DNA from: an uncultured Pelagibacteraceae bacterium
GTDB lineage: Bacteria > Pseudomonadota > Alphaproteobacteria > Pelagibacterales > Pelagibacteraceae
NCBI GenBank assembly: GCA_902604305.1
Contig: CACKXS010000006.1
Span: 1-55,481, forward strand
Length of the DNA stretch: 55,481 nt
Direction of reading: 5' to 3'
The position numbers and the translations under genes are program-made. A model generated the notes under the pieces. The model searched no databases. It saw only the letters and a program-made list of their open reading frames with translations, and was not told the origin of the DNA. Numbering within the stretch: the stretch's first letter is position 1; each line of letters opens with the position of its first letter. This document shows positions 1-55,481 of the stretch, piece by piece.

Positions 1-13
1 TGAAAATAATACT

Positions 14-952
14 TTGAGTATTATATTTCAAAAAAATGAAATTCTATTGGGTGTAGTGGGTGAGTTTAACAATAATATCAAACAATTAGAGGAAATTACA
101 AATACAAATATATACACAAGAGGAAATTCAATATTGGTAAAAAGTAATGAAAAAAAAAATGAATTAGTAAAAAATGCAATAAAATTTTTATCTGAACAAT
201 TTATTATAAATGGCACAATAGAAAAAAAAGATGTAATTTCATCTGTAAATAAATTTATGATAGACGAAAAAAATAAACAAAATAGAAATATTGAGTATAT
301 TATAAAGACACCTAAAAAATCTGTAATTCCAAGGTCTGAAAAACAAAAAAAATATGTAAGAGCATTAAAAGAGAGTGAAATTATTATTTCTGCTGGTCCA
401 GCTGGAACTGGTAAAACATTTTTGGCAGTAGCAGTTGCTTTAACTATGCTTTTAGAAAAAAAAATTGAAAGAATAATATTATCTAGACCCGCAGTAGAAG
501 CAGGTGAAAGATTAGGTTTCTTACCTGGGGATATGAGGGAGAAAGTAGATCCATATCTAAGACCTCTATATGACTCATTGTATGATTTACTAGATTTTGA
601 AAAGATACAAAAAAAAATAGAAGTTGGAGATATAGAAATAGCACCCTTAGCATTTATGAGAGGAAGAACATTAAAAAATTCCTTTGCAATTTTAGATGAA
701 GCTCAGAATGCAACTGATACACAAATTAAAATGTTTTTAACAAGAATTGGAGAAAATTCAAAAATAGTAATAAATGGAGATCCTTCTCAAATTGATTTGC
801 CTAACAAAAACCTCTCTGGTTTGAATAGATCAAAAAAGCTGTTAGGACATTTAAAAGAAATTTCAGTTATAGATTTTGATCATACCGATGTAGTAAGACA
901 CCCATTAGTTTCAAAAATCGTCAAAGCTTATTCAGATCAAAAAACTGAATAA
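14..952 (+). CDS. phoH: PhoH-family ATPase (YbeZ-like)
   Basis: This is a PhoH/YbeZ-type P-loop NTPase of 312 residues, the usual length for the family. The Walker A motif GPAGTGKT lies near residues 127-134, and a Walker B-like stretch FAILDEAQN and the NGDPSQIDLP motif follow, both typical of PhoH. The N-terminal part resembles the KH-like region of YbeZ. The family works with YbeY in rRNA and ribosome processing, and ybeY follows here with a TAATG overlap. TTG at 14 is the only plausible start in view, but the frame stays open to base 2, so a start just outside the window is possible. The TGA at bases 1-3 could be the stop of an upstream gene. Confidence 0.92.
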   Translation: MSIIFQKNEILLGVVGEFNNNIKQLEEITNTNIYTRGNSILVKSNEKKNELVKNAIKFLSEQFIINGTIEKKDVISSVNKFMIDEKNKQNRNIEYIIKTPKKSVIPRSEKQKKYVRALKESEIIISAGPAGTGKTFLAVAVALTMLLEKKIERIILSRPAVEAGERLGFLPGDMREKVDPYLRPLYDSLYDLLDFEKIQKKIEVGDIEIAPLAFMRGRTLKNSFAILDEAQNATDTQIKMFLTRIGENSKIVINGDPSQIDLPNKNLSGLNRSKKLLGHLKEISVIDFDHTDVVRHPLVSKIVKAYSDQKTE

Positions 953-1380
953 TGATTAAGGCAAATGTAATTTTAGATTATTCAAAATGGAAAAATAAAA
1001 TTAAAGATCCAAATAATTATTTAAAAAAAAAATTAAGAAAACTATCCAAAGTCCCTTATTTTAAAAGAAAAAAACAAGAATTTTCTATACTTCTTACGAA
1101 TAATAAAAAAATGAAAAATCTTAATTTAAAGTTTAGAAAAAAAAATAAACCTACAGATATCTTGTCATTTAGAATAAAAAATAAAAATTATATTGGAGAT
1201 ATAGCTATTAGTTTTGAAAAAGTAAAAAAAAGATCAAAATCATCTAACTTTTTTATTGAATTTGATAAAATGTGGATACATGGATATTTTCATTTAAATG
1301 GATATGATCATAAAAAATTGAAAGATTATAAAAAAATGAACAAAAAAGAAAATTTAGTTTTAAATTATTTTCATAAATAA
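952..1380 (+). CDS. ybeY: Endoribonuclease YbeY (rRNA maturation factor)
   Basis: YbeY is a zinc-dependent single-strand endoribonuclease for 16S rRNA 3'-end maturation and ribosome quality control. The metal-binding signature H-x3-H-x5-H is present near the C-terminus as HGYFHLNGYDH. The TDILSF motif is also present at about residue 69. The protein has 142 residues, normal for the family but very rich in lysine, as expected in an AT-rich genome. The ATG shares one base with the phoH stop codon, so the two are probably translationally coupled. The phoH-ybeY-lnt order is conserved in alphaproteobacteria, although corC, often found between ybeY and lnt, is absent. Confidence 0.93.
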   Translation: MIKANVILDYSKWKNKIKDPNNYLKKKLRKLSKVPYFKRKKQEFSILLTNNKKMKNLNLKFRKKNKPTDILSFRIKNKNYIGDIAISFEKVKKRSKSSNFFIEFDKMWIHGYFHLNGYDHKKLKDYKKMNKKENLVLNYFHK

Positions 1381-1381
1381 A

Positions 1382-2908
1382 TTGACATTATTATTACAAA
1401 ATAAAGCGTTTATTTTTATTATACCTTTTGTACTAGGTTTAATTACTTCATTTAGCTTACCACCATATAGTTTTTTTTTTTTAAATTTTATAACTTTCCC
1501 ATTATTATTAATTTTTTTTATTTCAAATTATAAATATGGGAAATGGATATCATTTAAAATTGGTTGGATGTTTGGGTTTGGATATTTTATTTCTAATTTA
1601 TATTGGATAACTAATTCACTAACTTTTGAAGAAAATTTTAAGCCATTAATACCGATCGCATTAATATTAATACCTCTTTTTTTAGGAGGATTTTATGGAA
1701 TTGTTACATTTGTTTGTTCTTTTTTTTCATTAAATAAAAAACTTTCCTCTATATTAATTTTTTCTATATTTTTTTCTTTAATTGAATTTGTCAGAGGTTT
1801 TATTTTGGGAGGGTTTCCTTGGAATTTAATTGCCTTTGCATGGACAGATTATTTGAGTATTTTGCAAATTCTATCATATATTGGAACATATGCATTTAAT
1901 TTATTAACTTTAACTATTTTTTTAATTCCAACTATTATTTTATTTAATCATAAAAACAAAACAAAATTATTATTTTTAATTTTAACTACAATATTGTTAA
2001 TAGCCAATTTTTTTTATGGTTCAATAATTCTTAAAAATAATGAAAAAGTAAATTCAAGAAATTTAAATTTTGCAATTAAAATTATTTCACCGAAAATTGA
2101 GATTAAAAGATTTTTCGGAGATGAAAATCCTGAAAAAATTATTTCAGAACTAGTTCAATTAAGTAAACCAAATAATATTGAAAAAACTGTTTTTATTTTT
2201 CCAGAAGGAGCTCTAACAAGTGTTTATCTAGAAGATTTAAAAAATTATAGTTATATATTTTCAGAAAATTATTCAGACCAACATAAAATTATTATAGGCA
2301 TAAACAGTACTGAGGATAAAAAAGTTTTCAATTCTATGGTAGTTTTAGATTCAAGTTTAAATATATTGGCAAAATATAATAAAAATAAACTTGTTCCTTT
2401 TGGTGAATTTTTACCATTTGAAAATTTTTTCAGAAAATTTGGTTTAAAAAAAATTACCCAAGGGTACAGATCTTTTACAAGTGATGTTGAAAGGAAAATA
2501 ATTAATATAAACAATATAAATTTTGTTCCATTAATTTGTTATGAAATAATTTATTCAGGAAAAATAAATAAAACAAATAGTGATTTTGATTTAATATTAA
2601 ATATTTCAGAAGATGGTTGGTTTGGTAACTCTGTTGGTCCATACCAACATTTCTCACATTCAATATTCAGGTCTATAGAGGAAGGAAAGAGTTTAATTCG
2701 TTCAGCCAATAATGGTATTTCAGCATTCATTAACCCTAAAGGACAAATAATAAAGCAGATTAAATCAACTGAGAGGGGAGTTATGGAGATAAAAAGTTTT
2801 GAACAAACAAAAAAAACTCTTTTTAGTTCTTTTGGTAATAAGATCTTCTTTTATTTTTTATTAATTTATATTAGTTTGTTTTTTTTTTTAAAAAACAAAG
2901 GGAGTTAA
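1382..2908 (+). CDS. lnt: Apolipoprotein N-acyltransferase
   Basis: Lnt transfers an acyl chain from phospholipid to the N-terminal cysteine of lipoproteins in the inner membrane, the last step of lipoprotein maturation. The 508 residues match the E. coli length of about 512. Several hydrophobic membrane segments fill the first 210 residues, and a nitrilase-like catalytic domain follows. The catalytic triad is visible: E275 in FPEGAL, K334 in [12 protein letters not shown] and C386 in PLICYE. A C-terminal membrane segment closes the protein. The start is TTG, one base after the ybeY stop, with no better ATG in frame nearby. One base separates it from metK. A likely client, the LptM-like lipoprotein, is encoded at 27305-27427. 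Confidence 0.94.
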
Positions 2909-2909
2909 G

Positions 2910-4073
2910 ATGAAAAAAAATTATCTATTTACTAGTGAGTCAGTTTCAGAGGGTCACCCAGATAAAGTTTGTGATAGAATATCGGATATGGTCGTGGATA
3001 GTTATTTAGGTGCAGAACCTCAGTCAAGAGTAGCATGTGAAACATTAACAACCACAAATAAAGTTGTTTTAGCCGGAGAGGTCAGAGGACCAGAAATTAA
3101 AAAAGATGATTTAATTCAGAAAGTTAGAGAATGTATCAAGGATATTGGATATGACCAAGATGGTTTTAGTTGGAAAGATACAACTAAGATTGAAACTCAT
3201 TTACACGCTCAATCAGCAGATATAGCAATGGGTGTAGACTCATCTGGAAATAAAGACGAAGGTGCTGGAGATCAGGGTATTATGTTTGGATATGCATGTA
3301 ATGAAACTGATGTTTTAATGCCAGCTCCAATTCATTACTCACATAGAATTCTAAGATTAATGGCTGAAGATAGAAAATCTGGAAAGCTAAAAGGAATAGA
3401 GCCAGATTCAAAAAGTCAAATTACAATTGAGTATAAAGATGGTGCACCTAATGCTGTAAAATCAGTGGTTATATCTACACAACATTCCAAAGATGTTGAC
3501 TTAGCAAAAGTTAAAGAACTTTGTATGCCATACATTGAGAGATCTATTCCAAAAAATTTATTAGGAAATCTTGACGAAAAGGAGATTTATATAAATCCTA
3601 CAGGAAATTTTGTTATAGGTGGTCCCGATGGAGATAGTGGATTGACTGGCAGAAAAATAATTGTAGATACTTATGGAGGAGCAGCCCCACATGGTGGAGG
3701 AGCTTTTTCAGGCAAAGATCCCACAAAAGTTGATAGATCAGCAGCATACGCATCAAGATACTTAGCAAAAAATGTAGTGGCATCGAAGATAGCAGATAAA
3801 TGTTTAATTCAACTAGCTTATGCAATTGGTGTATCAAAACCTTTATCAATTTATGTTGACCTATTTGATAATGATGAAGAAAAAAATAGACATGTGGAAA
3901 AACTAATTAATGAAAATTTTGATTTGAGCCCAAGAGGAATAAGAGAGATGCTGGGTTTAAATAAGGCTATATATGAAAAAACAGCAGCATATGGTCATTT
4001 TGGAAGAGATCCTGGATCAGATGGCTCATTTTCTTGGGAAAAAACTGATAAAGCAGAAATTTTTAATAAGTAA
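2910..4073 (+). CDS. metK: S-adenosylmethionine synthase
   Basis: MetK makes S-adenosylmethionine from methionine and ATP in the cytoplasm. The family motifs are clear: SEGHPDK at the N-terminus for ATP and metal binding, the [12 protein letters not shown] signature, and the glycine-rich loop GGGAFSGKD. It has 387 residues, full length for the family. A good ribosome binding site (GGGAG, 2899-2903) lies inside the end of lnt. The gene follows lnt by one base, so there is no room for the SAM riboswitches that control some other SAR11 methionine genes. In many alphaproteobacteria trmB and rimP come next. Here the next feature is a hairpin terminator and then nusA. Confidence 0.97.
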
Positions 4074-4129
4074 TTAAAGTTGAAAATATAAGAAAAATAC
4101 ATATATTCACACTACATTGTTGAAATTTC

Positions 4130-4156
4130 AAAATGGGCCTCGGCCCATTTTTTTTT
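4130..4156 (+). terminator. Rho-independent terminator or attenuator ahead of nusA
   Basis: A 9-bp perfect stem (AAAATGGGC at 4130-4138, GCCCATTTT at 4143-4151) closes a CTCG tetraloop and is followed by an unbroken T run to 4156. This is a textbook intrinsic terminator for transcripts coming from metK. It ends only 13 bases before the nusA start, so it sits in the nusA leader and could also act as an attenuator. The hairpin is seen directly; its regulatory role is inferred. Confidence 0.85.
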
Positions 4157-4169
4157 GGAAAAGGTAAAA

Positions 4170-5723
4170 ATGTTAAATAGAAGAGCAGATAAATTAGAAC
4201 TATTAAGGATAGCAGAAGCCGTAGCTTTGGAAAAATCCATTGATAAGGAGTTAATAATAGACTCCATGGAAAGCGGAATTGCTAAAGCTGCAAAATCTAA
4301 ATTTGGTTCAGAAAATGAAATCAAAGTATTAATTAATAGAGATAATGGCGATATAGGAATATATAGAAAACTAATAATTGTTGAAAAACCTGAGAACTCT
4401 AATTTGGAAATTGGTTTGGAACAGGCAATTGAACTTAGTTCTTCAAATAAAGATAAAAAAATAGGCGATGAAATATTGCAACCTTTGCCGTCTTTTGATT
4501 TTGGCAGAATAGCAGCTCAGACTGCGAAACAAGTTATAAGTTTTAATGTAAGAGAAGCTGAAAGAGAAAGACAATATCAAGACTTTATAGATAAGAAAGA
4601 TTCAATACTAAGTGGTATAGTTAAAAGATTAGAATTTGGAAATGTAATAGTTGATCTCGGAAAAACTGAGGCAATTATCCAAAAAAATGAAATTATACCT
4701 CGTGAAAATATCAAAGCCGGCGATAGAGTTAAGGCATACTGTCTTGATGTAAGAAGAGAACCAAAAGGTCAGCAGATATTTTTATCAAGAGCACATCCAA
4801 AATTTATGGAAAAACTATTTTTTCAAGAAGTTCCTGAAATTTATGATGGTCTAATAGAAATTAAATCATCTGCACGAGACCCAGGAAGTAGAGCAAAAAT
4901 TTGTGTAAAAGCAATAGATACATCTTTGGATCCTGTTGGAGCATGTGTTGGTATGAGAGGAAGCAGAGTTCAGGCTGTAGTGAATGAACTTCAAGGAGAA
5001 AAAATTGATATAGTAAATTGGTCAGAAGATCCAGCAATTGTTGCAGCAAATGCATTATCACCTGCAATAGTTCAGAGAGTTAATGTAGATAACGATTTAA
5101 AAAAACTTGATGTAATACTAACAGAAGAAAATTTAAGCAAGGCAATTGGTAGAAGAGGACAAAATGTTAGACTTGCAACAAAGCTTTTAAATTATGAAAT
5201 TAACATAATGACAGATCAAGAAGACTCAGAAAAAAGACAAATAGAATTTAAAGAAAAAACAGAGAATTTTGTTAAAAATTTAGAACTAGACGAAACACTC
5301 GGTCAGTTATTGGTAGCAGAAGGTTATTCATCAATAGATGAAATAAAAGATAGTTCAACTGAATCATTAATAAAAATTGAAGGAATAGAGGAAGATACAG
5401 CTAAAGAATTAATTGAAAGAGCAGAAGAATTTTATCAAAAAGATCAGTTAGAGATAAATAACAAAATAAAAGATTTGGGACTAGAAACTGAACTAATTAA
5501 TCATAAAGGTTTAACTCCTGGAATGTTGGTAACACTTGGTGAGCAAAATATTTTAAAGCTTTCTGATTTTGCGGATCTATCATCAGATGAACTTACTGGA
5601 GCTTATGATATTGTAAAAGGGGAAAGGGTTAAAATTAAAGGATATCTAGAGGATTTTGCTCTTTCAAAAAAAGAGTCAGATGAATTAATAATGTCGGCTA
5701 GAGAAAAAATTTATAAAGATTGA
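4170..5723 (+). CDS. nusA: Transcription termination/antitermination factor NusA
   Basis: NusA binds RNA polymerase and nascent RNA and modulates pausing, termination and antitermination. In order there is an N-terminal polymerase-binding domain, an S1 domain (about residues 130-200, IVKRLEFGNVIVDLG), two KH domains (DPVGACVGMRGSRVQ and SKAIGRRGQNVRLA), and two C-terminal acidic helix-hairpin-helix repeats. I chose ATG at 4170 because GGAAAAGG lies just upstream. A TTG at 4155 would also be in frame, but it overlaps the terminator T run and that ribosome binding site. With this start the protein has 517 residues. The usual upstream rimP and downstream ylxR genes are missing. Confidence 0.95.
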   Translation: MLNRRADKLELLRIAEAVALEKSIDKELIIDSMESGIAKAAKSKFGSENEIKVLINRDNGDIGIYRKLIIVEKPENSNLEIGLEQAIELSSSNKDKKIGDEILQPLPSFDFGRIAAQTAKQVISFNVREAERERQYQDFIDKKDSILSGIVKRLEFGNVIVDLGKTEAIIQKNEIIPRENIKAGDRVKAYCLDVRREPKGQQIFLSRAHPKFMEKLFFQEVPEIYDGLIEIKSSARDPGSRAKICVKAIDTSLDPVGACVGMRGSRVQAVVNELQGEKIDIVNWSEDPAIVAANALSPAIVQRVNVDNDLKKLDVILTEENLSKAIGRRGQNVRLATKLLNYEINIMTDQEDSEKRQIEFKEKTENFVKNLELDETLGQLLVAEGYSSIDEIKDSSTESLIKIEGIEEDTAKELIERAEEFYQKDQLEINNKIKDLGLETELINHKGLTPGMLVTLGEQNILKLSDFADLSSDELTGAYDIVKGERVKIKGYLEDFALSKKESDELIMSAREKIYKD

Positions 5724-5733
5724 GAGATGAAGC

Positions 5734-7941
5734 ATGGAAAAGAAAAAATTAAAATTGACTATTACCGGAAGTTCAAAAAAAACAATAAGTAATATTGAGT
5801 TAGCTAAGTCACAATCAAAAAATGCAGTGGTAATTGAAAAAAAGAATAATAGATTTGGAACAAAATCTTCATTTACTAAAAATACAAATCAAAAAAGTAC
5901 ATTTAATAAACCTAAAACTAATTTTGTTCCAAGAAATCCAGTAATTTCAAAACAGTCTGCTGCCAATGATTTTGAAAAAAGAAAGTTAGCTGAACAAAGA
6001 GCAACAAAAAGATTAAAAGGAGAAAACGTTCAAAAGGGTAAAATTGGTTCAAAAAGAAGAGAGTTAAAATTAACTGTTTCTAGGGCACTAAGCGAAGAAG
6101 GTATTGAATTTAAAGGAAGAAGCCTAGCATCTCTAAGAAGAGCAAAACAAAAAGAAAATAAAGAGCTTAATAAAAATGAAAAACCAGAAGAATTAAAACC
6201 AGTAAAAAGAGAAATTAATATACCCGAAGTAATTACAATTAGAGAACTTGCAAATAGGATGGCTGAACAATCAAGTAATCTTATTAAACATCTTTTATCA
6301 ATGGGAGTAACTGCAACTATTAATCACAGTATTAACTCTGACATAGCAGAATATCTTGTTCAAGAATTTGGTCATAAACCTATTAAAGAAGAAAAAGCAG
6401 AAGAAAAAATAAAAAAAATAAAAGAAATAAAATCACAAAATTTAAAAAGTAGACCTCCAATCGTAACAGTAATGGGTCATGTTGATCACGGTAAAACTTC
6501 TGTTTTGGATGTTTTAAGAAAAACAAATGTTGTATCTGGTGAATTTGGAGGTATTACACAACATTTAGGCGCTTATCAAATAAATTATAATTCAAATAAA
6601 ATTACATTTATAGATACACCAGGACATGCTGCATTCACTGAAATGAGAGCAAGAGGATCAAAATTAACTGATATAGTTATTTTAGTAGTTGCAGCTGACG
6701 ACGGTGTAAAACCACAAACTATTGAATCAATAAAGCATGCAAAAGCAGCCAAAGTTCCAATTGTTGTCGCGATAAATAAATGTGATCTTCCTGAAGCAGA
6801 TCCTCAAAAAATAAAAAATCAATTGTTAGAACATGAATTAATAGCAGAAGAATTATCGGGAGATACTTTAATGGTAGAAATATCAACAAAAACTAAAAAA
6901 AATTTAGAAAAACTTATAGAATCTGTTCTATTACAATCAGAATTATTAGATTTAAAAACAGACTATGATTTAAAATCGAATGGAGTAGTTATTGAATCAA
7001 GAATTGATATTGGCAGAGGGCCAATTGTAAATATAATTGTAACCTCTGGTACTTTAAAAAAAGGAGATTATTTTGTAAGTGGATTGAAATGGGGAAAAGT
7101 GAGAGCTTTAATTAATGACCAGGGCTTGAGTATAGATGAAGCAAATCCGTCAACACCAGTTGAAGTTCTAGGAATTAATGGGGCAGCAAAATCAGGAGAT
7201 GATTTTGTTGTATTAGAAAACGAAAAAGAAGCTAAATCATTATGTGAAGCTAGAATTCAAGAAAATCTAGATGAAAAAAATCCTTTAACTTTTGTAACAC
7301 AAGACTCGGCTTTTAAAGATAAAACTTCGGAAGAATTAAATATAGTTATTAAATCAGATGTTCATGGCTCTTCTGAAGCAATAAAAAATGCTATTTCTCA
7401 AATAAAACATGATGAAGTTAAGCCAAAAATAATTTTATCTGATGTTGGAATGATCACAGAAACAGATATATCTTTAGCTAAGGCTTCAAATGCAGTTGTA
7501 ATTGCTTTTAATGTAAAACCTAGCAAGGAAGCAAAAAAAGCAGCCGAAAGAGATAAAATAGAAATAAATTCTTACAACATTATTTATGAATTATTAGATT
7601 ACATTAAAAATAGATTGTCAGGTTTATTGACTCCAGACGTAAAAGAAAAAATTATTGGTTCAGCAGAAATTCTTGAAATATTTAAAGTTTCAAAAGTTGG
7701 AAAAGTTGCTGGATCAAAAGTTATTGATGGAGAAATTCTACAAGATTCTAATGCAAGAATAATACGTGATGGGACAATTGTATTTAGTGGAAAAATTGGA
7801 TCAATATTTAGAGAAAAAAATCAAGCTAAACAAGTATCTGCTGGCTTAGAATGTGGTATTACTATAAAAAATTTTAATGATTTCCAACAAAAAGATATTA
7901 TTGAAGTATATAATTCTACTATAACTGAAAGAACAATATAA
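5734..7941 (+). CDS. infB: Translation initiation factor IF-2
   Basis: IF-2 is the GTPase that places initiator tRNA on the 30S subunit and promotes subunit joining. An N-terminal basic, low-complexity region of about 160 residues contains the IF2-associated motif GRSLASLRRAKQK. An IF2-N domain follows, then the G domain with G1 GHVDHGKT, G3 DTPGHAAF and G4 NKCD, and finally domains II to IV. At 735 residues it is shorter than the E. coli long form (890) because the N-terminal region is compact. It starts 10 bases after nusA and ends 4 bases before rbfA, so the three are probably cotranscribed. Confidence 0.97.
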   Translation: MEKKKLKLTITGSSKKTISNIELAKSQSKNAVVIEKKNNRFGTKSSFTKNTNQKSTFNKPKTNFVPRNPVISKQSAANDFEKRKLAEQRATKRLKGENVQKGKIGSKRRELKLTVSRALSEEGIEFKGRSLASLRRAKQKENKELNKNEKPEELKPVKREINIPEVITIRELANRMAEQSSNLIKHLLSMGVTATINHSINSDIAEYLVQEFGHKPIKEEKAEEKIKKIKEIKSQNLKSRPPIVTVMGHVDHGKTSVLDVLRKTNVVSGEFGGITQHLGAYQINYNSNKITFIDTPGHAAFTEMRARGSKLTDIVILVVAADDGVKPQTIESIKHAKAAKVPIVVAINKCDLPEADPQKIKNQLLEHELIAEELSGDTLMVEISTKTKKNLEKLIESVLLQSELLDLKTDYDLKSNGVVIESRIDIGRGPIVNIIVTSGTLKKGDYFVSGLKWGKVRALINDQGLSIDEANPSTPVEVLGINGAAKSGDDFVVLENEKEAKSLCEARIQENLDEKNPLTFVTQDSAFKDKTSEELNIVIKSDVHGSSEAIKNAISQIKHDEVKPKIILSDVGMITETDISLAKASNAVVIAFNVKPSKEAKKAAERDKIEINSYNIIYELLDYIKNRLSGLLTPDVKEKIIGSAEILEIFKVSKVGKVAGSKVIDGEILQDSNARIIRDGTIVFSGKIGSIFREKNQAKQVSAGLECGITIKNFNDFQQKDIIEVYNSTITERTI

Positions 7942-7945
7942 TTTT

Positions 7946-8311
7946 ATGAGTAAATTAGGAAAACCAGTTTCACAGAGACAGTTAAGAGTTGGTGAAATGA
8001 TCAAACAAGCTTTGGGTATGATATTTTTAAGAAGTGAAGCAAAATTACCTAATCTTGAGACTAAAGAAATAACTGTTACTGAGGTAAGAATGAGTCAAGA
8101 TCTTAAAATTGCTAAAGCATTTGTTTTGCCTCTTGGCGGCAAAAATGCTCATGAAATAGTTGAGAAGCTTAAAGAATTTTCATATGTAATTAGAAAAGTT
8201 TTATCAAAAAAAATAACTATGAAGTATTTACCCAAACTACTATTTGTTAAGGATGAATCTTTTGATTATGCTGAAAAAATAGAAAACTTAATAAAACAAA
8301 CAAATAAATAA
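7946..8311 (+). CDS. rbfA: 30S ribosome-binding factor A
   Basis: RbfA is a single KH-like-domain protein that binds pre-30S particles and helps mature the 5' end of 16S rRNA. The opening [15 protein letters not shown] and the internal [18 protein letters not shown] are family signatures, and the 121 residues are the normal size. It sits between infB and rpsO, its usual place, although truB, which often lies between rbfA and rpsO, is absent. Four bases separate it from infB and eight from rpsO. Confidence 0.95.
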
Positions 8312-8319
8312 GGAAAAAG

Positions 8320-8568
8320 ATGACAAAAAAGAGTAAAGAACTAGCTATTCATGATAAGGACACTGGATCATCAGAAGTTCAAATAGCTTTATTGACAGAT
8401 AAAATTGAAAATTTATCAAATCATATTAAAAAATCTAAAAAAGATAAACATTCTTCTGTAGGCTTGTTAAAAGCAGTAAATAGAAGAAAAAAATTGTTAG
8501 ATTACTTAAAAAAAAATAAACTAGAATCTTACAAAAACGTAATAGAAAAATTAAATTTAAGAAAGTAG
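8320..8568 (+). CDS. rpsO: 30S ribosomal protein S15
   Basis: S15 is a primary binder of the central domain of 16S rRNA. The signature [13 protein letters not shown] and the later region ending [13 protein letters not shown] match the family. It has 82 residues against about 89 in E. coli; the missing part is at the N-terminus, and the rRNA-contacting helices are intact. A good ribosome binding site (AAGGAAAA) precedes the ATG. It lies directly before pnp, the conserved rpsO-pnp pair. Confidence 0.96.
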
Positions 8569-8574
8569 AAATAA

Positions 8575-10647
8575 ATGTTTAAAGTATTTAAAAAAGAAAT
8601 TGAATTAAATGGAAAAAAAATAAGTTTAGAGACTGGCAAGATTGCAAGACAAGCTGATGGAGCAATCATCGCGAAATGTGGTGAAACAGTTGTTTTAGCG
8701 ACAGTTGTTGGTGCAAAAAAAATAAATCCAGATATGGATTATTTTCCGTTATCAGTAAATTATCAAGAAAAGTATTATGCAGCAGGAAAAATTCCTGGCG
8801 GTTATTTTAAAAGAGAAGCAAGACCAACTGAAAGTGAAACACTAATTTCAAGGTTAATTGATAGACCTATAAGACCATTGTTTCCAGATGAATTTAAAAA
8901 TGAAGTACAATTACTTCCAACAGTAATATCTTATGATAAAGAAAATGAAGCAGATATATTATCAATCATTGCCTCATCAGCAGCTTTAGCAATTTCAGGC
9001 ATGCCATTCATGGGGCCTGTAGGAGCTTCTAGAGTTGGCTTTATTGATGGTAAATATGTTCTTAATCCATCAAAAAAGGAGTTAGAAAATTCAAAATTAG
9101 ATCTTGTTGTTGCAGGTACTAAAGATGCAGTTTTAATGGTTGAATCCGAAACAAACGGTTTAACTGAAGAAGAGATGTTAAATGCAGTTAAATTTGGTCA
9201 TGAAAATTTTATCCCAGTAATTAATATGATTGAAGAACTTGCTTCAGAATGTAAGAAACCTGATTGGGTTGTAGAGAAGAAAGATCTTTCTGAAGTAAAG
9301 AAAAAAATTGAAGAAGAATTTACAGACGAACTGAAAAAAGCTTTTTCAATTAGAGATAAGAAAGAAAGATCAAATTTAATATCTGAAATAACCGAAAAAG
9401 CAAAAAAACTATTTGAAGAAAATGAAAATTTTACAGATTTAGATGTTAACTCTGAACTTAAAAACTTAGAAAAAAGAATAGTTAGAACAGATATCTTAAA
9501 AAATAAAAATAGAATTGATGGAAGAGGACTTTCAGATGTAAGGCCAATTATATGTGAAGTTGGAATTTTACCAAGAACACATGGTTCTGCGTTGTTTACA
9601 CGAGGTGAAACTCAAGCGATAGTTACAACTACTCTTGGAACTTCAGATGATGAGCAGAGAATTGAAAGCTTAGAAGGTCTTCAAAGAGAAAGGTTTATGC
9701 TTCATTATAATTTTCCTCCATTCTCAGTTGGAGAAACTGGAAGAATTGGTACTGGAAGAAGAGAAATTGGACATGGAAAACTCGCATGGAGAGCGATAAA
9801 TTCGTCTTTACCATCAAAAGAAAGTTTTCCTTATACATTTAGAATAGTATCAGAAATTACAGAGTCCAATGGTTCTTCATCAATGGCAACAGTTTGTGGA
9901 ACTTCTTTAGCATTAATGGATGCTGGTGTACCTTTAAAAGAACCAGTTGCAGGTATTGCAATGGGATTAATCAAAGAAGGTGACGAATTTAGTGTACTAT
10001 CAGACATTCTTGGAGATGAGGATCATTTAGGCGATATGGATTTTAAGGTTGCTGGAACTAAAGATGGAATTACCTCTCTTCAAATGGATATTAAGATTAC
10101 TGGAATTACATTTGAAATAATGGAACAAGCTTTAAAACAAGCTAAAGATGGAAGAATACATATTTTAGGAGAAATGAATAAAGCTTTAGACAAATCGAGA
10201 GATGGTGTTGGTAAGCATACTCCTAAGATGGAAAAAATAACTGTTGATAAAAAAGATATTGCAACTGTTATTGGAAAAGGTGGAGCAACAATAAGAGAAA
10301 TAGTTGAAAAATCAGGCGCTAAAGTAGATGTTAACGATGAAGGAGTTGTGACAGTTGCTGCACCTGATGAAGAGTCAAGAAATATAGCTTTGCAGTTTAT
10401 CAAAGACCTTACTGCAAAAGCTGAACTAAATAAAATTTATAATGGAAAAGTTATGAAAATTATGGAATTTGGTGCATTTGTTAACTTTCTTGGAAAACAA
10501 GATGGTCTAGTTCATATTTCTGAACTTGCAGATAAAAGAGTTGCCAAGGTAACTGATGTTGTAAAAGAAGGTGATGCAGTTAAGGTTAAGGTTATTGGTT
10601 TTGACAGAGGTAAAGTTAAACTATCTATCAAACAAGCAGCTATTTAA
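8575..10647 (+). CDS. pnp: Polyribonucleotide nucleotidyltransferase (PNPase)
   Basis: PNPase is a phosphorolytic 3'-5' exoribonuclease and a core part of RNA degradation. Two RNase PH-like domains are visible: the first carries [20 protein letters not shown], and the second carries [17 protein letters not shown] and an [19 protein letters not shown] stretch. A KH domain ([12 protein letters not shown]) and a C-terminal S1 domain ([22 protein letters not shown]) follow. The 690 residues are near the usual 700. It is the last gene of the nusA-infB-rbfA-rpsO-pnp run, and its 3' end overlaps a convergent small ORF by eight bases. Confidence 0.97.
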
Positions 10648-10789
10648 TTTTGTATTTGATTTTACTAATTAGAAAAATAGCGATTCCACTTAATACAGCA
10701 AACACTTCTAGCGCATGACCAGAATTTCCCAAAAGCAATTGAACGAAATAAAATAGAATACAAATTACGAACCAAACCAATATTAGCAT
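10640..10789 (-). CDS. Small hydrophobic protein, 49 residues
   Basis: An open frame of 49 codons starts at ATG 10787-10789 and stops at TAG 10640-10642. The product has a hydrophobic N-terminal half ([18 protein letters not shown]), a short polar turn (GNSGHALE), a second hydrophobic segment ([14 protein letters not shown]) and a basic C-terminus. That pattern suggests two membrane spans with a basic cytoplasmic tail. Its ATG shares one base with the stop of the preceding small ORF, a coupled arrangement found between many real genes in this window. I do not recognise a family. It lies downstream of fabA-fabB-fabI on the same strand. Confidence 0.6.
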
Positions 10790-10902
10790 TACTTATTCTT
10801 TTTTTTTTCCCTTTTTATTTTTCTCTTTTCTTTAAAGGAAAGTTTCGCTTTTTTCATAACACTCGCATCTTTAAAAGATTTACCACTATATCTTTTAGAC
10901 AT
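10789..10902 (-). CDS. Small basic protein, 37 residues
   Basis: A 37-codon frame starts at ATG 10900-10902, four bases after the fabI stop, and ends in TAA at 10789-10791. The N-terminus (MSKRYSGKSFKDASVMKKAK) is fairly complex, and the C-terminus is a Lys/Arg/Glu-rich tail. The frame is tightly packed between fabI and the following ORF, with a one-base stop-start overlap, which supports it being a real gene in the fab operon. I do not recognise its function. The basic tail could bind nucleic acid or the ribosome, but that is only inference from composition. Confidence 0.6.
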   Translation of the reverse strand: MSKRYSGKSFKDASVMKKAKLSFKEKRKIKREKKKNK

Positions 10903-10906
10903 AAAA

Positions 10907-11692
10907 TTAATTTATATTTTTTGGATCAGGCATGCCGACTTTATTATATCCAGCATCTACATAGTGAATTTCACCGGTAACACCACCTCCAAGATCACTA
11001 AGCAAATATAAAGCTGAATTTCCAACATCATGTATATCTATATTTCTTTTTAAAAAAGAATGATCCTCATTCCACTTATAAAGAAATTTTGCATCACCAA
11101 TTGCTGATGCTGCTAAAGTTTTAATGGGTCCAGCACTAATTGCATTTACTCTAATTCCTTTTGACCCTAAATCTCTAGCCAAATATTTAACACTTGCCTC
11201 AAGTGCCGATTTACAAACTCCCATTACATTGTAATTTGGAATAGCTTTATTAGACTCATAGGTTAATGTAAGCATACTCCCACTCTTATTCATTATTTTG
11301 GAAGCTTCTTTTGCAACTTCAGTAAATGAAAAACATGAAATTAACATACTTCTTAAAAAATTTTCTCTTGTTGTATTTAAATATTCTCCTGATAATTCTG
11401 ATTTATCTGAAAAGGCAATCGCATGAACAACAAAGTCAATTTGTCCCCATTTTGATTTTATGTCTTCAAAAAGTTTAATCACTTCTTCTTTTTTTTCTAC
11501 ATCACAACTAAATGTTACATTAGAATTTAATTTCTCAGCTAATGGAACTACTCTTTTTTTTAAGGCATCTCCAAGATAGGTAAATGCCAATTCAGCTCCT
11601 GCATCAGCTAATTTTTGAGAAATACCCCATGCAATAGATCTTTCATTAGCAACGCCCATGATTAATCCCTTCTTACCTTTCATTAAATTCAT
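10907..11692 (-). CDS. fabI: Enoyl-[acyl-carrier-protein] reductase (NADH)
   Basis: FabI carries out the last reduction of each fatty acid elongation cycle. It is a divergent short-chain dehydrogenase: the cofactor region reads GVANERSIAWGI near the N-terminus, and the catalytic pair fits Y-x6-K in YNVMGVCK. ISAGPIKTLAASAI, a FabI signature, follows. The 261 residues are full length. It sits three bases after fabB in a fabA-fabB-fabI operon transcribed away from irr. That order beside irr is also found in Rhizobiales, which supports an alphaproteobacterial origin. Confidence 0.96.
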   Translation of the reverse strand: MNLMKGKKGLIMGVANERSIAWGISQKLADAGAELAFTYLGDALKKRVVPLAEKLNSNVTFSCDVEKKEEVIKLFEDIKSKWGQIDFVVHAIAFSDKSELSGEYLNTTRENFLRSMLISCFSFTEVAKEASKIMNKSGSMLTLTYESNKAIPNYNVMGVCKSALEASVKYLARDLGSKGIRVNAISAGPIKTLAASAIGDAKFLYKWNEDHSFLKRNIDIHDVGNSALYLLSDLGGGVTGEIHYVDAGYNKVGMPDPKNIN

Positions 11693-11695
11693 AAA

Positions 11696-12907
11696 TTAAA
11701 CCTTTTCAAAAACTAATGTCGCGTTAGTTCCACCAAATCCAAAACTATTAGACATAATAGAATTCAAAGTTACATCTTTTTCAACTTTTGTAACTATTGG
11801 ATATTTTTTTGCTTCATCGTCCATATCAGTTATATTTATAGAAGCTGAAATAAAGTTATTTTTCATCATAATTAAACTATAAACAGCCTCATGTACTGAA
11901 GTGGCTCCTAATGAGTGGCCTGAAAGAGATTTTGTAGAACTAATTTTAGGGACGTTGTCTTTAAAGACTTCTCCTACAGCTTTTAATTCAGTAATATCAC
12001 CAACTGGCGTTGAAGTTCCGTGTGTATTTATATAATCAATTTTTTTTTTACTTGTATTTAAAGCCATTTGCATACATCTTACAGCTCCTTCTCCAGATGG
12101 AGCTACCATATCATATCCATCTGAAGTTGCCCCATAACCAGTTAATTCAGCATAGATTTTTGCACCTCTTGCTATAGCGTGCTCGTATTCTTCTAAAACT
12201 AAAACTCCACCACCTCCTGAAATAACAAACCCATCTCTTGTTTTGTCGTAAGGTCTAGATGCTTTTTCTGGAGTATCATTGTATTTTGAAGAAAGAGCAG
12301 TCATAGCATCAAACATAGCAGTCATTGCATAGTGAACTTCATCACTTCCTCCAGCAAAGACAACATTTTGTTTTCCAAGTTGTATTAATTCCATTGCATT
12401 TCCAATACAATGGCCACTAGTTGCACATGCAGAACTTATTGTATAATTAACTCCTTTAATTTTAAATGGTACTGCCAATGTAGCAGAAGCTGTACTAGAC
12501 ATAGTTCTTGGAACTACAAATGGTCCCATTTTTTTTGGATTTTTTTCTCGTGTTTTATCAGCAGCTAAAATAACATTTTGTATTGATGGTCCGCCTGAAC
12601 CCATGATCATTCCAGTTGCAATGTTACTGACATCTTTATCTTCTAATCCAGAGTCTTTAACCGCTTCGGTCATAGAAATATAATTATATGCTGAACCTGG
12701 GCCCATAAATCTAATAAACTTTCTGTCTACATGGTCTTCAATTTTAATATTTGGTTTACCGTGGACATTACTTTTTAAGTTATATTCTTTATACTCTTCT
12801 GAAAATGTAATTCCAGATTTTGAATTTAATAAAGATTGATAAACTTCTTCTTGATTATTTCCTAAACAAGACACTACTCCAATACCAGTAACAACTACTC
12901 TTTTCAT
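11696..12907 (-). CDS. fabB: Beta-ketoacyl-ACP synthase I
   Basis: This condensing enzyme elongates acyl-ACP and is needed with FabA for unsaturated fatty acids. The thiolase-fold Cys-His-His triad is visible: the nucleophile in [10 protein letters not shown], the first His in [11 protein letters not shown] and the second in [11 protein letters not shown]. The glycine-rich [15 protein letters not shown] ends the protein. It has 403 residues, typical of FabB. Pairing with fabA argues for FabB rather than FabF. The fabA stop and the fabB start overlap by one base at 12907. Confidence 0.95.
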
Positions 12908-13410
12908 TATTTAAACAATCCTACTTTTAAATTTTCTGCTGAATAAATTTTTTTTTCATCTGCTAATAAAATGCCGTTTGCCAAACCAACTGTTGTTTCA
13001 TTTGGAGACATAATTTTTTTCATATCAATTATATATTTTGCTTTTTTTACACTTTTTAAAACTTCTCCAGTAAATTTTACAGTGCCAACTCCTAAGGCCC
13101 TCCCTTTACCAGGATTACCAAGCCATCCTAAATAAAAACCTACCAGTTGCCACATTGCGTCTAAACCAAGACATCCAGGCATGACTGGATCTTCTTTAAA
13201 ATGACAATCAAAAAACCAAAGGTCATCTTTTATATCTAGCTCAGCAGTTATAGAGCCTTTTTTAAAAGTACCATTGTCTTCTTTAACTTCTATTATTCTA
13301 TCAAACATGAGCATTGGAGGAAGTGGTAATTTGGCGTTCCCTGGGCCAAAAAGTCCACCATTTCCACAATTAATTAACTCTTCATAGCTATATGATGATT
13401 TTTTTTCCAT
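12907..13410 (-). CDS. fabA: 3-hydroxydecanoyl-ACP dehydratase/isomerase
   Basis: FabA dehydrates 3-hydroxydecanoyl-ACP and isomerises the product, the branch point to unsaturated fatty acids. This hotdog-fold protein has the active-site His in [17 protein letters not shown] and the Asp in the following LDAMWQ. The 167 residues match the family (about 170). It is the first gene of the fabA-fabB-fabI operon and is divergent from the irr-like regulator, with only 79 bases between the two starts. Promoters for both must lie in that gap. Confidence 0.96.
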
Positions 13411-13460
13411 AAATATAGATCTTTAATACTTTATTTATTAAAATTACAATATACAAATAC

Positions 13461-13478
13461 TTTAGGTTTGTTATAAAT
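13461..13478 (+). promoter_or_regulatory. Putative Irr-type operator overlapping the irr start region
   Basis: The stretch TTTAG-GTTTG-TTATAAAT matches the katG upstream motif (13971-13988) at both outer blocks and at the same spacing, and the match extends by flanking AC and T bases. It ends 12 bases before the irr ATG. The arms form only a weak inverted repeat here. TATAAA inside it could also serve as a -10 box, so part of the similarity may reflect promoter sequence. Autoregulation of irr is inferred. Confidence 0.45.
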
Positions 13479-13489
13479 TTGGCGAAAAA

Positions 13490-13906
13490 ATGGAAAATAA
13501 TAGCATTTTTATTGAAAAATTAAGGTCATCAGGGTTGAGGCCTACAAAGCAAAGATTAGAAATCTGTAAATTATTGTTTGATAGAAAAAAAACGTTTCAC
13601 TTTACTATTGGAGATCTTTCTAAAATTTTAAAAAAAGAAACTAATAAAAAAATTTCTTTAGCAACAATATACAATACAGTTCATTCTTTTAAAAAAAAAG
13701 GTTATTTAAAAGAAATATCAATAAATAGAGACAAAAGTTATTTTGATACAAATACTTCAAATCACCACCACTTTCTTGATATAGATACTAATGAACTCAT
13801 AGATTTAAAAAAAGAAGATGTTGATAAAATTAAAATTAGAAAAAATTTACCAGGTAAGAAAATTCAATCCATAGAAGTTCTGGTTAAAGTTGAAAATAAT
13901 AACTAA
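13490..13906 (+). CDS. irr: Fur-family transcriptional regulator, Irr-like
   Basis: This is a 138-residue Fur-superfamily repressor. The N-terminal winged helix carries GLRPTKQRLEICKLLF and the recognition-helix region ISLATIYNTVHSFKKKGYLKE. A His cluster (HHH, residues 92-94) begins the dimerisation and metal-binding part, followed by ELIDL. It lacks the CxxC zinc motifs of Fur and PerR, as Irr proteins do. It also lacks the N-terminal heme regulatory motif of Bradyrhizobium Irr. Location beside fabA is a known alphaproteobacterial position for irr. Irr senses iron through heme, so iron or heme regulation is likely. The neighbouring katG leaves a peroxide-sensing PerR-like role open. Confidence 0.82.
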   Translation: MENNSIFIEKLRSSGLRPTKQRLEICKLLFDRKKTFHFTIGDLSKILKKETNKKISLATIYNTVHSFKKKGYLKEISINRDKSYFDTNTSNHHHFLDIDTNELIDLKKEDVDKIKIRKNLPGKKIQSIEVLVKVENNN

Positions 13907-13960
13907 TCTCAAATACTATAAAAATATTGAATTTAATTACACTGGGTCAATTCTGCTATA

Positions 13961-16233
<2,273 letters not shown>

Positions 16234-16240
16234 AACTTAA

Positions 16241-16690
16241 TTAAATTCCCCAAACATTTTTTGTGTCAATCCACCCAATATAATCACCAGTTTGAATTTT
16301 ACACCAATTAAGCTTGCATTTTTTTATAATTACTAATCTACCTTTTTCTAACTTTGCCAAAGGTTTAGAAAATTTACTATTCTTTTTAAAAAGAATTTTT
16401 TCTTCAAGAGTAATTAAGGAATTTAATTTCCTAAGCATAATTCTATGTATCCAACCACTATTTTTTTTATGATCTATTATTCTTCTAAAATTATCTTTTT
16501 TATCAATTACTTTAATTGGTAAAAATTTTTTCTTATAAATATACTTGATAGGATAATTTTTCCCTGGACCATACCTGACATATACCTTATCTTTTTTTAA
16601 AGAAACAAAATAATTATTCTCTTCAGAGGTAACGTTATAAGGGTTTATTAATAAAAAAAATAGTATTATTAAAAATTTTTGCATACACAA
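16241..16690 (-). CDS. Exported bacterial SH3-domain protein
   Basis: The first 20 or so residues form a hydrophobic signal peptide, with probable cleavage after the NVTS region. Two bacterial SH3-like repeats follow. The first has KVYVRYGPGKNYPI and SGWIHRIML; the second has LEKGRLVIIKKCKLNWCKI and YIGWIDTKNVWGI. Such proteins bind cell-wall peptides or act as envelope scaffolds, and the exact ligand here is unknown. The start overlaps the end of the upstream ThiF-like gene by 22 bases; an alternative ATG two codons later would reduce this to 16. It is convergent with katG, with seven bases between. Confidence 0.75.
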   Translation of the reverse strand: MCMQKFLIILFFLLINPYNVTSEENNYFVSLKKDKVYVRYGPGKNYPIKYIYKKKFLPIKVIDKKDNFRRIIDHKKNSGWIHRIMLRKLNSLITLEEKILFKKNSKFSKPLAKLEKGRLVIIKKCKLNWCKIQTGDYIGWIDTKNVWGI

Positions 16691-17427
16691 TTTTTTTTTT
16701 TATTAAACTCTGCTTTTCTAAAATTTAAATTAAGCAAATCTAAAACTAAGATTTTTTTATTTGATTCTTTACCTAAATTCAAAATTTTCTTTAAAACTTC
16801 TATTCCTTGAATATTTCCAACTATACCAGCTACTGGACCCAAAATACCTTCAAACTCACAATTTAAAACTTCATCAGAAGGCTCTGATTGATAAAAGCAC
16901 TTTAGACATGGATTATTTTTATTTTTAAAATTAAAGGTAAAAATATGCCCATCCATTTTACTTATTGCTCCAACAATTAAAATTTTTTTATATTTTATAG
17001 AGTATTTATTTAATAGAAATTTAGTTTTAAAATTGTCAGATCCATCAACAATAAAATCATAACTTTTAAATATTTTTTCAATATTTTTTTTTTCAATTTG
17101 TTCTTTGAAAGTTTTTATTTTTACTTTTGGATTAATTAATTTAATTTTTTTTTTTAAAACACTAACTTTAAATTTTCCTATATCTTTTGAGTTGTATAAT
17201 GACTGTCTATGAATATTAGAAATATTTACTTTATCATGATCAACAACTCCAATATTTCCAACACCCGCTCTGCTTAGGTAATCGATTACAGGGCAGCCTA
17301 GTCCTCCCGCTCCCACAACAAGAACTTTTGATTTAATTATTTTTTTTTGTCCAGAAGGCCCGACATTTTTTAAAACTATTTGTCTAGAATATCTTTCTAT
17401 TAGTTTTTTATTAAGGATATTTTTCAT
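16669..17427 (-). CDS. moeB: ThiF/MoeB/HesA-family adenylyltransferase
   Basis: This E1-like enzyme adenylates the C-terminal glycine of a ubiquitin-like sulfur carrier (MoaD or ThiS). RYSRQIVLKNVGPSGQKKI opens it and GAGGLGCPVIDYLSRAGVG is the nucleotide-binding loop. VDHDKVNISNIHRQ carries the conserved Arg and Asp. A zinc site is formed by the CLKC pair and the C-terminal CVC pair. The 252 residues match MoeB/ThiF without a rhodanese domain. No moaD or thiS lies nearby, so MoeB and ThiF cannot be told apart. It overlaps dut by four bases in a ubiE-ubiB-coaBC-dut operon. Confidence 0.85.
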   Translation of the reverse strand: MKNILNKKLIERYSRQIVLKNVGPSGQKKIIKSKVLVVGAGGLGCPVIDYLSRAGVGNIGVVDHDKVNISNIHRQSLYNSKDIGKFKVSVLKKKIKLINPKVKIKTFKEQIEKKNIEKIFKSYDFIVDGSDNFKTKFLLNKYSIKYKKILIVGAISKMDGHIFTFNFKNKNNPCLKCFYQSEPSDEVLNCEFEGILGPVAGIVGNIQGIEVLKKILNLGKESNKKILVLDLLNLNFRKAEFNKKKNCVCKNF

Positions 17428-17861
17428 TTACCAGTCGATCCAAAACCACCAGATCCTCTTACAGTTTCTGGTAATTGATCCACTTCTTCAAGCTCCATCT
17501 TTATAACTGGTGCTAAAACCATTTGGGCGATTCTATCATTATTATTTACAATAAAATCTTTATTTCCATGGTTAAATAATATTATTTTTAATTCACCTCT
17601 ATAATCACTATCAATAGTACCAGGAGTATTTAATACACTTATGCTAGATTTTGCAGCGAGTCCCGATCTAGGTCTTATTTGTATTTCTAAATCTTCTGGT
17701 ATTGCAACAGACAAACCTGTTGGAACTAGTTCTAAAGTATTAGGTGCAATTATTATTGAATTCTTAACAAAGGCCATCAAATCCATTCCAGATGATCCAC
17801 TAGTTTTGTATTGAGGTATTTTAACTTTAGAATCAAGTCTTTTAACTAAAACTTTAACCAT
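17424..17861 (-). CDS. dut: dUTP diphosphatase
   Basis: Dut hydrolyses dUTP to dUMP, keeping uracil out of DNA and feeding dTMP synthesis. All five trimeric dUTPase motifs can be read: GSSGMDLMA, RPRSGLAAKS, NTPGTIDSDYRGEL, NDRIAQMVL, and the C-terminal RGSGGFGSTGK. The 145 residues are the normal length. It overlaps the ThiF-like gene by four bases and coaBC by one, so the genes are likely cotranscribed. The coaBC-dut pair is widely conserved. Confidence 0.97.
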   Translation of the reverse strand: MVKVLVKRLDSKVKIPQYKTSGSSGMDLMAFVKNSIIIAPNTLELVPTGLSVAIPEDLEIQIRPRSGLAAKSSISVLNTPGTIDSDYRGELKIILFNHGNKDFIVNNNDRIAQMVLAPVIKMELEEVDQLPETVRGSGGFGSTGK

Positions 17862-19060
17862 TAATTTAGTTGAGAAATTATTCTATTTACTATTTCATTA
17901 GCAAGACTTGATTTTCTCATTTTTGGAAGATTTTCTTCAGAATTATTTTTATAGAATATAGAAACTTTATTGAAGTCTGACTCAAAGCCTATATCATTTT
18001 TAGATACATCATTAGCAATGATCCAGTCACAATTTTTTTCAGATAATTTTTTTAAAGAATTAATTTTTATAGAATTTGTTTCTGCAGCAAAACCAACAAC
18101 TAACCTGGGTCTCAGTGAATTATGGTTTGAAATATGTTTTAAAATATCAGTATTTTTTTCTAAAAAAAGTTCTGATATATTTTCTTTTTTTATTTTTTCA
18201 TTTTCTTTATTTTTTATTTTAAAATCCGTAACTGCTGATGAGAAAATAGCAACATCAGTTGGGAGATTATTTAAAGTTGCTTCTAACATTTCATCTGCTG
18301 ATTTAATTTTTACTAAATTAACACCTTTAATTGGATTTAAATTTGAAGGTCCTGATATTAAAGTAGTATCAAAACCGTTTTCATTCAAAGATTTTGCAAT
18401 TTCATATCCTTGCTTACCACTAGATTTATTTGTTATAAATCTTACAGGATCAATATATTCATGCGTAGGACCAGCAGTTACGAGAGCTTTAAATCTTTTA
18501 TTGTTTTCAAAATTTTTAAAGTAGTTATTTATATGATTGATAATTATTTCTGGTTCAGACATTTTTCCTTTTCCATACTCTCCACAAGCCATTTCACCAA
18601 TTTCAGGTCCAATTATTTCATGACCAAAATCTATTAACTTTTTTAAATTATCCATGTTTGATTGGTGTTCCCACATTCTTACATTCATTGCTGGTGCTAT
18701 AAAGATTTTTTTATCAGATGCAAAAACAACAGTAGAGGCCAAATCATCTGATAATCCATAACTAATTTTTGAAATAGTATTTGCTGTCGCTGGAGCTATT
18801 AAGATTAAGTCAGCCCATCTTGATAAAGAAATATGATCCATTTCAGACTCATTTTCTGAATTAAATAAATCTGAGTAAACTTTTTCTTTTGATAAAGAAG
18901 TTACTGATAAAGGTGTAATAAAGTTCTTAGCATTTTTTGTTATGATTGTTTTTATGCTTGACCCATTTTTTTTCAAAAGTCTAATAATTTCTAAACTTTT
19001 ATATGCAGCAATTCCACCACATATAATTAGTAAAATTTTTTTTCCATTTAAATTTTTCAT
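17861..19060 (-). CDS. coaBC: Bifunctional phosphopantothenoylcysteine decarboxylase/synthetase
   Basis: This fused enzyme performs two coenzyme A steps: CTP-dependent ligation of cysteine to phosphopantothenate (CoaB) and FMN-dependent decarboxylation (CoaC). The CoaC half begins with LLIICGGIAAYKS, has PAMNVRMWEH with the conserved PxMNxxMW motif, and ends near MACGEYGKGKMSEP with the catalytic Cys. The CoaB half starts with TAGPTHEYIDPVRFITNKSSGKQG. The 399 residues are full length. It sits seven bases after ubiB and overlaps dut by one base. Confidence 0.96.
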   Translation of the reverse strand: MKNLNGKKILLIICGGIAAYKSLEIIRLLKKNGSSIKTIITKNAKNFITPLSVTSLSKEKVYSDLFNSENESEMDHISLSRWADLILIAPATANTISKISYGLSDDLASTVVFASDKKIFIAPAMNVRMWEHQSNMDNLKKLIDFGHEIIGPEIGEMACGEYGKGKMSEPEIIINHINNYFKNFENNKRFKALVTAGPTHEYIDPVRFITNKSSGKQGYEIAKSLNENGFDTTLISGPSNLNPIKGVNLVKIKSADEMLEATLNNLPTDVAIFSSAVTDFKIKNKENEKIKKENISELFLEKNTDILKHISNHNSLRPRLVVGFAAETNSIKINSLKKLSEKNCDWIIANDVSKNDIGFESDFNKVSIFYKNNSEENLPKMRKSSLANEIVNRIISQLN

Positions 19061-19067
19061 TCGCAGA

Positions 19068-20636
19068 TTAAAATACTATGATACCTACAAATACAAGCAA
19101 TAATAATCCAATAATACTTTGATTTCTGAACATCTTCATTTCTATTTTTTTTTCATTTAATGCAGAAAATGATTTGGATTCCTGTGGTATTTTTCCACTT
19201 GCCATAAATGTTAAAGCTTGATTTGCTTTTTCCATCATTTTTGGTAGTTCAGGGAGTTTTTTTATTACTTCTACAGAATCTTTTAAAGTTTCATTAAAAC
19301 TATTAATTGGATCTTTACTTTCTTTTAACCATTTCTCCAGAACTGGCTTTGATGTTTCCCAAATATTTGTATTAGGGTTTAGTTTTCTAGCTACTCCTTC
19401 AACTACAACCATCGTTTTTTGTAAAAGTAATAACTGGGGTTGCGTTTGCATATTAAATTTTTCAGTAACATCAAACAGCTGCTTTAGCAGTTTTCCACCA
19501 GAAATATCTTTAACAGACTGTCCAAAAATAGGTTCTCCTATTGATCTTAATGCCTGAGCTAGTTCATCTGCATGAACATTACCAGGAACTAATCCAGCAA
19601 CAATATGTACTTCAGCAACTTTTTTATAATCTCTTTGAACAAATCCATAAAGTATTTCTGCTAAATAACGTCTATTTAATTTATCCATTCTACCCATTAT
19701 TCCAAAGTCAATGGGTATTATTTGTCCATTATCATCAATAAATATGTTTCCCTGATGCATATCGGCATGAAAAAATCCATCTCTTACAGCATGTCTTAAA
19801 AAATGCTGAATAATATCTGAAGCAATATTTTCTATATTTATTTTTTTGGACTCCATAATCTCTTTTTCTCTTATTGATACTCCTTCAATCCAATCTAAAG
19901 TTAAAATTTCTTCACTTGTAAAATTCCAATAAATTGTAGGTACATGAAAACCCACATCATTTTTTGTATTCTCAGCAAATTCATTTGCAGCAGCGGCTTC
20001 AAATCTTAAATCCATTTCATGATTAGTAATTTCTTTTAAAAGAAAAACTACTTCCACAAGTTTTAGTCGTTTTGTTTTAGAAACTAAACTCTCAATAAAA
20101 TACGCTAACAGCATTAAAGCATCAATTTCATCATTAAAAGTTTTTTTAATATTTGGCCTTAAAATTTTGATAGCTACGTCCTTGATAACACCATCATCTT
20201 TTATTCGTGCTTTATGAACTTGGGCTATAGAAGCAGCGGCCACAGGTTCTTCAAAATCAATTATTGAATCAAATATTTTATTTCCTAAGTTTTCTTTAAC
20301 TATTTCTTTAGCTTCGCTAGTTGAAAATGGAGGTAATCGATCTTGAAGTTCTTCAAAATGTGTAGCTAATTTTTCCCCAATAATGTCTGGCCTCGTAGAC
20401 AAAAATTGACCCAACTTAATAAATGTAGTTCCCATCCCTTGAATAGAAGTGCATAATTTTTCCTCATCAGTTAATTTATTAGATTCATTATTATTTTTAG
20501 AAAAAGTAACTGAAAACAAACTTAATAAAATTTTAATTATAGGTGGAGGCTTATGAAATTTAGAAACAATTTTAAGAGCATCAGACAAAGCTAATTTTCT
20601 TGCAATTTTAAATAAAATAAATAATTTTTTTATCAT
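19068..20636 (-). CDS. ubiB: UbiB-family atypical kinase for ubiquinone synthesis
   Basis: UbiB/COQ8 is a membrane-anchored atypical kinase or ATPase required for ubiquinone biosynthesis. The family-defining KxGQ motif occurs as TFIKLGQFLSTRPD at about residue 75. The AAAS nucleotide loop is EPVAAASIAQVHKA, the catalytic region ADMHQGNIFIDD, and the metal-binding region IDFGIMGRMD. A C-terminal hydrophobic segment (QSIIGLLLLVFVGIIVF) anchors it. It has 522 residues, close to the usual 510-550. It overlaps ubiE by one base, the conserved ubiE-ubiB pair. With coq7 at 30662-31195, three quinone genes lie in this window. Confidence 0.95.
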   Translation of the reverse strand: MIKKLFILFKIARKLALSDALKIVSKFHKPPPIIKILLSLFSVTFSKNNNESNKLTDEEKLCTSIQGMGTTFIKLGQFLSTRPDIIGEKLATHFEELQDRLPPFSTSEAKEIVKENLGNKIFDSIIDFEEPVAAASIAQVHKARIKDDGVIKDVAIKILRPNIKKTFNDEIDALMLLAYFIESLVSKTKRLKLVEVVFLLKEITNHEMDLRFEAAAANEFAENTKNDVGFHVPTIYWNFTSEEILTLDWIEGVSIREKEIMESKKINIENIASDIIQHFLRHAVRDGFFHADMHQGNIFIDDNGQIIPIDFGIMGRMDKLNRRYLAEILYGFVQRDYKKVAEVHIVAGLVPGNVHADELAQALRSIGEPIFGQSVKDISGGKLLKQLFDVTEKFNMQTQPQLLLLQKTMVVVEGVARKLNPNTNIWETSKPVLEKWLKESKDPINSFNETLKDSVEVIKKLPELPKMMEKANQALTFMASGKIPQESKSFSALNEKKIEMKMFRNQSIIGLLLLVFVGIIVF

Positions 20637-21340
20637 TATATTTTCCAGCCAGAATGTATTGATACAATTCCACCACTTAAGTTTCTATATTCGCAATTTT
20701 TAAAATTATTATTTTTCATTTTTTCAATAAGTTGTTTTTGACTTATAAAATTTTCAATACTTTCTATCAAATACTCATATGGTTGTTTTTGACCTACTAC
20801 TAATTCACCAATTTTAGGAATTAATCTAGAATAACTTTTATACAAAATTTCTAAATTACTATTTTCAATTTTTGAAAATTCTAGGCAAAAAAATCTTCCA
20901 CCACTTTTTAAAACTCTGTGAGCTTCACTTAAGCTTTTATCTATATTTTTAGCATTTCTGAGACCAAAGCTTACTGTATAAAAATCAAAGCTATTATTTG
21001 GAACATTTAACTTTTCCGAACTACATAGTTTCCACTTTACATTTTCAAATTTTTTTAAATTTTTTTTACATTCGTTGATCATGTTAATGTTTGGATCGAT
21101 ACATAAAATGTTTGAATTTTTATTTGTTGCTTCCAAATATAATTTAGCAATATCACCAGTGCCACACGCAACATCTATAAGTTTTTTTTTATTAGAAGGA
21201 TTCATCATTTGAATCAAGTTTTTTTTCCAAATTCTATGAATACCTAGTGACATTAAGTCATTCATCAAATCATATTTTTTAAAGACTTTATTGAATACTT
21301 CTTTAACCAAACCTTTTTTTTGTTGGAGAACTTGATTCAT
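20636..21340 (-). CDS. ubiE: Ubiquinone/menaquinone C-methyltransferase UbiE
   Basis: UbiE is the SAM-dependent C-methyltransferase of the ubiquinone pathway. NKVFKKYDLMNDLMSLGIHR is its N-terminal signature, LIDVACGTGDIAKLYL is the SAM-binding motif I, and YTVSFGLRN is a further UbiE motif. The C-terminus ends in GIVSIHSGWKI. The 234 residues are slightly short of the E. coli 251. In a ubiquinone-based alphaproteobacterium the ubiquinone function is the likely one. It is the first gene of a minus-strand operon and divergent from mutM, with only 38 bases between the starts. Confidence 0.96.
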   Translation of the reverse strand: MNQVLQQKKGLVKEVFNKVFKKYDLMNDLMSLGIHRIWKKNLIQMMNPSNKKKLIDVACGTGDIAKLYLEATNKNSNILCIDPNINMINECKKNLKKFENVKWKLCSSEKLNVPNNSFDFYTVSFGLRNAKNIDKSLSEAHRVLKSGGRFFCLEFSKIENSNLEILYKSYSRLIPKIGELVVGQKQPYEYLIESIENFISQKQLIEKMKNNNFKNCEYRNLSGGIVSIHSGWKI

Positions 21341-21378
21341 AGTTTAATATTTTATTTAAAATAATAATATAATCTTAA

Positions 21379-22245
21379 ATGCCAGAATTGCCAGAAGTAG
21401 AAATAGTTAAGCGATCATTAAAAAATACAGTTAAGTATAAAAAAATTAAAAAAATTATTGTCAAAAACAGAAATTTAAGGTTTAGAATTCAAAGAGATTT
21501 TGAAAAGCTTCTAGAAGGCAGATCAATTTTAAATGTTTCTAGATTTTCAAAATATGTCGTAATAATTTTAGATAATCAAAAGTATTGCCTAATCCATCTT
21601 GGAATGACAGGAACCTTGCATATTATTAATTATAAAAAAAAAAAGAAAATTACTAATTTAAGCTTTTATCAGTCTAAAACTTTACCAGAAAAACATAATC
21701 ATATAAAAATTAAATTTTCTAATTTTATGATTATTTATAATGATCCAAGAAGATTTGGTTTCTTTAAATTATTAGATAACAAAATAGAACTAAAAAAATA
21801 TTTTAATAAGTTTGGTCCTGATGCAATTTCCAATAATTTTGATTCTAAATATGTAAAAAATAAATTTTTAAATAAAAAAAAAAATATTAAAAGTTGCTTG
21901 TTAGATCAGAGCTTTGTTTCTGGTATAGGAAATATTTATGCAAATGAGATATTATTTCTCTGTAAAATAAATCCTTTTAAATTGGCAAATAAAATAGCTG
22001 ACAAAGAAATTAATAAATTGGTAAAATACACTAAATTAGTTTTAAATTTAGCAATCAAGTTTGGAGGTTCTACAATAAAGGATTTCAAAAATATAAAAGG
22101 AGAATCAGGTTTATTTCAAAAAAAATTTAAAGTTTATGATAGGGAAAATAAAAACTGTTGTAGAAAATATTGCAAGGGTAAAATAGTTAAGATATTTATA
22201 TCAAATAGATCCTCTTTTTTTTGCAAATTATGTCAAAAAAAATAA
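21379..22245 (+). CDS. mutM: Formamidopyrimidine-DNA glycosylase
   Basis: MutM/Fpg excises 8-oxoguanine and ring-opened purines from DNA. The invariant PELPEVE start contains the catalytic Pro2 and Glu3 (counting Met as 1). The middle has HLGMTGTL and YNDPRRFGFF, and QSFVSGIGNIYANEILF is the helix-two-turn-helix. The C-terminal zinc finger is present, but its first cysteine pair reads NCCRKYCKG, giving C-x3-C or C-x4-C instead of the usual C-x2-C. The last pair, CKLC, is normal. The 288 residues match the family. The mutM-rpsT-dnaA order is common in alphaproteobacteria. Confidence 0.95.
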   Translation: MPELPEVEIVKRSLKNTVKYKKIKKIIVKNRNLRFRIQRDFEKLLEGRSILNVSRFSKYVVIILDNQKYCLIHLGMTGTLHIINYKKKKKITNLSFYQSKTLPEKHNHIKIKFSNFMIIYNDPRRFGFFKLLDNKIELKKYFNKFGPDAISNNFDSKYVKNKFLNKKKNIKSCLLDQSFVSGIGNIYANEILFLCKINPFKLANKIADKEINKLVKYTKLVLNLAIKFGGSTIKDFKNIKGESGLFQKKFKVYDRENKNCCRKYCKGKIVKIFISNRSSFFCKLCQKK

Positions 22246-22254
22246 ATTATGCTA

Positions 22255-22283
22255 TTGACCATAACTAATTCACAAGTTATACA
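22255..22283 (+). promoter_or_regulatory. Putative rpsT promoter
   Basis: TTGACC (22255-22260) and TATACA (22278-22283) are separated by exactly 17 bases, a good sigma70-type promoter. The predicted transcript start (about 22290) is only a few bases before the rpsT ATG at 22293. The message would then be leaderless or nearly so, and no Shine-Dalgarno sequence is visible. The boxes are seen directly; the start site is inferred. Confidence 0.6.
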
Positions 22284-22292
22284 AACGCGCTT

Positions 22293-22553
22293 ATGGCAAA
22301 TACAAAATCAGCAATTAAAAGAATAAGAAGAATAACCAAGCAAACAGCTGTAAATAAGTTAAGAAAGAGTAGATTTAGAAATAGTTTAAAAAAAATGAAT
22401 TCAATTTTAGTAAAAAAAAATAAAAAGGAAGCTTTAGCCTTCTTACCAAAATTAAATTCTGAATTAATGAAGATAGCAAAAACTGGCATAATCAAAAGGC
22501 AAAATGCCTCAAGAAATATTTCAAGAATTACAAAAAAAATTAACGCTCTATAA
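22293..22553 (+). CDS. rpsT: 30S ribosomal protein S20
   Basis: S20 binds 16S rRNA early in 30S assembly. The 86-residue, strongly basic, helical sequence starts MANTKSAIKRIRRITKQTAV and contains GIIKRQNASRNISRITKKI, both typical of S20. It has its own promoter directly upstream and lies between mutM and dnaA, a conserved alphaproteobacterial position. More than 300 bases without a gene separate it from dnaA. Confidence 0.96.
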   Translation: MANTKSAIKRIRRITKQTAVNKLRKSRFRNSLKKMNSILVKKNKKEALAFLPKLNSELMKIAKTGIIKRQNASRNISRITKKINAL

Positions 22554-22868
22554 TTTTTAAAATCAACTTCAAGTAGTTTAAATTTGTATTAAAGTAAATT
22601 TAAATTAAATTTTTAAAAAAAAATTTATTACAACTCTTAATATAAAAAAAACATACTAAATATAAAAGTAAATTTTAGTAAAGCACTATATGTAGATTAA
22701 AAACTTACACGTTAATAAAATTTTTTAAAATAAAAGTTATTTTAAAATTCAATTCTTCCGTTAGTTAATTTCAATTTAAAATTTTACAAGTGCAGATTTT
22801 ATTTTTTTTTAAGAATGTAAATAAACTTATTGCATTAACTATAGATAGGTTTTAATTGGACTTCTTCC
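22554..22868. other. Gene-free region upstream of dnaA
   Basis: This 315-bp gap is extremely AT-rich and is the longest gene-free stretch in the window. I found no ORF of note and no match to the DnaA box TTATNCACA on either strand. No convincing hairpin terminator follows rpsT. It must contain the dnaA promoter, but I cannot fix -35 and -10 boxes with confidence. A replication origin is not supported by visible boxes, although AT-rich unwinding DNA cannot be excluded. Confidence 0.5.
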
Positions 22869-24281
22869 ATGAAAAATATTTTAAACAAAAAACAAGACAA
22901 CTTTTCATTAAAAAAATTAGAATGGAAAAAAATCCAACATGATATGAGAGAAAAATTGGGAAATGATATATATGAATCTTGGTTAAAAAAAATTGATTTT
23001 GTTGAAGAATTTAACAATTATATATTAATTTCAGTATCTACAAGATTCATTAGAGATTGGATTACATCAAGATATTTAGATCAAATTTTGCAAATTGTAA
23101 AAATTCATAAGAAAGAAATTAATAGAATAGAATTTGCAATTCATGAGCAAAGAAAAGAAATAATCGATGTAGAAAACAAAACAGATGAAAAAAATGATAA
23201 TAAAAATGTTTCATTTATAAAAGATTCATTATTTCAATATAATAGAATTGACCCAAACAAAAATTTTGAAAATTTTATAATTGGCCAAAGTAACAAATTA
23301 GCTTTTGAAGCATCAAAAAAAGTTTCAGAGGAAATTTCTCATTATAATCCATTATATCTTTATGGTGGAGTTGGTATGGGAAAAACACATCTGCTAAATG
23401 CAATTGGTTTAAAACTTAAACCTCAACAAAAAGTAATGTTTATATCTGCAGAAAGATTTATGTATCACTTTGTGAAATCAATTAAATCTAATGAAATGGT
23501 AAAATTTAAAGACTATTTTAGAAATACAGATGTTTTACTAATTGATGATATTCAATTTATGAATGGCAAAGAAGCTATGCAGGAAGAGTTTTTTCATACT
23601 TTTAACGCACTTATTGATAAAGGTTCGCAAATAATCGTTTCATCCGATAGAGCGCCAAATAAATTATCACGAATTCAAGAAAGAATTAAATCTAGATTTT
23701 CTGGAGGCTTAGTTGTTGATATTCAAAATCCAGATTATGAACTAAGATATAAAATTGTCAAAGCCAAGTTAGACGAATTTAAATTAAATAATTCAATTTC
23801 GTTAAATCTTTCAGAGGAAATTCAAAAATTTATAAGTTCAGAAATTAGAACAAGTATCAGAGAGTTAGTGGGTGCATTAAATAGAATAATTTCTTTTTCA
23901 AGAATATATAATAAATTACCATCTCTGGCCGAAACAAAAACAATTTTAAAAGATCTATTAAATTTATCAGAAAATAAGGTAACTATTGATTTAATACAAA
24001 CAATCGTTTGCCAATTTTTTAAAATAAGCAAAAATGAAATGTTATCAGCAAGGAGATCAAGATATTTAGTTAGACCTAGACAAACGGCAATATATTTAGC
24101 TAAGCTTCTTACTTCAAAATCTTTGCCTGAAATTGGAAGATCGTTCTCCAATAGAGACCATACAACAGTTATTCATTCTGTTAAAACCATTGAAAGATTA
24201 AGACAAGAAGACAAAGAATTGAATTCTAATATTGATAATTTAAAGAATAAAATTCTATATAACAAAGCAAATGAAATTTAG
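22869..24281 (+). CDS. dnaA: Chromosomal replication initiator DnaA
   Basis: DnaA is the AAA+ ATPase that binds DnaA boxes and opens the origin. The N-terminal DnaB-loading domain (WKKIQHDMREKLGNDIYESW) is followed by a short linker and the AAA+ core with Walker A GGVGMGKTHLL and Walker B VLLIDDIQF. SRIQERIKSRFSGG follows, and the C-terminal DNA-binding domain carries RSFSNRDHTTVIHSVKTIE. The 470 residues are normal. dnaN follows with an 11-base overlap, so initiator and sliding clamp are translated from one message. Confidence 0.97.
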   Translation: MKNILNKKQDNFSLKKLEWKKIQHDMREKLGNDIYESWLKKIDFVEEFNNYILISVSTRFIRDWITSRYLDQILQIVKIHKKEINRIEFAIHEQRKEIIDVENKTDEKNDNKNVSFIKDSLFQYNRIDPNKNFENFIIGQSNKLAFEASKKVSEEISHYNPLYLYGGVGMGKTHLLNAIGLKLKPQQKVMFISAERFMYHFVKSIKSNEMVKFKDYFRNTDVLLIDDIQFMNGKEAMQEEFFHTFNALIDKGSQIIVSSDRAPNKLSRIQERIKSRFSGGLVVDIQNPDYELRYKIVKAKLDEFKLNNSISLNLSEEIQKFISSEIRTSIRELVGALNRIISFSRIYNKLPSLAETKTILKDLLNLSENKVTIDLIQTIVCQFFKISKNEMLSARRSRYLVRPRQTAIYLAKLLTSKSLPEIGRSFSNRDHTTVIHSVKTIERLRQEDKELNSNIDNLKNKILYNKANEI

Positions 24282-25383
24282 TTTAAATCAACAAGATCTT
24301 CAAAAATCATTGAATTATTGTCAGGGTGTTATTGAAAAAAGAAGCACTTTGCCAATATTATCAAATGTATTGCTCGATGCTTCTAATTCAGTGTTAACTA
24401 TAACAGCCACAGATTTAGATTTAATCTTTATTCATAAAATATTAAATGTAGAAATATCAGAAGAAGGCAAAACAACAACTTCCTCATCTATCATGTATGA
24501 TATTGTAAGAAAGTTTTCTTCTGGAAAAAAAATTAACTTTTCTAATGTTGAGGATAATAAAATTCATCTAGAGTCAGAAAAATCAAATTTTAATTTAAAT
24601 TGTATAAGTGCATCAGAATTTCCTTTAACAGATGAAAATTTTGATAAAAATGAATTTTCTATTAATTCAAAAAAATTACTTAAATTGTTAAATAAGTGTA
24701 AATTTTCAGTTTCAAATGATGAAACAAGACATTATTTAAGTGGTATTTTTTTTCATCAAACACAAAATGAAGATAAACATTTTTTAACAGCAGTAGCTAC
24801 AGACAGTCATAGAATGTCTATTTCTAAAGTAAGATTAAATGAGAAAATGGATTTTGAACCAATAATTCTTCCTAAAAAAACAATCTTTCAACTCTGTTCT
24901 TTACTTGAAGATTATGAAGGGGATGTAAAAATTTCTAACATAAAGTCAAAAATCAAATTTGAATTAAATAATAGTATTTTAATTTCAAAACTAATTGATG
25001 GAAAATTTCCAAATTATGTTCAGGTTATACCTAAAGAAAATCAAAAAAAATTACAAGTTGACTTAAAAACTTTTTTAGATTCTGTTGATAGAGTCGCTTC
25101 GGTTTCACTGGATAAGAAAGATGGAGTGAAGTTTGGTTTAAAAAAAAATATTCTAAATCTTTCTGTTAATAATACAAATAGTGGAGATGGAGAAGAAAAT
25201 TTAAGTGTTAAATTTGAGTATGATTTAGATATAAGTTTTAATTCTAGATATTTAATTGATGTAGCTTCCCAATTAGATGGAGACAGTATAGAAATATATT
25301 TTAAAGACAGTGGTTCACCTGCATTAATTAGAGACCCGAGTGATTTTGATAGTATTTTTGTTGTAATGCCAATGAAGGGTTAG
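24271..25383 (+). CDS. dnaN: DNA polymerase III sliding clamp (beta subunit)
   Basis: The beta clamp tethers polymerase III to DNA. The N-terminal MKFSLNQQDLQKSLNYCQGV and VIEKRSTLPILSNVLLDA stretches and the central ATDSHRMSI motif are typical, and it ends in the conserved VVMPMKG (usually MPMR). The 370 residues fit three clamp domains. It starts inside the end of dnaA and is convergent with plsC, overlapping it by four bases. recF, often next in other bacteria, is not adjacent. Confidence 0.96.
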   Translation: MKFSLNQQDLQKSLNYCQGVIEKRSTLPILSNVLLDASNSVLTITATDLDLIFIHKILNVEISEEGKTTTSSSIMYDIVRKFSSGKKINFSNVEDNKIHLESEKSNFNLNCISASEFPLTDENFDKNEFSINSKKLLKLLNKCKFSVSNDETRHYLSGIFFHQTQNEDKHFLTAVATDSHRMSISKVRLNEKMDFEPIILPKKTIFQLCSLLEDYEGDVKISNIKSKIKFELNNSILISKLIDGKFPNYVQVIPKENQKKLQVDLKTFLDSVDRVASVSLDKKDGVKFGLKKNILNLSVNNTNSGDGEENLSVKFEYDLDISFNSRYLIDVASQLDGDSIEIYFKDSGSPALIRDPSDFDSIFVVMPMKG

Positions 25384-26081
25384 TTAATTCTATCTATTTC
25401 TTCATAAATATTTTTTTGAAGCAACTTAATAAATTCATCTGGATTAATGCCAGGATTAATGGGATCTAGAATAGAAACTGTTAATGTTTTATTTGAACTT
25501 AATGTTCCCTTTTTCGGCCATATACTTCCAGAATTAAGTGCAACTGGTTGGCAGAAGATATTTAATTCTTCATAAATTCTTTTAACACCTTTTTTAAATG
25601 GCGATCTATCTGATACATCCAAACGAGTAGCTTGAGGAAAGATAATTATAGGTCTATTTGAATTGTTTACATGATTTTTTATTTGCTCTGAAAAACCTAA
25701 ATTTTCTTTTGTAATTTTATTTCTATCTATTGGAATAGATCCTATTTTTTTTAAATGCCAACCAAAAATTGGTATTCTTAATAATTCTTTTTTAAGAATA
25801 AATACTGGCGAATTAAAAAGTGATTGTAAAAAGAAGGTTTCAAATTGTGATTGATGGGCGCATGCTATAAAAAATTTTTTGTTATTTAAAATTTTTTCTT
25901 TTCCACTGACTATTACTTTTGTTGATAAAAATATTTCCAAACAAAATTTAGACCAAATACCTAAAAGTTTACCTCCAAAAATTGTAATTTTTTGAGGTAG
26001 AAATAATGCTGGTAAGAAAAATATACAGACAAAAATAGCACCAAAGTAAAAAAAAAATAGAAAAAGTGTTCTTTTAATCAT
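25380..26081 (-). CDS. plsC: 1-acyl-sn-glycerol-3-phosphate acyltransferase
   Basis: PlsC acylates lysophosphatidic acid to phosphatidic acid at the inner membrane. An N-terminal hydrophobic segment is followed by block I as HQSQFET (an H-x4-E variant of the usual H-x4-D, seen in other alphaproteobacterial PlsC), then GSIPIDRN and FPQATRLDVSD, which replaces the usual FPEGTR. CQPVALNSGSIWPK is block IV-like. The 233 residues are usual. It lies nine bases after lysA on the same strand, probably the last gene of the argH-lptM-lysA-plsC run. Confidence 0.88.
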   Translation of the reverse strand: MIKRTLFLFFFYFGAIFVCIFFLPALFLPQKITIFGGKLLGIWSKFCLEIFLSTKVIVSGKEKILNNKKFFIACAHQSQFETFFLQSLFNSPVFILKKELLRIPIFGWHLKKIGSIPIDRNKITKENLGFSEQIKNHVNNSNRPIIIFPQATRLDVSDRSPFKKGVKRIYEELNIFCQPVALNSGSIWPKKGTLSSNKTLTVSILDPINPGINPDEFIKLLQKNIYEEIDRIN

Positions 26082-26090
26082 TTATTAAAG

Positions 26091-27305
26091 TTAAATAATA
26101 TTATTTAACTTTTGTCTTTTAGTTATAATTTTTGCCAAATTTTTATTTATTAGAATCTCTGCAGGTTTTGGTCTTAAATTATAATTAGAACTTAAAACCA
26201 TTCCATATGCTCCAACATCACAAATTACAACTATATCCTTTTGATTTATTTTTTGATAATTTCTAATATTTAAAAATTTATCAGTAGTTTCACATATTGG
26301 TCCAACAAATTCATGTTTTTTTGATACTTTTTGTCTATTTAATTTAGAAGGAACAATTCTATGTTTTGCACCATATAATGCTGGTCTTATTAAATCATTC
26401 ATAGCAGAGTCTAATATGACAAAATTTTTTGAATTTGTTTTTTTGATATATATTATTTTTGAAATTAAATAACCTGCATTACCAATAATTGATCTTCCTG
26501 GTTCAAAAATTATCTTTGAATTATTTTTTTTTAAAAAAGATTTTATTAATTTGTTATATTTTAGGTAATTAAGTTTTTTAGAATTGTTTTTGTATTGTAT
26601 TCCCATACCTCCACCTAAATCTATATATTTAAATTTATATTTTGATTGTTGTATTATTTTATTAACTGCATTCAGCATATTTTTATAAGGAATGTGACTA
26701 GTTATTTGACTACCAATATGAACACTTAAACAAATAATATTAACAAATTTTGATTCTTTATATTTTTTAAGTATCTCTAAAAATTTATTTTTAATTAATC
26801 CAAATTTATTTTCTTTTCTACCTGTAGAAATTTTTTTTAATGTTTTAGCATCTGTATCTGGATTAAATCTTATACCAATATTTATTTTCTTTTTTATTTT
26901 TTTGGCAATTTTTTCAATTTCCATGATTTCATTTTCTGACTCAGTATTTATTAATAAAATTTTTTTACTTATTGCAAATTTAAGTTCATCTACAGTTTTA
27001 CCAACACCAGAAAAAACTATTTTTTCTGGTTTTATTTTAGCTTTTAAAACTCTGGTAAGTTCTCCTTTTGAAACAACATCTGCTCCTAGTCCAAATTTAT
27101 TTATTAAACTTAGGATTTTTAAATTAGAATTAGATTTTACTGAAAAACAAATTAAAGGGTTTATAGTTTTAAAGTTTTTTTTAAAACTATTAATATTATC
27201 TTTTATTTTGTTGTATGAATAAACATACAATGGTGTATCAAATTGCCTTGCTAATCTTTCAGCACTAACATTTTCGATGTATAGATGCCTTTTTTTATAT
27301 TTCAT
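26091..27305 (-). CDS. lysA: Diaminopimelate decarboxylase
   Basis: LysA decarboxylates meso-diaminopimelate to lysine using PLP. The alanine-racemase-like barrel includes the PLP lysine in CFSVKSNSN, the HIGSQI stretch, the glycine-rich DLGGGMGIQY loop and EPGRSIIGNAGYL. GPICETTDKFL carries the conserved substrate-binding Cys and Glu. The 404 residues are normal. Its ATG shares one base with the stop of the small lipoprotein gene, and argH precedes that, an order known from other alphaproteobacteria. Confidence 0.95.
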   Translation of the reverse strand: MKYKKRHLYIENVSAERLARQFDTPLYVYSYNKIKDNINSFKKNFKTINPLICFSVKSNSNLKILSLINKFGLGADVVSKGELTRVLKAKIKPEKIVFSGVGKTVDELKFAISKKILLINTESENEIMEIEKIAKKIKKKINIGIRFNPDTDAKTLKKISTGRKENKFGLIKNKFLEILKKYKESKFVNIICLSVHIGSQITSHIPYKNMLNAVNKIIQQSKYKFKYIDLGGGMGIQYKNNSKKLNYLKYNKLIKSFLKKNNSKIIFEPGRSIIGNAGYLISKIIYIKKTNSKNFVILDSAMNDLIRPALYGAKHRIVPSKLNRQKVSKKHEFVGPICETTDKFLNIRNYQKINQKDIVVICDVGAYGMVLSSNYNLRPKPAEILINKNLAKIITKRQKLNNII

Positions 27306-27427
27306 TAAATTATATTTTTTTGATTAATATATTTATATTTACTTTCTTTGTATTCAGGGTCAGCTTTTTTTCCACATGAAACAACGATAATTAAAAGAGT
27401 AATAGCTAACAATATTTTTTTTATCAT
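27305..27427 (-). CDS. lptM: Small LptM-like lipoprotein (40 residues)
   Basis: This is a 40-codon frame with ATG at 27425-27427, overlapping the argH stop as ATGA, and TAA at 27305-27307, overlapping the lysA ATG. The product has a basic start (MIKK), a hydrophobic segment (ILLAITLLIIVV), and a lipobox ending VVSCGKKADPE, so Cys18 should be lipidated. The C-G-x-K-x-x-P pattern after the lipobox resembles LptM/YifL, a tiny outer-membrane lipoprotein that assists LptD maturation. A short lipoprotein between argH and lysA is a known alphaproteobacterial arrangement. The assignment to LptM is by motif and context only. Confidence 0.75.
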   Translation of the reverse strand: MIKKILLAITLLIIVVSCGKKADPEYKESKYKYINQKNII

Positions 27428-28818
27428 TCTGATTCTTTTTTATACTTTTTTATCATTTTCTTAACATTTTCAAAAGATGTACCACCATATGATTTTTTTG
27501 ATTTTATTGAATTTTCTAAATCAAATACTTTTAAAATATCCTCATTAAGTGTTGGTTCTATTTTTTTTAACTCTTTTAAAGTTAAATCATTTAATTTTAT
27601 TTTTTTTCTTTCTACATAATTTACAATTTTAGATGTTATTTGATATGATTTTCTAAATGGAAAACCGTAAAATTTAACAATGTAATCTGCTACATCTGTT
27701 GAAGTTGTATAGCCTATATTAGCCAATTCATACATCCTTTTTTTATTTGGAGTAAAATTATTTAATATTTCTTTAAGAATTAAAATTGAATTTTTAATTT
27801 GATCAAATGAGTTAAATACAAGCTCCTTATCTTCTTGCATATCTTTAAAATAAGAAAGTGGCAATCCTTTTAAAATAGTAAGCATTGAAAATAAATTACC
27901 AAAACTAATTCCTGTTTTTCCCCTTAAGTATTCTAGTGGATCTGGATTTTTTTTTTGTGGCATTATAGAAGATCCAGTTACCACTTTATCATGTAGGTTA
28001 ACTAATTTGAAAGCATCAGAATTCCATATAATAAATTCTTCTGCTAATCTTGATATATGCGTAGAACAAACAGAAACTGAATATAAAAAATCTAGCACAA
28101 AATCTCTATCTGAAACTGTATCGATTGAATTATTTGTTGGATTTTTAAATTTTAATTTTTTTGATGTATATTTTCTGTCTATATTAAAACTTGTTCCTGC
28201 AAGCGCAGCGACACCAAGAGGGTTTTCAGATAAATTTTCCAAATTATTTTTGAATCTTTTTTTATCTCTTTTAAACATTTCTACATAAGCTAATAAGTAA
28301 TGTGCGAAGGATATGGGTTGAGCATTTTTTAAATGTGTGAAACCAGGCATTATAGTTTTAACATTCTTTTCTGCATTCTTAACAAAAATATTTATTAACT
28401 CGTTCAGTTGTTTAATTATTTCACTAGTTGAATTTCTTAACCAGAGTTTAAAATCAGTAATGACCTGATCATTTCTTGATCTTGCAGTATGGATATATCC
28501 TGCGTCATCTCCAATAATCTCAAATAACCTATTTTCAATATTCATATGAATATCTTCAAGATTAGAATTAAAATTAAATTTCTTTTTAATAATTTCATTT
28601 CTTATTCTATTTAATCCCCAAATTATTTTATTCTTAATTTTGAATGATATAATTTTTTGTTTAAATAACATTTCAACATGAGCAATAGACCCCTGAATAT
28701 CTTCTTTAAATAGTCTTTTATCAACATCAATAGAACTTCCGACTTTTTTGAAAATTGATGATGTATCTTTCTTTATTCTTGTATTCCAAATAGCCTTATT
28801 GTTTTTATTTTGTGCCAT
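27424..28818 (-). CDS. argH: Argininosuccinate lyase
   Basis: ArgH splits argininosuccinate into arginine and fumarate, the last step of arginine synthesis. The fumarase/aspartase superfamily signature GSSIMPQKKNPDPLE is present. TARSRNDQVITDFKLW and GFTHLKNAQPISFAHYL carry the conserved residues around the active-site His. The 464 residues match the family. It starts the minus-strand run argH-lptM-lysA-plsC and is divergent from the TlpA-like gene, with 23 bases between the two chosen starts. Confidence 0.96.
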   Translation of the reverse strand: MAQNKNNKAIWNTRIKKDTSSIFKKVGSSIDVDKRLFKEDIQGSIAHVEMLFKQKIISFKIKNKIIWGLNRIRNEIIKKKFNFNSNLEDIHMNIENRLFEIIGDDAGYIHTARSRNDQVITDFKLWLRNSTSEIIKQLNELINIFVKNAEKNVKTIMPGFTHLKNAQPISFAHYLLAYVEMFKRDKKRFKNNLENLSENPLGVAALAGTSFNIDRKYTSKKLKFKNPTNNSIDTVSDRDFVLDFLYSVSVCSTHISRLAEEFIIWNSDAFKLVNLHDKVVTGSSIMPQKKNPDPLEYLRGKTGISFGNLFSMLTILKGLPLSYFKDMQEDKELVFNSFDQIKNSILILKEILNNFTPNKKRMYELANIGYTTSTDVADYIVKFYGFPFRKSYQITSKIVNYVERKKIKLNDLTLKELKKIEPTLNEDILKVFDLENSIKSKKSYGGTSFENVKKMIKKYKKESE

Positions 28819-28841
28819 GTTATGTAACTATACCTCTTAGT

Positions 28842-29372
28842 ATGAAATTATTAACATTAAAATTTATTATAATTTTTATATATCTAATATCATCAAGCTC
28901 ATCTTATGCAATACAAACTCCAAATTTGAAAAATTTAGTTATACATAAAGATCCAAAAAAACTTGAAAAAATAAATTTTAAAAATATACATAATGAAACT
29001 ATTAATTTAAATAAGTTCAAAAATTCATTAATTATTATAAATTTCTGGGCAACTTGGTGCGTTCCATGTTTAGAAGAAATGCCTTCTTTGAATAGATTAC
29101 AAGCAGATACAAGTTTTAATAATTTGCAAATAATACCAATTAACGTTGGCAGAGAAAATATTGAAAAATCTAAAAGTTTTTATGAAAGGTTAAATATAAA
29201 TAATTTAGAAATTTACTTTGATAAAAATATAGAATTAGCAAACAAGTTTTTATTAAGAGGATTGCCAACTACTATATTTGTAAATAAAAAAGGAGAAGAA
29301 TTTGCTCGTATAATAGGATTTGTTAATTTTGATGATAAAAAAATTATAAAATGGCTTCAAAAATATGACTAA
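28842..29372 (+). CDS. TlpA-like periplasmic thioredoxin-fold protein
   Basis: This is a thiol-disulfide oxidoreductase of the TlpA/ResA type. I place the start at ATG 28842 because the next residues (MKLLTLKFIIIFIYLIS) form a signal peptide or anchor; the in-frame GTG at 28812 lies inside argH and adds only polar residues. The redox motif is WATWCVPCLEEMP, with CxxC. The cis-proline loop is GLPTTIFV. With this start it has 176 residues. It probably reduces periplasmic cysteines, for example in cytochrome maturation. The disulfide-forming counterpart dsbB lies 2 kb away. Confidence 0.88.
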   Translation: MKLLTLKFIIIFIYLISSSSSYAIQTPNLKNLVIHKDPKKLEKINFKNIHNETINLNKFKNSLIIINFWATWCVPCLEEMPSLNRLQADTSFNNLQIIPINVGRENIEKSKSFYERLNINNLEIYFDKNIELANKFLLRGLPTTIFVNKKGEEFARIIGFVNFDDKKIIKWLQKYD

Positions 29373-29386
29373 AATATTTTATACTT

Positions 29387-30040
29387 ATGAAATTTAGTTT
29401 AGACACAAAAATTATTAGACCAGAAAATAATAATATTAAAAATGCTGTAATTTTACTCCATGGTTATGGAGGAGATGGCAATGATATAAGTGCAATAACA
29501 TTGAATTGGAAAAGGTTTTTACCTGAAACAATATTTTTATGTCCTAATGGACATGAAGCATGTCCAATAAATCCACATGGTTTTCAATGGTTTGATTTAG
29601 AAAAAGACAATCCATCATATATTCTTGAAGAAACAATTAAATCAGAAAAAAAATTAAATTTTTTTATAAATGAAATTAAGTCTGAGTTTAACTTAAATAA
29701 TTCTGAAATTTGTTTGTCAGGATTTAGTCAAGGCAGCATGATTTCTATAAATTTAGGTTTAATAGCAGAAGAGAATTTTAATTGTATAGTAGGATTTTCA
29801 GGAAAAATAATTGATAAAGAAAATATTTCTAAAAGGATTAAATCAAAAACAAAAATGCTTTTGATTCATGGAGATCAAGATGTAGTTGTGCCTCCAAATA
29901 GTTTATTAGAAGCAAAAGATTTCTTAATTAGACATAAAGTAAATGTTGAAACAAAAATGATTGTTAATTGTGGTCATCATATTCCTATTGAAGCTTCAAG
30001 TCATGCACTAAATTATATAAAAAAAAACTTATATATTTAA
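29387..30040 (+). CDS. Alpha/beta-hydrolase carboxylesterase (YpfH/phospholipase family)
   Basis: This is a 217-residue serine hydrolase of the short-chain carboxylesterase family. The nucleophile elbow is LSGFSQGSM, the acid residue lies in IHGDQDVVVPPNS, and the His in NCGHHIPIE. An oxyanion-hole region reads LLHGYGGDGND near the N-terminus. There is no signal peptide. The substrate cannot be told from sequence; relatives hydrolyse short acyl esters or lysophospholipids. It follows the TlpA-like gene by 14 bases on the same strand. Confidence 0.88.
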   Translation: MKFSLDTKIIRPENNNIKNAVILLHGYGGDGNDISAITLNWKRFLPETIFLCPNGHEACPINPHGFQWFDLEKDNPSYILEETIKSEKKLNFFINEIKSEFNLNNSEICLSGFSQGSMISINLGLIAEENFNCIVGFSGKIIDKENISKRIKSKTKMLLIHGDQDVVVPPNSLLEAKDFLIRHKVNVETKMIVNCGHHIPIEASSHALNYIKKNLYI

Positions 30041-30091
30041 TTAATATTTTGTACCATTGATTAATAAAACTAATTAAGCTAATCTTAATTG

Positions 30092-30661
30092 ATGAATAAC
30101 ACTCTTGATACAAATATATCTTTGGAAAAGTGTCCTGCTCTTGTATTAAATGCAGATTATAGACCTTTAAGTTATTATCCACTTTCATTATGGTGCTGGC
30201 AAGATTCTATAAAATCAGTTTTTTTAGATAGAGTATCAATAGTAAGTTATTACGATAGGATAATTAGAAGTCCTTCATTTAGTATGAAACTCCCAAGCGT
30301 AATCGCTTTAAAAAGCTATATAAGACCGCAAGCAAATCCAAATTTCACAAGATTCAATGTTTTTTTGAGAGATAAATTTTCATGTCAATATTGTGGAGAT
30401 AAAAAAGAATTAACATTTGATCACTTACTTCCAAGATCGAAAGGTGGCAAAACTAACTGGGACAATGTAGTTACAGCTTGCTCTGCATGTAACGTTCAAA
30501 AAGGAGGAAGATTACTTAAGTTTTCTGGAATGACTCTAAATCAAAAGCCATATCAACCTACAACAGAAGATTTACATAAAAATGGAAAAAATTTTCCACC
30601 TAATTTCTTACATAAAAGTTGGATAGATTATTTATATTGGGATGTAGAGTTAGAACCTTAA
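30092..30661 (+). CDS. HNH endonuclease-domain protein
   Basis: I choose ATG 30092 over the TTG one codon earlier, giving 189 residues. The first half (LVLNADYRPLSYYPLSLWCW) is the conserved N-terminal region of a common bacterial HNH family. The second half is the HNH nuclease module: CQYCG, then LTFDHLLPRSKGG, NWDNVVTACSACN. Two CxxC pairs bind zinc and the His-Asn residues form the active site. Members are stand-alone chromosomal proteins of unknown cellular role. It is convergent with coq7, with stop codons adjacent. Confidence 0.88.
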   Translation: MNNTLDTNISLEKCPALVLNADYRPLSYYPLSLWCWQDSIKSVFLDRVSIVSYYDRIIRSPSFSMKLPSVIALKSYIRPQANPNFTRFNVFLRDKFSCQYCGDKKELTFDHLLPRSKGGKTNWDNVVTACSACNVQKGGRLLKFSGMTLNQKPYQPTTEDLHKNGKNFPPNFLHKSWIDYLYWDVELEP

Positions 30662-31195
30662 TTAAATTTTTTCAGAAATAACTATTGCAATTTTAGATCC
30701 TGTCTTAATGACTTTATCCATTAAAGAATAAAAACCTTTTTTGGTTGCACCTTCTTCATACGCAATATTTTTATGATGCAGTTCGTCTTCTCTAAATTTT
30801 ATTATTTTACTTTTAAGTTCTTTTTCATCATTTGTTAATTGGTTAATTTGATTTTGATAATGCTCATCAATTACTTCTTCAACTGAGGCAGTGCATAACA
30901 TGGTTGCTTTCTGCCCCATTAAAGTAGAACCAAAACCGATTCCCACACCTAACAAATCCCATAAAGGTAAAAATTTTGTAGGTTTAATATTTCTTTTTCT
31001 AATTTCATTTTCAAAATAATTGCAGTGTTCTAGCTCATGAATTTGCATTTGCTCAACTTTTTTCTTTAGTTTATCATTTTTTATAATAGTGTTTAATGCT
31101 AAAAGCTGCCCTTCATAAATTTTAATTGCTCCCCTCTCTCCCGCATGATCTACTCTAATAAATTCTTCTATTTTATTTTTATCTGCTTTTTTCAT
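30662..31195 (-). CDS. coq7: Demethoxyubiquinone hydroxylase (Coq7)
   Basis: Coq7 is a di-iron monooxygenase that adds the last hydroxyl group of ubiquinone. The iron ligands are arranged in the family pattern: the first Glu in RVDHAGERGAIKIYEGQ, ExxH in IHELEH, Glu in VEEVIDEHY, and ExxH in EDELHH. The 177 residues match the short bacterial form. The start overlaps the dsbB gene by 17 bases. It forms a minus-strand group with dsbB and the DedA-like gene. Coq7 makes the quinone that DsbB reduces, which may explain the linkage. Confidence 0.95.
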   Translation of the reverse strand: MKKADKNKIEEFIRVDHAGERGAIKIYEGQLLALNTIIKNDKLKKKVEQMQIHELEHCNYFENEIRKRNIKPTKFLPLWDLLGVGIGFGSTLMGQKATMLCTASVEEVIDEHYQNQINQLTNDEKELKSKIIKFREDELHHKNIAYEEGATKKGFYSLMDKVIKTGSKIAIVISEKI

Positions 31196-31658
31196 TTTTA
31201 ATAACTTTTAAAACTAATACAAAAATTAAAAATGATAGCAAAAAGTTTATTGACGCAAGAGATAATCCTAAGATACGAAATTCTACATTTTTGCAGCTTT
31301 TTACTTCTGTAGTTAATAATTTTAACAACTCATCTTTATCTATAATATTTATCGAATTTACAGTACATCCCGAAAATTCTTTGAATATTTCTTGCTCTAT
31401 TCCAAAATGATATCCAGAAAGCAAAAAGCTTGAGAAGAAAATCAATAACAGGGCATACAACCAAACTAAATTTTTAGAGTAACTTACTCCTAAGAAAGTT
31501 ACAAAGATTGAAATTAAATAAGGTATTCTTTGGTAAACACATAATTTACAAGGTTCATACTTTAAAAAAAACTCAATATACAAAGCTATTAGTAATGAAA
31601 GCAAAGAAATAATAAAAATTATTATATAAAATTTTTTTATTTCAAAAATATTGTTCAT
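31179..31658 (-). CDS. dsbB: Disulfide bond formation protein DsbB
   Basis: DsbB is the inner-membrane enzyme that reoxidises DsbA and passes electrons to ubiquinone. Four hydrophobic segments are visible in 159 residues. The first redox pair is in EPCKLCVYQRIPY (CxxC), just after the first membrane span. The second pair is formed by Cys in FSGCTVNSI and the later SCKNVEF, about 22 residues apart in the periplasmic loop. No dsbA lies in this window. It is four bases after the DedA-like gene. Confidence 0.9.
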   Translation of the reverse strand: MNNIFEIKKFYIIIFIISLLSLLIALYIEFFLKYEPCKLCVYQRIPYLISIFVTFLGVSYSKNLVWLYALLLIFFSSFLLSGYHFGIEQEIFKEFSGCTVNSINIIDKDELLKLLTTEVKSCKNVEFRILGLSLASINFLLSFLIFVLVLKVIKNEKSR

Positions 31659-31662
31659 ATAT

Positions 31663-32268
31663 TCAAATAAAATAACTAGTTAAAAATTTATAAACAAAAT
31701 AAGCAAAAATTATTAAAATTATAGAAGCAATAATAGAAACTTTTAATAATTTCTTCTCAATTAATAATTTCATTGCTGGCCCAAAGTTTCCGATTAAAAA
31801 AGCAATTAAGAAAAATCTTGACCCTCTAGTCAACAAAGAAATAATAACAAAATAAGCTAAATTAAAATGTATAAATCCACTACTTATGGTTAGTAGTTTA
31901 AAAGGCACAGGAGAAAATCCTGCTATTGCTAGTAGGGTCATCCAGGCTATTACTCCTCCATCAGAAGAAACTTTATTTTTCCAGAAGGATGGGTCGACAC
32001 CATAAAACTCAAAAATCCTTACACCAATTTCGTTAAAAAAAACATAACCAATAAAATATCCCAAACAAGCTCCGAGAACAGAGGATATCGTAGCAATGAG
32101 AGCTATTCTAATCCATTCTTGTCTTTTTGCTATCGTCATTGGAATAATAAATACATCAGGAGGTATTGGGAATATAAAACTTTCAATAAATGAAAAAAAA
32201 CTTAAAAAAAATTTTGATCTTTTATGACCTGCTAGTTTAATTGATTTTAAATATAGCTCTTTGAACAT
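31663..32268 (-). CDS. DedA/YqaA-family membrane protein
   Basis: This is a 201-residue SNARE-associated/DedA-superfamily membrane protein of the YqaA type. Signature stretches are SFIESFIFPIPPDVFIIPM and LGACLGYFIGYVFF, followed by FSPVPFKLLTISSGF and LLTRGSRFFLIAFL. It has about five hydrophobic segments. DedA relatives support membrane homeostasis and recycling of lipid carriers such as undecaprenyl phosphate. That is known for some members only, and the substrate here is unknown. It is the first gene of the dedA-dsbB-coq7 group. Confidence 0.87.
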   Translation of the reverse strand: MFKELYLKSIKLAGHKRSKFFLSFFSFIESFIFPIPPDVFIIPMTIAKRQEWIRIALIATISSVLGACLGYFIGYVFFNEIGVRIFEFYGVDPSFWKNKVSSDGGVIAWMTLLAIAGFSPVPFKLLTISSGFIHFNLAYFVIISLLTRGSRFFLIAFLIGNFGPAMKLLIEKKLLKVSIIASIILIIFAYFVYKFLTSYFI

Positions 32269-32336
32269 ATTTTCTTTTAATACAATAATTCTTCTTATAC
32301 TATTATTTTATAAACGAATTAATGACAATTAAAACA

Positions 32337-32423
32337 GGGCGAATGGCGGAACTGGTAGACGCGTTGGACTCAAAATCCAATAGTAGCAATACTGTGAGAG
32401 TTCGATTCTCTCTTTGCCCACCA
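32337..32423 (+). tRNA. tRNA-Leu (CAA)
   Basis: The 87-base cloverleaf has acceptor stem GGGCGAA paired with TTTGCCC, a D-loop containing AACTGGTAGAC, an anticodon stem TTGGA/TCCAA with loop CTCAAAA (anticodon CAA), and a long variable arm typical of Leu tRNAs. The T loop is GTTCGATTC, and an encoded CCA ends it. It lies between the divergent DedA-like gene and the acyl-CoA synthetase, which starts eight bases later. Confidence 0.97.
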
Positions 32424-32430
32424 AAAAATT

Positions 32431-34131
32431 ATGGAATTAAATAAAATTAATAGTTTAACCGAATTATTTTTTTATCAGTATGAAAAGCAAAACAATAAAG
32501 ATAAAATATTATTATCATCTTTAAAAGAACCAAAAAAAAATTATAGTTGGAAAAAAACATTTGAAACAATAAATAACCTTACCGAAGAATTAAAAAAATA
32601 TGTAAATAAAGGTGATAGATGTTTATTAATTTCTGAGAATAGGCCTGAATGGTTTATTTCTGATTTTTCGATTATGTTATCAGAGTCAATAACAGTTCCT
32701 GCATATACTACTTATGCTGAAAGAGATTATGAATATATAATAAATGACTGTAAACCTTCAGTAATTTTTATTTCCAATACAGAGCAATTTAAGAAAATTA
32801 AAAATATTATTAAAAATAAAGATTTTATAAAAAAAATATTTTCTTTTGAAGAATTAGAGGAAATAAATAATAATGAATATACTAATATTAATAATTTAAT
32901 TTTAAATTCTACAAAAAATAATTTTAAAACAAAAATTGAGAGAAAAAATGCTGCATGTATTATTTATACATCTGGTACACAAGGAAATCCTAAAGGAGTA
33001 ATATTGAGTCATGGCGGAATTTTAAATAATTGCGAAGGTGCAATTGAAATTTTAAAACCTTTAATTACAAATGATCAAACTAGGTTTTTGACATGGCTGC
33101 CTTTATCCCATTCTTATGAACATACAGTTCAATTTGTTCAAATAACTGTTGATGCAAGAGTTTTCTACGCTGAAAGTATTGATAAATTAATTAAAAATAT
33201 GAATGATTGTAGTCCTGAAATTATGACAGCAGTTCCAAGATTTTATCAAAATCTTTATCAGAAAATAAATGCTAGTTTTAATAAAGCTACTGGAGTCAAA
33301 AAAACTCTGATTAAAAAAATGCTAAGTCTAGGACACAAAAAAATCCAAAAAAAACCTCTTAGTTTTTTAGAGAAAATACAAGATATTGTATTAGATAAAA
33401 TTGTGAGAAAAAAAATAAAATCTCAATTTGGAGGATCATTAAAAACCTTTGTTTCAGGAGGAGGAGCTTTAGATAAAGAAGTTGGTTTTTTTTTAAATGC
33501 CATTGGTTTACCAACTTTACAAGGATATGGTCTTACTGAAACATCTCCCGTTGTTAGCTGTAACCCTATAAATGATATTAGAGTTGAAACTGTGGGACCA
33601 CCATTTAGAGGTAATGAGGTTAAAATTGCAGATGATGGTGAAATACTTGTTAAAGGTGAGAATGTGATGTTAGGATATTGGAATAACAAAGAGGAAACTG
33701 ATAAAGTTTTAAAAAATGGATGGCTTCATACTGGTGATATAGGAGTATTTGAGAATACTTATTTAAAAATAACAGATAGAAAAAAAGATATTATAATTAC
33801 TCCAGGTGGAGATAACATTTCACCTATAAAGATTGAAAACGAATTAGTTAATTCAGAATTGTTTGAACAGTCAATTGTTTATGGTGATAACAAACCATTT
33901 TTAGTTGCATTACTAGTTCTTAGTGAAGATAAAAAATTATCTACAGAAGATGAAATTAAATTAGAAATAGAAAAAATTAATAAAAAGTTATCAAAAATTG
34001 AAAATATTAAAAAATATTTTACTATTAATGAAAAATTTTCAATTGAAAATGGAATGTTAACTCCAACCTTAAAGTTAAAAAGATATAAAATTATACAAAA
34101 ATATAAAAATAATTTTGAAAAACTTTATTAA
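32431..34131 (+). CDS. Long-chain acyl-CoA synthetase (AMP-forming)
   Basis: This is an ANL-superfamily adenylate-forming enzyme that activates fatty acids with ATP and CoA. The A3 P-loop is IIYTSGTQGNPKGVILSHGG and the A5 motif LQGYGLTETSPVVSC. The A7/A8 region is WLHTGDIG followed by YLKITDRKKDIIITPGGDN, and the C-terminal end is lysine-rich. At 566 residues it fits the FAA1-like long-chain type, also recognisable by FLTWLPLSHSYEH. It is probably cotranscribed with the preceding tRNA-Leu. Substrate chain length is inferred from family resemblance. Confidence 0.88.
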   Translation: MELNKINSLTELFFYQYEKQNNKDKILLSSLKEPKKNYSWKKTFETINNLTEELKKYVNKGDRCLLISENRPEWFISDFSIMLSESITVPAYTTYAERDYEYIINDCKPSVIFISNTEQFKKIKNIIKNKDFIKKIFSFEELEEINNNEYTNINNLILNSTKNNFKTKIERKNAACIIYTSGTQGNPKGVILSHGGILNNCEGAIEILKPLITNDQTRFLTWLPLSHSYEHTVQFVQITVDARVFYAESIDKLIKNMNDCSPEIMTAVPRFYQNLYQKINASFNKATGVKKTLIKKMLSLGHKKIQKKPLSFLEKIQDIVLDKIVRKKIKSQFGGSLKTFVSGGGALDKEVGFFLNAIGLPTLQGYGLTETSPVVSCNPINDIRVETVGPPFRGNEVKIADDGEILVKGENVMLGYWNNKEETDKVLKNGWLHTGDIGVFENTYLKITDRKKDIIITPGGDNISPIKIENELVNSELFEQSIVYGDNKPFLVALLVLSEDKKLSTEDEIKLEIEKINKKLSKIENIKKYFTINEKFSIENGMLTPTLKLKRYKIIQKYKNNFEKLY

Positions 34132-34241
34132 ATTTATTTTTTTAAAACAGTTTATTAATCGCAATTTACTTAACTTTTTCGTTATTTAAAAAATATAATA
34201 AAAAAAATATTTTTAATTATTTTTTATCAGAAATTAAATAT

Positions 34242-34301
34242 TTGACATAACAACGTAAAAAAAATAAAAAAAGGATAAGAAACGAATCAAAATGATTCGT
34301 T
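34242..34301 (+). promoter_or_regulatory. Promoter and 5' hairpin of the polycationic small gene
   Basis: TTGACA (34242-34247) and TAAAAA (34265-34270), 17 bases apart, form a likely promoter. The transcript would begin near 34277 and open with a perfect 8-bp inverted repeat, AACGAATC (34281-34288) and GATTCGTT (34294-34301), closing a five-base loop. Such 5' hairpins often stabilise mRNA or carry regulation. The AGGGAG ribosome binding site follows at 34311-34316. The 110 bases before the promoter hold nothing I recognise. Confidence 0.6.
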
Positions 34302-34322
34302 AATAAAAAAAGGGAGCTAAAG

Positions 34323-34397
34323 ATGGCTAAAAGAAGAAAAAAAGCTGCTAAAAAGAAAACTAAGAAAAAAGCTAAAAAAAGAAGAAGAAGAAGATAA
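34323..34397 (+). CDS. 24-residue Lys/Arg-rich polycationic peptide
   Basis: A 24-codon frame starts at ATG 34323 after a strong ribosome binding site (AGGGAG, seven-base spacing) and ends in TAA. Apart from Met, four Ala and one Thr, every residue is Lys or Arg; it starts MAKRRKKAAKKK and ends in five Arg. It has its own promoter, 5' hairpin and terminator, so it is a stand-alone unit of about 180 bases. Composition resembles histone H1-like tails or very small ribosomal proteins, and nucleic acid binding is the natural inference. I do not recognise a specific family. The run of A and AGA codons is also what AT-rich low-complexity DNA would give, but the signals around it argue for a gene. 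Confidence 0.7.
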   Translation: MAKRRKKAAKKKTKKKAKKRRRRR

Positions 34398-34420
34398 ATT
34401 AGTATTCTTTTTAATAAATT

Positions 34421-34459
34421 ACGCTTCTCATGGCATAAGTTGTGGGAAGCGTTTTTTTT
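34421..34459 (+). terminator. Strong rho-independent terminator
   Basis: A 10-bp stem (ACGCTTCTCA at 34421-34430 with TGGGAAGCGT at 34443-34452, one G-T pair) closes a 12-base loop and is followed by eight T residues. It ends the polycationic peptide transcript. It abuts the stop of the convergent carD-like gene, but the minus-strand reading has no proper U run, so it is probably one-directional. Confidence 0.88.
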
Positions 34460-35288
34460 ACTCGATTGGTTCTGCTAATTCCTCTGTAGTTGTTTCTTGG
34501 ACTTTTTGGACAATCTGAACATTTTGAGATTGTAAGTTTCTTTTAAGTGCTTTATCTAATTTTTTTTGCGTACCTTCTAAATCTAAATTAAGAATAATTT
34601 GGAATTCACTTAATATTCTTTCATATGCTTTTTCAAATAATTGTCTTTCACTATAAGATTGGTCTACCATTAAGTCGTCACCTTTATTTAAATCTCTAAC
34701 AACTTCTGCAAGATCATAAATTTTTCCAGATGAAATCTTAGCTTCATATTCTTGGGCTCTTCTACTCCACATTGATCTTTTAATTTTCGGTTTACTTTTT
34801 AAAATACTGATACATTTATTTAGTTGGTTTATTGAAGCCAGAGGTCTTAAATGAGATTGTTTATTTACTGGAACCATTCCATTAGCTTTATCTTTCTCAA
34901 AATTTAAAATATATGTTTCAACATCAATTCCACCAATATTTATTTTTTTTATCTCTTTAACTTTACCAACTCCATGTTTAGGGTACACAACATAATCATT
35001 AATTTTATATTCTTTCTTTTCAGTTTGTTGAACTTTTATTTTTTTTATTTCGGGCTTTTGGTCTGAACTTTTTACGACTTTTAAATTATCTTTTTTAATA
35101 TTTGAAGTATCCTCAGATTTTTTTTGTTTAATTTCCTTTTTCGCTTTTACTTTTTTAACTTTTATTTTTACTTTATGATTTTTTTTTATTAATTTTTTTT
35201 GGACTTTTTTTTTAGAAGTTTTTTTTTTAACTTTCTTTTTAGTTTTAAATGTTTTCTTTAAAATATTTTTCAAATTTATTTTCTTCAT
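34458..35288 (-). CDS. carD: CarD/CdnL-family RNA polymerase-binding regulator with Lys-rich tail
   Basis: CarD-type proteins bind the RNA polymerase beta subunit and stabilise open promoter complexes. The polymerase-interacting domain begins near residue 95 ([17 protein letters not shown]), and the helical DNA-binding part follows ([30 protein letters not shown]). The usual length is about 160-175 residues; this protein has 276 because of a 95-residue N-terminal extension in which 30 of the first 60 residues are lysine. No alternative ATG exists nearer the domain. The start lies 44 bases inside the end of fdxA. The fdxA-carD pairing is typical of alphaproteobacteria. Confidence 0.88.
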
Positions 35289-35571
35289 TTTTAAATTTTT
35301 CGTTATCCTTAGGGGGTTCTTTTTTTTCCGATATATTTGGCCAAATTTCTGAATATTTTTTGTTTAAGTCTAACCATTTATCTGCACCTTGGTTTGTATC
35401 TGGTTCAATAGCGTCTATTGGACATTCAGGTTCACAAACGCCACAATCTATACACTCATCTGGTTTTATTACAAGCATATTTTTTCCTTCATAAAAGCAA
35501 TCAACTGGACAAACTTCTACACAGTCCATCAACTTGCATTTGATACATTTATCATTAACAATATAAGTCAT
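35245..35571 (-). CDS. fdxA: 7Fe ferredoxin (FdxA type)
   Basis: This is a small electron carrier with one [3Fe-4S] and one [4Fe-4S] cluster. [18 protein letters not shown] supplies the first set of cysteines, with the residue spacing of FdxA rather than of 2[4Fe-4S] clostridial types. [16 protein letters not shown] is the second motif. The 108 residues match the family and include a charged C-terminal extension. The gene overlaps the downstream carD-like gene by 44 bases and the TerB-like gene by one. Confidence 0.95.
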
Positions 35572-35990
35572 TATTTTAAATTATTTATTATTTTATTTTT
35601 TATGTTTCCCACTATCTTAGTGTCCAAGTATAGTAATCCTGTTAATCTTCTCATTAGACTATTTTCGTACATATCAGCACTGTTATCCGAATAAATTATA
35701 TTCCACAAAACTTCAACGATTTTTATTTTTGAGTCTTCATCCATATTTTTAACTTCTTTTGTAAAGTCTAAAATTTGATTAGAGTTTTTTTCAATTTCTT
35801 CAGCTTTTATTAATATATCATCAATAACTTCATTATTTGAACAAAGATCATTAATAGCTTTTTTTATAATACCCCTTTCTTTTTCTGTATAGTTCTCATC
35901 TATTTTTGCAACGTGGATTAATAAAGCAGCTATTTTAGTTATAGGATCTTCAATATTCTTGTTTTTTACTTTATCAAAAAAATTAAACAT
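35571..35990 (-). CDS. TerB-like domain protein
   Basis: This is a 139-residue all-helical protein resembling the TerB/tellurite-resistance fold. [22 protein letters not shown] carries the acidic metal-binding pattern of the first repeat (D-x-x-Y-T-x-x-E), and [22 protein letters not shown] resembles the second. The name reflects the fold; most chromosomal members have no proven link to tellurite, and their cellular role is unknown. It overlaps the helicase and fdxA by one base on each side. In other alphaproteobacteria a small S4 RNA-binding protein often sits at this place. Confidence 0.8.
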
Positions 35991-38467
35991 TATTTAAAAT
36001 TTATATTTTTTAATACATTAAAAGGATTTTCTTTTTTTAAAATTTTAGAAGAAAATTGTTTTTTAGTATTTTTTACAGGAGAATATTTAAAATAAGTTTC
36101 TTTATTTTTTTCATATGAAAAGTAATTCATTTTTTTTATCAATTTTAAAAAATCTTCTTTACTGCATCCTAATAAATTTAACATTTCAGGGACTAATTTA
36201 ATTTCTTTTTCATTTTTTAAATCTATAATTTTTATAAATAATCTTTCTAATATATCTATTCTAACAAAAAAATTATCAAATTTTTCAAAACCGCATAATA
36301 ACATGAAATCTTTAGAATATTCCTTGCTTTCTTTTAAAAAATTTAATCCAAAAGTTGGTGGGCTTAGGTGAAAATACTTTTGATGGAAATTTTTCCACAA
36401 CGCTATTCTTAGAGACACTGCACTTGGTTTAAATAATTTGAATAAAAAAACATGATATCTACCAAATTTTACACCTAAACTTCTTAAAATTTTTCTTTCT
36501 TCTTGGGCTAATGTTTTTAAGAAATCTTTAACATTTTCTCTCTTAATTACTCCATTATTTTCATACAATTGGTATGCCAAAGCTCTAATTGATGCATTCT
36601 TAGTATTTATATTTTTTAAGTCAGTTAAACTTTTAAGTTCAAGATTTATTTTTTTGTTTATCCAATCCTGTAAAAATTTAGAAAAACCAGATTTATCATT
36701 ATTATCGATCATATCATCAATAATTAGATTAATTTCAGGTTTTAAATAATCTTTTCCTGGTGTCAATTTTGCAATAGGAAAATTTTCCCAATAGATTTTA
36801 AAATCATCCTTTAATTCAATAAGACCAGTTTCTTTAATTTGTCTGATTCTATCTATTATTTCTGGTTCAACGTTTTGCTTTGCTGCTTTTTTGAGTGATT
36901 TTATATCTGTATCTAGAGCTCCAATTTTAAAATCAAGCTCTAATTTTAGACCATTTAGTTGGCCAATAAATTGATTGTTTATTAATACTTTTCTATTTTC
37001 CAATATCTCTGTTTTAAAATTTATATCTTGCTTAAGTCCTCTTGCTAGTACACTTGCTCTTTTATCTATAAAACTTTTTGTAAGCTCTTCATGCAACCTA
37101 TCAGATAATTTATCTTCTAAATTTTTTGTTCTTTCTACCCAGTAATCTTGGTTTTCCACCCAATTTACTTTATTTGAGACATATGACCAAGTTCTAACGT
37201 TCGCAATTCTATTAGATATTGAATCAACATTTCCATCAAGTTTATCAAGATTTGATAATTGTTGTTTCATATATTTGTTGGTTATTTTTCCCGGTTTTTC
37301 TCTTAAAAAATTAAAAACTTTTCCAACCACCTCTAAATGATTTCCATAAGTTTTTTTTACAAAATCTGGAATCTGACAACACTCCCATAGTAATTTTAGT
37401 TCATTCTCGTTATTAAAAACATCTAATTTGTCAGTGTCTTTCAATATATATTTTAAAATTTTTTCATCTTCGCATTCTGGAATTTTTTTTAACCATGATT
37501 TATTTGGTTTTTCCTCTAAAGATTGAATAAGATTTTTACCATTTTTAAAGTTTAAGTTTGAATTTCTCCAAAATATTGTATGAATTTCATCAAATTTATG
37601 ATTTTCTAATAATTCTACTTCTTCTGCACTTATTTCTCCACATTCCCCAGTGATACCAAAATTACCATCATTTAAATATCTTCCTGCTCTTCCAGCTATT
37701 TGACCAATTTCAGACAGTTTTAATCTTCTAAGTTTTTTCCCATCAAATTTTTTTAAATTTGAAAAAAAAACATTATCTAAATCCATATTAATTCCCATAC
37801 CTATAGCATCAGTTGCAACCAGGTAATCAACATCTCCAGATTGATAAAGTTCTACTTGAGAATTTCTCGTTTTAGGACTTAAAGATCCCATAATGATCGC
37901 AGCCCCACCTTTTTGTCTTCTTATTAATTCAGCAATTGCATATACTTCCTCAGCTGAAAATGCAATTATTGCAGTCTTTCTTATAATTCTTGAAATCTTT
38001 TTGTGACCAGAATAAGTTAGTTTTGATAACCTTTTTCTATTTATATATTCTATATCTCCGTCTAATTTTTCTATAATATTTTTAATTGAATTTGATCCCA
38101 TAAACATTGTAAGTTTTTCACCTCTAAGGTTAAGCAATCTTTCTGTAAATATGTGACCTCTTTCCTGGTCAGCACACATTTGAATTTCATCTATACCAAC
38201 AAATTCTAAATTTTTATCTATTGGCATAGACTCCACCGTACATAAAAAATATTTTGCCTCTGATGGAATTATTTTTTCTTCACCTGTTATAAGAGCAACT
38301 TTATTTTGACCTAATTTTTTTACTATCTTGTCGTAAACCTCTCTTGCCAATAGTCTAAGTGGAAAACCTATCATTCCCGATTCAAAGGAAAGCATTGTTT
38401 CAATTGCTAGAAAAGTTTTACCTGTATTTGTAGGCCCCAAAACAGCTGTAATTTTATTTTTTTTCAT
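35990..38467 (-). CDS. Suv3-like DExH RNA helicase
   Basis: This is a superfamily 2 helicase of the Suv3 type, known from mitochondria and conserved in alphaproteobacteria. Walker A is GPTNTGKT at residues 11-18 and the DExH-like box is GIDEIQM. SLSPKTRNSQVELYQSGDVD and DAIGMGINMDLDNV match helicase motifs IV-V, and QIAGRAGRY is motif VI. A long C-terminal part (to residue 825) has a region near GVKFGRYHVFL found in the alphaproteobacterial form. It probably unwinds RNA for decay, perhaps together with PNPase as in mitochondria; the PNPase link is inference. Confidence 0.9.
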   Translation of the reverse strand: MKKNKITAVLGPTNTGKTFLAIETMLSFESGMIGFPLRLLAREVYDKIVKKLGQNKVALITGEEKIIPSEAKYFLCTVESMPIDKNLEFVGIDEIQMCADQERGHIFTERLLNLRGEKLTMFMGSNSIKNIIEKLDGDIEYINRKRLSKLTYSGHKKISRIIRKTAIIAFSAEEVYAIAELIRRQKGGAAIIMGSLSPKTRNSQVELYQSGDVDYLVATDAIGMGINMDLDNVFFSNLKKFDGKKLRRLKLSEIGQIAGRAGRYLNDGNFGITGECGEISAEEVELLENHKFDEIHTIFWRNSNLNFKNGKNLIQSLEEKPNKSWLKKIPECEDEKILKYILKDTDKLDVFNNENELKLLWECCQIPDFVKKTYGNHLEVVGKVFNFLREKPGKITNKYMKQQLSNLDKLDGNVDSISNRIANVRTWSYVSNKVNWVENQDYWVERTKNLEDKLSDRLHEELTKSFIDKRASVLARGLKQDINFKTEILENRKVLINNQFIGQLNGLKLELDFKIGALDTDIKSLKKAAKQNVEPEIIDRIRQIKETGLIELKDDFKIYWENFPIAKLTPGKDYLKPEINLIIDDMIDNNDKSGFSKFLQDWINKKINLELKSLTDLKNINTKNASIRALAYQLYENNGVIKRENVKDFLKTLAQEERKILRSLGVKFGRYHVFLFKLFKPSAVSLRIALWKNFHQKYFHLSPPTFGLNFLKESKEYSKDFMLLCGFEKFDNFFVRIDILERLFIKIIDLKNEKEIKLVPEMLNLLGCSKEDFLKLIKKMNYFSYEKNKETYFKYSPVKNTKKQFSSKILKKENPFNVLKNINFK

Positions 38468-38475
38468 TTCTACTT

Positions 38476-38571
38476 TTAGTATATTTTTTTTTTAAACCAC
38501 CATATGTTGTAAAAGGTTAAGAACAAAAATAGTATAAAACATGACCGAATCACTGGGGAAAAAGTTCTCAT
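38476..38571 (-). CDS. Possible small membrane protein, 31 residues
   Basis: A 31-codon frame starts at ATG 38569-38571, eight bases upstream of the helicase gene on the same strand. The product has one hydrophobic segment (CFILFLFLTFYNIWWF) flanked by basic residues, a common single-span pattern. I see no strong ribosome binding site and recognise no family. It also fills an otherwise unexplained gap upstream of the helicase, but chance ORFs of this size are frequent in AT-rich DNA. Confidence 0.35.
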   Translation of the reverse strand: MRTFSPVIRSCFILFLFLTFYNIWWFKKKIY

Positions 38572-38633
38572 TTTAGTTTTTTTATAAAAAAGACAGTAAC
38601 ATAAATATAAATATTTAAATATATATTTTAATA

Positions 38634-40592
38634 ATGAAATCAAAAATATTATGGCAGGCTAGTAAATTACAAAAAGATAAATCAAATTTATTTAAATACG
38701 AAAAATTTTTATTTTCAAAATTTAGATTTAAAATAACCCAAAAATATAGTGCTCTGTTAAGATGGAGTATTAAAAATCCAAAAAGTTTTTGGAACACTAT
38801 TTGGGATTTTACTAAAGTCAAAGGAATTAAAGTAAAAAAGCATGAAAAATCTAAAATATTTTATAAAAATAAATTTTTTAAAAATTCCAAATTAAATTTC
38901 GCAGAAAATTTATTATCAAAAAATGATGATAGCAAGGCCATAACTTTTATAAATGAGAATGGTATTAAAAAAGTAAGAACTTGGAAAGAATTAAATAAAA
39001 ATGTTGATAAATTAACTACTTTTTTTAATACGATCAAAATAAAAAAAAAAGATAGAGTTGCAGCATATTTGCCTAACTTGATTGAAACTGTAGAGTCTTT
39101 CATTGCCACAACAGCAATGGGAGCAATATGGTCTTCATGTTCCCCAGACTTTGGAACAAATGGTGTGATTGAAAGATTTTCTCAAATAAATCCTAAAATA
39201 TTAATAATATGCGATAGATATTTTTATAACGGAAAAGAGATCAATGTCATTAAAAGATTACCTTTTATATTAAAAAAAATAAAATCTATAAAACATGTAA
39301 TAGTAATAAATTATCCAAATCGATCATTTTTAAAATTCTATAAAGTAAAAAATATAAAATATATTAGCTGGAATTCTATTATGAAAGTAAATCCAATAAG
39401 CTTTAAATTTAAAAAATTCGATTTTGAACATGAGCTAGCCATATTATATTCAAGCGGCACTACTGGAAAACCAAAATGCATTTGTCACAGGGCAGGAGGT
39501 GTTTTACTTCAACATCTTAAAGAACATCAGTTACACAATGAAATTAAGGAAAATGATAATGTATTTTATTTTACTACATGTGGCTGGATGATGTGGAACT
39601 GGCTGGTAACTGTTTTAGCATCAAAAGCATCAATAGTCCTATTTGAAGGATTTCCAATGTATAAAAGATATGACTTATTAATTAAACTAGCACATGAAGA
39701 AAAAATAACCTTGTTTGGAGTTAGTGCAAAATACTTAGATGCACTTAATAAATCAAATATTTTAAACAAAAAAAAATATAATTTAAAAAATTTAAGAACA
39801 ATTTGTTCGACTGGCTCTCCTTTATCCGAAGATGGTTTTAAGTTTGTATATAAAAAAATTAAATCTGATGTCCATCTTGCTTCTATATCAGGAGGGACTG
39901 ACATCGTGTCTTGCTTCGTGCTTGGTAATATTTATGAACCAGTCATTTCTGGGCAAATTCAAAACAAAGGTTTAGGAATGGATGTTGATATATTCAATGA
40001 TTATGGCAAACCAATTAAAAATAAAAAGGGTGAATTAGTTTGTAAAAATCCATTTCCAACAATGCCTTTAAAATTTTGGAATGATAAAAATAATATAAAA
40101 TTTAAAGAAGCATATTTTAATAGATTTAAAAATACTTGGCATCACGGAGATTATGCAGAGCTTAAAAAATCTGGAGGATTTGTAATATATGGTAGATCAG
40201 ATACAACATTAAATCCTGGTGGAGTAAGGTTAGGAACTTCAGAAATTTATTCTGAAGTTGAAAAATTTACAGAAATAAAAGAATCTATAGCTGTAGGACA
40301 ATCGTGGGATAATGATATTAGAATTATTCTTTTTGTAATTATGAACAAAAACTACAAACTTAATAATGAGTTGATTAAAAGGATTAAATTACAAATCAGA
40401 ATAAATGCTTCTCCTAGACATGTTCCTAGTAAAATTCTTAGTGTTAAAGATATTCCAAGAACAAAAAATGGCAAAATAGTTGAGATAGCTGTAAAAAATA
40501 TTATTGAAGGTAATGAGATAAAAAATAAAGAGGCATTAGCTAATCCACAAATACTAAATGAATTTAAAAACTTAAAAGAATTAAAATATTAA
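38634..40592 (+). CDS. aacS: Acetoacetyl-CoA synthetase
   Basis: This ATP-dependent ligase activates acetoacetate to acetoacetyl-CoA. It has the ANL-family motifs LYSSGTTGKPKCICHRAGG (P-loop), STGSPLSEDGF, GGTDIVSCF (A5 region, with Asp rather than the Glu of many relatives) and TWHHGDYAEL/YGRSDTTLNPGGVRLG. The stretches TTCGWMMWNWLV and the N-terminal FW-x-x-x-W-x-F region are typical of acetoacetyl-CoA rather than acetyl-CoA synthetases. It has 652 residues, full length for that group. It stands alone and is convergent with the thioesterase gene. It may recover ketone bodies or polyhydroxybutyrate breakdown products. Confidence 0.9.
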   Translation: MKSKILWQASKLQKDKSNLFKYEKFLFSKFRFKITQKYSALLRWSIKNPKSFWNTIWDFTKVKGIKVKKHEKSKIFYKNKFFKNSKLNFAENLLSKNDDSKAITFINENGIKKVRTWKELNKNVDKLTTFFNTIKIKKKDRVAAYLPNLIETVESFIATTAMGAIWSSCSPDFGTNGVIERFSQINPKILIICDRYFYNGKEINVIKRLPFILKKIKSIKHVIVINYPNRSFLKFYKVKNIKYISWNSIMKVNPISFKFKKFDFEHELAILYSSGTTGKPKCICHRAGGVLLQHLKEHQLHNEIKENDNVFYFTTCGWMMWNWLVTVLASKASIVLFEGFPMYKRYDLLIKLAHEEKITLFGVSAKYLDALNKSNILNKKKYNLKNLRTICSTGSPLSEDGFKFVYKKIKSDVHLASISGGTDIVSCFVLGNIYEPVISGQIQNKGLGMDVDIFNDYGKPIKNKKGELVCKNPFPTMPLKFWNDKNNIKFKEAYFNRFKNTWHHGDYAELKKSGGFVIYGRSDTTLNPGGVRLGTSEIYSEVEKFTEIKESIAVGQSWDNDIRIILFVIMNKNYKLNNELIKRIKLQIRINASPRHVPSKILSVKDIPRTKNGKIVEIAVKNIIEGNEIKNKEALANPQILNEFKNLKELKY

Positions 40593-40606
40593 AGTTAAAA
40601 AGAGAA

Positions 40607-41032
40607 TTAACCACCTGGTCCAAAATTAGATATATTTTTATTTAATTTTTTCCACACACCAGATGCAGATGCTACTATTTTTGAATTAGATTCTAAATAA
40701 CAAATCAAAAAAACCATCGATTTTGTTATTTTTTGAATTTTAGTAAAACCTTTTATTTCGTCTCCAATTTTAGTAGCACCTATAAATTTAACATCTAAAG
40801 ATATAGTTACACAAGGTGAATTATTACTTGCTCGATGAGCAGCAGTACCTGCTCCGGCATCAATAATTGAACAAATGTATCCACCATGAGTAATGCCAGC
40901 AGAATTTAATTTATTTTCATCAATAGTTGTTTTAAATTCAAATTCTGTATCTGAAATTTTTCTAAAAAAAATTCCACCGTTATGTTTCATGAAACCTGGT
41001 TTATTACTGATTTGCTCAAATTTATCTGTCAT
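40607..41032 (-). CDS. PaaI-type hotdog thioesterase
   Basis: This is a 141-residue single hotdog-fold acyl-CoA thioesterase. GITHGGYICSIIDAGAGTAA is the family's HGG helix with the catalytic Asp, and VTISLDVKFIGATKIGDEI is the following strand pair. It probably hydrolyses a small or aromatic acyl-CoA; the substrate cannot be read from sequence. It is convergent with the acetoacetyl-CoA synthetase gene, 14 bases apart, and a tRNA-Arg gene lies upstream on the same strand. Confidence 0.88.
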   Translation of the reverse strand: MTDKFEQISNKPGFMKHNGGIFFRKISDTEFEFKTTIDENKLNSAGITHGGYICSIIDAGAGTAAHRASNNSPCVTISLDVKFIGATKIGDEIKGFTKIQKITKSMVFLICYLESNSKIVASASGVWKKLNKNISNFGPGG

Positions 41033-41125
41033 AAATTTAAATTAATATTGTAATTATTGATAAAATAAAAAATATTATAAGAAAAAAAATAATAACAGAG
41101 TTTTGAAGTGATATTTTCATAATTT

Positions 41126-41202
41126 TGGTGGGCCGCGAAGGACTTGAACCCTCAACCTCAGAGTCCGTAGCTCTGCGCTCTATCCAATTGAGCTAGCAGC
41201 CC
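41126..41202 (-). tRNA. tRNA-Arg (ACG)
   Basis: On the minus strand the 77-base cloverleaf has acceptor stem GGGCTGC/GCGGCCC, a D arm with AATTGGATAG, anticodon stem CAGAG/CTCTG with loop CTACGGA (anticodon ACG), a T arm with GGGTTCAAGTCC, and an encoded CCA after discriminator A. ACG reads CGN codons after deamination to ICG, which requires TadA. Confidence 0.97.
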
Positions 41203-41466
41203 TTATTTACAATATAGATGAATAAGTAAAAATTTAAACAATAAATATTTATTATTTAATTATTTCTGTACCTTTTTTTAAGCAGTATTTTTTGTATCCA
41301 AAATCTACTATCTATATTTTTGTTTTTATAAGATAGGCTAAATTTATTAATAATATGTGTTAACTTTGTTAACATAGCTCAATTTACACATTTAAGAATG
41401 ACTAAAAAAAGATATAAATATGTCTAAAATGAAACTTTTTATGAGTTTTTTTAAATAAATATTTAT
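41203..41466. other. Divergent intergenic region upstream of aceE
   Basis: This 264-bp gap separates the minus-strand tRNA-Arg from plus-strand aceE and must hold both promoters. TATATT, about 12 bases upstream of the tRNA 5' end, could be its -10 box. On the aceE side I see an inverted repeat (listed separately) and two tiny frames (9 and 12 codons) without ribosome binding sites that I do not regard as genes. No hairpin terminator or riboswitch-like structure is apparent. Confidence 0.5.
41358..41374. promoter_or_regulatory. Inverted repeat, possible operator for aceE
   Basis: TGTTAA and TTAACA arms flank CTTTG (17 bases in total), 92 bases before the aceE start. The perfect dyad in a promoter region looks like a repressor or activator site. 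The base composition is close to background, so chance is a real alternative. No regulator gene lies next to it. Confidence 0.35.
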
Positions 41467-44400
41467 ATGGCTAATAAGGTAATAGTTCCTGATATTGGTG
41501 ATTTTGAGAATGTTGAAATAATAGAAGTTTTAATAAAATCTGGCGATAAAATAAAAAAAAATGATTCCATTGTAACTCTTGAAAGTGATAAATCTAGCGT
41601 TGAAGTACCATCAACAATAGAAGGTATTGTTGAAAATATCAATGTGAAAATCGGAGATAAAGTTTCAAAAGGTGATGTACTTATAGAAGTTTCGGGAGAA
41701 CAAATTGAAGTTAAAGAAGAAAAAGAAAAATCAAACCAAGATAAATTACCTGTAGATACAGAAAAAATTATCCAACAAGCGGAAAAGACTTTAGAAAAAG
41801 AAAAGAAAGTTGATACAAATAAAATTGATAAAAAGAATGAAACAATTACTCAAGTCTCAAAAGATGGAGATATAGATCCAGTTGAAACAAAAGAATGGTT
41901 AGAGTCTCTTTCCGCAGTTTTAGAAAAAGATGGAAAAAGTAGAGCTCAATTTTTAATTAAACAACTTATTGAACATTCTTATAAGGAAGGTTCAGATTTA
42001 ATATTATCTAAAAATACTCCTTATATTAATACTATAAAACCAGAGGAAGAGATAAAATCTCCTGGAGATCAAAATTTAGAAAGAAAAATAAGATCTCTGA
42101 TTAGATGGAATGCAGCGGCAATGGTTGTTAGAGCAAATAAAAAAAATCCAGAACTTGGAGGTCATATTGGAACATTTGCCTCAGCTGCTACTCTATATGA
42201 TATTGGCATGAATCATTTTTGGAGAGCAAAAAATAATAAATTTGGTGGAGATTTAATTTACTTTCAAGGCCATAGTGCACCCGGAATGTATGCAAGAGCT
42301 TTTCTTGAAGGCAGAATTAATGAAAAAGAATTAGACCGTTTTAGACAAGAAGTTAAACCAGGTGGGCTATCTTCCTATCCTCATCCTTGGTTAATGCCAA
42401 AATTTTGGCAATTTCCTACAGTGTCAATGGGTCTTGGTCCAATAATGTCAATCTATCAAGCTAGATTTAATAAATATTTAATCAATAGAGGATTGTTAAA
42501 AGATGAAGGAAGAAAAATTTGGTGCTTCTTGGGAGATGGTGAAACTGACGAACCAGAATCTTTAGGAGCCATAGGATTAGCAGCTAGAGAAAAACTGGAT
42601 AACTTAATTTTTGTAGTAAATTGTAACTTACAAAGACTCGATGGACCAGTAAGAGGTAATGGAAAAATTATTCAAGAACTTGAAGGAATATTTAGAGGAG
42701 CTGGTTGGAATGTAATTAAAGTTATTTGGGGTTCTTACTGGGATCAATTGTTAGCCAAAGATAAATCTGGATTGCTAATTAAAAGAATGGGAGAAGCAGT
42801 TGATGGAGAATATCAGGCATTCAAAGCAAAAGGAGGGAAATATGTAAGAGAGAAATTTTTTGGGAAGTATAAAGAACTTTTAGATATGGTTTCTCAAATG
42901 ACAGATAGAGATATTTGGAAACTTAACAGGGGTGGACATGATCCACACAAAGTTTATGCTGCTTATCATGCTGCTATGCAGAATAAAGGTACACCAACTG
43001 TAATTCTAGCTAAAACTATCAAAGGATATGGAATGGGTAAGTCAGGCGAAAGTATGAATACAACTCACCAACAAAAAAAATTAGATGAAGAAGATTTGTT
43101 ATATTATAGAGATAGATTTGATGTGCCTTTAACAGATGAGCAAGTAAGAAATATTCAATATTATAGACCTGATGATAATTCACCAGAAATAAAATACTTA
43201 AAAGAATGTAGAATTAAATTAGGTGGAAACTTACCAGAAAGATCATCATTTGCTAAAGCTATAAAAACTCCACCAAAAGATATATTTGCAAAAATGAAAG
43301 AATCTACAGGAGAAAAAGAAATGTCAACAACAATGGTATTAGTTAGAATGTTGACAAATCTTATGAGGGATAAAAATGTAGCTCCAAGACTAGTTCCAAT
43401 TATTCCAGATGAAGCTAGAACTTTTGGCATGGAGGGCTTGTTTCAAAAAATAGGAATATATGCTCACGAAGGTCAAAAATATGAACCAGTTGACTCAGAG
43501 CAATTAAGTTCTTATCGTGAGGATATAAAGGGTCAAGTTTTAGAAGAAGGAATAACAGAGGCTGGTGCTATTTCGTCCTGGATTGCAGCTGGCACATCCT
43601 ATGTAAATCATGATATCTCAATGATACCAATATATATATTTTATTCTATGTTTGGTTTTCAAAGAACCGGCGACTTTGTTTGGGCTGCAGGAGATAATCA
43701 AACAAGAGGATTTTTAATTGGAGCAACTGCAGGACGTACAACATTATCAGGAGAAGGTCTTCAACATGGTGATGGACATAGTCATATATTGTCTTCTGTA
43801 GTACCAAATTGTATTTCATACGATCCCACTTTTTCTTACGAGCTAGCTGTAATTTTTAGAGAAGGTTTAAGAAGAATGTATGAAAAGAGAGAAAATATTT
43901 TTTATTATATTACTACAATGAATGAAAATTATACTCATCCTGAAATACCAAAAGAAAAAAATATAGAGGAAGATATATTAAAAGGTATGTACAAATTTAA
44001 AGAATTTAATAAAAATAAAAAAACTAAAATACAATTATTAGGATCCGGGGCCATTCTAAGAGAAATTATTGCTGCTGCAGAAATATTAGAAAAAGATTTT
44101 AAAATAGATAGCGATGTATGGAGCGTAACAAGTTATAACGAACTTAGAAAAGAAGCCATAGAAGTTGAAAGATATAATTTACTTAATCCAGATAAAACAA
44201 ATAAAAAAAGCCATATAGAAAAGTGCCTTTCTTCAACTGAAGGGCCAATAGTTTCAGCTTCAGACTATATAAGGTTAAATTCAGATCAAATTAGGCCTTT
44301 CATTAGAAAAAGTTTTTACTCATTTGGCACAGATGGATATGGAAGAAGTGATACTAGAAAAAATTTAAGAAAGTTTTTTGAAGTTGATAAAGAACATATT

Positions 44401-44517
44401 GTAGCTTATTCGCTAAGTGTCTTAGCCAAAGAACAATTAATACCATCAAAATATGCAAATGAAGCTATAAAAAAATATAATATTGACCCAAATAAAACAA
44501 TCCCTACAAAACTTTAA
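41467..44517 (+). CDS. aceE: Pyruvate dehydrogenase E1 (AceE) with N-terminal lipoyl domain
   Basis: This is the homodimeric thiamine-diphosphate E1 that decarboxylates pyruvate. Residues 1-78 form a complete lipoyl domain with K42 in LESDKSSVEV as the lipoylation site. A Lys/Glu-rich linker runs to about residue 134. The remaining 880 residues align end to end with E. coli AceE (887 residues): DPVETKEWLESL, the TPP motif starting GDGETDEPES at 356, NRGGHDPHKVYAA, DEARTFGMEGLF and GEGLQHGDGHSHI. Family E1 proteins of this type normally have no lipoyl domain. The downstream E2 gene lacks one, so the lipoyl domain appears to have moved between subunits. Confidence 0.95.
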   Translation: MANKVIVPDIGDFENVEIIEVLIKSGDKIKKNDSIVTLESDKSSVEVPSTIEGIVENINVKIGDKVSKGDVLIEVSGEQIEVKEEKEKSNQDKLPVDTEKIIQQAEKTLEKEKKVDTNKIDKKNETITQVSKDGDIDPVETKEWLESLSAVLEKDGKSRAQFLIKQLIEHSYKEGSDLILSKNTPYINTIKPEEEIKSPGDQNLERKIRSLIRWNAAAMVVRANKKNPELGGHIGTFASAATLYDIGMNHFWRAKNNKFGGDLIYFQGHSAPGMYARAFLEGRINEKELDRFRQEVKPGGLSSYPHPWLMPKFWQFPTVSMGLGPIMSIYQARFNKYLINRGLLKDEGRKIWCFLGDGETDEPESLGAIGLAAREKLDNLIFVVNCNLQRLDGPVRGNGKIIQELEGIFRGAGWNVIKVIWGSYWDQLLAKDKSGLLIKRMGEAVDGEYQAFKAKGGKYVREKFFGKYKELLDMVSQMTDRDIWKLNRGGHDPHKVYAAYHAAMQNKGTPTVILAKTIKGYGMGKSGESMNTTHQQKKLDEEDLLYYRDRFDVPLTDEQVRNIQYYRPDDNSPEIKYLKECRIKLGGNLPERSSFAKAIKTPPKDIFAKMKESTGEKEMSTTMVLVRMLTNLMRDKNVAPRLVPIIPDEARTFGMEGLFQKIGIYAHEGQKYEPVDSEQLSSYREDIKGQVLEEGITEAGAISSWIAAGTSYVNHDISMIPIYIFYSMFGFQRTGDFVWAAGDNQTRGFLIGATAGRTTLSGEGLQHGDGHSHILSSVVPNCISYDPTFSYELAVIFREGLRRMYEKRENIFYYITTMNENYTHPEIPKEKNIEEDILKGMYKFKEFNKNKKTKIQLLGSGAILREIIAAAEILEKDFKIDSDVWSVTSYNELRKEAIEVERYNLLNPDKTNKKSHIEKCLSSTEGPIVSASDYIRLNSDQIRPFIRKSFYSFGTDGYGRSDTRKNLRKFFEVDKEHIVAYSLSVLAKEQLIPSKYANEAIKKYNIDPNKTIPTKL

Positions 44518-44520
44518 ATT

Positions 44521-45432
44521 ATGTTAGAAAATAAAAAAATATTTGCCACACCAAAAGTAAGAAAATTTGCTAGAGAACTTGGAGCAAATATAGCTGAGAT
44601 TGAAGGATCGGAAAGATTAGGAAGAATAACTGAAGAGGATGTAAAAAATTTTGTAAATAAAAATTTAAATAAATCACAAACAAAAGAAGATATTAAATTT
44701 AAGTCCGAATTTAATCACTCCGACTTTGGAGATATTGAGATAGCTGAAATGCCTAGAGTGAAAAGATTGGCTGCCCCTCATCTTTCAAATTCTTGGAATA
44801 CAATCCCACATGTTACTCATCATGATGAAGCAGATATAACTGAACTAGAAGATTTCAGATCAAAATTAACAGACCCAGTTTCTGGAGATAAAATGAAAAT
44901 TACTCCTCTTGCTTTTATAGCAAAAGCATTAACTAATAATTTAAAGAAATTTCCTACGTTCAATTCTTCTATTGATAATATTAGTGAAGGAAAGATTACT
45001 TTAAAAAAATATTTTCATATCGGCATTGCTGTTGATACAGCTCATGGTTTAATGGTTCCAAAAATAAGAAATGTAGATCAAAAGAAAATAAAAGAAATTG
45101 CTGAAGAATTAAAAAATGTAAGTGAACTTAGTAGAAATTTAAAGATAAATAAAAAGGAATTTTTTGGAGGATCAATAACTATAACAAGTCTTGGAGGAAT
45201 CGGTGGTACTTATTTTACACCTATAATAAATTATCCTGAAGTTGCAATTCTTGGCGTTGGTAGATCCTATAAAAAGCAAATTTTTATAAAGGATAAGTTT
45301 CTTGTAAGAACAGTGTTGCCAATATCACTTTCATATGACCATAGAATTATAGACGGGGCAGAAGCGGCTAAGTTTTGTAATTCATTGAAAGAAAATTTAG
45401 GAAAAAATTTTGCCTATAATTTAGCTTTTTAA
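44521..45432 (+). CDS. aceF: Dihydrolipoamide acetyltransferase E2 without a lipoyl domain
   Basis: This E2 has 303 residues, where E2 proteins normally have 400-630. It begins directly with the peripheral-subunit-binding domain (ATPKVRKFARELGANIAEIE, LGRITEEDV, residues 8-45), a linker follows, and then the catalytic core from about residue 75 (EIAEMPRVKRLAAPHLSNSW). The catalytic motif SYDHRIIDGAEA gives H274 and D278. No lipoyl-lysine domain is present; it is found on the adjacent E1, three bases upstream. The E2 core should accept acetyl groups from lipoyl arms carried by E1. No E3 (lpd) gene lies in this window. Confidence 0.93.
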   Translation: MLENKKIFATPKVRKFARELGANIAEIEGSERLGRITEEDVKNFVNKNLNKSQTKEDIKFKSEFNHSDFGDIEIAEMPRVKRLAAPHLSNSWNTIPHVTHHDEADITELEDFRSKLTDPVSGDKMKITPLAFIAKALTNNLKKFPTFNSSIDNISEGKITLKKYFHIGIAVDTAHGLMVPKIRNVDQKKIKEIAEELKNVSELSRNLKINKKEFFGGSITITSLGGIGGTYFTPIINYPEVAILGVGRSYKKQIFIKDKFLVRTVLPISLSYDHRIIDGAEAAKFCNSLKENLGKNFAYNLAF

Positions 45433-45440
45433 TCCAATAT

Positions 45441-46337
45441 ATGTCTAAATCCTTATCATTAATTAGTGCATTACTTTGCACATTTATTTGGGGAACAACA
45501 TTTATTGCTCAAGATACTGGAATGGATAAAATAGGACCTCTAACATTTAATGGAGCAAGATTTTTTATAGGTTTTTTATCTATAATTCCAATTGCTTTAA
45601 TTTTTGAAAATTCAAAAATTATTAAGCAAATAAACAATAATAGAACTGAATTTTTTAAACTACTTTTCTGGATCGGCCTATTCTTATTTTTAGGTACATT
45701 TGTCCAGCAAGCTGCACTACTTTATACAGACATTGCTAATGCAGCATTTTTCACTGTTTTCTACGTACCGATGGTTCCAATAATACTTTATATATTCTAT
45801 AAAAAAAAAATACACTGGAGCATATGGCCCTCGGCAATTTTATGTGTTGGAGGAGTTTATTTATTGAGTGACTTTTCTAATGCAACAGTAAGATTTGGTG
45901 ATAGCTTGGTTATATTATGCGCATTTTTTTGGGCTCTACATATAATTTTTATTGGTAAATTTATTAAAATTTTTGATATACCGTTATTTTTTGGAGCACT
46001 CCAGGCGCTCGTTGTAGCTTCATTTTCATTCTTGTTTGGTTTTTTCTTTGAAAATATATCTTTTGCAAATATTTTAAATGAGTCAGTATCAATAATATAT
46101 GCAGGTGTATTGTCAGGTGGGATTGCTTTTACATTACAAATATACGCTCAAAAAAATATTGCGCCATCTCCATCAGCAATTATTTTTTCTTTAGAGAGTG
46201 TATTTGCAGCTATAGCCGCCTGGATAATTTTAAATCAATATTTAGATATTGATAATATAATTGGTTGTACATTTATTCTTGCTGGTGTAATTTTTTCACA
46301 AATATTACCTGAAGTAAAAAAAACTAATAATAGATAA
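45441..46337 (+). CDS. EamA/DMT-family transporter
   Basis: This is a 298-residue drug/metabolite transporter superfamily permease with ten hydrophobic segments in two EamA repeats. The first repeat starts LISALLCTFIWGTTFIAQD, and the second includes LCAFFWALHIIFIGKF and ends near SLESVFAAIAAWIILNQYL. These carriers export or import amino acids, nucleosides or similar solutes; the substrate cannot be inferred. It follows the E2 gene by eight bases, so it may be read from the aceE transcript, and it overlaps the convergent uppP gene by 14 bases. Confidence 0.9.
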   Translation: MSKSLSLISALLCTFIWGTTFIAQDTGMDKIGPLTFNGARFFIGFLSIIPIALIFENSKIIKQINNNRTEFFKLLFWIGLFLFLGTFVQQAALLYTDIANAAFFTVFYVPMVPIILYIFYKKKIHWSIWPSAILCVGGVYLLSDFSNATVRFGDSLVILCAFFWALHIIFIGKFIKIFDIPLFFGALQALVVASFSFLFGFFFENISFANILNESVSIIYAGVLSGGIAFTLQIYAQKNIAPSPSAIIFSLESVFAAIAAWIILNQYLDIDNIIGCTFILAGVIFSQILPEVKKTNNR

Positions 46338-47091
46338 TTGAAAAAATTATTATAGATAAAATAATTCTATAAATTACAAAAAATTTTAAAGAAAACTTTT
46401 TTGTATAAATTAAAAAAAATTTAATTGTTAGATATGAAAAAATAAAAGACAATATTATTGAAACAATAAGAAATAAATTAAATTCTAAATTTTCATTTAC
46501 TGCATCTTTTAAAGATAGAACACTTGCTCCCATTAAAGCTGGGATGGATAAATAAAACGATATTTTTGCCGAGTCATGTCTATCAAAATTTAAAAATCTT
46601 CCAGCTGTAATTGTTATTCCAGCTCTACTTACGCCAGGTATAATTGCCAGAATTTGTAATATTCCAATAATTAAAATATTTTTAATTGTTAAATCATTTT
46701 CTATATTTTTTTTAACTTTAAAAGTATCTGCAAAATACATTAAAATACCAAAAATTAATGTTGTCCATGCAATTACTTTTAAATTTCTAAAAGAATTAAT
46801 TATATCTGTTGAATAAAAAATATATCCAACTAATATTAATGGAATTGAACCAATTATAAGTAAATTGAATAATTTTTTATCATTCGAAATATTTAATAAT
46901 TCTTTTTTAAAATAATATATTATTGCAAGCAATGATCCTAAATGTAATCCAATATCAAATATAAGAGACTTATTTGAAAAATTAATAACATTAGAAAATA
47001 TTATTAAATGAGCAGATGAACTAACTGGTATAAATTCTGAAAATCCTTGAATAATTGATAAAATTAGAATTTCTAAGAAGTTTGAAATCAT
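46324..47091 (-). CDS. uppP: Undecaprenyl-diphosphatase
   Basis: UppP (BacA) removes a phosphate from undecaprenyl diphosphate in the periplasmic face of the membrane, recycling the lipid carrier for peptidoglycan and glycans. The two active-site motifs are present: QGFSEFIPVSSSAHLI near the N-terminus and PGVSRAGITITAGR in the middle. Several membrane segments are visible. The 255 residues are a little shorter than the E. coli 273. It is divergent from gltD. Confidence 0.94.
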   Translation of the reverse strand: MISNFLEILILSIIQGFSEFIPVSSSAHLIIFSNVINFSNKSLIFDIGLHLGSLLAIIYYFKKELLNISNDKKLFNLLIIGSIPLILVGYIFYSTDIINSFRNLKVIAWTTLIFGILMYFADTFKVKKNIENDLTIKNILIIGILQILAIIPGVSRAGITITAGRFLNFDRHDSAKISFYLSIPALMGASVLSLKDAVNENLEFNLFLIVSIILSFIFSYLTIKFFLIYTKKFSLKFFVIYRIILSIIIFSIIYY

Positions 47092-47282
47092 TTTGATTTG
47101 TTTCTAATAAACAATATAACCTTAAATTGAAGCAATTACGTGAAAGCATAACAGGCATGCAGTTTTATCTAAAACCCTATAAAATATAGTAAAAAAGAAG
47201 ATTTATAGTCAGTACTTATTACCCTTTTCTCTATTTATCCATATAAATTATGCTATATGCTGCCTCTTATATGACGGATAAA

Positions 47283-48710
47283 ATGCTTAAATTTGTAAAA
47301 TTAGATCAGCAAAACCCTCCTAAAAGAAAAGTTTTAGATCGGAAAGAGGATTTTAATGAGATTTATAGTGAATTTATAAACGAAAAAGCGAAAGAACAGT
47401 CTAGCAGGTGTTCACAATGTGGAGTTCCTTTTTGCCAAGTACATTGTCCTTTGAGTAATAACATTCCTGATTGGTTAAAACTTACCGCTGAAGGAAGGCT
47501 TAAGGAAGCTTATGAATTAGCACAAAGTACAAATAATATGCCTGAAGTTTGTGGAAGAATTTGTCCACAAGATAGATTATGTGAAGGAAATTGTGTAATT
47601 GAACAATCAGGGCATGGAACAGTTACAATAGGATCAGTAGAAAAATTTATTACAGAAAATGCATGGGAGAATAAATGGGTTGAACCTATAAAGGTTAGAA
47701 TAGAAAAAAAACAATCAGTAGGAATAATAGGTGCAGGACCAGCAGGACTTGCGTGTGCTGAACAATTAAGAAAACAAGGTTATCAAGTAACAATTTATGA
47801 TAGATATGATCGTGCAGGAGGCCTTCTTATATATGGTATTCCAAATTTTAAATTAGAAAAATTTGTAGTTGAGAGAAGAACAAATCTTTTAAAAAAGGGA
47901 GGTATTAAATTTATTCAAAATTTTGAAGTTGGAAAAGATGCAACACTAAGTGAACTAAAAGAAAAACATGATGCAATTCTTATTGCTACAGGAGTTTATA
48001 AAGCACGGGAAATAGAGATACCAGGTAGTAATTTAGAAAATATTTTTCCCGCAATGGATTTTTTAACAGCATCAAATAGAAAAGGTTTAGGTGATAAAGT
48101 TGAACAATTTGACAATGGCAAACTCAATGTAGAAGGAAGAGATGTAATTGTTATTGGAGGTGGTGATACAGCAATGGATTGTGTTAGAACTTCTGTTAGG
48201 CAAAACGCAAAATCAGTAAAATGTTTATATAGAAGAGATAGAGAGAATATGCCAGGTTCTGCAAGAGAGGTTTCCAATGCAGAGGAAGAAGGTGTTGAAT
48301 TTGTTTGGCTATCAAATCCAAAAAAATTTAATGGAACAATTAAAATTGAAAATGTACTGGTCGATAAAATGAAACTTGGTGATCCTGATGAAAGTGGAAG
48401 AAGAAAACCAATTATTGAAACCAATTCAGAATTTAATTTAAAAGCAGACGTTATAATTAAAGCTCTTGGATTTGATCCAGAAAATCTTCCAAATCTATTT
48501 CAAGAAAAAGATTTAAAAGTAAGCACATGGGGAACGATTAAAGTGGATTTTGATACTATGGAAACAAATTTATCCGGGGTATTTGCGGCAGGAGACATTA
48601 TAAGAGGAGCCTCCCTAGTTGTTTGGGCCATTAGAGATGGAAGAGAAGCTGCAACTTCTATTAAAAATTACTTAGAAAAGATAGAAAGTAAAAAAACAAA
48701 AGTTGCATGA
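47283..48710 (+). CDS. gltD: Glutamate synthase small subunit (GltD)
   Basis: GltD supplies electrons from NADPH to the large subunit for glutamate synthesis. The N-terminal cysteine-rich part (CSQCGVPFCQVHCPL and CGRICPQDRLCEGNC) binds iron-sulfur clusters. The FAD site is GIIGAGPAGLACA and the NADPH site IVIGGGDTAMDCVR. Three in-frame ATGs compete: 47250, 47271 and 47283. I favour 47283 because GGA lies four bases upstream and the sequence MLKFVKLDQQ resembles other GltD starts; the earlier ones add up to 11 residues. With this start it has 475 residues. gltB follows with a four-base overlap. Confidence 0.94.
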   Translation: MLKFVKLDQQNPPKRKVLDRKEDFNEIYSEFINEKAKEQSSRCSQCGVPFCQVHCPLSNNIPDWLKLTAEGRLKEAYELAQSTNNMPEVCGRICPQDRLCEGNCVIEQSGHGTVTIGSVEKFITENAWENKWVEPIKVRIEKKQSVGIIGAGPAGLACAEQLRKQGYQVTIYDRYDRAGGLLIYGIPNFKLEKFVVERRTNLLKKGGIKFIQNFEVGKDATLSELKEKHDAILIATGVYKAREIEIPGSNLENIFPAMDFLTASNRKGLGDKVEQFDNGKLNVEGRDVIVIGGGDTAMDCVRTSVRQNAKSVKCLYRRDRENMPGSAREVSNAEEEGVEFVWLSNPKKFNGTIKIENVLVDKMKLGDPDESGRRKPIIETNSEFNLKADVIIKALGFDPENLPNLFQEKDLKVSTWGTIKVDFDTMETNLSGVFAAGDIIRGASLVVWAIRDGREAATSIKNYLEKIESKKTKVA

Positions 48711-51700
48711 TAAAAAATTATAAAAAAAATCTAAAAATTTTGGAAAATAATCATGTTTATTCAAAAGACATGGAACATGATGCATGTGGGGTTGGTTTAG
48801 TTGCTTCTACAGAAGGAAAAAAATTAAGAAAGATTGTAGACTATGGAATTGAAGCTCTTAAAACTGTATGGCATAGAGGTGCTGTTGATGCTGATGGCAA
48901 AACAGGGGACGGAGCAGGAATTCATGTTGAAATTCCATACGATTTTTTCTCAGAAAAGATAGAAACTAAAGGACATAAGCACGACAATTCTGAGATATGT
49001 GTTGGAATGATCTTTTTGCCTAGAGATAATTTTAGTGTTCAAGAAGACTGTAAGACCATTGTTGAAAAAGAAATTACCATATCAAATTTTAAAATTTATG
49101 GGTGGAGACAAGTTCCAATAAATACAAAAGTTTTAGGTGTTAAAGCAAACAGTAACAGACCAGAAATTACTCAAATACTATTTAAGCATAATGATAAAAA
49201 ATTAGTAGATAAAGATTTAGAAAGAAAACTTTATGAGATTAGAAGAAAAATTGAAAATCAAATTATAAAAAGCAACATAGAAGGTTTTTATATATGTTCT
49301 TTAAGTTCAAAATCGATAATTTATAAAGGAATGTTTTTAGCGGAGGCACTATCTGATTTTTATCCTGATTTAAAGGATGAAAGATTTATATCAAGATATG
49401 CAATTTTTCATCAAAGATTTTCTACAAATACATTTCCAAGTTGGGATTTAGCGCAACCTTTTAGAGCCATTGCTCATAATGGAGAAATAAATACTTTTAG
49501 AGGAAATTGTAACTGGATGAAAGTTCATGAAGATGAAATGGAAAGTCCATTATTTGAAAATATAGAGAATTTAAAACCAGTAATACAACCAGGTGCTTCT
49601 GACTCAGCAGCTTTAGATAATGTTTTTGAATTGCTAAATATATCAGGTCAATCTGCGCCTTTAGCAAAACTAATGCTAATTCCAGACGCATGGTCTAAAA
49701 AAAGTAAAATTTTACCTAGAGATCATCAAAGATTATTTAATTTTTTAAATAGTACAATGGAACCTTGGGACGGTCCAGCAGCAATAGCTGCTACAGATAA
49801 TGAATGGGCAATAGCAGCCAATGATAGAAATGGTCTTCGTCCTTTAAGATATACTATAACAAAAGATAAACTTCTTTTTGCAGGATCTGAAACTGGAATG
49901 ATCGAATTAGATGAAAAAAAAATTGTTTCGAAAGGAAGATTAGGTCCTGGTGAAATTATTGGAATAAGAATAAACAAGGGTAAGGTTTTTAATAATAATG
50001 AAATTAAAAATTATTTAGCAAAAGAATTTAAACATTTTAATAGCCAAATAGTAGATTTAGATAAAAAAATTACAATTGATAAGGAAAAATTTATTTTTTC
50101 TGGATCAGATTTAAGAAAAAGACAACATGCATTTGGAATAAGTATAGAAGACTTGGAAATGATTCTACATCCAATGGCTGAGGATGCTAAAGAAGCAGTT
50201 GGTTCTATGGGCGATGATACTCCACTTGCAGTTCTATCTGATAGATATAGACCATTGTATCATTTTTTTAGACAAAATTTTAGTCAAGTTACAAATCCTC
50301 CTATTGACTCATTAAGAGAAAATAAAGTAATGAGTTTAAAAACAAGATTTGGAAATTTAGGTAATATATTAAATTTTGATAAGCTAACTAAAGATAATAT
50401 TTATGTTTTAGAAAGTCCTATTTTATCAAATTCACAATTTTCAAAATTTATTAAATTTTTTGGAGAAAATTCAAAAACTATTGATTGTACTTTTTTGCAC
50501 GATAGTTCTTTGGTTGAGTCTTTGGATAAAATTATAAAGGAATCAGAAATTGCAGTAAGACAAGGTTCAACACAACTAGTATTGACTGATATAGCTGTAT
50601 CAGAAGAAAAAATTGCGATTCCAATGCTTTTGTGTGTAGGCGCTATTAATAAGCATTTAATTAAAAAAAAGTTAAGAGGATATGTTTCTATCAATGTGCA
50701 AACTGGAGAAGCTTTAGATACACATTCATTTGCAACGATTTTAGGAGTTGGTGCAACTACTATTAATCCATATTTAGCTTTAGATAGTTTATATCAAAGA
50801 TACGAAAAAAAACTTTTTGGAAAGTTTAGTTACGAAGAGTGTATTGAAAGATATATTAAATCAGTAAATTCTGGACTTTTGAAGATAATGTCTAAAATGG
50901 GAATTTCAGTTTTAAGTTCTTATAGAGGTGGGTGTAATTTTGAAGCTCTTGGATTAAGTCGTACTATCGTCTCAGAATATTTTCATGGAGTAACCTCAAA
51001 AATTTCAGGTATTGGATTAGTTGGGATAGAACAGAAAATAAAAAATATTCACAAGGAGGCATTTCAAAACAATGATAATATTTTACCAATTGGAGGAATT
51101 TATAAATATAGAAAAAATGGAGAAACACATCAATATCAAGGTAAATTAATTCATTTACTTCAAAGCGCAGTAACTAACAATTCATTTGATACTTATAAAA
51201 AATATACAAAAGGAATTTATGATCTTCCACCAATCAATTTAAGAGATTTGATTGATTTTAGAAAAAGATATTTAAAATCTTCAATTAATATTTCTGAAGT
51301 TGAGCCAGCAGCTGAAATATTAAAAAGATTTGGAAGTGGTAGCATGTCTCATGGCGCTTTATCAAAAGAAGCACATGAAACTTTAGCTATAGGAATGAAT
51401 AGAATTAAAGGTGCTTCATGTAGTGGCGAAGGTGGAGAAGATGAAAAAAGGTTCACTCTATTAAAAAATAATGATAATGCAAATTCTAGAGTTAAACAAA
51501 TTGCGTCAGCAAGATTTGGTGTAACAATTAATTATTTAAATAATTGTAATGAGATAGAAATTAAAATTGCTCAGGGAGCAAAGCCTGGTGAAGGAGGACA
51601 ACTACCAGGTTTTAAAGTAACAGATGAAATTGCAAAACTAAGACATTCTACACCAGGGGTAACACTTATATCACCACCTCCACACCATGATATCTATTCA

Positions 51701-53215
51701 ATAGAAGATTTAGCACAATTAATTTATGATTTAAAACAAGTAAACCCAAAAGCTAGAGTAGCAGTTAAGTTGGTTGCATCATCGGGAATAGGAACAATTG
51801 CAGCAGGAGTTGCAAAAGCTAAAGCAGATATAATTTTAATTTCAGGGCATAACGGAGGAACAGGTGCTACTCCACAAACAAGTGTAAAGTATGTAGGGAT
51901 ACCTTGGGAGATGGGATTAACAGAAGTTAATCAGGTTTTGATTTTAAATAATTTGAGACATAGTGTTACTTTAAAAACTGATGGTGGAATAAAAACAGGT
52001 AGAGATGTTGTTATTGCTGCGATGATGGGGGCTGAAGAATATGGTGTAGCAACTACAGCTTTAGTTGCAATGGGATGTATTATGGTTAGACAGTGTCATT
52101 CTAACACTTGTCCAGTTGGGGTTTGTACACAAGATGAAAAATTAAGAGAAAAATTTAGTGGTACTCCAGAAAAAGTTGTAAATTTATTTAAATTTATTGC
52201 AGAAGAAGTAAGAGAAATATTAGCTGAATTAGGCTTTAAAAAATTAAATGAAATTATTGGAAGAACAGATTTATTAAAACAAGTTAGCACTGGTTCATCA
52301 AATTTAGATGATTTAGATTTGCACCCTCTTTTTATTTTGCCTGATCCTGGAAGCTTCAAAAGATATTGTGAAAAAAAAGATATTAATGAAATTCCCAATA
52401 CGCTGGACCAAGAAATATTACCTGAAATAGAAGATAAAATTGGAAAAATAAATGTAATCGATAAAGAGTTTAAAATAAAAAATACCAATAGGGCAGTTGG
52501 TACTAGAATCTCTTACCATTTATTAAAAAAATATGGTCATGAAAAGCTCGAAGAAGATTTTTTAGCTATAAAGTTCAAAGGTTCAGCTGGACAATCATTT
52601 GGTGCATTTGGAATTAAAGGTTTAAAACTTTTACTTGAAGGTGATGCAAACGATTACGTGGCCAAAGGTTTGTCTGGAGCCTCAATTTCAATTAAATTGC
52701 CAAAAGATAGTAATTTAATTTCTTATGAAAATACAATTATCGGAAATACAGTATTATATGGAGCAACATCAGGAAATTTATTTGCTTCTGGAAAAGCTGG
52801 TGAAAGGTTTGCTGTAAGAAATTCAGGCGCTACAACAGTTATTGAAGGTTGCGACTCTAATGGGTGTGAATATATGACAGGTGGAACAGTAGTTATTCTT
52901 GGGCAAGTGGGAGATAATTTTGCAGCAGGCATGACAGGAGGAATGGTATTTATTTATGATGAAAAAAATGAATTCGAAAAAAAGGTAAATCCAGAAACAG
53001 TTATATGGCAAAGAGTTGAAACTGATTATTGGAAAAATTTATTAAAAAATTTAATTCAGAAACATTTAAAAGAAACAAACTCAAAAATAGCTGCAAAAAT
53101 TATTTCTGATTTTGAAAATGAGATAAATTACTTTTACCAGGTATGTCCAAAAGAAATGTTAAATAAACTTGATAATCCTATAACAGTAAAAGATAAGATT
53201 AATATTGCTATCTAA
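48707..53215 (+). CDS. gltB: Glutamate synthase large subunit (GltB)
   Basis: GltB makes two glutamates from 2-oxoglutarate and glutamine, and with glutamine synthetase it assimilates ammonium. The N-terminal class-II amidotransferase domain should start with the Cys of EHDACGVGLVA after removal of a short propeptide. The FMN-binding synthase domain carries GAKPGEGGQLPG and ISGHNGGTGATPQTS. The [3Fe-4S] cluster motif is MVRQCHSNTCPVGVC. The C-terminal glycine-rich beta-helix domain (GGTVVILGQVGDNFAAGMTG) ends it. The 1502 residues are full length. The order gltD-gltB is the reverse of the usual enterobacterial gltB-gltD. Confidence 0.97.
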   Translation: MIKNYKKNLKILENNHVYSKDMEHDACGVGLVASTEGKKLRKIVDYGIEALKTVWHRGAVDADGKTGDGAGIHVEIPYDFFSEKIETKGHKHDNSEICVGMIFLPRDNFSVQEDCKTIVEKEITISNFKIYGWRQVPINTKVLGVKANSNRPEITQILFKHNDKKLVDKDLERKLYEIRRKIENQIIKSNIEGFYICSLSSKSIIYKGMFLAEALSDFYPDLKDERFISRYAIFHQRFSTNTFPSWDLAQPFRAIAHNGEINTFRGNCNWMKVHEDEMESPLFENIENLKPVIQPGASDSAALDNVFELLNISGQSAPLAKLMLIPDAWSKKSKILPRDHQRLFNFLNSTMEPWDGPAAIAATDNEWAIAANDRNGLRPLRYTITKDKLLFAGSETGMIELDEKKIVSKGRLGPGEIIGIRINKGKVFNNNEIKNYLAKEFKHFNSQIVDLDKKITIDKEKFIFSGSDLRKRQHAFGISIEDLEMILHPMAEDAKEAVGSMGDDTPLAVLSDRYRPLYHFFRQNFSQVTNPPIDSLRENKVMSLKTRFGNLGNILNFDKLTKDNIYVLESPILSNSQFSKFIKFFGENSKTIDCTFLHDSSLVESLDKIIKESEIAVRQGSTQLVLTDIAVSEEKIAIPMLLCVGAINKHLIKKKLRGYVSINVQTGEALDTHSFATILGVGATTINPYLALDSLYQRYEKKLFGKFSYEECIERYIKSVNSGLLKIMSKMGISVLSSYRGGCNFEALGLSRTIVSEYFHGVTSKISGIGLVGIEQKIKNIHKEAFQNNDNILPIGGIYKYRKNGETHQYQGKLIHLLQSAVTNNSFDTYKKYTKGIYDLPPINLRDLIDFRKRYLKSSINISEVEPAAEILKRFGSGSMSHGALSKEAHETLAIGMNRIKGASCSGEGGEDEKRFTLLKNNDNANSRVKQIASARFGVTINYLNNCNEIEIKIAQGAKPGEGGQLPGFKVTDEIAKLRHSTPGVTLISPPPHHDIYSIEDLAQLIYDLKQVNPKARVAVKLVASSGIGTIAAGVAKAKADIILISGHNGGTGATPQTSVKYVGIPWEMGLTEVNQVLILNNLRHSVTLKTDGGIKTGRDVVIAAMMGAEEYGVATTALVAMGCIMVRQCHSNTCPVGVCTQDEKLREKFSGTPEKVVNLFKFIAEEVREILAELGFKKLNEIIGRTDLLKQVSTGSSNLDDLDLHPLFILPDPGSFKRYCEKKDINEIPNTLDQEILPEIEDKIGKINVIDKEFKIKNTNRAVGTRISYHLLKKYGHEKLEEDFLAIKFKGSAGQSFGAFGIKGLKLLLEGDANDYVAKGLSGASISIKLPKDSNLISYENTIIGNTVLYGATSGNLFASGKAGERFAVRNSGATTVIEGCDSNGCEYMTGGTVVILGQVGDNFAAGMTGGMVFIYDEKNEFEKKVNPETVIWQRVETDYWKNLLKNLIQKHLKETNSKIAAKIISDFENEINYFYQVCPKEMLNKLDNPITVKDKINIAI

Positions 53216-53967
53216 GTAGTATTTGAAACAATATTATTTAATTCTTTTGTAATTTTATTTAAGTTTTTTTTTGATGAAAGGCTATGATCACCATTTTTGA
53301 TGATTAATAATTTTTTATTGGCATTTTTAAAAACTTTAAGAACTTTTTTAGAATAATTTACTGGGACTACTTCATCTTTTTTTCCATGAATCATGATTAC
53401 ATAAATTTTACTTTTAATTTTTTTATTTAAAATTTTATTTTTTCTTCCATCCTTAATTAATTGATATGTAATAGGATATTCATAATTTCCATACTTTAAA
53501 TGATAAATTCCTTTTTTTGTAATTTCATTTTTTATTTTTTTGTTAAATTTTTTCCACATTAAATTCTCTAAAAATTCAGGTGCAGAACCGATTCCTAAAA
53601 AACCTAAAATTTGATTGTTAAAAAATTTAAATTGATTTAAAGATATCCAAGAACCCATACTGGATCCAACAATAATAAATTTATTTTTTTTTATAATTCT
53701 CTTAATTGATATTTTTACTTCATTTGTCCATTTGCTTATATTTCCATCAGTAAATTTACCTGAAGATTTTCCATGCCCAGAATACTCTAATGCAAGAAAA
53801 CCTATCTTTTTTTGATTGCAGTATTTTAATATTTTTTTTGGCTTTTCTCCTTCTATATCCGACATAAAACCGTGAAGAAAAACTATATATGGCCCTTTTT
53901 TGTATTTATTGATTAAATACCTAATTTTCTTAGATGATGATATTTTTAAAAATTTATATTTATTCAT
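53212..53967 (-). CDS. Alpha/beta-hydrolase family protein
   Basis: This is a 251-residue serine hydrolase with the fold's usual landmarks: the oxyanion region VFLHGFMSDIEG, ALEYSGHGKSSGKF, the nucleophile elbow VGSSMGSW, the acid in MIHGKKDEVVP and the His in NGDHSLS. No signal peptide is visible. The substrate is unknown; similar proteins include acylglycerol lipase-like and thioesterase-like enzymes. It is convergent with gltB (four-base overlap) and divergent from the glycosyltransferase gene, 42 bases away. Confidence 0.88.
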   Translation of the reverse strand: MNKYKFLKISSSKKIRYLINKYKKGPYIVFLHGFMSDIEGEKPKKILKYCNQKKIGFLALEYSGHGKSSGKFTDGNISKWTNEVKISIKRIIKKNKFIIVGSSMGSWISLNQFKFFNNQILGFLGIGSAPEFLENLMWKKFNKKIKNEITKKGIYHLKYGNYEYPITYQLIKDGRKNKILNKKIKSKIYVIMIHGKKDEVVPVNYSKKVLKVFKNANKKLLIIKNGDHSLSSKKNLNKITKELNNIVSNTT

Positions 53968-54009
53968 TAAAGTTTATCTGAGTAAATTCTTAATATATAA
54001 TTCTATCAA

Positions 54010-55179
54010 ATGTCATCTAAATTAAAAGTTTTACAAGTTATTCCAAGATTAGGTTATGGAGGAGCTGAAACTGGATGTTATGATTTAGGTCATTATTTAC
54101 ATGAGAAAAATGCTAAATCATACATAGTAACTAGTGGTGGCCCTTTATTAAAATTTATAGATAGAAAAAAAGTAAAATTAATAAGACTACCCGTTCAATT
54201 TAAAAATCCTATTTTTATTTTTTTAAACTCAATAATTTTAATATTTATTATTTTATTTTTTGGAATAAATATTGTTCATGCCAGAAGTCGTGCTCCAGCA
54301 TGGTCATGTTTAATTGCTTGTAAAATTACGAGAAGAAAATTTGTTACAACATTTCATGGAACTTATAATTTTAATAACTCAATTAAAAAATTTTATAATT
54401 CTGTAATGGTAAAATCTAATTTAATTATTGCCGGATCGAATTTTATTTTTTCTCATATAAATGAAAATTATTCTAATTATCTAAATAAAAAACAAAAACT
54501 ATTAACTATTTTTAGAGGTATAAATCTAGAATATTTTGATTCAACAAAGATAAAAAGTGAAGATGAATCAAAATTAATGAATGAATGGAAAATAGATAAA
54601 ACTTTAAGTTTTTATCAGAAAAAAATTATTCTTTTTCCAGGAAGACTTACTTCTTGGAAAGGGCATGAAATGTTTATTGAATCATTAAAAATTTTTAAGC
54701 AGAAAAATCCTGATAAATTATTTTTTGCAATTATTTTGGGAAGTGATCAAGGTAGAAAAATATATAAAAAAAAAATACAAAGACTCGTTGAGCAGTGCAG
54801 ATTAATTCAAGATGTGTTATTTATTGAGAATTGTAAAAAAATGCCTTTAGCCTACAAGATAGCAAATATTGTTACAAATTGCTCTATACAACCCGAAGCT
54901 TTTGGTAGGGTAGCAGTTGAATCACAAGCAATGGGAAAAGTAATAGTAGCAAGCGATATTGGTGGATCAAAGGAAACAATTATCGATAACAAGACTGGTT
55001 TTTTGTTTAAAGCTGGAGATCCAAATGCCTTAAGTGAGAAATTGGCACATATATTTGAATTAGATGAAACAACGTTGAATTCTATGGGTAATGAGGGTAG
55101 AAAAAATGTAATTAAAAAATTTAATGTTGAAAAAATGTGTTTTTCTACATATTCAGAATATATAAAATTAATATCATAA
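54010..55179 (+). CDS. GT4-family glycosyltransferase
   Basis: This is a 389-residue GT-B-fold glycosyltransferase. The N-terminal domain opens with VIPRLGYGGAETGCYDLG, and a hydrophobic stretch (residues 66-85) may let it associate with the membrane. The C-terminal donor-binding domain has FPGRLTSWKGHEMFIESL and the E-x7-E motif in PEAFGRVAVESQAMGK, followed by ASDIGGSKETI. Activated sugar and acceptor are unknown; lipopolysaccharide or surface-glycan assembly is likely. It ends immediately before the thrS ATG, so the two may be cotranscribed. Confidence 0.92.
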   Translation: MSSKLKVLQVIPRLGYGGAETGCYDLGHYLHEKNAKSYIVTSGGPLLKFIDRKKVKLIRLPVQFKNPIFIFLNSIILIFIILFFGINIVHARSRAPAWSCLIACKITRRKFVTTFHGTYNFNNSIKKFYNSVMVKSNLIIAGSNFIFSHINENYSNYLNKKQKLLTIFRGINLEYFDSTKIKSEDESKLMNEWKIDKTLSFYQKKIILFPGRLTSWKGHEMFIESLKIFKQKNPDKLFFAIILGSDQGRKIYKKKIQRLVEQCRLIQDVLFIENCKKMPLAYKIANIVTNCSIQPEAFGRVAVESQAMGKVIVASDIGGSKETIIDNKTGFLFKAGDPNALSEKLAHIFELDETTLNSMGNEGRKNVIKKFNVEKMCFSTYSEYIKLIS

Positions 55180-55481
55180 ATGCCTAATATTAAATTACCA
55201 GATGGAAATTCAATTAATTTTGAAAAAAATGTTACTGGATTGCAAGTAGCAGAGAAGATTAGTAAGTCACTTTCAAAACAAGCCTTAGTTATTAGTGTTG
55301 ATGGAAATTTAAAAGACTTGAACTATGAAATAGATAAAGACTGTTCTATTAAAATTCATACAGCAAAAGATAAAGAAGGACTAGAAACAATAAGACATGA
55401 TACAGCGCATGTTTTAGCAATGGCTGTTCAGGAAATTTTTCCTGGTACGCAAGTCACAATTGGACCAGTAATTGATGATGG
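55180..55481 (+). CDS. thrS: Threonyl-tRNA synthetase (5' part, cut by the window edge)
   Basis: The first 100 residues of an open frame running off the window end match ThrRS. The N-terminal TGS domain reads IKLPDGNSINFEKNVTGLQV, and the start of the editing domain follows with the RHDTAHVLAMAVQEIFPGTQ stretch, including the HxxxH zinc-type motif of the N2 domain. The ATG follows the glycosyltransferase stop directly. The catalytic and anticodon-binding domains lie beyond the window. Confidence 0.93.
   Translation, partial: MPNIKLPDGNSINFEKNVTGLQVAEKISKSLSKQALVISVDGNLKDLNYEIDKDCSIKIHTAKDKEGLETIRHDTAHVLAMAVQEIFPGTQVTIGPVIDD

Follow-up and report, generated by a model that had tools for sequence, protein, structure and literature searches.

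The window analyzed here, a stretch of 55,481 nucleotides from an uncultured Pelagibacteraceae bacterium (contig CACKXS010000006.1), contains an aceE-aceF pair for the E1 and E2 of a pyruvate dehydrogenase (PDH) complex, the two genes being separated by a gap of 3 bases. The features of the locus are as follows.

41467..44517, forward strand: aceE, a fusion of lipoyl domain (LD), linker and homodimeric-type pyruvate dehydrogenase E1 (1016 aa, open frame)
41476..41691, forward strand: LD of AceE, residues 4-75 (PF00364, PDB matches, AF2)
41590..41592, forward strand: K42, presumed lipoyl-lysine, motif ESDKSS (motif conservation, AF2 model)
41692..41865, forward strand: charged linker of AceE, residues 76-133, presumed flexible (low pLDDT, dN/dS)
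41866..44508, forward strand: E1 core of AceE, residues 134-1014 (TIGR00759, PDB alignment)
41866..41991, forward strand: AceE residues 134-175, presumed dock to E2 (match to PDB 9h1n)
44521..45432, forward strand: aceF, E2 dihydrolipoyl acetyltransferase lacking a lipoyl domain (303 aa, open frame)
44539..44646, forward strand: peripheral subunit-binding domain (E3_binding) of AceF, residues 7-42 (Pfam)
44737..45399, forward strand: acetyltransferase catalytic domain (2-oxoacid_dh) of AceF, residues 73-293 (motif SYDHRIIDG, H274)

The sequence-only reading of this DNA had proposed a lipoyl domain ahead of a full-length E. coli-type E1, with residue 42 as the lipoyl lysine, next to an E2 that begins at the subunit-binding domain and has no such domain, and profile searches of both proteins bear this out. 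In AceE, the Biotin_lipoyl family (PF00364, Pfam) scores 60.2 bits over residues 4-74 against a cut-off of 22.1, a match that is far above chance, is found again in independent genomes and, together with the lysine in a DK motif, marks the segment as a member of the lipoyl domain family. Behind it lie the Pfam domains Transketolase_N, PDH_E1_M and Transketolase_C_1. The aceE model TIGR00759 (NCBIfam) matches residues 133-1014 at 1415.6 bits (cut-off 859.9), a full-length membership by which AceE is predicted to be a pyruvate-decarboxylating, lipoamide-acetylating E1. Residues 134-1013 align with E. coli E1p (1l8a) over 880 residues, placing H534 opposite E. coli H407, and residues 134-175 match the E1 chain, 49 residues long, of PDB 9h1n. 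Chain A of that entry is a piece of E2 that matches the subunit-binding domain of the AceF encoded here.

The lipoyl domain on E1 is of the AceF type, as had been suspected: it scores 84.9 bits with the AceF model versus 40.9 with that of SucB, and AceE residues 4-126 align with the AceF model TIGR01348 (NCBIfam). Its PDB matches include the E. coli AceF LDs (7b9k), with the Neisseria meningitidis LD 1gjx second-best. In the AF2 model, the domain is built of beta strands only (block pLDDT 68-85) and K42 lies between strands 34-39 and 44-48, and the linker has block pLDDT 26-44 across residues 81-130; the full-length model has a mean pLDDT of 42.8 and fair confidence for the LD only.

No Biotin_lipoyl match was found by Pfam in the 303 residues of AceF, which begin at the subunit-binding domain and proceed to a catalytic domain with the DHRxxDG motif, and TIGR01348, the long-type AceF model that includes N-terminal LDs, is matched only from profile position 281 on (NCBIfam), at 331.2 bits, below the cut-off of 552.1. 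The domain search of the two proteins thus leaves the LD of E1 as the only lipoyl arm of the pair, as the earlier reading had it. Among the 150 E2 matches listed of 333 genomes, 30 frames are short (at most 330 aa) and 120 are long (at least 415 aa).

The dN/dS ratio of the E1 LD is 0.064, indicating purifying selection, and values of 0.395 and 0.038 are obtained for the linker and for the E1 core (ten close sequences), respectively. The lysine motif ESDKSS is kept in 103 of 103 E1 LDs, the residues of E1 that line up with the active-site loop of E. coli do not vary across 22 aligned rows, and the E1 docking segment and catalytic motifs are retained.

The same gene pair is present in independent SAR11 genomes, in nine of which AceE is 93-98% identical, and a survey of the family recovers the split seen in the window. 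Counting began from 121 loci, from which six exact duplicates, seven loci with E1 or E2 incomplete (among them L032 and L044, which are LD-free paralogs) and one truncated by the end of its contig (L031) were removed. Both genes are intact in 101 SAR11-family loci, of which 28 have the LD on E1 only, 71 have one LD on each protein, and 2 have a pair on E1 and a single one on E2; these are counts of loci rather than of independent species, and the sets counted may share species. All six outgroup alphaproteobacterial loci have LDs on E2 only, as do the intact loci from another class (n=7). The E1 linker has a median length of 72 in the 28 E1-only loci versus 61 in 26 one-on-each loci, a comparison uncorrected for kinship, and a linker of 73 also occurs in two one-on-each loci (L071 and L083), so that no weight is placed on the difference.

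Wider surveys looked for the fused form beyond the SAR11 family. AceE was detected in 11 of the 385 genomes of the class survey, with an LD in five SAR11-family genomes and without one in the six others. In the class of G767, AceE is present in 126 of 185 genomes, and among the matches listed none starts before residue 117; across the phylum, AceE was detected in 161 of 398 genomes, and among the matches listed only those of the two SAR11-family genomes start before residue 106. A single plasmid record of 88 covers 80% of the LD-E1 query; it annotates aceF there and no aceE, and judging by this annotation it is probably a stretch of aceE next to aceF rather than a fusion.

No second armed PDH E2 and no armed E3 was found in any of the 19 E1-only genomes that are at least 90% complete. 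The LDs above the cut-off in these genomes map to AceE, to frames the size of SucB (18 of 19) and to frames of 119-145 residues, which are read as biotin carrier; two weak partial matches in 447-residue frames (G1041 and G925) belong to HlyD-type secretion proteins. The window's own genome encodes two E2s (SucB and the armless AceF) and one E3, with no LD on the E3 and no second armed PDH E2; since this genome is only 72% complete, in 41 contigs, it is mainly the near-complete relatives that speak for there being no other arm. Two E2s per genome were counted in 9 of 11 genomes and one in the remaining 2 (G016 and G034, SucB not found). Pyr_redox_dim proteins number one each in G000, G004 and G012 and two in G158, and none of these frames contains an LD of the kind that defines lipoyl-bearing E3s. 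The E3 gene (lpd) adjoins sucB, and a LipA gene was detected in the window's genome and in four of five others.

In trees of lipoyl domains, those of the SAR11 family, from E1 and E2 alike, are united in a clade apart from other AceF LDs (99/96). The E1 LD thereby groups with the AceF LDs of its own lineage, so that E1 probably received the arm as a copy. The E1 LDs of the genus are a clade (96/91) in a tree rebuilt with LDs from other E2s, but not in one rooted by SucB, which has an extreme outgroup branch. The trees neither establish nor reject a single clade of all E1 LDs (p 0.336 in the rebuilt tree, 0.368 in the SucB-outgroup tree). Given the 71 loci with an LD on both proteins and the two with a two-plus-one layout, E1 probably acquired its LD before E2 lost its own. 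The state of the E2 LD changes at least three times on the tree, which fits either three losses or a single loss followed by two regains, and a single armless-E2 clade is not rejected (AU p 0.25). On this history, an AceF LD would have been copied to the 5′ end of aceE in an ancestor of the SAR11 family, or of the genus, with the E2 copy probably lost afterwards, one to three times. Where E2 retains its LD, in those 71 of 101 loci, the E1 domain is accordingly no replacement. A deletion at the aceE-aceF junction, which had been suggested as the origin, does not fit, as the LD occupies the 5′ end of aceE and aceF adjoins the other.

We consider it highly likely that the window encodes a PDH complex whose sole lipoyl arm sits on the homodimeric E1 and serves an armless E2 core. 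Lipoylation, docking, the loading route and catalysis are what we infer; the architecture, its conservation, purifying selection and the failure to find any other PDH-linked LD in near-complete relatives come directly from the sequences. Each E1 dimer would bring two arms, docking via its conserved N-terminal segment on the E2 subunit-binding domain. K42 of AceE would be lipoylated, and its arm would be reductively acetylated in an E1 active site, whether of its own chain, as the earlier reading proposed, of the partner or of a neighbor. Tethered by the linker, the arm would then reach the acetyltransferase sites of the E2 core, which has no arm, and be re-oxidized by the E3 (Lpd) encoded elsewhere, beside sucB.

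Other readings of the same locus can be weighed against this one. The armless AceF could mix with SucB, the 2-oxoglutarate dehydrogenase E2, and borrow its LD, leaving the E1 domain accessory. An LD-bearing SucB and one Lpd do stand side by side in the same genome, and arm sharing is stated for Corynebacterium glutamicum, where OdhA uses the arm of AceF (PMC7568260, in excerpt). However, profile scores assign the E1 LD to AceF rather than to SucB, the domain is strongly constrained, and the 28 E1-only loci retain both it and its lysine. E1p enzymes are also in general selective for their own LDs, and such a hybrid complex appears improbable. Somewhat more doubtful again is a regulatory or structural addition to E1 that is not a catalytic arm: in the 71 loci where E2 has an LD of its own, the arm does not have to be that of E1, but the 28 loci without an E2 LD keep the one on E1, and the ESDKSS motif is kept in all 103 E1 LDs.

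It is very unlikely that the complex is inactive or decaying in the E1-only lineages. Although aceE is broken in one relative (G032, L030) and a frame break separates LD and E1 in another (G1107), the low dN/dS of the E1 core and the invariant active-site loop residues speak against decay, as do the open frames of all 28 E1-only loci, though these loci were selected for that. The sequence-only reading had itself raised an error joining reads at 41467-41870, to which a deletion in one assembly can be added, and the fragmented, incomplete state of the window's genome would allow for either. Yet 27 other loci share the architecture, one of them (L054) on a 966 kb contig, and it is present in the 19 genomes at least 90% complete; because independent SAR11 genomes carry the same pair, an assembly artefact is ruled out by recurrence, its probability being negligible.

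The proposed E1-armed complex resembles the PDH of E. coli (AceE homodimer, AceF, Lpd) in its E1 core, E1 N-terminal segment, AceF-type LD, subunit-binding domain and catalytic domain. In E. coli, however, it is E2 that bears the LDs, with three in each chain (PMC8421416, in excerpt), whereas the pair described here has a single LD, on E1, and none on E2. An LD on an E1 chain is shared with the Zymomonas mobilis-type PDH, in which it is on E1-beta (PMC7873978, in excerpt). That E1 is a two-chain alpha2beta2 enzyme, whereas AceE is a single chain and falls outside the E1-beta lipoyl type. The E2 of the Zymomonas type, moreover, keeps an LD. In Mycoplasma hyopneumoniae, the LD is likewise off E2 but on E3 (PdhD), K42 of which is lipoylated according to LC-MS/MS, and E3s of the P64K type in Neisseria and Alcaligenes carry an AceF-like LD on a partner enzyme (both from excerpts of PMC7873978), a likeness echoed by the rank of 1gjx among the PDB matches; in contrast to both, the arm here is on E1. 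Corynebacterium OdhA, in which E1o is joined to an E2 domain, relies on the LDs of another protein, AceF (PMC7568260). It is an E1-E2 fusion borrowing an arm, whereas the E1 here carries one. OdhA is not known to have an LD of its own.

No description of a SAR11 PDH lipoyl domain, of an N-terminal LD on AceE or, among the papers listed, of an LD fused to E1 was found in a literature with few subscription papers. Wordings for a lipoyl domain on E1 led only to the M. hyopneumoniae paper, and the excerpts available of PMC10030771, PMC7542561 and PMC10308909 do not mention lipoyl domains on AceE. It seems likely that in this natural PDH complex the arm has been wholly handed from the E2 core to a homodimeric E1, so that the number of arms is set by E1 occupancy and an E1 chain is able to load, in cis, the arm it carries. 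Relatives would then keep the series of layouts, from E2-only in the outgroups through two-plus-one and one-plus-one to one-plus-zero, possibly with repeated losses from E2.

The swinging arm borne by E2 is a textbook feature of 2-oxoacid dehydrogenase complexes. The present locus raises the questions of how many arms serve a core, where they are anchored and whether E1 loads itself, and it predicts that lipoylated AceE would occur in SAR11 proteomes. An ocean lineage with the arm on E1, together with its living intermediates, may offer a handle on the contacts that are needed for active-site coupling.

The pyruvate dehydrogenase locus of the window has the following features:

41129-41202, minus strand: tRNA gene, intergenic, upstream of aceE
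41467-44517, plus strand: aceE, encoding a lipoyl domain (LD) and E1, 1016 residues
Starting three bases after the end of aceE: aceF, encoding E2, 303 residues

The sequence-only reading, that an LD precedes a full E1 on AceE and that the neighbouring E2 is armless, is borne out by domain searches. Pfam assigns AceE residues 4-74 to Biotin_lipoyl, followed by three E1 domains, and places E3_binding (7-42) and 2-oxoacid_dh (73-293) on the 303-residue E2, in which it detects no lipoyl domain. TIGR00759 (aceE) matches AceE residues 133-1014 with 1415.6 bits, and the TIGR01348 (AceF) profile is divided between the two proteins, its N-terminus falling on the AceE N-terminus and E2 matching from position 281 only. 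The E1 core aligns with E. coli E1p (PDB 1l8a), and the nearest PDB matches of the LD are the E. coli AceF LDs (7b9k) and the N. meningitidis LD 1gjx. In an AF2 model the LD region consists of beta strands throughout, with K42, the presumed lipoyl-lysine, between two strands (block pLDDT 68-85); outside the LD the model failed, probably because the alignment was too shallow.

The same split recurs across SAR11 genomes. Among 107 of 121 loci (both genes intact, duplicates left out), 71 carry one LD each on E1 and E2, 28 carry an LD on E1 only, two carry a pair on E1 plus a single LD on E2, and in six outgroup loci from alphaproteobacteria LDs are confined to E2; a named genome collection supplied 80 SAR11 loci. 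The two three-LD loci, L036 and L037 (G158 and G435, sister genus), have their E1 LDs in tandem. At the 28 E1-only loci there is no room for an LD at the E2 N-terminus, since the stretch between the preceding stop and the subunit-binding motif is only 7-35 residues long. The linker behind the E1 LD (41692-41865 in the window) has raw medians, uncorrected for relatedness, of 72 residues with an armless E2 versus 61 where each protein bears one LD. Across the family, AceE occurs in 339 of 397 genomes, all matches listed starting at query residue 1-5 and thus including the LD. An E2 of this type occurs in 333 of 397; among the 150 matches listed, 30 frames have at most 330 residues and 120 at least 415.

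Outside the family, no LD-bearing E1 was found in the class of genome G767 (126 AceE-bearing genomes of 185 surveyed), in the six other AceE-bearing genomes of the class survey, or among the matches listed in the phylum survey. Seven intact loci from another class carry their LDs on E2, with an LD-free E1; the sequence of an eighth locus was cut before E2. The AceE core had no match in 24 of 24 genomes sampled from the other SAR11 family (f2, G037-G060), in contrast to the aceEF reported in several SAR11 subclades (PMC10030771). LD-free AceE-like E1s, 52-53% identical to the window E1, occur at L032 (G010, reverse strand) and L044 (G158) and in G027, G018, G013 and G011; that of L032 (884 residues) scores nearly equally with TIGR00759 and TIGR03186, and the gene after it encodes a histone-deacetylase-family protein (PF00850).

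An assembly artefact is ruled out by the nine loci most similar to that of the window, at 93-98% AceE identity (AG-343-C02, AG-426-I13 and AG-439-B12 among them), which share the LD-bearing E1 and armless E2, and by an E1-only locus on a 966 kb contig (AG-426-E17, L054). Frame breaks occur elsewhere: in G1107 (C7:67570-67782) the AceE LD lies in its own 116-residue frame, the break before E1 being a real split or a sequencing error, and at L030 (G032) AceE is split into several frames with stops. A further armed E2 or E3 could supply the arm instead, and none was found in the window's genome, which is 72% complete, or in 19 E1-only relatives with a completeness of 90% or more. In the window's genome there are two E2s, one E3 without an LD, and two LDs above cut-off, those of SucB and AceE. 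In the 19 relatives, apart from G1107, G1041 and G925, LDs above cut-off lie in AceE, in 436-454-residue frames taken to be SucB (18 of 19 genomes, G1093 showing none) and in shorter frames, 119-145 residues long, taken to be the biotin carrier; the weak partial matches of G1041 and G925 belong to 447-residue HlyD-type proteins. LipA is present in five of six genomes, including the window's own. In a complete congener genome, L136 (G012:C1:1030800-1032600, reverse strand) has a frame with a lipoyl domain (43 bits), followed, by eye, by a subunit-binding-like domain and a hexapeptide-repeat acyltransferase-like region, and overlapping a frame that, again by eye, resembles an E1-beta protein; L136 may encode another 2-oxoacid dehydrogenase whose E2 is unusual.

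As to origin, the E1 LD sides with the lineage's own AceF LDs: in a tree of 74 columns, all SAR11-family LDs, whether from E1 or E2, fall in a single clade (99/96) with the other AceF LDs outside it. Within the window's genus, the E1 LDs have a clade of their own (96/91). The E2 LDs from loci with one LD on each protein fall outside it, and loss of the E2 LD is therefore favoured over regain. Monophyly of all E1 LDs is neither rejected (p 0.336) nor demonstrated, and the genus clade was absent from an earlier tree in which SucB served as outgroup. The E1+E2 core tree gives at least three state changes of the E2 LD, but the AU test does not reject placing all armless loci in one clade (p 0.25). 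The deletion at the aceE-aceF junction proposed from sequence cannot have produced the fusion, because it is the 5′ part of aceE that encodes the LD. A candidate route that would yield it is a tandem copy of aceEF in which the DNA separating an aceF LD from the following aceE was then deleted.

Arms off E2 have been described before (PMC7873978): Zymomonas, whose E1 has two chains, bears an LD on E1-beta, and in Mycoplasma hyopneumoniae, Neisseria and Alcaligenes it is E3 that carries one. The arm of the window is on a one-chain AceE. Since no description of a one-chain AceE with an LD and an armless E2 was found in the literature searched, we call this combination, rather than the location off E2, a new variant relative to that literature.

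Across ten close sequences (45 pairs) the E1 LD has a dN/dS of 0.064, compared with 0.395 for the linker and 0.038 for the E1 core, and all 103 E1 LDs and all 73 SAR11-family E2 LDs have the ESDKSS motif. Both active sites look intact: H534 of E1 is aligned to H407 of the E. coli enzyme, and the E2 motif DHRIIDG contains H274. Docking of E1 on the E2 subunit-binding domain, with LDs shuttling among E1, E2 and E3, is the established scheme (PMC8421416). PDB 9h1n pairs a short E1 chain with an E2 fragment; that chain is matched by AceE residues 134-175, a presumed docking segment retained downstream of the LD and linker. E1 would dock on E2 as in known complexes, and K42 would be lipoylated and its arm loaded by E1 in cis or trans. 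With the segment in this position, a docked E1 would hold the arm close to where E2's own LD would hang.
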